NCBI GenBank assembly: GCA_905479205.1
Contig: CAJQLP010000157.1
Coordinates: forward strand, 1 to 32,761
Direction: 5' to 3'
DNA: 32,761 nt
From: an uncultured Luminiphilus sp.
GTDB lineage: Bacteria; Pseudomonadota; Gammaproteobacteria; Pseudomonadales; Halieaceae
The translations under genes were made by a program, and so were the position numbers. Positions 1 to 32,761 of this stretch are shown in pieces; positions within the stretch are counted from its first letter, which is position 1, and every line of letters begins with the position of its first letter. Below the pieces are notes generated by a model. That model was not told the origin of the DNA. It made no database searches and saw only the letters and a list, made by a program, of their open reading frames with translations.

Positions 1-2
1 AA

Positions 3-599
3 TTACTTTTACTGCTTATTCCGACGATTGCTGCTGTGTCGCTGACGCCGGGTATGTGTATGACTCTGGCGTTTTCTTTGGGGCTCAGTATCGGCTATCG
101 CCGAGCGCTATTTATGATGCTGGGTGAGCTGCTCGGCGTCACGCTAGTGGTTAGCGCCACGACATTATTGCTTACGTGGCTCCTCGCGCTAGACGCTGTT
201 TATTTCCAAGTGTTAGCTATCGTCGGCGCGGCCTATTTGCTCTGGATTGCATGGCAGCTGTGGAACACCAAGGAGCATTTTGCATCGGGGACAAAGGGAG
301 TCACATTAGGACCATTGGCGTTGTTGGCCCTGGGTTTTAGTACTGCTGTGATGAATCCGAAGGGCTGGGCCTTCATGATCGCGCTCCTGCCGGGATTTAT
401 TTCGGCGGAGCGAGACCTGGCCCCGCAGCTTGTTGTATTGCTATCAGTCGTAGTGGTGTCGGAGTTTTTATCGATGTCTTTGTACGCCAGTGGTGGCCGT
501 TGGTTAGGGCGCTTGTTAAAAGACGACCATAACTTAGTCATAGTAAATCGATTGGCAGCGATAATGATGCTACTCGTCGCAGGATGGGTGCTTTTATAA
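3..599 (+). CDS. LysE/RhtB-family amino-acid exporter, 5'-truncated by the window edge
   Basis: The reading frame is open from the first bases of the window, so the true start lies upstream; the GTG at 36 sits inside the conserved region and is not the start. The segment around 'SLTPGMCMTLAFSLG' matches the first conserved block of LysE/RhtB permeases (usually ALTPGPN followed by a hydrophobic helix), and 'NPKGWAFMIALLPGFIS' matches the second (NPKAWLF..LLPQF). Around 198 residues are visible, close to the usual 205, so only about 10-15 are missing. At least five hydrophobic segments can be seen. Members export amino acids or small metabolites through the inner membrane; the substrate cannot be told from sequence. 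Its stop codon lies inside a 17-bp tandem repeat. Confidence 0.85.
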   Translation, partial: LLLLLIPTIAAVSLTPGMCMTLAFSLGLSIGYRRALFMMLGELLGVTLVVSATTLLLTWLLALDAVYFQVLAIVGAAYLLWIAWQLWNTKEHFASGTKGVTLGPLALLALGFSTAVMNPKGWAFMIALLPGFISAERDLAPQLVVLLSVVVVSEFLSMSLYASGGRWLGRLLKDDHNLVIVNRLAAIMMLLVAGWVLL

Positions 600-652
600 G
601 CTGACCAATAGTATAAGCAGACCAGTAGTATAAGCAGGCCACTGGTAAGCAC
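595..652. repeat. 17-bp tandem repeat, about 3 copies
   Basis: Two adjacent 17-bp units, 604-620 and 621-637 (ACCAATAGTATAAGCAG and the same with one change), match at 16 of 17 positions. They are flanked by a partial left copy (TATAAGC at 595-601, which includes the TAA stop of the exporter gene) and a decayed right copy (638-652). It looks like a small slippage-type expansion. I see no hairpin or promoter in it. Confidence 0.7.
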
Positions 653-763
653 GGCGTCGTAGCGCGTGCCTTTTTCTGCTACGTATTTTACTCAGATCTT
701 AATCGCACTGGCCAAGAAAGCGAGGCTCAGGGCTGGGGAAGCTGGAACAACCCTGCGACCATA

Positions 764-865
764 CTAATCTAACCATCGCAGCTTGCGAAACGCTCTGATA
801 AACAGCCAGCCGCCACCAATAGCGACAAATGCGAGCCCAAACATTAGTAATGTTTCGTTATCCAT
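764..865 (-). CDS. 33-residue single-pass membrane protein
   Basis: A minus-strand ATG at 865 opens a 33-codon frame ending at TAG (766-764). The product starts MDNETLLMFGLAFVAIGGGW and continues with a short basic tail (LFIRAFRKLRWLD). It has an acidic N-terminus, one hydrophobic helix of about 17 residues containing a GGGW turn, then several Arg/Lys residues, which by the positive-inside rule predicts N-out/C-in. An AGGA about 9 bases before the ATG serves as ribosome binding site. It is the only convincing gene in the 512 bases between the exporter and the gene at 1112. The family is not recognised. Small proteins of this build often attach to larger membrane complexes, but no partner is evident here. 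Confidence 0.55.
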   Translation of the reverse strand: MDNETLLMFGLAFVAIGGGWLFIRAFRKLRWLD

Positions 866-986
866 GAGGTTTTTTCCTGAAGGGGGAGGGATGTACGGCG
901 CGACATACTACTACGTTGGTTGGTCTCCGTGAGTATTATTATGGCCCTCTAAAAAATGCATGTAGGCACTGAAGCCACCCTTTGAG

Positions 987-1016
987 AGCAAAAACCAATT
1001 GATAGCAAAAACCAAT
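987..1016. repeat. 13-bp direct repeat (AGCAAAAACCAAT) x2
   Basis: AGCAAAAACCAAT occurs exactly at 987-999 and again at 1004-1016, a 17-base period. It lies between the divergent small membrane protein (minus) and the outer-membrane protein gene at 1112, upstream of both. Head-to-tail half-sites of this kind can be activator sites, but no regulator is known for it. Confidence 0.5.
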
Positions 1017-1040
1017 CACCAGCTGCGCAGATAAGTATCG

Positions 1041-1070
1041 TTGGCTGTCTGCGATGACTGCTAATCTATT
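1041..1070 (+). promoter_or_regulatory. possible sigma70 promoter of the gene at 1112
   Basis: TTGGCT (1041-1046) and TCTATT (1065-1070) are separated by 18 bases; each matches consensus at 4 of 6 positions. It is the best candidate found upstream of the beta-barrel gene, and the 13-bp direct repeats lie just upstream of it, where an activator could bind. Weak. Confidence 0.25.
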
Positions 1071-1111
1071 CGGCCTCTATTTGCCGAGCAAAAACACGCT
1101 GTTGAGTAACT

Positions 1112-1816
1112 ATGCTTTGTCGACTGACTTTCACCTTGTTCCTCGTTGTTTCCCTCTCATTTCCAATAAGCGCACTGGCTAGTCAAATAGACGAAGACCA
1201 AGCGGGCGCCTGGTACATGTATTTTTTCAACAAGGATTTTTCCCACAGCCGGTTTGGTTTTCAAGGAGACATTCAGTACCGAAACTGGGATACGGGCGGT
1301 GACCTGGAACAGCTCTTGGTCCGAGGTGGGTTGACGTACCGCCCAGAGAAGCTCCCCGGCAAATACACCCTTGGGGTAGCCAATATTACATCGGGCCAGT
1401 TCGGTCGTTCTGATAGAACCACGTCCGAAACCCGTATTTATCAAGAGGCGCTGATACCGCAGCAGCTCGGTAGCCGAGTTTTTTTGCGACATCGCATCCG
1501 ATTTGAACAGCGATGGGTAGAGGACCAAGACTTTCGAACGCGTTTCCGATATGGCTTATTCGCAGACGTGCCACTAAACCAACCTACTCTATCTGAGGGT
1601 GCATGGTATCTGGCCCTGTATAACGAAATATTTGTAAATGGGGAACGTGATATTGGGAGCGGGAGACAAGTCGATTTCTATGATCGCAACCGCTTTTATA
1701 CAGCCCTCGGCTACAAGCTCGGTGATCGCGGACAGATTCAAGTGGGCTACATGCAGCAACACACAGAGGCGGTGAATAAGGGGCAATTTCAGATTAGCTT
1801 TCACCAAGCGTTCTGA
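1112..1816 (+). CDS. DUF2490-type outer-membrane beta-barrel protein
   Basis: The 234-residue product has a clear signal peptide (hydrophobic core 6-20, cleavage expected after ALA at about residue 23). The mature part alternates polar and aromatic residues in short amphipathic strands, with turns rich in Gly and Asp and a terminal aromatic residue (SFHQAF), as in outer-membrane barrels. The segment from 'GAWYMYFFNKDF' through the Arg-rich 'RHRIRFEQRW' and 'RFRYGLFADVPL' resembles the DUF2490 family, whose function is unknown. It seems monocistronic; no strong ribosome binding site is visible before the ATG. The family call is from recall of motifs and length and is fairly secure. Function is not assigned. 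Confidence 0.75.
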   Translation: MLCRLTFTLFLVVSLSFPISALASQIDEDQAGAWYMYFFNKDFSHSRFGFQGDIQYRNWDTGGDLEQLLVRGGLTYRPEKLPGKYTLGVANITSGQFGRSDRTTSETRIYQEALIPQQLGSRVFLRHRIRFEQRWVEDQDFRTRFRYGLFADVPLNQPTLSEGAWYLALYNEIFVNGERDIGSGRQVDFYDRNRFYTALGYKLGDRGQIQVGYMQQHTEAVNKGQFQISFHQAF

Positions 1817-1825
1817 CAACTACCC

Positions 1826-1851
1826 GGCGCAAAAATGCCCCCGGCGCCTTT
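1826..1851 (+). terminator. weak hairpin after the beta-barrel gene
   Basis: GGCGC (1826-1830) can pair with GCGCC (1844-1848), leaving a 13-base loop, followed by only TTT. This may end transcription of the gene at 1112, but stem and U-run are both short. Confidence 0.25.
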
Positions 1852-1894
1852 AGGTTATGGGAATCCCCGGCTAGCGTCCTGCGATAGCTGCTGA

Positions 1895-2116
1895 CTAGTC
1901 ACTCGGCAGCTTTTTGATTGCTTCGAACAAGGCATCCATGATGTCCGAAACGTCTCCAGCTAATTCTTCCCGTTCGGCGCTAGGGGTGCCTCCGAAGTCA
2001 ATCGAGCCCTGAAGTTTTCGCAACATATTCATTACTTCTTGAAGTTCAGCTTTCATATTCATTAATACAGTATGCCCCACGTTGAGTTTAGTTAAGCGAT
2101 AAAGCAGAGCCGGCAT
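1895..2116 (-). CDS. small acidic helical protein, function unknown
   Basis: The longest frame gives 73 residues, but the ATG at 2116 is formed by the last bases of a perfect TATAAT hexamer (2115-2120 on the minus strand). If that hexamer is the -10 box, transcription starts inside this reading frame and the in-frame ATG at 2062 (or 2056) is the real start, giving about 55 residues beginning MNMKAELQEVMNML. The product is predicted helical: an N-terminal amphipathic helix with LQEVMNMLRKL, a Gly/Pro turn, then a second acidic helix ending KKLPSD. No strong Shine-Dalgarno is seen before any of the starts. The family is not recognised. Lack of overlap with other genes and sensible composition favour a real gene. 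Confidence 0.5.
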   Translation of the reverse strand: MPALLYRLTKLNVGHTVLMNMKAELQEVMNMLRKLQGSIDFGGTPSAEREELAGDVSDIMDALFEAIKKLPSD

Positions 2117-2292
2117 TATATCTAACGAGCAACGCGGCTCACGCTGTGTCCACAGTGCACCAAAGTACTCTGTATCTTAGTAGCCCACTAGTTATTTAAC
2201 TGGCTCATTTGTTGGTTCGGCCGTTTCCCCTTAGGCAGAGGGCGCGAAGCGGAGGAAGTACAAAATGACGACCAGTGGTTGATTTGCCGTTT

Positions 2293-2308
2293 TGTGATTT
2301 GAGTCACA
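2293..2308 (+). promoter_or_regulatory. perfect CRP-type operator TGTGA-N6-TCACA
   Basis: The sequence TGTGATTTGAGTCACA is an exact match to the CRP half-site consensus on both arms with the correct 6-base spacer; the symmetry extends one base further on each side (TTGTGA...TCACAA, 2292-2309). It is centred at 2300.5, 98 bases before the start codon at 2399 and in the same intergenic region. It is not an FNR site, which needs TTGAT-N4-ATCAA. A CRP-family protein with a matching recognition helix is encoded at 27374-28021. Core promoter elements downstream are poor (TATGGT at 2339-2344 is the best -10), which fits an activator-dependent promoter. Confidence 0.7.
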
Positions 2309-2398
2309 ATCTCCCATTTCAGTTTTTATTGAGTGGCGTATGGTCAGGTGGGAGTAAAAAAACATTCACATCTAACGTTTTCAAAATAGGAGGTAACT

Positions 2399-2860
2399 AT
2401 GATCGCGAATAATAAGTGGATTAGACAGGTATTAGCCGTTGTAACGTTACTCGTTGGCGCTAACGGTGTATCAGCAGAAATATGGACAGACTACACCCCC
2501 AGCGAATCCGTCACGGAGCTGACAGTGGTCAACGTTAAAACTAATTTTCTAGATGATTACCTGGTCAATTTGAAAACAACGTGGGTACGTGCCATGGAGG
2601 TTCAAAAGGAGATGGGATCGATCGTAGATTACAGCATATGGGTCGCAAACGGCGCAGATTCTCCTAATGTTTGGCTAACGGTGACTTATAAAGATATGTC
2701 CGCAATGCAAGGTAGTGCAAAAGAATATAAGGCGTTCATGGAGAAATTTGCAGAGGCTGGGATGGACGAAGCGGCTAACGATAAAACGTCCAAAAGCTAC
2801 GAGGAATATCGAAGCATTGTCGACTATGCGGTGATGCGAGAAATCACTTATCCCGAATAG
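2399..2860 (+). CDS. secreted protein of unknown function, ferredoxin-like/dimeric alpha-beta barrel look
   Basis: The 153-residue product has a signal peptide (basic start KWIR, hydrophobic core, cleavage after VSA at about 26), so it is exported, probably periplasmic. The mature part reads beta-helix-beta: 'ELTVVNVKTNFLDDYLVNLKT' style strand and long helix, then 'VDYSIWVANGAD', 'NVWLTVTYKDM' and a second helix rich in Lys/Glu. That pattern recalls NIPSNAP/ABM-type dimeric alpha-beta barrels, but I cannot place it in a family. The start is set by a perfect AGGAGG five bases before the ATG. It lies 34 bases upstream of a second exported protein of similar build, with a CRP-type operator upstream, so the two look like a regulated operon. 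There are no cysteines in the mature protein. Confidence 0.75.
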   Translation: MIANNKWIRQVLAVVTLLVGANGVSAEIWTDYTPSESVTELTVVNVKTNFLDDYLVNLKTTWVRAMEVQKEMGSIVDYSIWVANGADSPNVWLTVTYKDMSAMQGSAKEYKAFMEKFAEAGMDEAANDKTSKSYEEYRSIVDYAVMREITYPE

Positions 2861-2872
2861 TGGTAATCGGGA
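2851..2872 (+). other. intercistronic hairpin between the two secreted-protein genes
   Basis: TCCCGA (2851-2856) pairs with TCGGGA (2867-2872) around a 10-base loop that contains the stop codon of the upstream gene. No U-run follows, so it is not a terminator; it could stabilise the upstream message or tune the ratio of the two products. Confidence 0.4.
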
Positions 2873-2894
2873 AGAATAATAAAAAGGAGGATTT

Positions 2895-3602
2895 ATGATG
2901 AAGGCACTATTGCTAATGACCGGATTTATTACTGCGCTAATGAGCTCTGCCAGTGCGCTTGCAGAGCGTCTTGAGGTATTTCGCTGGCAATCCAATTCAT
3001 CGTCGCCGGTGGCGCTTGTACAGGGGATGATGGCTGCCGCGAAACTGCATGAAGCGGCAGGCGCTCATGTCGGTATTTACCGAATGGACGTAGGCGCTAG
3101 TGGCCAGCCCACGTTTGACTACGTGTTGCGGTGGGATACGGGAGAAGCTTGGGCCAAAACGAAAGAAAGCAATAACAGTGAGCAATGGCAGACCTTTTGG
3201 GCGCAAGCCGCTGAGTCACCATCAGGTAATCTTTTGATGTCCGTAGAAGGGGTCAACTGGGATTCATCGGTGAAATCTAGTGCTTTTAAGGATGACGGCC
3301 CTTTTCGAGTTTATGTTTGGCAGCCGAATGCTGGTAAGACCGCGGCCGCTTATGCGGCATTTATGAAAGCCAAAGAGATTCACACGCGAGCTGGTGCCAA
3401 GGTGGACATTTATTCTGAGGGTGTAGGCGGAACAGGAGCCATACATTATGTGGTCGCTTTTAAAGATTGGGCATCGATGGCTGAGTTCGGCGACGCCATG
3501 GCGGTCAGTGAAGAGTTCCGGTTCCTTCAGGCAGCTGCTGCTGGATCGGTGACGCCAGTTGCTTCTATTCAAGGTGAGCCGGTGTACTACACCGGGCGTT
3601 AG
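2895..3602 (+). CDS. secreted two-domain protein of unknown function, paralogous in style to its neighbour
   Basis: 235 residues with a signal peptide (cleavage after ALA at about 23). The mature protein appears to hold two repeats of the same alpha-beta unit: domain one starts RLEVFRWQSN and contains KLHEAAGAHVGIYRMDVGA; domain two starts FRVYVWQPN and contains EIHTRAGAKVDIYSEGVGG. The matching pieces (hAAGAhVxIY / hTRAGAKVDIY, each followed by a Gly-rich turn and a hydrophobic strand) argue for internal duplication of a ferredoxin-like dimeric-barrel fold. An AGGAGG lies 4 bases before the ATG at 2895 and 7 before the ATG at 2898; the latter spacing is the more usual, so the start may be one codon later. 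Co-transcribed with the gene at 2399. Function unknown. Confidence 0.75.
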   Translation: MMKALLLMTGFITALMSSASALAERLEVFRWQSNSSSPVALVQGMMAAAKLHEAAGAHVGIYRMDVGASGQPTFDYVLRWDTGEAWAKTKESNNSEQWQTFWAQAAESPSGNLLMSVEGVNWDSSVKSSAFKDDGPFRVYVWQPNAGKTAAAYAAFMKAKEIHTRAGAKVDIYSEGVGGTGAIHYVVAFKDWASMAEFGDAMAVSEEFRFLQAAAAGSVTPVASIQGEPVYYTGR

Positions 3603-3640
3603 ACCTGTTCTTTGCCGTGTAAAAGGGCAAAAAAGAGTGT

Positions 3641-3727
3641 TGGTACCGGAGGCCGGACTTGAACCGGCACGCTTTTAAAGGCAACGGATTTTGAATCCGT
3701 CGTGTCTACCAATTCCACCACTCCGGC
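3641..3727 (-). tRNA. tRNA-Leu (anticodon CAA)
   Basis: The minus strand reads a complete class II tRNA of 87 bases: acceptor GCCGGAG pairing with CTCCGGT (G1-U72 wobble, as in other Leu tRNAs), D-arm with TGGTAGACAC, anticodon stem ACGGA/TCCGT with loop TTCAAAA giving CAA, a long variable arm (TTGCCTTTAAAAGCG region), T-arm with GGTTCAAGTCC, and an encoded CCA end. It reads UUG codons. It stands alone between the secreted-protein operon and the gene at 3879. Confidence 0.97.
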
Positions 3728-3746
3728 AGTGAATCGAAGGGGGCGG

Positions 3747-3774
3747 AGTATACCAAGTCGGGCGCAGACGGCAA
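3747..3774 (-). promoter_or_regulatory. promoter of tRNA-Leu with GC-rich discriminator
   Basis: On the minus strand TTGCCG (3774-3769), 16 bases and TATACT (3752-3747) are followed at once by a CCGCCCCC discriminator. A GC-rich discriminator is typical of stable-RNA promoters under stringent (ppGpp) control. The predicted start lies about 12 bases before the mature tRNA. Confidence 0.65.
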
Positions 3775-3823
3775 TAGTTTGCTGATTCAAATCGACAAAT
3801 GGGGTAAGCTTCGGCACAACTCA

Positions 3824-3848
3824 GTGCCTCGGTAGGGACCGAAAGCAC
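3824..3848 (+). other. imperfect hairpin in the leader of the gene at 3879
   Basis: GTGC (3824-3827) pairs with GCAC (3845-3848) and, inside a small internal loop, TCGG (3829-3832) pairs with CCGA (3839-3842). It ends 30 bases before the ATG at 3879. No recognised riboswitch or ribosomal-protein site. Confidence 0.3.
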
Positions 3849-3878
3849 TTTTCTGAGTATCTCAAGGGGAGAAAAGAC

Positions 3879-4151
3879 ATGGCAATGCAGCTCGTTAAGA
3901 AGACATCCGATTACAAAATTTTCAAGCGTGGCGATGGCCGCTTCGCTGTACAAAACGCAAATGGTAAGCCTGTTAACGGCGAAGAGAAGGTTAAGGCCTT
4001 GTTGGCAGAAGACCTGATCAAGGTTACTTTACCTTCACCCGCCGCTGAACCCGAAGCCGAGCCTGAAGTCGCTGAAGCGGCTGTTGAAGCCGAATCTGAA
4101 GAAGCTGCTGAAGCCGAAGCTGAAGCATCAGAGGATGTTGCAGCTGAGTAA
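3879..4151 (+). CDS. small conserved-looking protein with Ala/Glu tail
   Basis: 90 residues in two parts. Residues 1-50 look like a small folded domain: MQLVKKTSDYKIFKRGDGRF followed by AVQNANGKPVNGEEKVKALL, with a strand-turn-strand (YKIFKRGDGRFAVQ) and a helix. Residues 55-90 are almost only Glu and Ala with a few Val and Ser, a disordered acidic tail coded by GCTGAA/GCCGAA-like repeats. An AGGGGAG precedes the ATG by about 8-12 bases; the ATG at 3885 (two codons in) is an alternative. A strong terminator follows, so it is transcribed separately from queA. I recall similar small proteins in related marine gammaproteobacteria but know no function. Confidence 0.75.
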   Translation: MAMQLVKKTSDYKIFKRGDGRFAVQNANGKPVNGEEKVKALLAEDLIKVTLPSPAAEPEAEPEVAEAAVEAESEEAAEAEAEASEDVAAE

Positions 4152-4184
4152 GCTGCTTGGGCGGCCGGGTAACCGGCAAAAAAT

Positions 4185-4207
4185 AGCCGGCGCTTGCCGG
4201 CTTTTTT
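4185..4207 (+). terminator. Rho-independent terminator after the gene at 3879
   Basis: AGCCGGC (4185-4191) and GCCGGCT (4196-4202) form a 7-bp GC-rich stem with a GCTT loop, followed by a run of six T. It separates the small acidic-tail gene from queA 34 bases downstream. Confidence 0.9.
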
Positions 4208-4240
4208 ACGACTGTCGATCCTAGTTGGAGAGTTTTGGCC

Positions 4241-6419
<2,179 letters not shown>

Positions 6420-6449
6420 TGCCATGGCACGTTTAGCGAGGAGATTTTT

Positions 6450-6983
6450 ATGAAATATGCGCTCGGAGATAGACGAGTCCGCACCGAAGGTGATGGTCAT
6501 TTCATTGCACCTAACGCTGCGGTAATTGGCGATGTTTTATTAAAAGCGGGTTCAAGTGTTTGGTTTTCTGCTGTTATCCGTGCGGACGTCGAGTACATCG
6601 AAGTGGGTGAAAACGCCAATATTCAAGACGGTGCGGTGCTTCACGCCGATCCAGGCACCCCTTGTATCATTGGCGATGACGTCACTGTTGGTCATAACGC
6701 CATGGTTCATGGATGCACGATTGGTGAAGGTTCCCTCGTTGGTATCAATGCTGTAGTGCTCGATGGTGCTGTGGTGGGTAAAAACTGCCTTATTGGGGCG
6801 GGGGCGCTCGTGACGGGTGGCACACAAATACCCGATAACTCGCTGGTACTCGGTGCGCCTGCAAAGGTGAAGGCGACGCTGACTGAAGAACAAATTACTG
6901 CGATGCGCGGCGGAGCCCAACATTACGTGCACAACGCAGCTTTTTTTGCGGCGCAGCTAGTGGAGCAGCCTGATGACGAGTGA
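6450..6983 (+). CDS. gamma-class carbonic anhydrase-like protein (YrdA/PaaY type)
   Basis: The 177-residue protein is a left-handed beta-helix with hexapeptide repeats ([49 protein letters not shown] and so on). The three zinc-ligand histidines of the gamma carbonic anhydrase family are at H65, H82 and H87 ([14 protein letters not shown]). The C-terminal helix packs against the prism. E. coli YrdA and CaiE/PaaY relatives have the same build; whether this one hydrates CO2 or has another substrate cannot be said. AGGAG precedes the ATG by about 7 bases. It lies 30 bases after tgt and overlaps the DUF1289 gene by 11 bases, so all four genes from queA on look co-transcribed. Confidence 0.92.
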
Positions 6984-7164
6984 GTCCATTAGTTCGCCAT
7001 GCGTTGCCGTTTGCGCTCTTGATGAAGATGATGTGTGTCTCGGATGCTATCGGACCGGTGAGGAAATTACCGATTGGTTTATGGCGTCAAATGAGCAAAA
7101 GAAAGAAATAATGCGGGCGAGTGAAGCACGTCGAGCGACTAAGCAAACGATTCGATTGAAATAA
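6973..7164 (+). CDS. DUF1289 small cysteine-motif protein
   Basis: 63 residues with the DUF1289 signature: C10-x3-C14, then C22-x2-C25 and the block '[12 protein letters not shown]', followed by a basic helical tail ([15 protein letters not shown]). The four cysteines suggest a metal or iron-sulfur site, but the family has no firm function. It overlaps the carbonic anhydrase gene by 11 bases and ends 13 bases before the convergent end of corB. Confidence 0.93.
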
Positions 7165-7177
7165 AATGGCTGCTTAC

Positions 7178-8440
7178 TTAGTCGATGTCCAATGGGCTTA
7201 TCCGAACCTTGCTAATTAAGTTGCCTTCAATCTCCTCGACTTCCAGCAGGTAGCCGGGTAGCCGCACAGATACTTGGCCTGTTGGAAACGCTTCAAGGGC
7301 CTCGAGTGCGAGCCCGCTGATTGTTTTAGGGCCATCTGTGGGGAGCGTCCAGCCGCGTTGCTTGTTAAGGTCGCGAATGCTGACGGTCCCGGAGCACAGT
7401 GTGCTGCCGTCGGTCATGGTGTTTATTTCTTCGTTATCGTCCGCAAGATTGGAAGTAAATTCACCGACAATTTCTTCCAATATGTCTTCCAATGCCACTA
7501 AGCCCATGACGTCACCGTATTCGTCAACCACGATGCCAAGGCGGACCTTTTTTTGCTGGAACTGCAAAAGTTGTGTGTGTAGCGGCGTATTTTCGGGGAT
7601 GAAATAGGGTTTATCCATTTCTTCCTGCAGGGCATTTCGGCATAAGCCGTCCCCCGTAAGCACGCGACTGAGGTTGCGCATGTGTAGTACGCCTCGAATG
7701 TCATTAATGTCCTCATTCCAGACGGGTAGGAGTGTGTGCGTACTTTCCTGCAGTTGTTGCATGATTACACTGTCGTCGTCATCGAGATCGATACCATAGA
7801 CCTCATTACGAGGGACCATGATGTCGTTGACCGTCACCTGCTCCAAATCAAGAATATTGACCAGCATCCGCCGGTGTCGGCTAGGGATCATCGCCCCAGA
7901 CTCGGTCACAATGGTGCGTAACTCCTCCTGAGACAGCGCTTCGCCCTCTTGCTGTTCAGTTCTAAAACCCATTAATTGCAGAATGCCATTGGTAACGCTG
8001 TTAATCGCCATAACCATTGGCAGAAATAAGCGTAGTAAGGGCAGAAGGATGAAGCTAAACGGAAATGCGACCCGTTCAGGATGCAGGGCCGCAATGGTCT
8101 TTGGCGTGATTTCGGCAAATATCAGAATAACGAGCGTTAGCAGCACTGTTGCGATAGCAATACCCGCATCACCATAGAGTCTGATAGCAATAACCGTTGC
8201 AATGGCCGACGCCAGAATGTTGACTAAATTGTTGCCAATGAGGATCAGTCCGATCAGTCGGTCTGGACGCTCTAGGAGTTTGCTTGCCCGCCGTGCACCT
8301 TTATGCCCTTGGTTGCGCAGGTGTTTGAGGCGATACCTATTGAGAGACATCATACTGGTCTCTGAGCTCGAGAAAAATCCGGAGAACAGTACCAAGAGAA
8401 GCAGTGCGGTAAAGAGGAGTCCCAGCGGGGCGTCGTTCAA
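7178..8440 (-). CDS. corB: CNNM/CorB-type membrane protein with CBS pair and CorC_HlyC domain
   Basis: 420 residues in the order DUF21/CNNM membrane domain (about 1-180, four hydrophobic stretches, with 'FFSSSETSMMSLNRYRL' and 'GNNLVNILASA' as in E. coli YfjD/CorB), two CBS motifs (about 205-330, 'VNDIMVPRNEVYGID' and 'VRLGIVVDEYGDVMGLVALEDILE'), and a C-terminal CorC_HlyC domain (about 345-415). Relatives are implicated in magnesium or cobalt efflux and adenine nucleotides bind the CBS pair. The start is TTG at 8440: there is no in-frame ATG between it and the upstream stop, and the length before the SGFFSSSET block matches E. coli CorB. No good ribosome binding site is seen. It follows the YpjD-like gene in the conserved order ypjD-corB opposite ffh. 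Confidence 0.9.
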   Translation of the reverse strand: MNDAPLGLLFTALLLLVLFSGFFSSSETSMMSLNRYRLKHLRNQGHKGARRASKLLERPDRLIGLILIGNNLVNILASAIATVIAIRLYGDAGIAIATVLLTLVILIFAEITPKTIAALHPERVAFPFSFILLPLLRLFLPMVMAINSVTNGILQLMGFRTEQQEGEALSQEELRTIVTESGAMIPSRHRRMLVNILDLEQVTVNDIMVPRNEVYGIDLDDDDSVIMQQLQESTHTLLPVWNEDINDIRGVLHMRNLSRVLTGDGLCRNALQEEMDKPYFIPENTPLHTQLLQFQQKKVRLGIVVDEYGDVMGLVALEDILEEIVGEFTSNLADDNEEINTMTDGSTLCSGTVSIRDLNKQRGWTLPTDGPKTISGLALEALEAFPTGQVSVRLPGYLLEVEEIEGNLISKVRISPLDID

Positions 8441-8531
8441 AGTTTTCGTAGACAGTTAGGATTGAGTGCCGATGGTGGAGAAAAATACCGCCGCTGACAA
8501 GCGCTTATTAAGCTAAGTTTTGCGAGGTTTT

Positions 8532-9344
8532 TCACAGCAGTAATTCGAGCACCAGTTTTGATCCAAAAAAACCGATTACTAAGCAGGTGTAACCTGTGAA
8601 TGTTAGTGATACCGCGGTGCCAATTCGCCAGCCGGAACGCCAGTGGACGAAAAGCGTTACGGCGAAAATACTCCAAGCGACAAGCGTTAATACGGTTTTG
8701 TGTACTAGATGTTGCGCAAAGAAGTCATCGATGAAAACGACGCCTGCGATGACGGCCGCGCTGAGTACCACGGTACCGGCTATTAGCAGCTCAAAGAACA
8801 TTTGCTCCATTAGGTCTAAGGGTGGCAGCACGCGAACAAATCCGCCGATTTGATGCTGTCGTAGTTTTCGAGTTTGAGCAGACACCAAGCCCGCTTGTAC
8901 GACGGCAATAGTGAGTATTCCAAAGGCCGTGAGTGACAAAGTAATGTGGACAATAAGGCCGGGTTCTAGCCCAATCATCGGCCGACCTGTTGCAGGTGCA
9001 AACGCATTAAGAAGTACAGACAGCGCCGCCAAAGGAAACGTGGCGATGATCATCATGTGCAATGGCCTTAGGAGTAAGGCCAGCAAGCTCAAAACGGAAA
9101 TAACGAGAAAAATAAAGGAGGCGACCTTGTAAAACCCAAGGCTTAGTGTGCCATCTGAGAGTTCGAGCCAGCTGAGTGCGGCGTGAGCAGCGACTGCCCC
9201 AACGGCAAGGTAGATCACGCTGGCTTCGCGAGGAGCGCAGCCTTCACGGTCAAGAAAAAGCAGTTGCCGCGCACTTGTTCCCACATATAACAGGGCAGAA
9301 ATAATGGCTAATCCGGCTTGCAAGAGTTGGGGTGTATCATTCAC
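8532..9344 (-). CDS. ypjD: CcsA/YpjD-like inner-membrane protein (cytochrome c assembly family)
   Basis: A polytopic protein with about eight hydrophobic helices. 'GLEPGLIVHITLSLTAFGIL' and the later 'HLVHKTVLTLVAWSIFAVTLFVHW...GWRIGTAV' match the CcsA/CcmF-related core of YpjD, including the conserved histidines that in CcsA handle haem. The frame is open to an ATG at 9413, but the extra 23 residues are polar and unlike the family. The GTG at 9344 gives 270 residues, close to E. coli YpjD (263), and begins just before the first membrane helix, so I prefer it. The role is unproven; a link to haem or c-type cytochrome biogenesis is by family only. It is divergent from ffh, as in other gammaproteobacteria. 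Confidence 0.88.
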   Translation of the reverse strand: MNDTPQLLQAGLAIISALLYVGTSARQLLFLDREGCAPREASVIYLAVGAVAAHAALSWLELSDGTLSLGFYKVASFIFLVISVLSLLALLLRPLHMMIIATFPLAALSVLLNAFAPATGRPMIGLEPGLIVHITLSLTAFGILTIAVVQAGLVSAQTRKLRQHQIGGFVRVLPPLDLMEQMFFELLIAGTVVLSAAVIAGVVFIDDFFAQHLVHKTVLTLVAWSIFAVTLFVHWRSGWRIGTAVSLTFTGYTCLVIGFFGSKLVLELLL

Positions 9345-9367
9345 GGTCAGCTTCTCGCTTTCGATGA

Positions 9368-9396
9368 TTGGGTCTATGGCACAAGCCACGTATACT
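9368..9396 (+). promoter_or_regulatory. probable ffh promoter
   Basis: TTGGGT (9368-9373), a 17-base spacer and TATACT (9391-9396, 5 of 6 to consensus) point to transcription from about 9403 towards ffh, giving a leader of some 60 bases. The -10 and following bases (TATACTACGCA) are the same as at the guaB promoter. Confidence 0.5.
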
Positions 9397-9421
9397 ACGC
9401 ACTTATATCGCATTCAGTAAT

Positions 9422-9435
9422 CCCGCAAAAGCGGG
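9422..9435 (+). other. hairpin in the ffh leader
   Basis: CCCGC (9422-9426) and GCGGG (9431-9435) pair around an AAAA tetraloop, followed by TTTGAG. It lies in the predicted 5' leader, 26 bases before the ffh ATG. The T-run is too short for a convincing terminator; an attenuator or a message-stabilising hairpin is possible. Confidence 0.4.
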
Positions 9436-9461
9436 TTTGAGCACTTATCTGGGAACCGCAC

Positions 9462-10847
9462 ATGTTTGAAGGTCTAAGTGAACGCCTCTCCGCCAGTTTA
9501 AAGACCATGGCAGGTAAGTCTCGGCTTACCGAGGACAATATCAAAGATACGCTGCGCGAAGTACGCATGGCACTGTTAGAAGCCGATGTTGCGCTGCCTG
9601 TAGTCAAGCAATTCACCGATGCCGTCAAGCAGCGTGCGGTGGGTGCTGAAGTCGCGCAAAGCCTGTCTCCCGGGCAGGCCTTCCTGAAGATCGTCCAAAG
9701 TGAATTACAAGAGACGATGGGTAGTGCAAACGAGACGCTTAATCTTGCATCGCAGCCTCCGGTCGTCATTATGGTGGCCGGCTTACAAGGTGCGGGTAAA
9801 ACGACATCGGTTGCCAAGCTGGCTCGATATCTCATTGAGCGTGAAAAGAAGAAAGTCTCGGTAGTTAGCGCTGACGTTTACCGTCCGGCAGCAATCAAAC
9901 AGCTGGAAACCCTGGCGGGGGAGGTCGGCGCGCGTTTTGAGCCGAGTTCCGGAGATGAGCGTCCAATTGATATTGTTAACCGTGCGCTGGAGCAGGCGCG
10001 TCTAAACTTCAGTGACGTGTTGCTAGTGGATACGGCAGGCCGGCTCGCGATCGATCAAGGCATGATGGATGAAATTCGTGAGCTACACGCAGCCATCAAT
10101 CCTCTGGAGACACTGTTCGTCGTCGATGCTATGACGGGCCAAGATGCCGCCAATACCGCCAAAGCCTTCGGAGATACGCTGCCTTTGACGGGCGTTATTC
10201 TGACCAAGGTGGATGCAGATACCCGCGGCGGTGCTGCGTTGTCAGTGCGCGCCATCACGGGCAAGCCTATTAAATTCCTCGGTGTGGGCGAGAAAACTGA
10301 AGCCCTAGACCCTTTCCATCCCGATCGACTCGCATCGCGTATCCTTGGTATGGGCGATATGCTCTCGCTAATCGAAGACGCAGAGCGCACGGTCGATAAG
10401 AAGAAAGCACAGAAGCTCGCCAAAAAAGTTCAAAAAGGTGGACGTTTCGATCTCGAAGACTTTCGCGACCAGCTCCAGCAGATGCGCAATATGGGCGGTA
10501 TCACGAACATGCTCGACAAGCTCCCGGGCATGGGCAATATGGCGCAAATGGCACAGCAGAATATTGATTTGAAGCAATTTGCTCGCATGGAGGCCATGAT
10601 TGACTCCATGACTTTTAAAGAGCGGCGTAACCCCGATGTGATCTCCGGCTCACGCAAGCGCCGGATTACATTAGGTTCAGGAACTCAGGTTCAGGATCTC
10701 AATCGTCTGCTCAAGCAACACAAGCAAATGCAGAAAATGATGAAGAAAATGAAGGGCGGCGGTATGCAGAAAATGATGCGTGGTTTGGGTGGCATGATGC
10801 CTCCAGGTGGTGGCATGCCCCCAGGTGGTTTTCCAGGCGGGCGATAG
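9462..10847 (+). CDS. ffh: signal recognition particle protein Ffh (SRP54)
   Basis: Ffh binds 4.5S RNA and signal sequences of nascent membrane proteins and delivers them to FtsY. The 461-residue product has the N helical bundle (1-95), the G domain with P-loop GLQGAGKTT (107-115), 'ADVYRPAA', DTAGR (190-194) and TKVD (248-251), and the Met-rich M domain from about 327 with 'RRNPDVISGSRKRRI', the RNA-binding segment. The tail is Gly/Pro/Met-rich, with a repeated PPGGGMPPGG, coded by a near-duplicate 21-base unit. Length and order are normal. It stands opposite the ypjD-corB pair and 116 bases before rpsP. Confidence 0.98.
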   Translation: MFEGLSERLSASLKTMAGKSRLTEDNIKDTLREVRMALLEADVALPVVKQFTDAVKQRAVGAEVAQSLSPGQAFLKIVQSELQETMGSANETLNLASQPPVVIMVAGLQGAGKTTSVAKLARYLIEREKKKVSVVSADVYRPAAIKQLETLAGEVGARFEPSSGDERPIDIVNRALEQARLNFSDVLLVDTAGRLAIDQGMMDEIRELHAAINPLETLFVVDAMTGQDAANTAKAFGDTLPLTGVILTKVDADTRGGAALSVRAITGKPIKFLGVGEKTEALDPFHPDRLASRILGMGDMLSLIEDAERTVDKKKAQKLAKKVQKGGRFDLEDFRDQLQQMRNMGGITNMLDKLPGMGNMAQMAQQNIDLKQFARMEAMIDSMTFKERRNPDVISGSRKRRITLGSGTQVQDLNRLLKQHKQMQKMMKKMKGGGMQKMMRGLGGMMPPGGGMPPGGFPGGR

Positions 10848-10963
10848 GTAAAACCAGCACTTTTATTCTGGATACGATTCATGTACTCTTCGCCTCCTTT
10901 ATTTGCGGGTCGGTTGACTAGATGTGCCGTTGCCTGCCAATTTTTTATTGAGGAATCAACAAC

Positions 10964-11236
10964 ATGGTAGTTATTCGTTTGTCTCGCGGCGGCTCAAAGA
11001 AGCGTCCGTTCTACCACATTACTGTGGCAGACCGTCGCAACTCTCGTAACGGTCGTTTTATCGAGCGTGTAGGCTTCTTCAACCCGATTGCTCGTGGTCA
11101 AGAAGTTCGTTTAAAGCTCGACAGTGAAGCTATTGGCCGTTGGGTAGCCAAAGGTGCGCAGGTTTCTCCGCGCGTCGAGGTACTCATGAAGGATGCCGCT
11201 TCACAAGCAGCTGCTGAAACTAGCGTAGCTGCGTAA
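10964..11236 (+). CDS. rpsP: 30S ribosomal protein S16
   Basis: 90 residues starting [20 protein letters not shown] and continuing with [20 protein letters not shown], the S16 signature; length is usual (82-90). The C-terminal ten residues are Ala-rich and variable. GAGGA precedes the ATG by about 9 bases. First gene of the rpsP-rimM-trmD-rplS operon. In the 116 bases after ffh I find no promoter that convinces; a TTGACT at 10914 lacks a fitting -10. Confidence 0.97.
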
Positions 11237-11258
11237 GCACGCGCTGGTGAGCCAATGA

Positions 11259-11822
11259 GTGCTCGGTATGGCTGAGCAATTACATTTGGCGGACATCGTT
11301 GGGGTCCACGGCATTAAGGGATGGGTGAAAATTCGCTCTTATCTCGAAGACCCCGCACTGCTTACGGAGCTTGACGACATCATTTTGTCGCCGGGCAAGC
11401 AAGCGGGCGCTGCTGAAGCAAAGGCTGAAGTAAAGAAAGTCAAAGTATTAAAGGTCAAAACCCAAGGCAAAGGCATTATCGCTGCGCTAAAGGGCGTTGA
11501 CGATCGCAACGCCGCAGAGGCTTTGCGCGGTTGGATGTTGAGTGGTCTTGCCTCTCAGCTACCGCAACCAGGAGAGGGCGAGTATTACTGGCGCGATCTC
11601 ATGGGGCTTAAAGTCTGGTGCACTGAGGGTGATCGAGAAGTATTGCTGGGTACGGTGAAGCAACTTATTGAAACGGGTTCCAATGACGTTTTGGTTGTGA
11701 AGCCAACTGCAGACAGTGTCGATGACAGCGAGCATCTTATTCCTTGGTTGCCCGGTGATGTGGTAGCTGGTGTGGATTTGATAGCCGGTGTCATTAAGGT
11801 GAACTGGTTTATCGATGCCTGA
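11259..11822 (+). CDS. rimM: 16S rRNA processing protein RimM
   Basis: RimM helps assemble the 30S head together with S19 and acts beside S16. The product has the N-terminal RimM barrel (LADIVGVHGIKGWVKIRSYL, then the Lys-rich insertion with KAEVKKVKVLKVK) and the C-terminal PRC-barrel ('GEYYWRDLMGLKVW', 'LIPWLPGDVV'). A Lys/Ala-rich stretch at about 50-70 is longer than in E. coli. GTG 11259 has a GGTGAG 7 bases upstream and is chosen over the ATG at 11268, which has none. The gene ends 8 bases inside trmD, so translation is coupled. Confidence 0.95.
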   Translation: MLGMAEQLHLADIVGVHGIKGWVKIRSYLEDPALLTELDDIILSPGKQAGAAEAKAEVKKVKVLKVKTQGKGIIAALKGVDDRNAAEALRGWMLSGLASQLPQPGEGEYYWRDLMGLKVWCTEGDREVLLGTVKQLIETGSNDVLVVKPTADSVDDSEHLIPWLPGDVVAGVDLIAGVIKVNWFIDA

Positions 11823-12579
11823 GGCATGTTTGCGGCATTTGAGTGTGGTAACGCTGTTTCCCGAGATGTTCAGTGCCCTGACCGATTGGGGTGTAACGGG
11901 TAGAGCATTTAGCCGAGGCCTGTGTGATTTGTCGCTGGTTAATCCACGGGATTATGCGAGTGATAAGCACGGCACGGTCGATGATCGGCCTTATGGCGGC
12001 GGCCCAGGAATGGTCATGCAGCCAGCTGTTTTAGATCGAGCGTTAAGCGAGGCCAAACAGCAGGTTGGTACAGAGGCTATGGTGATTGCGCTGACGCCTC
12101 AGGGCACAGTGTTTAATGACCGAGTTGCTAGAGAATTATCAACCCATTCGTCACTGATTTTGGTGGCGGGGCGGTACGAAGGGATGGACGAGCGATTTAT
12201 TAAGCGCTCGGTAGACCTCGAGTTGTCGGTAGGCGATTTCGTGGTCAGTGGCGGTGAAATGCCAGCAATGCTGGTTATTGATGCCGTCATGCGATGGTTG
12301 CCCGGTGTGTTAGGACATGCGGATTCTGCAGCAGAAGATTCGTTTGTCGAGGGAATGTTGGATTATCCTCACTACACTCGACCGGAGGAGTACTTGGGTG
12401 AGCGTGTGCCCGACGTCCTTCTCAGTGGTGATCATGGGAAAATTGCCAGTTGGCGCCAAGCTCAGGCTTTACGGCGTACAATAGACCGGCGGCCTGATTT
12501 GATGAATGCTGAAACATTGAGTCGGGAGCATAACGAGTTGCTTCGTAAGTGGGGCCTCGAGAAGAATACAGGCCGTTAG
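11815..12579 (+). CDS. trmD: tRNA (guanine37-N1)-methyltransferase
   Basis: TrmD methylates G37 next to the anticodon with SAM and prevents frameshifting. The 254 residues show the SPOUT trefoil-knot segments: 'VVTLFPEMFSALTDWGVTGR', 'DRPYGGGPGMVMQP', 'LVAGRYEGMDER', 'LSVGDFVVSGGEMPAM' and 'EDSFVEGMLDYPHYTRPE', and the C-terminal helical domain with 'VPDVLLSGDHGKI'. ATG 11815 overlaps the rimM stop by 8 bases. The N-terminus is about seven residues longer than in E. coli; no closer start with a better site was found. Confidence 0.97.
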   Translation: MPEACLRHLSVVTLFPEMFSALTDWGVTGRAFSRGLCDLSLVNPRDYASDKHGTVDDRPYGGGPGMVMQPAVLDRALSEAKQQVGTEAMVIALTPQGTVFNDRVARELSTHSSLILVAGRYEGMDERFIKRSVDLELSVGDFVVSGGEMPAMLVIDAVMRWLPGVLGHADSAAEDSFVEGMLDYPHYTRPEEYLGERVPDVLLSGDHGKIASWRQAQALRRTIDRRPDLMNAETLSREHNELLRKWGLEKNTGR

Positions 12580-12616
12580 GGTTGTCGATAAGAGCTCTAA
12601 CTGGTCAATTTGGATT

Positions 12617-12648
12617 GCGACGTGAGTCGCGGGAGCGCCCAAGGGCGT
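12617..12648 (+). other. two adjacent hairpins in the trmD-rplS gap
   Basis: GCGAC (12617-12621) pairs with GTCGC (12626-12630) around GTGA, and at once GCGCC (12635-12639) pairs with GGCGT (12644-12648, one G-U) around CAAG. No U-run follows, so they are not terminators. In E. coli this operon makes far more L19 than TrmD, mostly through translation; processing or stabilising structures here would fit that need. Confidence 0.45.
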
Positions 12649-12669
12649 CAGGCGTAACTGGAGAGTGTC

Positions 12670-13026
12670 ATGAGCACCAACAAAATTATTTCTGAGCTGA
12701 ATGCAGAGCAGATGAACAAGGAAATTCCTGATTTTTCACCAGGCGACACGGTAGTCGTTCAGGTCAAAGTAAAGGAAGGTAACCGTGAGCGTCTTCAGGC
12801 TTTCGAAGGAGTTTGCATCGGTAAGCGTAATCGTGGCCTTAACTCGGCCTTTACACTGCGTAAAATTTCGCACGGCGTAGGCGTTGAGCGTACATTCCAA
12901 ACTTACAGCCCAATGATCGATAGCCTCGCTGTTAAGCGTCGTGGCGACGTTCGTCAGGCTAAGTTGTATTACTTGCGTGAACTCAGCGGTAAGGCGGCTC
13001 GTATTAAGGAAAAGCTCTCTCGCTAA
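12670..13026 (+). CDS. rplS: 50S ribosomal protein L19
   Basis: 118 residues with the L19 signature: '[23 protein letters not shown]', '[23 protein letters not shown]', 'GVGVERTF' and '[29 protein letters not shown]'. L19 sits at the 30S-50S interface. GGAGAG lies about 6 bases before the ATG. Last gene of the rpsP operon; a strong terminator follows. Confidence 0.98.
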
Positions 13027-13089
13027 GGCTTTTTCAGTGGCGGTGGGCGAAAGCGATGTTTGTGCCTGCCTGCCATTAGTAATTATCAA

Positions 13090-13123
13090 AACGCAGGTGC
13101 CAAGCAGGCAGCCTGCGTTTTTT
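13090..13123 (+). terminator. Rho-independent terminator after rplS
   Basis: AACGCAGG (13090-13097) pairs with CCTGCGTT (13112-13119), and inside it TGCC (13098-13101) pairs with GGCA (13107-13110), with one bulged G at 13111 and an AAGCA loop. A run of six T ends the stem (13118-13123). It closes the rpsP-rimM-trmD-rplS operon. Confidence 0.93.
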
Positions 13124-13169
13124 GTTCCTAAGCCGAGGAATACTATGATGCTCCGGGGCGAACGCTGGA

Positions 13170-14060
13170 ATGAGTGATCCGATGGTTACTAGCTTCATTG
13201 ACAGTCTTTGGCTTGAGCGTGGACTCAGTGACAACACGCTTATGGCTTATCGCCGAGACTTGAATGCATTTGAGGATTGGTTGTCGAGGCAAGCTTGCGA
13301 CACTTTAGTGAATGCAGAGGCGCAGGACTTGCAGACTTATCTGGGTGAACGAATGCGAGAGGGGCAATCACCCCGATCCGCTGCGCGGTTTTTGTCCAGT
13401 GCGCGTAGCTTTTATCGATGGTTATTGCGCGAGGGTTTTATTGAGAGCGACCCATCGCTCCATTTAGAGAGTCCACGACAAGGACGCGCTTTACCCAAAT
13501 CCCTCTCTGAAGCCGATGTAGATCGATTGCTCAGTGCGCCAGACCTCGAAAGTGATCTCGAGTTCCGCGACAGAACCATGCTTGAGCTACTTTATGCCTG
13601 CGGTCTGCGAGTTTCAGAGCTGACTAATCTTGAGGTGAGCCAAGTCAGCCTTAATCAGGGCGTTGTCCGCGTTTTAGGAAAAGGTAGTAAAGAGCGTCTC
13701 ATTCCTATGGGTGAGGAGGCGTTAGATTGGTTGCAGCGCTATCTGGCAGGCCCTTGGGTTGCATTGAGCAGAGGTAAAGTGTCCGACGTGCTGTTTCCAT
13801 CTAACCGTGGCACGGCCATGACTCGCCAGACCTTCTGGTATCGTATTAAAATCTATGCCGAGCGTGCGGGTATCCAAGTTCATCTTTCGCCGCACACGTT
13901 GCGGCATGCGTTTGCAACGCACTTATTGAACCACGGGGCCGATTTGCGTGTCGTACAAATGTTGCTAGGTCACAGCGACCTTTCGACAACTCAGATATAC
14001 ACTCACGTGGCAAAACAGCGCATGCAGGAATTGCATGCTAATCATCATCCTCGAGGCTGA
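13170..14060 (+). CDS. xerD: site-specific tyrosine recombinase XerD
   Basis: XerD with XerC resolves chromosome dimers at dif under FtsK control. The 296 residues hold the N-terminal SAM-like core-binding domain (1-90, 'WLERGLSDNTLMAYRRDL') and the catalytic domain with R147 (GLRVSEL), K171 (GKGSKERLIP), H242-x-x-R245 (HTLRHAFATHLL), H268 (LLGHSDLSTTQ) and the nucleophile Y277 (IYTHV). The similarity to E. coli XerD runs to the C-terminal HHPR, which sets it apart from XerC. It ends 34 bases before dsbC, an arrangement shared with enterobacteria and pseudomonads. The ribosome binding site is poor. Confidence 0.96.
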   Translation: MSDPMVTSFIDSLWLERGLSDNTLMAYRRDLNAFEDWLSRQACDTLVNAEAQDLQTYLGERMREGQSPRSAARFLSSARSFYRWLLREGFIESDPSLHLESPRQGRALPKSLSEADVDRLLSAPDLESDLEFRDRTMLELLYACGLRVSELTNLEVSQVSLNQGVVRVLGKGSKERLIPMGEEALDWLQRYLAGPWVALSRGKVSDVLFPSNRGTAMTRQTFWYRIKIYAERAGIQVHLSPHTLRHAFATHLLNHGADLRVVQMLLGHSDLSTTQIYTHVAKQRMQELHANHHPRG

Positions 14061-14094
14061 GGTAAATAATGTCGAGAGGCAGCGGAGAAAATTC

Positions 14095-14898
14095 ATGAAT
14101 CGGCTTAACCGTTTCTTAAACTGTGAGCGCAAAAACTTCGCACGATACCGTGTCTCTATTTTTGCCGCAGTTATCATGCTCATCTTTGCGGGGGCAAGTC
14201 GAGCAGAAAGTGACAACGCAGATGCTTACGCAGCGGTCGAGGCGCGCATCGTCGGGGCTCTTTCAGCGAGCACCGGTGGGTCAGTTGAAATTGCAGAAAT
14301 CATCCAGACTGAGGCAAATGGCTTGCTTGAGGTCACCCTGACTAGTGGCTTGGTCCTGTATGCCACCGAGACTGGTGAGCACTTTGTGGTGGGTGATTTA
14401 TACGCCATACGTAACAATGGGCTCGTGAACCTCGCTGAGCAAAAGCGTGAGGTTGAACGGAAGAGTCTAGTTGACGATATTGCTATCGATGAAATGATTG
14501 TGTTCTCGCCCGAAGGCGAGACCCGTGATTACATTACTGTTTTTACCGACGTGACATGTTTCTACTGCCAAAAATTGCACCGTGAAGTTGATGATCTCAA
14601 TAGTCGCGGTATTGAAGTGCGCTATCTCGCGTACCCGCGCGGTGGTCTGGACTCTGAAGGTGCAAAGCAGCTAGCAACGGCTTGGTGTGCGGATAACAAG
14701 CAGGAAACGTTGACTAAATTTAAGGCCGGAGAATCGGTGCCGATTGATGACTGCGGTACATCGCCGGTGGCCTCGCAATATCAATTGGGTGTAGAGCTTG
14801 GTGTTAGGGGCACACCCGCTATTGTAACGAGCGGAGGCCAAATGATTCCAGGGTACCGGCCAGCGGCCGATATCGCACAAGTACTGGGTTTAAACTAA
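14095..14898 (+). CDS. dsbC: periplasmic disulfide isomerase, DsbC type
   Basis: The 267-residue protein starts with a long basic N-region and a membrane-like signal peptide (core about 20-33, cleavage after SRA at about 37). The dimerisation domain (40-115) is followed by the thioredoxin fold with the active site C155-F-Y-C158 ([13 protein letters not shown]), a second Cys pair (C198, C220) and the cis-proline in RGTPAI (P241). DsbC reshuffles wrong disulfides and is kept reduced by DsbD. E. coli has CGYC; CFYC is a change in the dipeptide that sets redox potential. The frame opens further upstream, but GGAG 8-9 bases before ATG 14095 and the signal peptide fix the start. Confidence 0.93.
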
Positions 14899-14907
14899 TG
14901 GCCAACT

Positions 14908-14924
14908 CTTGGCGAACGGCCAAG
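14908..14924 (+). other. hairpin in the dsbC-alaC gap
   Basis: CTTGGC (14908-14913) and GCCAAG (14919-14924) form a perfect 6-bp stem with a GAACG loop. No T-run follows. It lies 10 bases after the dsbC stop and ends 26 bases before the chosen alaC start; it may mark an mRNA end or a processing site. Confidence 0.35.
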
Positions 14925-14950
14925 ATGTCCTCTTAACGGAGTTCGATTAC

Positions 14951-16153
14951 GTGAATCACAATTTTCAACGCATTGAGCGTCTGCCGCCCTATGTTTTCAA
15001 TATCATTGGCGAGCTAAAAACAGCGGCTCGTGCACGCGGTGAAGATATTATCGATTTTGGCATGGGCAATCCCGATCAGCCTACGCCACAACATATCGTC
15101 GACAAGTTGGTTGAGACTGTGCAGCGAGGTGATACCCATCGCTATTCACAATCAAAAGGGATACCGCGACTACGCCGCGCCATTTGTGATTGGTATCAGC
15201 GCCGCTACGATGTGACTCTCGACCCTACTAAAGAAGCGATTGTGACGCTGGGCTCCAAAGAAGGCTTGGCACACTTGGCGCTGGCTACGACGAGTACCGG
15301 TGACTCTATATTGGTACCCAACCCCTCATATCCGATTCATCCTTATGGGTTTGTGATATCGGGTGCCGATCTGCGCCATGTTCCTATGCTGGATGAAGAC
15401 ACCTTTCTTGACGAACTCGAGCAGGCCATTCGCAACACGTACCCAAAGCCTAAAATGTTGGTGTTAAATTTCCCATCGAATCCTACGGGTCACTGCGTCG
15501 AGCTTGATTTTTTTGAGAAAGTGGTCGCGATAGCCAAGGAAGCAGGTATTTGGGTCGTGCATGATTTGGCTTACGCAGATTTGTGTTTCGATGGCTACGT
15601 AGCGCCAAGTATTCTGCAGGTCAAAGGCGCGCGCGACATCGCTGTCGAGTTTTACACCCTATCAAAAAGTTACAATATGCCCGGTTGGCGCGTCGGATTC
15701 TGCGTGGGTAATCAGGAGCTTATTGGTGCGCTGACTCGAATCAAATCGTATTTGGATTACGGTATCTTTACGCCGATCCAAGTTGCTGCGATCGCGGCCC
15801 TTGAGGGCGACCAACAGTGTGTCACCGATGTGTGTGAAATGTATAAACGGCGCAGAGATGTACTGTGTGCTGGCCTCAACGAGGCGGGATGGCCAGTGAC
15901 GCCGCCAAAGGCAACCATGTTCGTCTGGGCTCAAATTCCTGAGGCTTTCCGCCATTTAGGGTCGGTAGAGTTTAGTAAGTTATTGCTGCAAGAAGCCAGC
16001 GTCGCGGTATCTCCAGGTATTGGCTTTGGTGAGTACGGCGAGGGCTATGTACGGTTTGGTTTGATCGAGAACGAGCACCGCACCCGCCAGGCCATTCGAG
16101 GCATAAAGAAAGTATTGCGGCAGGGCGCGCCCGCTGTGGAGATTGCATCATGA
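14951..16153 (+). CDS. alaC: alanine transaminase AlaC (class I aminotransferase)
   Basis: The 400-residue product matches AlaC (YfdZ) along its length: '[16 protein letters not shown]', '[19 protein letters not shown]', '[14 protein letters not shown]', '[13 protein letters not shown]', '[12 protein letters not shown]', '[18 protein letters not shown]' and the PLP-lysine segment '[18 protein letters not shown]', with the phosphate-binding Arg beyond it. It makes alanine from pyruvate and glutamate. The frame can start at TTG 14909, but GTG 14951 has a GGAG 9 bases upstream and matches the family start. It overlaps hom by 4 bases (ATGA), so the transaminase is coupled to threonine synthesis genes. 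Confidence 0.95.
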
Positions 16154-17466
16154 CAGTGCAAACCGTTCGTATCGGCATCTGTGGCCTAGGCACAGTGGCG
16201 AGCGGCGTCATTAATATATTTAACCGCAGTCAGTCACTGCTCAATGATCGATCGGCAGCATTGCTCGAGATCTGTCACATCGGTGCGCGACGCGATAATA
16301 CAGACTGTGACACGAGCACGTTTAAAGTCAGTCGCGATATCTTTGCGGTTGCTCGCGATCCCGACGTTGATATTCTGGTTGAGCTCATTGGCGGTACGAC
16401 TGTCGCGAAGGAGCTCGTCGAAACGGCAATAGCGAACGGCAAGCACGTGGTCACGGCAAACAAAGCCTTGTTAGCTGAACACGGTAACGAACTGATTGCG
16501 CTGGCCGAGCAGGCAGGCGTTGCTCTTCGTTTCGAAGCAGCCGTAGCCGGCGGTATACCGATTATTAAAACGTTGCGAGAGTCTTTGGCGGGCAATGTGA
16601 TTGATAGTGTGGCCGGCATTATCAATGGTACTGGAAATTTTATCTTGACCGAAATGGCGAGTGCCGATCGAACCTTCGAAGACGTGTTAGCGCAAGCGCA
16701 AGCACTTGGGTACGCGGAAGCCGATCCAACATTTGATGTGGACGGCACTGATGCGGCGCACAAACTCGTTATCCTCGCAGCGATCGCTTTTGGTATGCCT
16801 CTCGATATTAAGGGCCCTTTTACAGAAGGCATTGATTGTGTCGCGCCTGACGACCTGAGGTTTGCCGCTGAACTCGGCTATCGTATAAAGCATTTAGGTA
16901 TTGCTCGGCGGGTCGGCGACAGTGTCGATCTTCGTGTCCATCCCACCCTTATCCCATCAAATAAGCAAATTGCCAATGTCGATGGCGTGCTCAATTCAGT
17001 GATGGTATCGGGCGACGCTATTGGTGAGCTTGTTCTGATTGGCCCAGGGGCAGGGTCATTGCCCACAGCGTCTGCTGTTTGGGGGGATTTGGTTGATTTA
17101 GGCCGTGAGTTGGGTCGTGGGCAAAGCTGTCCAATCCCCGCGCTAGGCGTGCCCCAAGAAGCGCTGAAAGACCCACAGCGAGTCAGTAAAGGTGAAGTAG
17201 AAAGTGCGTGGTATTTGCGGTTCTTTGCCCAAGATAAGCCCGGGGTTATGGCTGAAATTACGCGACTTCTGGGAAGCCAAGGCATCAGTATTGAGTCACT
17301 CATTCAGCGACCACCGAAAGCGGGGGCCGATCGCGTTCATGTGGTGATTATTACTGACCGTGTTGCGGGCAAGTGTATCGAAAGCGCATTGAATGCCATT
17401 GAGGCACTAGAAACTGTAGGCGAGCATGTTGTTGCCTTGCGCGTCGAAAATTTTGAGGAGAGTTAA
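16150..17466 (+). CDS. hom: homoserine dehydrogenase
   Basis: Hom reduces aspartate semialdehyde to homoserine with NAD(P)H. The 438 residues contain the nucleotide fold start '[13 protein letters not shown]' (G11/12 region), '[14 protein letters not shown]', '[16 protein letters not shown]', '[10 protein letters not shown]', '[20 protein letters not shown]' and a C-terminal ACT domain (about 350-435, '[21 protein letters not shown]'), the usual site of threonine feedback. It is monofunctional: no aspartate kinase part. It starts in the alaC stop (ATGA) and is followed 4 bases later by thrC. Confidence 0.97.
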
Positions 17467-17469
17467 GAC

Positions 17470-18873
17470 GTGCCGATTAGCTACATAAGCACACGAGGCC
17501 GCGCGCCCCGACTAAGCTTTGAAGAAGTTTTGCTTGCTGGTTTGGCATCAGATGGGGGTCTTTACGTCCCCGATAACTTGCCGCATTTCGAGCGTGACCA
17601 GATCAAAGCCATGCGAGGTTTACCCTATAACGAGTTAGCGTTCGTCATTTTAAAGCCATTTGTTGAAGGCAGTATTCCTGAAGATGATTTAAAAGTGTTG
17701 ATCGATGACACCTATGCGGTTTTTCGGCATGAGGCGGTTGCTCCACTTGTACAGCTTGGACACAACCAGTGGGTTCTCGAGTTATTCCATGGCCCGACGC
17801 TTGCGTTCAAAGATTTTGCTCTGCAATTACTGGGTCGTTTGCTGGATTACGTCCTGCAAAAGCGCGACCAAAAAGTAGTCATCATGGGTGCGACTTCCGG
17901 CGACACAGGATCCGCTGCGATAGAAGGCTGCCGTCGGTGTAGCAATATCGATATTTATATTTTGCACCCACATGAGCGTGTATCTGAGGTGCAGCGTCGT
18001 CAGATGACTACTGTCGTAGGGGGCAATATTCATAACCTGGCCATCAAAGGGAACTTCGATGATTGCCAATCAATGGTTAAAGCCAGTTTTGTCGCCGAAC
18101 CCTTCCTGCCTGAAAATCGGTCATTGGTCGCGGTGAACTCGATCAATTGGGCGCGCATTATGGCTCAGATCGTTTATTACTTTTATGCGGCGCTTGCCCT
18201 CGGCGGCCCCGATCGCGCAGTAAATTTCTCGGTGCCGACGGGTAATTTTGGTGACATATTCGCGGGCTATCTGGCCCGTGGTATGGGCTTGCCAATCGAT
18301 CGTTTAGTTATTGCCACTAATAAGAACGACGTTCTCCATCGCCTGTTAACGACTGGAAAGTATTCACGGCTGCAGCTTGAACAGTCGCTATCGCCAAGTA
18401 TGGATATTACGGTGTCCTCTAACTTTGAGCGCTTGATGTTTGATCTTTACGATCGCAGCGGCGACGCGGTGTTTGACCTCATGCAGCAATTCCAATCGGG
18501 CGAGATAGAGCTCTCGGCATCGGCAATGTCTGAGGCGCGAGCCTTGTTTGCCAGTCAGTGTGTTTCTGACGATGAGACCTGCGCTGAGATAGCTCGAGTA
18601 TGGCGAGATAATGAGTACCTTCTAGACCCTCATAGTGCTATTGGAACACGTGCTGCTTGGGATTGTCGTGTGGATGCGAGTAGCCCGATGGTGACATTGG
18701 CTACCGCGCATCCCGCTAAATTCCCGGACGCTATTGCTAATAGCGGCGTGTCTGAGAAGGCAAAGCTACCTGCGCATTTAGTCGATTTATTTGAGCGCCC
18801 GGAGCGTTTCTGTGTCCTCGACAATGATCTCGCTAAGGTTCAGCAGCATATGGCTGCGACTGTTAGCGTCTGA
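17470..18873 (+). CDS. thrC: threonine synthase
   Basis: PLP enzyme that turns O-phosphohomoserine into threonine. The 467 residues have the N-terminal 'YISTRGRAPRLSFEEVLLAG', the PLP lysine K114 in 'ELFHGPTLAFKDFALQLLG', 'MGATSGDTGSAAIEG' (PLP phosphate loop), 'NSINWARIMAQIVYYFYA' and 'VPTGNFGDIFAGYLA'. It belongs to the long gammaproteobacterial/yeast-type class. The start is GTG 17470, with GAGGAG of the hom end as ribosome binding site. Its stop shares one base with the recJ start codon. No homoserine kinase gene lies nearby; it must be elsewhere. Confidence 0.97.
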   Translation: MPISYISTRGRAPRLSFEEVLLAGLASDGGLYVPDNLPHFERDQIKAMRGLPYNELAFVILKPFVEGSIPEDDLKVLIDDTYAVFRHEAVAPLVQLGHNQWVLELFHGPTLAFKDFALQLLGRLLDYVLQKRDQKVVIMGATSGDTGSAAIEGCRRCSNIDIYILHPHERVSEVQRRQMTTVVGGNIHNLAIKGNFDDCQSMVKASFVAEPFLPENRSLVAVNSINWARIMAQIVYYFYAALALGGPDRAVNFSVPTGNFGDIFAGYLARGMGLPIDRLVIATNKNDVLHRLLTTGKYSRLQLEQSLSPSMDITVSSNFERLMFDLYDRSGDAVFDLMQQFQSGEIELSASAMSEARALFASQCVSDDETCAEIARVWRDNEYLLDPHSAIGTRAAWDCRVDASSPMVTLATAHPAKFPDAIANSGVSEKAKLPAHLVDLFERPERFCVLDNDLAKVQQHMAATVSV

Positions 18874-20600
18874 TGCGAGCAGCGATTCGGCACCGAACCA
18901 ATGATGTGACCGCGGCGCTCGAGAGCTCGTCGCTGCCACCCTTGCTCAAACGCTTGTATGCTAACAGAGGCATTCGAACACCCGATGAGCTGAATCTCGC
19001 TCTCAATGGGTTGATTCCTCCCGTCAAGTTAAAAGGCGCTCGAGAGGCTGCCGAACTTCTTGCTGATGCAATCGAGGGCGAAGCGCGAGTTGTCGTCGTC
19101 GGTGACTTCGATGCCGATGGTGCGACGAGTTCAGCGCTTGCCGTATCAGTATTGCGCCAAATGGGCTTAAGTGAAGTATCTTATTTGGTTCCCAATCGAT
19201 TCGAGTTTGGTTACGGACTTTCTCCGGAGATCGTGTCCCTCGCTGCCGAACGCGAGCCCGATCTCATCGTTACCGTCGATAACGGTATTTCAAGCCATGC
19301 TGGGGTGGCGACGGCACAAGGACTGGGTATCAGTGTATTAATCACTGACCACCACCTGCCTGGCAATGATCTTCCTTTGGCGGATGTCATCGTTAACCCC
19401 AATCAGCCGGCCTGTACCTTTCCCAGTAAATCGCTGGCTGGCGTTGGCGTAATGTTTTACGTATTGACCGCGTTGCGCGCCGAGCTTCGAAATCGGGGCT
19501 GGTTCGAGCAAGCCGGCCGTGAGATACCTAATTTGGGCGATGCTCTCGACTTGGTGGCACTTGGCACTGTTGCCGATGTAGTGCCGCTCGATCGCAATAA
19601 CCGCATTTTAGTTGCCGCGGGTGTTGCCCGCATGCGCAGTGGTCGAGCGAGACCTGGAATAGAGGCCTTGTTCGAGGTGGCAGGTCGCGATCCATCATCG
19701 ATTACAGCGACTGATCTTGGCTTTGTTCTGGGCCCACGACTAAACGCTGCAGGTCGTCTCGAAGATATGTCTATTGGTATCGAATGTTTACTGGCGGAGA
19801 GTAGCTTAGAAGCTCGACCTCTGGCACAGAAGCTTCATGACTTGAATCGTGAGCGTCGCGATATCGAAGCGACGATGCAAGAAGATGCGTTTGCGCAGCT
19901 CGAGAGCCTTGAGCTTGGGGATAGCGATCTACCCTTTGGCCTGAGTATTTACGACCCAGGCTTTCATCAGGGTGTGGTCGGTATATTAGCTTCACGCCTG
20001 CGTGAGCGTTACCACAGGCCTACGATAGTGTTTGCCGATGCTGGCGATGGCACGATGAAAGGATCGGGGCGCTCTATCGAAGGGCTCCATCTTCGTGATG
20101 TGCTCGACCGAGTTGCGACCACAAATCCAGATTTAGTGTCGAAGTTTGGCGGGCACGCAATGGCGGCAGGTTTGACTATCGAAGGTCGAGATCTTGAGCT
20201 GTTTAGAGCCGCTTTCGATCATGCTGTTGCTGAAGCGTTACACCATAAAGCGCCTGAGCCCGTACACGAGACCGATGGCGAGCTAGCAGCGGCCGATATG
20301 AGTATCGCTGTAGCTGAGGCCCTCGCTGTTGCAGGACCCTGGGGACAGCACTTCCCCCAACCTGTCTTTGATGGCGTCTTTCAGGTGCGCAGTCAGCGGA
20401 TTGTTGGTGAAAAGCATTTGAAATTGGTATTGGAAGCAAACGCGATTACTTTCGATGCCATCGCCTTCAATGTTGATGTAAACCAGTGGCCTGACGAGTC
20501 GATTGAAAGCATAGGCGCGGTGTACAAGCTCGATGTGAACGAATTCCGAGGCGAGCGCCGACTTCAACTTATAATCGACAGCCTATGGCCCGAAGTCTAA
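18873..20600 (+). CDS. recJ: single-strand-specific exonuclease RecJ
   Basis: 5'-3' exonuclease on single-stranded DNA in recombination and mismatch repair. The 575 residues carry the DHH motifs: 'VVVGDFDADGATSSAL' (D78, D80, D82), 'TVDNGISS' (D136), 'LITDHHLPG' (D159-H160-H161), a further Asp in 'LVALGTVADVVPL', and the DHHA1 segment 'GSGRSIEGLHL...SKFGGHAMAAGLTI', followed by the RecJ OB domain. Two Mn ions are held by these residues in the family. The ATG shares a base with the thrC stop (TGATG), so it is translationally coupled to the threonine genes, a location kept in pseudomonads. Confidence 0.97.
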   Translation: MRAAIRHRTNDVTAALESSSLPPLLKRLYANRGIRTPDELNLALNGLIPPVKLKGAREAAELLADAIEGEARVVVVGDFDADGATSSALAVSVLRQMGLSEVSYLVPNRFEFGYGLSPEIVSLAAEREPDLIVTVDNGISSHAGVATAQGLGISVLITDHHLPGNDLPLADVIVNPNQPACTFPSKSLAGVGVMFYVLTALRAELRNRGWFEQAGREIPNLGDALDLVALGTVADVVPLDRNNRILVAAGVARMRSGRARPGIEALFEVAGRDPSSITATDLGFVLGPRLNAAGRLEDMSIGIECLLAESSLEARPLAQKLHDLNRERRDIEATMQEDAFAQLESLELGDSDLPFGLSIYDPGFHQGVVGILASRLRERYHRPTIVFADAGDGTMKGSGRSIEGLHLRDVLDRVATTNPDLVSKFGGHAMAAGLTIEGRDLELFRAAFDHAVAEALHHKAPEPVHETDGELAAADMSIAVAEALAVAGPWGQHFPQPVFDGVFQVRSQRIVGEKHLKLVLEANAITFDAIAFNVDVNQWPDESIESIGAVYKLDVNEFRGERRLQLIIDSLWPEV

Positions 20601-20675
20601 CTGCGCCAAGAACTAGCCGCGACGCACTCTGTCAGCTAGACTCCGCCCCCTCAATTTTCAAAGAAATGAGACAAG

Positions 20676-21774
20676 ATGCTCGAAATTAATCCGCTTATCC
20701 AATCGCTAAAAGATATCCGAGCGCGCACTGACGTGCTTAGGGGGTATCTTTGACTATGCTGTTAGGAAAGACCGACTCGCTGAAGTTGAATTAGAACTCT
20801 CGGAGCCCACGGTTTGGGATGATCCCGATCGAGCTCAAGAACTCGGAAGAGAGCGGGCCTCGTTGGAAAATGTGGTTCAAACTATTGATGAGCTCGACGC
20901 TGGCGGCGCTGATGCTGGCGATCTTTTAGAAATGGCTGCTGCAGAAGATGATCAAGAGACTGTCGACGCTGTTGCCGCGGATATTGCGCAACTGATCGGA
21001 CAGCTCGAGAAGCTCGAATTTCGACGCATGTTCTCTGGCGAGATGGACCCTAACAACGCTTATCTGGACGTACAGGCGGGATCAGGTGGCACCGAAGCGC
21101 AGGATTGGTCAGAAATGCTTCTGCGGATGTATTTGCGGTGGGGCGAGAGTAAAGGTTTTAAAGCGACGGTAGTCGAAGCATCTGCTGGAGAAGTGGCGGG
21201 TCTAAAGAGTGCTACTGTCCTGTTTGAAGGGGAATATGCCTTCGGTTGGCTAAGAACGGAAACGGGCGTCCATCGTTTGGTCCGCAAATCGCCGTTCGAT
21301 AGCGGCGGTCGCCGTCATACGTCTTTCGCTTCGGTGTTTGTGTCACCTGAAATTGACGACAATATAGAGATCGATATCAATCCAGCTGATTTACGTATAG
21401 ATACTTATCGATCCAGTGGCGCGGGTGGTCAGCACGTTAACACGACGGATTCTGCAGTGCGGATTACCCACGAACCGTCTGGGATCGTGTCGAGCTGTCA
21501 AACCGAGCGCTCCCAGCACCAGAACAAAGATAATGCAATGAAGCAGTTGCGAGCCAAGTTATACGAAATGGAAATGCTTAAGCTCAATGCCGAGAAACAG
21601 GCGATGGAAGACAGCAAAGCCGATATTGGCTGGGGCAGCCAAATTCGATCCTATGTGCTGGATGACTCGCGTATTAAAGACCTGCGCACAAGCGTTGAAA
21701 ACCGTAACACCCAAGCGGTACTCGACGGTGATTTAGACATGTTTATTGAAGCCTCACTAAAGAAAGGGCTTTAA
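20676..21774 (+). CDS. prfB: peptide chain release factor 2, made by +1 programmed frameshift
   Basis: RF2 reads UAA and UGA and frees the finished chain. The first 25 codons (20676-20750) end at an in-frame TGA (20751-20753). The preceding bases AGGGGGTATCTTTGAC are the known frameshift site: an internal Shine-Dalgarno, then CTT slipping into +1 before the stop. Translation then continues from GAC 20752 to 21774, giving 365 residues in all, the same as E. coli RF2. The second part contains the anticodon-mimic SPF ([18 protein letters not shown]) and the catalytic GGQ ([15 protein letters not shown]). The gene is intact: CDS join(20676..20750,20752..21774). High RF2 ends synthesis at codon 26, an autoregulation. 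lysS follows by 11 bases. Confidence 0.97.
20740..20754 (+). promoter_or_regulatory. prfB +1 programmed frameshift site
   Basis: AGGGGG (20739-20744 region) lies just before TAT CTT TGA C. The spacing from the internal Shine-Dalgarno to the CTT slip codon and the UGA-C stop context are identical to E. coli prfB. Confidence 0.95.
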
Positions 21775-21785
21775 CGGAGAGCGTT

Positions 21786-23276
21786 ATGACCGATGCTGAT
21801 AAAACCGTAGCACCCGATGAGAACAAGCTAATTGCTGAACGACGTGCGAAGCTCGCTCATTTGCGTGAGCGCGGTAATGCCTTCCCGAATGATTTTCGTC
21901 GAACCGCCAAGGCTGGTGAGCTGCAGAACAGCTATGTTGATGAGACTAAGGAAGTCCTTGAAGAGCGCAACGAAATTTTTGCGGTAGCGGGGCGACTCAT
22001 CCGCAATCGTGGTGCCTTTTTGTTAATCCAAGACGACACGTCTGAGATTCAGCTTTACATAAATCGCAAGGTGTTGGATGCCGATACACTTGAGATGATT
22101 AAGAGCTGGGATCTGGGGGATATTGTTGCGGCTCGCGGCCCGCTGCATCGAAGTGGCAAAGGCGATCTATATATCAACATGGAAGAGGCGCAGTTGCTGA
22201 CTAAGGCGCTGCGACCATTGCCGGATAAATATCACGGGCTTGCAGATCAGGAGATGCGCTATCGGCAACGCTACGTCGATCTCATTGTTAATCCCGAGAG
22301 TCGCGAGGTGTTTCGCGTTCGTTCTGCAGTAGTCAGCCGAATCCGACGTTTTCTTGACGAGCGTGGTTTCATGGAAGTGGAGACGCCCATGCTGCATCCA
22401 ATTCCCGGAGGTGCAGCCGCGAAGCCATTTGTGACACATCACAATGCTCTCGATATGGGCATGTATCTCCGAATTGCCCCAGAGCTTTATTTAAAGCGCT
22501 TAACCGTGGGTGGTTTTGAGAAAGTTTACGAGATCAATAGAAACTTTCGTAATGAGGGTCTGTCCACTCGACACAATCCTGAATTTACCATGATCGAGTT
22601 TTACTGGGCCTATGCGGATTATCGTGATGCGATGGATCTCACCGAGACCATGTTGCGAGACGTGACTGAGCATGTTTTAGGCAAGTCTGTTGTGGAATAC
22701 GGAGATTTGACGCTGGATTTCAGTCGGCCGTTCGAGCGGCTGACCGTTGTTGAAGCGATTCTTAAGTACAACCCGAAGCTGGTTATAGCGGATATCGATT
22801 CCCTAGAGCGCGCTTCTCAAGTAGCGAAATTGCTCGGTATTGATGTGAAGCCGACCTGGGGCTTGGGCAAGGTTCAAATCGAGATCTTTGAGGCAACGGC
22901 TGAACATCGTCTTGAGCAGCCTACATTTGTCACTGCCTATCCAACCGAAGTGTCACCGCTAGCACGTCGTAACGACAATGACCCCTTTATCACCGACCGT
23001 TTTGAATTCTTTGTTGGAGGTCGTGAAATTGCCAATGGCTTTAGCGAACTCAATGACGCCGAAGATCAAGCTGAGCGATTCCGAGCTCAGGTTGCTGAAA
23101 AGGATGCCGGTGACGATGAGGCCATGCACTACGATCATGATTATGTGCGAGCGCTGGAATACGGTATGCCGCCGACCGCGGGGGAGGGTATAGGTATTGA
23201 TCGATTGGTAATGCTGCTCACTAACTCGCCGTCAATTCGGGACGTGCTTCTGTTCCCGCACATGCGACCTGAGTAA
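21786..23276 (+). CDS. lysS: lysyl-tRNA synthetase (class II)
   Basis: The 496 residues have the N-terminal OB-fold anticodon-binding domain (about 60-140, '[20 protein letters not shown]'), motif 1 near '[21 protein letters not shown]', motif 2 '[18 protein letters not shown]' and motif 3 '[18 protein letters not shown]', as in bacterial class II LysRS (about 505). Ends with '[12 protein letters not shown]', a typical LysS C-terminus. GGAGAG is 6 bases before the ATG, directly after the prfB stop. Last gene of the long plus-strand run from xerD. Confidence 0.98.
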
Positions 23277-23325
23277 TCGGTCTGGCAGCCACAGGAAAGC
23301 GGTGCTATGCTCTGCCAAACGTTAA

Positions 23326-23880
23326 GTGAGTAAAGCCGTGCATCACTTCACAGCTAAAAATGTCTTTGTCCCTCTCGCCATAGCGGCATTGCTTAGTGCG
23401 TGTGCGGGTGCTCCTGATCAGGAACACGACTCTGCGCTTGTCTCCGAATCTAAAGTCACGCTAAATATTCCAGAGCCGCAATCGCTAAGTAACTGTGATT
23501 GCGAGGCTCTCGTCGACGTTAACGAAAATTATTTTGATCGGGGCGTGAGAGCCCTGGCTGCCCGCGATTATGATCAGGCTAGCGATTACTTTCAGCGCCA
23601 TAGAAAAGAAGGGTCTGAAGAAGCGCAGCGTGAAGCTGACGTCGGTATCGCATTTGTCACGTTAATGAGCGAGGCCGTGAGCAGCAGTGGAACGTCGGAT
23701 TCATCCGGCGTTGATGAGCGAGCAGAGGTAATGATCTTAGCGCTCGCCGCCGTGCAAACCCTCGAGGGACGCATCCAAGCGCTCGATGCACTCAATAAGG
23801 GGTTATCTAAAGATCTTGAGAAGCGAGAGGAAGCCCTTAAGCGCTTGCGTGATTTAACCCTTGGTCAATCGGAATCGTGA
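23326..23880 (+). CDS. lipoprotein with helical C-terminus, possibly QseG-like
   Basis: The 184-residue product has a lipoprotein signal: hydrophobic core [13 protein letters not shown] and lipobox LSAC at about residue 26, followed by AG, not Asp, so it is probably sorted to the outer membrane. The mature part has a Cys-x-Cys (NCDCEAL), a TPR-like helix pair ('[21 protein letters not shown]'-like region) and a C-terminal coiled coil ending [20 protein letters not shown]. This layout is reminiscent of QseG, the lipoprotein that in E. coli binds the QseE kinase; here too a kinase is next door, but convergent. GTG 23326 or GTG 23338 (with AAGTGAG 7 bases upstream) may be the start. The last 44 bases overlap the 3' end of the kinase gene on the other strand. 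Confidence 0.75.
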
Positions 23881-25381
23881 CCTGAAAAGTAGACCCCTCT
23901 CCGGGCGTACTGCTTAGCGTGATATTCCCGCCTAACATTTGGCAGAAATCTCGAACAATAGCTAATCCCAATCCGGTGCCGCCGTAGAGCGTTCCCGTTG
24001 TTGCTTCCGCTTGCACAAAAGCCTCAAAAACTTTGGCTTGTTGTTCATCGTTCATGCCGATACCCGTATCAGTCACCGTTACTAACAAATCATTATTTGC
24101 GCGCTCGGCGCTGACCCTGATTTGACCATCTTTCGTGAATTTACAGGCGTTGCTGAAAAGGTTTGTCACGATCTGCTGAAGCTTGCCGCGGTCGCTATTA
24201 ATCTCGCCAATCTCATCCATATTGATATCGAGTTGCAGCTCGTTATTGTTCTGAGAGAGCAGAGGAGAGAGTGCTTCACACACTTGGAATACTAAGGCGG
24301 CCGGATTAAACCATTCGTTGCTGACCTGCATCTTACCCGTCTCGATTTTAGACAAGTCTAAAATATCGTTAATAAGCGTGAGTAGCTGTCGCCCCGAAAA
24401 AATGATGGTTCCTAGGTCATGTTGAAACTGATCGCGGTCAATGTCTTGGGAGTCACCGATCTCGTCTTGAAGCATCTCGCTGTAGCCAATGATGGCATTC
24501 AGAGGAGTTCGAAGCTCGTGGCTGACGTTGGCTAGAAACATAGATTTAGCGGCGTTCGCCGCATCTGCATCAGCTTGTGCGGCCCGCACTTCGTCAATCG
24601 CAAATTGTAGCTTGCTCGACATGTCATTAAATGTGCGCGCCAAATCACCTATTTCGCCCGCGTCTCGACGTGAATCAATACGGTGAGTAAGGTCGCCTGA
24701 TCCGAAGCGCTGAACGCCGGTTTTCAGGCGGTGCAAGCTCGCATTAGTGCTCCTGATAAGCGCAATGACAAGCAGCATGGTGACGGCGATAGTGGTCACG
24801 AAACCGATTACGGTAATTCGATCGGTTAGCGTAATTGTGCGGTCAATAGCGTTGGATCGCTGAATAGCTAAAAACTCCTGCCGCTTATCCAGTTCTTGCA
24901 AACGCTGCTGTGTGTCGTTGTATGTGATCGATGAATCGAAGTCGAACAGTGCCTTGTCAGTGTTGTAGTTGTTATAAAAGCGCTGCCATTCGTCAATCAA
25001 GCTGCCGGCACTTTCATGTAAGCGTCGGTAGTAAGCATCGGTACCCTCTCCGCCAAGCCCGCCCAAACGGCGTAAACGTTGGTTGATATTGTCAATGTCT
25101 TCCAGGGCTGAGAGTTGCTCCTGCTCGCCGAGTGGTTGGTCGGTGGTTTCCCGTAGCGTTGCCAGTACGAGAATTTGCTGGCGGTTAGTTTCTAGGCTTT
25201 GTTCTAAGTCAGTAATTAACTGAGATGCCGTCACTGTATCGCGGTAGGCCACTAAGCTCTCGCTTCTGGCGAAACTGCCCCACACATGAGTGGCCACGTT
25301 AATCGCAAAAAGTGTGAGGATCGCAGCCGAGAATAAATAAAGTCGCGCCCTTAGGCTAAGGTTGCCGGGACGAAGTTTCAT
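23837..25381 (-). CDS. membrane sensor histidine kinase with HAMP domain
   Basis: 514 residues: TM1 about 13-33; a periplasmic, helix-rich sensor region about 34-188; TM2 about 189-210; HAMP about 211-263 ('[20 protein letters not shown]', '[13 protein letters not shown]'); a short coiled coil; HisKA with H288 ([20 protein letters not shown]); HATPase with N411 ([10 protein letters not shown]), D438-x-G (VTDTGIGM) and GGTGLGLAI (467-475). No receiver domain is attached. Its ATG overlaps the stop of the response regulator (ATGA), so it is the last gene of the operon cyclase - regulator - kinase. The regulator is its likely partner, and the cyclase's own receiver a second possible one. The signal is unknown. 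Confidence 0.95.
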
Positions 25382-25758
25382 GCTGAGATAAACTTTGCAA
25401 TCTTCGCCAGTAGATCTGGGAAGTCGATAGGCTTGGTGGCGTAGTCATCGCAGCCGATGTCTAGAGCGGTTTGTCTGTCGTTCTCCATGGCATGGGCAGT
25501 AAGTGCGATGATGGCTTGGTGGCTAATGCTGGTGTCGGCACGTGCTTCTTTACACGTGGTCCAGCCGTCCTTTATGGGCAGATTCATATCGAGTAAAACC
25601 AATGCTGGTTGTTCAGCGCGCATTTTTTGCAATGCTTCCTCACCATCGCCTGCACAGATCACTGCATGCCCTGCACGCGTAAGTCGCCTAACAAGCATGT
25701 CCCGGTTTATCTGGTTATCTTCGACTAAAAGAATTTTATTTGCCGTAGTTTCAGTCAC
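25378..25758 (-). CDS. single-domain response regulator (CheY-like)
   Basis: A 126-residue receiver with nothing attached. The acidic pocket is in '[10 protein letters not shown]' (E13, D14), the phosphate acceptor is D57 ([12 protein letters not shown]), the switch Thr/Ser is in 'IIALTAHAM' and the conserved lysine is K109 ([14 protein letters not shown]). It resembles the receivers of hybrid kinases. The frame runs further upstream, to 25839, but that part is inside the cyclase gene and unlike any receiver; GTG 25758 has AAAGGA 7 bases upstream, inside the cyclase end, and overlaps the cyclase stop by 8 bases. It probably relays phosphate from the adjacent kinase; with no output domain it must act by protein contact. 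Confidence 0.9.
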
Positions 25759-27211
25759 CACCGTGTCCTTTAATTGTATAGACCACAACGTTTTCTTTGA
25801 TACCTTTGGCGCTAATACTTTGGCTGTCACCCACCTCATAGCTGGCAGGCAGTTTGTCTAAGGTGCTTGCCGAGATCAATATTTGGTTCGGCTTTGCAAT
25901 ATCTTCAATGCGCGATGTCACATTCATTTCGTGGCCGACAAAGCCATACTTTGCTCGTCGCTCCGAGCCGATATTCCCAGCGACCACTGTCCCGGTATTG
26001 ATTGCGATTGCCATGGTCAGTTCGGGTAAGCCGTCGGCAAGGTTTTGCTCGTTGATATTTTTCATGGCCTCTTGCATGGCTATGGCACAGCGCACAGCGC
26101 GTTCGGCATCATCGTCGCCCTTGCGAGGAGCGCCAAATACCGCGAGGACAGCGTCGCCTAAAAACTCATCGATAGTACCTCTAAAGTCTAGGATGATTTC
26201 GGTCATCTTACCTAAATAGCGATTGAGTAATTGAACAACTTTCTGAGGAGGGAGGTGTTCGCTGAGAGTGGTGAAGCCGCGAATGTCGGACATCATTATA
26301 GTCACTTCGCGTAGATCTCCCCCTAACTCTAACCCTTCGGGACTCTCTAAAATTTCGGAAACAATATCATCGGAAAGGTAACGCCCAAATGTCGCACGGA
26401 TAAAGCGCTCGCTTCGCTCCAGTTGTTGCCGATATTGCTCCTCTCGGTCATGCCAGCGCTTTCTTTCGATGCCAGCCGAGATACGAGCTTGCAGCAATAC
26501 GGGATTGAATGGCTTCAATAGGTAATCGTCAGCGCCCGCTTGAATGCATGCCACGATTTGATCCATATCTTGCCTGCCGCTAATCATCACGACCGGCGTG
26601 GCTCGCAGGCGCTCGTCCTCTTTCATGTGCTTAAGTACTTCAGCGCCGCCAATACCCGGCATCATCAGATCGAGGAGCACCACATCGACGCCCATTGTTT
26701 CAAGGAGCTCTAAGGCTTCCTCACCGGACTCTGCAGTGATTACGGTGTGTCCAAACTTGCCGAGCAGTCGCGAAACGAGGTCACGATTTTCTGGCATGTC
26801 ATCAACCGCAAGAATGACGCCAGGTTCACTGAGGTTGGTTACAGTAGCAGAGACTTTTCCCGTTGCTGAAACTGACTGCGTGCGCTTACTGCTGGGAGAG
26901 GCTGAAGTTGCTGAAACAATGCCCGCCAGTGTGTTAGCTATAGCCGGGTGTAAGGCATCCGCATCTTCGTCAAGCATTTCGGCATAGCCCTTGATCGCGC
27001 CAATAATATTCAGCGCGTCATGTTGGCTGTTGCCATCGGCTGAGACTTGCAGCTCTTCAAGCTTGTCACAGGCGGCGATCAACGCGGAAACATCTTTACG
27101 CGCAAATGCGTCAAGTGTCACCGAAGACCTGCCGGCGGCGTCCCTCAATGGCGCTACAGCCCTAATAACTAGGCTTGACCACGCGCTGACTTCACTAGTG
27201 GGTTCTGTCAA
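25751..27211 (-). CDS. class III nucleotide cyclase with receiver domain and H-box-like segment
   Basis: With TTG 27211 as start (AAGGA 7 bases upstream; the extension to 27346 has no fitting start and is intergenic in character) the protein has 486 residues. Order: a helical segment (about 1-110) containing an H-box-like motif with H64 (QHDALNIIGAIKGYAEML) but no ATPase domain; receiver (about 131-247) with D137/D138, phosphate acceptor D181 (VVLLDLMMPGIGG) and K233 (LLKPF); a coiled linker; class III cyclase (about 300-486). The cyclase keeps both metal-binding aspartates, D309 (MMSDIRGFTTLSE) and D353 (EFLGDAVLAVFG), and the transition-state pair N430 and R434 (MNVTSRIED). The purine-selecting position has E349 in place of adenylyl-cyclase Lys, the second has G423. 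It is active-looking, with uncertain nucleotide. First gene of the signalling operon. Confidence 0.92.
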   Translation of the reverse strand: MTEPTSEVSAWSSLVIRAVAPLRDAAGRSSVTLDAFARKDVSALIAACDKLEELQVSADGNSQHDALNIIGAIKGYAEMLDEDADALHPAIANTLAGIVSATSASPSSKRTQSVSATGKVSATVTNLSEPGVILAVDDMPENRDLVSRLLGKFGHTVITAESGEEALELLETMGVDVVLLDLMMPGIGGAEVLKHMKEDERLRATPVVMISGRQDMDQIVACIQAGADDYLLKPFNPVLLQARISAGIERKRWHDREEQYRQQLERSERFIRATFGRYLSDDIVSEILESPEGLELGGDLREVTIMMSDIRGFTTLSEHLPPQKVVQLLNRYLGKMTEIILDFRGTIDEFLGDAVLAVFGAPRKGDDDAERAVRCAIAMQEAMKNINEQNLADGLPELTMAIAINTGTVVAGNIGSERRAKYGFVGHEMNVTSRIEDIAKPNQILISASTLDKLPASYEVGDSQSISAKGIKENVVVYTIKGHGGD

Positions 27212-27258
27212 TGTGCTGTCCTTGTATTTGCCATCATGTTCCAGTAAGCCTCTATTGT

Positions 27259-27272
27259 GCCAAAATTTTGGC
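27259..27272. promoter_or_regulatory. 14-bp perfect palindrome GCCAAAATTTTGGC between cyclase and CRP-like gene
   Basis: The sequence reads the same on both strands. Both arms end in TTGGC, which gives a -35-like hexamer outward in each direction: TTGGCG (27268-27273) towards the CRP-like gene and TTGGCA (27263-27258) towards the cyclase. A wider inverted repeat, TGTGC (27256-27260) and GCACA (27276-27280), surrounds it. A dimeric repressor binding here would cover both promoters. Confidence 0.5.
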
Positions 27273-27295
27273 GTAGCACATCGCTTTACTACAAT
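27268..27295 (+). promoter_or_regulatory. probable promoter of the CRP-like gene
   Basis: TTGGCG (27268-27273, 4 of 6), 16 bases and TACAAT (27290-27295, 5 of 6). Predicted start near 27302, a leader of about 72 bases. The -35 box is formed by the right arm of the palindrome. The facing minus-strand box TTGGCA (5 of 6) has only a weak -10 (CATGAT, spacer 19). Confidence 0.45.
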
Positions 27296-27373
27296 CTTAT
27301 TTTGGGGATAGGCGCACAGGCATGTTTGGGTTAGTATCACCCCCAACGTTGAACGTGAAAGGGCACAATATCA

Positions 27374-28021
27374 ATGCTGGATCAAGTGGAAATATTTCAC
27401 GGCTTAAAAGCCGACGAATTGCAAGCGCTGGACGCTACCAGTTCAACCCGCTCATTCCCCAAAAACACTGTTGTGATTCACGAAAACGATCCTGCAGACT
27501 CACTGTTTGTTATCGAGAGCGGTAAAGTAAAAGTCTACTGCAGCGACAAGAACGGTAAAGAGTTCATCATGAATACGCTTGGCCCTGGCGATTATTTTGG
27601 CGAGCTTGCACTGCTAGATGATTCCACGCGCTCTGCCTCGGTGAGAACAGTTGAAAAATCTGACTTTCGTATCGTCATGAAGGAAGATTTTAACCGCGTA
27701 TTGGATGATCACCCCAATATCACTCGCCAACTAATCAGTAACCTTGCTGGTCGTGTTCGTAAGCTGACCGCAGACGTTAAAAGCTTGGCTTTGCAGGATG
27801 TTTATGGCCGCGTAGCTAACGTGCTCATGGATTTGTCCGAAGAGCGAGGCGATGGCACTTTGTTTATCCCGGAGAAGCTGACCCAGCAAGATATTGCAGA
27901 CCGTGTTGGTGCATCTCGTGAAATGGTTGCTCGCATATTGAAAGACCTGACCATTGGCGAGTACATTCGTTTTGAGGGGCGACATATCATTATCAATACT
28001 CGGCTACCTGCGAAGTACTAA
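27374..28021 (+). CDS. CRP/FNR-family cyclic-nucleotide-type transcription regulator
   Basis: 215 residues: cyclic-nucleotide-binding barrel (1-110), dimer helix (about 115-145), winged helix-turn-helix (about 165-210). The phosphate-binding cassette is complete: E77, R86 and S87 (YFGELALLDDSTRSASV) match E72, R82 and S83 of E. coli CRP. Gap-free alignment over the dimer helix puts L131 and T132 where CRP has T127 and S128, so the adenine contact made by T127 is lost. The recognition helix ASREMVARILKDL keeps the Arg-Glu...Arg that reads TGTGA. It lacks the N-terminal cysteine cluster of FNR. Divergent from the cyclase, with a shared regulatory gap of 162 bases. Confidence 0.93.
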   Translation: MLDQVEIFHGLKADELQALDATSSTRSFPKNTVVIHENDPADSLFVIESGKVKVYCSDKNGKEFIMNTLGPGDYFGELALLDDSTRSASVRTVEKSDFRIVMKEDFNRVLDDHPNITRQLISNLAGRVRKLTADVKSLALQDVYGRVANVLMDLSEERGDGTLFIPEKLTQQDIADRVGASREMVARILKDLTIGEYIRFEGRHIIINTRLPAKY

Positions 28022-28035
28022 AGCCGGCATTTTCT

Positions 28036-28057
28036 GAGGCAGCCGCCTTGCTGCCTC
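28036..28057. other. 8-bp hairpin between convergent genes
   Basis: GAGGCAGC (28036-28043) and GCTGCCTC (28050-28057) pair perfectly with a CGCCTT loop. It lies between the ends of the CRP-like gene (plus) and xseA (minus). Neither side has a T-run, so it is more likely a 3'-end stabiliser or a Rho-linked boundary than an intrinsic terminator. Confidence 0.5.
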
Positions 28058-28092
28058 GAGTAACACTTTAGCGACGCCGTTAAGCACAGCAT

Positions 28093-29457
28093 TTATTCTT
28101 TGTCGGGTGTGATGTCCTCAACGCGTACCCCAATCTCTCCCTGATGAATTCGTATATTTAAGCGCTCACTGAGGGTCAACTGCGAGGCGTCTCTCACTAA
28201 CTCGCCGCTCTGCGTTTGTACAATGGCATAACCGCGAGAAAGGGTATTAGTGGGTCCTAGGCCGTTTAAAAGCCGCTCATACTGCGCAATAGATTGACGA
28301 TGGCGCGCCAGTTTCTGAGTCATCTGCTGAGAAAGAGCGCTTCGATGCGCGTTGAGTTCTTGTTTGCGTTGTTTAACAGTTGCAATCGGGTGACAACGAA
28401 GCAGGCGTGAGTTTAGCGTTTTGAGCTGTTGGTGTTGCTGCTGAAGCTTCAGCTGGAGTGCTACCTTAAGACGTCGCTCGCTCTCATCAACTCGCTGGCG
28501 TTGCTGCTGCACGCTCGCGGAAGGGTTGCGTAATCGAGCGTGCATATGCGCTATCCCCTGTCGGTGAAGGCGTATTTTTTGCAGCATTGTCTGTGTAAGC
28601 CGCCGCCCTGCAACGTCAAATTGTTGCATCCATTCGGACTGATCTATGCTCACCAGTTCTGCCGCCGCAGAGGGTGTTGCCGCACGCTGATCCGCGGTGA
28701 AATCAGCAATACTGAAATCGACTTCATGGCCTACGGCGGATACCGTGGGGATAATACTTGCTGCGATACTCCGAGCGACTTGCTCATCGTTAAAAGCCCA
28801 CAGATCCTCTAGCGAGCCGCCGCCGCGACCGATTATGAGGACATCTAAAGGGAGATCGCCCGCGCTATGTAGCAGATTTGCCTGGCGAATTGCTCGGCAC
28901 AAGGCTTCAGGCGCATCGGCGCCTTGCACAGGGACCGGGAATAGAAAAACTTCTGTCATCGGACTGCGGCGAGCCAGCACACTCAATATGTCATGCAGCG
29001 CAGCACCTGTCGCTGATGTAATAACTCCGACGCGGCGCGCGGCAGGGGGTAGCGAGGCTTTTCGTGAGGCATCAAACAGGCCTTCAGCCTGCAGTTTGTT
29101 TTTGAGTTGTTCGAAGGCTAGCTGTAAAGCGCCATCCCCCGCGGGCTCTAGATGCTGAACAACCAACTGAAACTCACCGCGGCCTTCGTACAGGGTCACT
29201 CGCGCCCGTATTTTGACGCTATCGCCTTTGCCAGGCCTTACTTTGACGCGACTATTGGCGCCTCTGAACATGGCGCAGCGAACTTGAGCACTGGCATCCT
29301 TTAAGGTGAAGTACCAGTGTCCCGAGCTGGCAGCAGTGAAATCGCCAATCTCTCCTTCAACCCGCACCTGATCGAAATGCGCTTCCAAAAGGTTTTTTGC
29401 GTCTCTCGCGAGTTCGCTAACACTGAGGGCGGGGACTGTTTGAGGAGAGCCAAGCAT
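28093..29457 (-). CDS. xseA: exodeoxyribonuclease VII large subunit
   Basis: XseA with several XseB subunits degrades single-stranded DNA from both ends. The 454 residues show the N-terminal OB fold (about 9-100, '[22 protein letters not shown]'), the catalytic core with '[18 protein letters not shown]', 'PVPVQGADA', '[21 protein letters not shown]' and '[29 protein letters not shown]', a long helical coiled region (about 290-390) and the 'LSRGYAIV' end. Length is normal. Divergent from guaB with 87 bases between, the usual gammaproteobacterial order. Confidence 0.96.
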
Positions 29458-29477
29458 CTGAAATTATTGCCTTTTTA

Positions 29478-29506
29478 TTTACCGAGCCACGCATTGAGGC
29501 TATACT
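29478..29506 (+). promoter_or_regulatory. probable guaB promoter
   Basis: TTTACC (29478-29483), a 17-base spacer and TATACT (29501-29506) lie 39 bases before the guaB ATG. The stretch TATACTACGCA is shared with the ffh promoter. Stringent control is known for guaBA in E. coli, but the discriminator here is only moderately GC-rich. Confidence 0.6.
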
Positions 29507-29544
29507 ACGCAGTCTACCAGACTCTAATCTCAATGAGGCCTTTC

Positions 29545-31014
29545 ATGCTCAGAATTGCTCAGGAAGCACTGACTTTTGACGACGTATTGCTGCAGCCTGG
29601 CTATTCAGAGGTGACTGCAAAAGACGTGTCTCTGGCGACGCGGCTAACCCGTAACATTCCTATGAACATACCACTCGCGTCCGCCGCCATGGACACAGTC
29701 ACTGAGGCCCGGCTTGCGATAGCCCTGGCACAGGAAGGTGGCATCGGAATCATCCACAAAAACATGACGATTGCCGAGCAGGCAGAACAAGTGCGCCGGG
29801 TTAAAAAGTTTGAGAGCGGCGTTGTTAAAGACCCGATTACGATTCAAGACACAGCATCACTTGACGAGCTTATTGCATTGACAAAAGCGAAGGGGATTTC
29901 AGGTTTGCCTGTGTTGCGTGGCACTGACTTGGTCGGCATTGTTACGCGGCGAGATCTCCGCTTTGAAACCGATTTAAATCAGCCCGTATCGGCCATTATG
30001 ACGCCAAAAGAGCGTTTAGTGACCGTTCGAGAGGGCGCTCCCTCCGACGAGGTTCAGCGTCTGCTGCATCAGCACAGAATTGAAAAGATCTTGGTAGTGA
30101 ATGACGCTTTTGATCTCTGCGGCATGATAACGGTCAAGGATTTCGATAAGGCCGAGAATTTTCCTCTAGCGTGTAAAGACAGCCAAGGCCGATTGCGCGT
30201 TGGTGCGTCAGTCGGAACCAGCGCAGACACCGACGATCGAGTTGAGGCGCTGATTCAAGCAGGCGTTGACGTTCTCGTCGTAGATACAGCTCACGGGCAC
30301 TCCAAGAACGTTATTGAGCGCGTGCGAAAAATCAAAGCGAACTATCAAGGGGTCGATGTTATTGGCGGCAACATCGCCACCGGCGAAGCGGCTCTTGCAC
30401 TTTATGAAGCTGGAGCGGACGGTGTCAAAGTCGGTATTGGCCCAGGGTCAATCTGTACAACGCGAATTGTTACGGGAACGGGTGTGCCCCAAATTACGGC
30501 TATTTCTAATGTTGTCGCAGCTTTAGGTGATCGCGACATTACGGTTATTGCCGATGGTGGTATTCGTTTTTCAGGGGATATAGCCAAGGCGATTGTTGCT
30601 GGCGCACATTCGGTCATGATGGGCAGCATGCTGGCAGGTACCGAAGAGGCACCCGGTGAAGTCGAGCTTTATCAGGGGAGAACCTATAAAGCGTACCGTG
30701 GCATGGGCTCGATTGGCGCAATGGCACAAAACCAAGGATCATCTGACCGATACTTTCAAGATGCGAGTGCCGGGTCTGAGAAATTAGTGCCCGAGGGTAT
30801 TGAAGGGCGCGTGCCTTATAAGGGCCCTGTCGGGTCCATTATCCACCAGCTAATGGGTGGTGTTCGTTCTGCAATGGGCTATGCCGGCTGCGCCGATATG
30901 ACCTCTATGCGTACTAAGCCTGAGTTTGTTCGCGTAACGTCTGCAGGTATGTCCGAATCGCACGTGCACGATGTTTCGATCACCAAGGAAGCACCCAACT
31001 ACCCGGTTCGCTGA
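29545..31014 (+). CDS. guaB: inosine-5'-monophosphate dehydrogenase
   Basis: Oxidises IMP to XMP with NAD, the entry to GMP synthesis. The 489 residues match E. coli GuaB throughout: [20 protein letters not shown], a CBS pair at about 93-205, 'VVDTAHGHS', the NAD/IMP loop with catalytic C304 ([15 protein letters not shown]), '[17 protein letters not shown]', '[14 protein letters not shown]' and the flap around 'SSDRYFQ' and '[12 protein letters not shown]'. The frame is open far upstream and through an ATG at 29533, but the family start and a GAGG 6 bases before it set ATG 29545. It is 26 bases before guaA. Confidence 0.98.
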
Positions 31015-31040
31015 AGCCGAGTCTCGCCATCGAGGGCACC

Positions 31041-32618
31041 GTGACAACAGATATTCATAAGCACCGCATCCTGATACTTGATTTTGGGTCTCAGTACACT
31101 CAGCTTATAGCGCGCCGCGTGCGTGAAGTGGGCGTGTTTAGCGAGATTCATCCCTGGGATATATCCAAGGAAGACATCCTAGCGTTCGCCCCTAGTGGCA
31201 TCATTCTGTCAGGTGGTCCGGAGTCTGTGACCGACGCCGATTCTCCTCGTGCTCCTAGCGTTGTCTTTCAGTTAGATGTGCCCGTGCTGGGTATCTGTTA
31301 CGGCATGCAAACTATGGCCGTGCAAATGGGCGGTGTTGTCGAAGCCTCTGACACCTCTGAGTTTGGCTACGCAAAGATTCGCAAAACGCTTGAAGGCGGC
31401 TTGCTACACGATATCTCGGACCATCTTGATGAGAGCGGTAACATCTTGCTCGATGTGTGGATGAGCCACGGGGATAAGGTCTCAAAACTGCCCGAAGACT
31501 TTGAGCTGATTGCCGCTACCGACAGCTGCCCCATTGCAGGCATGGCGCACAGAGAGAAGCCTTGGTTTGGTATTCAGTTCCACCCTGAAGTGACTCATAC
31601 GTTGCAAGGTACCCGTATCTTTGAGCATTTCGTGCTCGAGCTTTGTGGCTGTGAGGCGCTTTGGACGCCTGCAAATATTGTCGAAGATGCCATTGAAAAA
31701 GTCCGTGCACAGGTGGGTAGTGATCGCGTGCTGCTCGGTTTGTCAGGCGGGGTTGACTCTTCTGTGGTAGCTGCTCTTCTACATCGCGCCATTGGTGACC
31801 AGTTAACTTGCGTCTTCGTCGACAATGGTTTGTTACGTCTCAATGAAGGCGATCAAGTCATGGATATGTTCGCGAAGAATATGGGTGTTAAGGTGATTCG
31901 CGCAGACGCCGAAGAGCGATTTTTAAATCGCTTAGAGGGGGAGAGTGACCCAGAAGCGAAGCGTAAAATTATTGGCAACACGTTTATCGATGTGTTCGAC
32001 GAAGAAGCAACCAAAATCACCGATGTTAAATGGCTTGCTCAAGGCACTATTTATCCCGATGTGATTGAATCTGCAGGCTCGAAAACGGGTAAAGCTCACG
32101 TCATCAAATCCCATCATAACGTCGGTGGGTTGCCTGACGATATGGCGTTAGAATTGGTCGAGCCGTTACGCGAATTATTCAAAGACGAAGTCCGGCGGAT
32201 AGGTTTAGAGCTTGGTTTGCCGGCAGATATGGTGTTCCGTCATCCTTTCCCCGGTCCCGGTTTAGGCGTGCGTATCTTGGGCGAGGTAAAGAAAGAGTAT
32301 GCGGAGCTACTTCGTAGAGCCGACGCTATATTTATTGAAGAACTCCGTAACTCCGGGTGGTATGACAAGACCAGTCAGGCCTTCGCCGTCTTTCTACCCG
32401 TCAAGTCAGTTGGGGTCGTGGGTGATGGTCGCCGATACGAGTGGGTCATTGCCATCCGTGCCGTGCAAACAGTGGATTTCATGACCGCCCGCTGGGCCCA
32501 TCTGCCCTATGAGCTGCTCGAAACCGTGTCTAATCGCATCATCAATGAAATCTCGGGTATTTCGCGCGTGACTTACGATATTTCAGGCAAACCCCCTGCA
32601 ACGATTGAGTGGGAATAG
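31041..32618 (+). CDS. guaA: GMP synthase (glutamine-hydrolysing)
   Basis: Turns XMP into GMP with ATP and glutamine. The 525 residues, the same length as in E. coli, comprise the class I glutamine amidotransferase (C86 in GICYGMQ, H181 and E183 in FHPEV), the ATP-pyrophosphatase with PP-loop SGGVDSS (235-241), and the dimerisation domain with '[17 protein letters not shown]' and the terminal '[14 protein letters not shown]'. Start is GTG 31041, which matches the family start ([20 protein letters not shown]). Second gene of guaBA. Confidence 0.98.
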
Positions 32619-32677
32619 CAGGGCGCCACTCACCTACTGAAGAATAGCTGCGTTAAAACACGCCGGTGCATGGTAAT

Positions 32678-32761
32678 TTAGGCGTCCTCTATTTCAGTGA
32701 ATTGGTTCGGCGCAAGCATTACAGCAACCGCGTCTATCGTTGATGCAAAACCACAACCAAA
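32678..32761 (-). CDS. possible 3' end of a gene entering from beyond the window
   Basis: On the minus strand a frame is open from the window edge to a TAA (32680-32678), 27 codons: FGCGFASTIDAVAVMLAPNQ then FTEIEDA. Composition looks protein-like, and a gene convergent with guaA would fit. It is too short to identify, and an open frame of this length can occur by chance. Confidence 0.3.
   Translation of the reverse strand, partial: FGCGFASTIDAVAVMLAPNQFTEIEDA

Follow-up and report, generated by a model that had tools for sequence, protein, structure and literature searches.

Four-step phosphorelays are familiar from transcription factors and cell-cycle control, and bacterial cGMP signalling is known from few worked-out cases. 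In the Spo0 pathway (KinA-Spo0F-Spo0B-Spo0A) and in SdrG-PhyT-PhyR, as outlined in two reports (PMC5898713, PMC9981736), the relay is made up of a kinase, a lone receiver, a DHp-derived phosphotransferase and a receiver-output protein. Linkage of guanylyl cyclase genes to that of a cGMP-responsive CRP homologue, CgrA, is described for gcyB-gcyC-cgrA of Rhodospirillum centenum, where CgrA binds TGTGA-N6-TCACA upstream of the operon (in the account of PMC4681086). In the algal 2c-Cyclop, phosphotransfer from histidine kinase to receiver controls a guanylyl cyclase, which is activated by receiver phosphorylation in the model given by PMC6284317. Among native catalytic domains in the PDB, that of Synechocystis Cya2 was the closest to the cyclase studied here (E=8.3e-54); a Glu-Gly pair is named as the Cya2 pair in PMC4215837, and a single exchange, E488K, converts Cya2 to an adenylyl cyclase according to PMC5995499. 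Every part of the locus that we analysed is of a known kind and the combination is without known description: in the literature searched, in which subscription journals were thinly covered, we found no account of a HisKA-receiver-cyclase protein beside a CRP.

The locus lies in a stretch of 32,761 nucleotides from an uncultured Luminiphilus sp. of the Halieaceae (the window; contig CAJQLP010000157.1) and has the following features:

23837-25381, minus strand: membrane histidine kinase, 514 aa (open reading frame and domain matches)
25378-25758, minus strand: free single-domain receiver, GTG start (open reading frame and domain match)
25751-27211, minus strand: three-domain cyclase (DHp-like, receiver, class III catalytic), 486 aa, TTG start
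26831-27211, minus strand: N-terminal helical DHp/HisKA-like domain of the cyclase without ATPase, residues 1-127 (about 125)
26474-26818, minus strand: receiver domain of the cyclase, about residues 132-246, phospho-acceptor Asp181
25772-26323, minus strand: class III catalytic domain, about residues 297-480, metal Asp309/Asp353, purine-selecting Glu349/Gly423
27212-27373, no strand: divergent control region of 162 bases, from the cyclase TTG start to the start of the CRP-like gene
27374-28021, plus strand: CRP-family regulator (CRP-like), cNMP_binding and HTH_Crp_2

The four genes described by a sequence-only reading of this DNA were found at these positions, with the shared 162-base region and the tight junctions that it had reported: the receiver GTG start lies inside the cyclase end in an 8-base overlap (25751-25758), and free receiver and kinase share the four bases ATGA (25378-25381). 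An AAGGA lies upstream of the cyclase TTG start at 27211, and GTG, TTG or ATG stands near the same start position in most of 41 cyclase orthologues. Linkage in related genomes also held, cyclase, receiver and kinase being on the same strand at 41/41 relatives' loci and the divergent CRP completing the set at 39 of them (the other two, L004 and L016, end with their contig before the CRP), an arrangement beyond chance. In an order-wide sample, the cyclase was present in 12/12 same-family genomes; the neighbourhood reading of that sample covered all but four of the 42 outside-family genomes (G271, G110, G308, G227), and of the 12 same-family ones G000 and G003 were read by another route. Across 57 genomes of the genus, hand counting gave a near-complete cyclase in 41, a split or cut one in 3, a fragment at a contig end in 2 (G053, G032) and none in 11, and the CRP was found in 45; the 12 without CRP are the 11 cyclase-absent genomes and G053, each less than 90% complete, and both genes are present in 17/17 high-quality genomes. 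We rejected joint loss of the two genes in the genus as evidence of linkage, because incomplete assembly accounts for the gaps, which count neither way. Median identity was higher for the CRP (89%, 28 loci) than for the neighbouring GuaB (80%, 25 loci) and LysS (76%, 29 loci).

The kinase has HAMP (residues 208-259), HisKA (278-349, with His288) and HATPase_c (397-506) domains, hydrophobic, putatively transmembrane stretches near residues 12-34 and 187-216, and no receiver domain of its own. Catalytic residues checked in the kinase, both receivers and the cyclase were conserved at every locus covering them, with kinase H288 kept in 40/40 loci, N411/D438/G440/G467/G470 in 30/30 (11 of the 41 are cut there), and E13, D14, D57, T87 and K109 of the free receiver invariant in 41/41. 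An earlier scheme, in which one kinase phosphorylates one or both receivers, agrees with this conservation but is incomplete: the cyclase had been described as receiver plus cyclase, both of which are there, but a third, N-terminal DHp-like histidine domain had gone unnamed, and because of this domain a serial relay fits better than one kinase feeding two receivers. On balance, we lean towards the operon of these marine gammaproteobacteria being a Spo0-type His-Asp-His-Asp relay that ends in the cyclase and feeds a CRP-type receptor; each phosphotransfer, its place in the order and its sign are predicted from sequence, as are the nucleotide made and its binding by the CRP-like protein. The membrane kinase would autophosphorylate at His288 and the phosphate would pass to Asp57 of the free receiver, then to His64 of the DHp-like domain and on to Asp181 of the cyclase's own receiver, whose phosphorylation would make the adjoining class III catalytic domain more or less active. 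The product, most likely cGMP, would be bound by the divergently encoded CRP-family protein, which would in turn regulate genes.

The cyclase N-terminus resembles the DHp/HisKA histidine domain of a kinase lacking its ATPase, and is predicted to transfer phosphate. Its H-box reads HDALN..GAIKGYAEML (His64 codon, 27020-27022); His64 and Asn68 are invariant in 31/31 cyclases of the family while most of the domain drifts, and the corresponding His is invariant in 37/37 DHp-bearing cyclases outside the family. Pfam HisKA matched 25/27 family members at E<=10 (best 5e-8) and 35/37 outside-family members at E<=0.1, matches that are not all above the Pfam cut-off (for example L088, 22.5 bits vs 26.9); L112, L120 and one Bradyrhizobium protein exceed it with no HATPase in the protein. 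When the domain was compared with the H-box of the neighbouring kinase, profile to profile over 32 columns, the probability was 97.5%, and 0.4% for the control. Three results count against the relay model: the window's own domain alone had no Pfam HisKA match at E<=10 (HMMER's filters discard most matches weaker than 0.1), a Foldseek search with the domain model returned no significant hit (the top one, at E 0.4, is no DHp), and the AlphaFold chain has four to five helices, without the clear look of a two-helix DHp.

Among cyclases outside the family, 36/37 DHp-bearing ones are followed directly downstream by a lone receiver gene, vs 0/24 of those scored DHp-lacking. The H-box is degenerate in family f32 (2 genomes), L100 keeping the His with D65 and N68 replaced and L101 having Leu for His; in family f42 (2 of 3 genomes read), the DHp-like domain is absent and the acidic pair of the receiver is lost. 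The free receiver was not found in any of the five f32/f42 genomes at E<=1e-20 (5/5 DHp-bearing control genomes were positive) and the sensor part of the kinase was not found in these five at E<=0.001, genome-wide searches that strengthen the co-variation. At L094, domain and receiver occur without an adjacent kinase, and a kinase with this sensor is encoded elsewhere in the genome (E=5e-19). Loci within one family are not independent, and two family-level losses are few events; these paired losses offer a ready genetic test of the relay logic.

The catalytic domain is a class III nucleotidyl cyclase (PF00211, 105 bits vs a cut-off of 21.9), with the metal residues D309 and D353 in 41/41 cyclases. 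The purine-selecting E349/G423 pair is also found in 41/41, as in the guanylyl cyclase Cya2, with Glu349 at the position where adenylyl cyclases carry Lys, which makes cGMP the likelier product than cAMP; counting against cGMP, the Cya2 Tyr that favours guanylyl activity is Ser433 here. The cyclase named by the sequence-only reading was borne out, and the nucleotide, which it had left open, is now suggested by the E/G pair. Its contrast with the enterobacterial CyaA/CRP arrangement also stands, no class I (enterobacterial-type) cyclase being found in 57 genomes of the genus. Given this absence, we tentatively suggest, as a possibility rather than an expectation, that the fused-relay receiver-guanylyl cyclase turns a membrane signal into cGMP, and that cGMP acting via CRP is the main cyclic-mononucleotide switch in these Halieaceae and several sister families.

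The CRP-like protein matched cNMP_binding (92.8 bits) and the Crp-type HTH (48.5 bits), both above cut-off, and scored 131 bits, below the threshold of 266, against NF008732, the equivalog of cAMP-activated CRP. Its cyclic-nucleotide pocket (E77, R86, S87, T132), which we take to be equivalent to CAP E72, R82, S83 and S128, is intact in 54/54 CRP-like proteins. In the alignment with E. coli CRP, T132 falls at CAP S128 and Leu131 at CAP T127, and R182/E183/R187 of the HTH are the same as in CAP; CAP T127 is a base contact for either nucleotide, and Leu131 there counts against the CRP end of the relay. CRP autoregulation was considered and rejected as unsupported, since the best TGTGA-N6-TCACA match has 7 of 10 bases and was matched in 51.5% of 200 Markov shuffles; over 40 control regions, CRP-type sites reached p<0.05 only at L014 (p=0.02). 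The idea of a closed circuit agrees with the linkage of the four genes in the family, but strict closure is called into question outside it, where the CRP is not adjacent in 12/34 DHp-bearing loci with enough flank (hand count; ten loci of f24 and two of f9); the CRP is less tightly linked to the cyclase than the kinase is.

A different wiring would be a branched two-component system, in which the cyclase receiver takes its phosphate straight from the kinase, the free receiver is a phosphate sink or second output, and the DHp-like domain serves dimerisation only. Class III cyclases work as dimers and DHp domains dimerise, in line with this wiring, and a kinase lies close by at 10/18 class- or phylum-level DHp-lacking loci (hand count), so that REC-cyclases can do without the domain. 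We nevertheless consider the branched wiring distinctly unlikely, because dimerisation does not need an invariant His and Asn in an otherwise drifting domain and because the domain tracks the lone receiver, both next to the cyclase (36/37 vs 0/24) and over the whole of the five genomes searched. HDxxN doubles as the phosphatase motif of HisKA proteins and, with D65 and N68 of the H-box conserved, the domain might instead act in cis as a phosphatase of the cyclase receiver, resetting the switch rather than feeding it; this leaves the lone receiver's company with the domain unexplained and appears quite improbable.

Two further alternatives are compatible with these and with each other. The serial wiring could be kept with cAMP as second messenger, as the retention of E77, R86, S87 and T132 in the CRP-like protein (54/54) and the missing Cya2 Tyr would allow, but Glu349 is invariant where adenylyl cyclases have Lys and Gly423 is found in 41/41, and we regard cAMP as somewhat unlikely. 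That the CRP-like protein is a mere genomic neighbour answering another ligand would fit its nonadjacency in f24 and at the two f9 loci, the shared control region without CRP site and the replacement of CAP T127 by Leu131. This is unlikely in our view, because the CRP still adjoins the cyclase at the 4 f32/f42 loci read, although loss or degeneration has affected kinase, receiver and DHp there, and because the E/R/S/T pocket is intact.

How does the serial relay compare with known systems? A Bradyrhizobium cluster (L039) likewise encodes a HisKA-REC-Guanylate_cyc protein without HATPase, with a lone receiver and a hybrid kinase nearby, but it has a Lys/Asp adenylyl-type pair (read by eye) instead of E/G and an extra gene, presumably FIST-like; at E<=1e-8, no CRP match was found in L039, and a weak one (24%) in L055. 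Cya2 shares the E/G pair but is CHASE2-regulated, as reported in PMC5995499, and has Tyr where Ser433 stands here. The R. centenum operon is alike in linkage, but the CgrA-type site is missing from this control region. The algal 2c-Cyclop joins a full kinase and a rhodopsin in a single polypeptide, and the model described for it includes neither a lone-receiver relay nor a CRP. Unlike in Spo0 and SdrG-PhyT-PhyR, a single protein here carries phosphotransferase domain, receiver and output, and that output is a nucleotide cyclase; if the relay reading is true, a four-step relay would govern the synthesis of a second messenger through a phosphotransferase that is part of the enzyme itself.

The genes that a sequence-only reading had joined into a kinase-receiver-cyclase-CRP signalling circuit were confirmed in the window, at the reported places, on contig C157 of a 2.53 Mb metagenome-assembled genome (MAG, 83% complete):

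27211 to 25751, minus strand: three-domain cyclase, TTG start
25758 to 25378, minus strand: lone receiver, GTG start
25381 to 23837, minus strand: HAMP-HisKA-HATPase kinase
27374-28021, plus strand: CRP-family protein, 162 bases from the minus-strand genes

The minus-strand genes overlap by 8 bases (cyclase/receiver) and 4 bases (receiver/kinase), and the closest named matches of the cyclase are from Halieaceae (identity up to 74%), which points to a member of this family as the source. This layout was compared across 30 loci from named records (L002-L031) and, from same-genus genomes, 11 loci (L057-L067). Most of the named records belong to Halieaceae going by their title or genus; six carry no more than Proteobacteria or Gammaproteobacteria in the title. 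Receiver and kinase lay downstream of the cyclase on the same strand in 41/41 loci, 41 being an upper bound on independent cases (L002/L057 and L003/L060 seem to be the same genome), and the divergent CRP gene was seen in 39/41, the contig stopping before it in L004 and L016. Around the named-record loci we found lysS (29/30), xseA (26) and guaB (25) at E<=1e-20; xseA was also seen in the short same-genus loci, with lysS beyond their reach. Median identities to the window proteins in the named-record loci were 89% for CRP, 80% for GuaB, 76% for LysS, 66% for the receiver, 59% for the cyclase, 55% for the kinase and 50% for XseA. A small lipoprotein-like gene (23326-23880; GTG start, LSAC lipobox) converges with the kinase and overlaps its 3' end by 44 bases; it occupies the same position in these 30 loci (more distant in L028), and a Pfam search with it gave nothing above cut-off.

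What the sequence-only reading had missed, while right about the genes, is the N-terminal third domain of the cyclase, which by sequence looks like a HisKA-type histidine (DHp) domain. Residues 1-127 of the window protein gave no signalling-domain match in Pfam; across homologues, HisKA matched 25/27 family (Halieaceae) members at E<=10 (best 5e-8) and 35/37 more distant members at E<=0.1. Only D40, H64, N68, G75, E78, L80 and E82 are invariant before residue 130 in a 31-sequence alignment, and the consensus HDLMNxLxAIRGYAEML stands in register with a 17-residue stretch of the kinase. In profile-profile comparison, the domain matched the H-box region of the neighbouring kinase with 97.5% probability over 32 columns; the sensor part of that kinase, used as control, gave 0.4%. 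The domain profile found seven PDB matches, four to kinase-type chains (4jas, 5ukv, 3d36, 6azr) and three unrelated, and in the two kinase alignments examined (best 4jas, E=0.0064) the phospho-acceptor His lies opposite His64. AlphaFold models the domain as helical, with helices at 4-27, 35-56, 62-82 and 89-103, a short fifth one, and His64 opening the third. In the model of this domain the block pLDDT is 87-97 across residues 11-100; Foldseek returned no significant match for it. The HisKA-REC-Guanylate_cyc architecture scores above Pfam cut-offs, with no HATPase, in L112 from a different order of the class, in L120 from a different class of the phylum, and in a named Bradyrhizobium protein. 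In Bradyrhizobium sp. URHD0069 (L039, 1920-7988), one cluster brings together a lone receiver, another gene, a PAS hybrid kinase and a HisKA-REC-adenylyl-type cyclase, which opens with an additional, degenerate H-box-like stretch.

The DHp-like domain and the lone receiver largely come and go together. An order-level sample of 293 genomes gave an N-terminal-through-catalytic match in 54, from nine families (at most five candidates scored per genome), and the loci fetched were 38 of 42 outside the family, 2 of family f42 and 20 at class or phylum level. In a mechanical scan 37 cyclases scored for the domain, and the next domain-bearing same-strand gene downstream was the lone receiver in 36, then the kinase in 35; of the two exceptions, L112 and L094 (see below), L112 has receiver and kinase adjoining on the opposite strand. 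The lone receiver came next in 0/24 cyclases (23 loci) not scoring, a group with scant downstream sequence for L117's second cyclase (175 bases) and L123 (773), and including L120, which is HisKA-bearing by Pfam and whose kinase has a receiver upstream. Among the sequences that went into the domain profile were 14 of those scanned; Pfam calls are independent of it. Because loci within a family share ancestry, little rests on the Fisher test (36/0 vs 0/22, entered before the mechanical count), and the independent events are two family-level losses. In f32 (two genomes; L100, L101), the H-box is degenerate: both loci carry substitutions at D65 and N68, one locus retains the His and the other has Leu there. 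The cyclase receiver of f32 keeps its active site. In f42 (two of three genomes read; L106 and L107, 5799-7187), the domain is absent; the cyclase receiver no longer has the acidic pair or the Ser and is probably a relic that has ceased to be phosphorylated. In the five f32/f42 genomes (86-99% complete) a search for the free receiver gave no match at E<=1e-20; the same search found it in 5/5 DHp-bearing controls, each time at the cluster. Nor did those five genomes yield the sensor part of the kinase at E<=0.001; G067, the only DHp-bearing genome searched, was positive. The divergent CRP gene remains beside the cyclase in all four loci (identity 70-71% in f32, 44% in f42). Kinases with their own C-terminal receivers occur in several families, and these receivers could replace or precede the lone one. 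In L094 (1609-5084), a locus of G067, a TPR-type protein follows the DHp-bearing cyclase and lone receiver in the kinase's expected place; another contig of that genome carries a 526-residue frame with the sensor of this kinase (33% identity, E=5e-19).

As to its product, the best native PDB match of the cyclase is Cya2 (2w01, E=8.3e-54); 6fht, an engineered fusion with Lys at the Glu position, scores better. Glu349 and Gly423 are invariant in 41/41 loci, and 37 further DHp-bearing homologues have Glu in 37/37 and Gly in 34/37 (Ala in L094, L095 and L096). Cya2 carries this E-G pair, according to PMC4215837, and E488K turns it into an adenylyl cyclase, according to PMC5995499; Cya2 has an extra Tyr where the window cyclase has Ser. 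We consider cGMP a likelier product than cAMP. One class III cyclase was found in this incomplete MAG, and some genus members hold a second of lower identity (e.g. G014, 34%). A search of 57 genomes of the genus for class I cyclases gave no match; E. coli was the only one of the controls to give one.

The CRP-like protein aligns with E. coli CRP at 33% identity, with R182, E183 and R187 of the recognition helix the same. Its E77, R86, S87 and T132, kept in 39/39 family loci and 15/15 others, align with the pocket residues E72, R82, S83 and S128. PMC10127613 describes residues of matching kind for Clr and names T127/S128 of CAP as cAMP contacts. At the T127 position stands Leu131, which is invariant in the family; the 15 other sequences carry L, I or M there. 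One base contact is thus missing and the other kept, a pattern that does not discriminate between cAMP and cGMP as ligand. Outside the family, CRP is adjacent in 22/34 DHp-bearing loci with room, a hand count that leaves out the truncated L136 and L141 as well as L112, whose CRP match is weak at 32 bits. The loci without an adjacent CRP are the full set of ten from f24 and two from f9. These f24 loci (L102-L104, L145-L151) keep the cyclase-receiver-kinase trio, with longer cyclase frames of 627-685 residues.

Altogether, we regard the proposed circuit as plausible, with the putative phosphotransfer domain of the cyclase as an added element: phosphate would pass from kinase His288 to free receiver Asp57, then to cyclase His64 and on to cyclase Asp181, which would control the catalytic domain, whose cGMP would act on the CRP-like protein. 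The relay would probably activate the cyclase, by analogy with what is described for 2c-Cyclops. The shared promoter shows no standout CRP site, in contrast to R. centenum, which has one in its control region; the relay logic matches Spo0 or SdrG-PhyT-PhyR.
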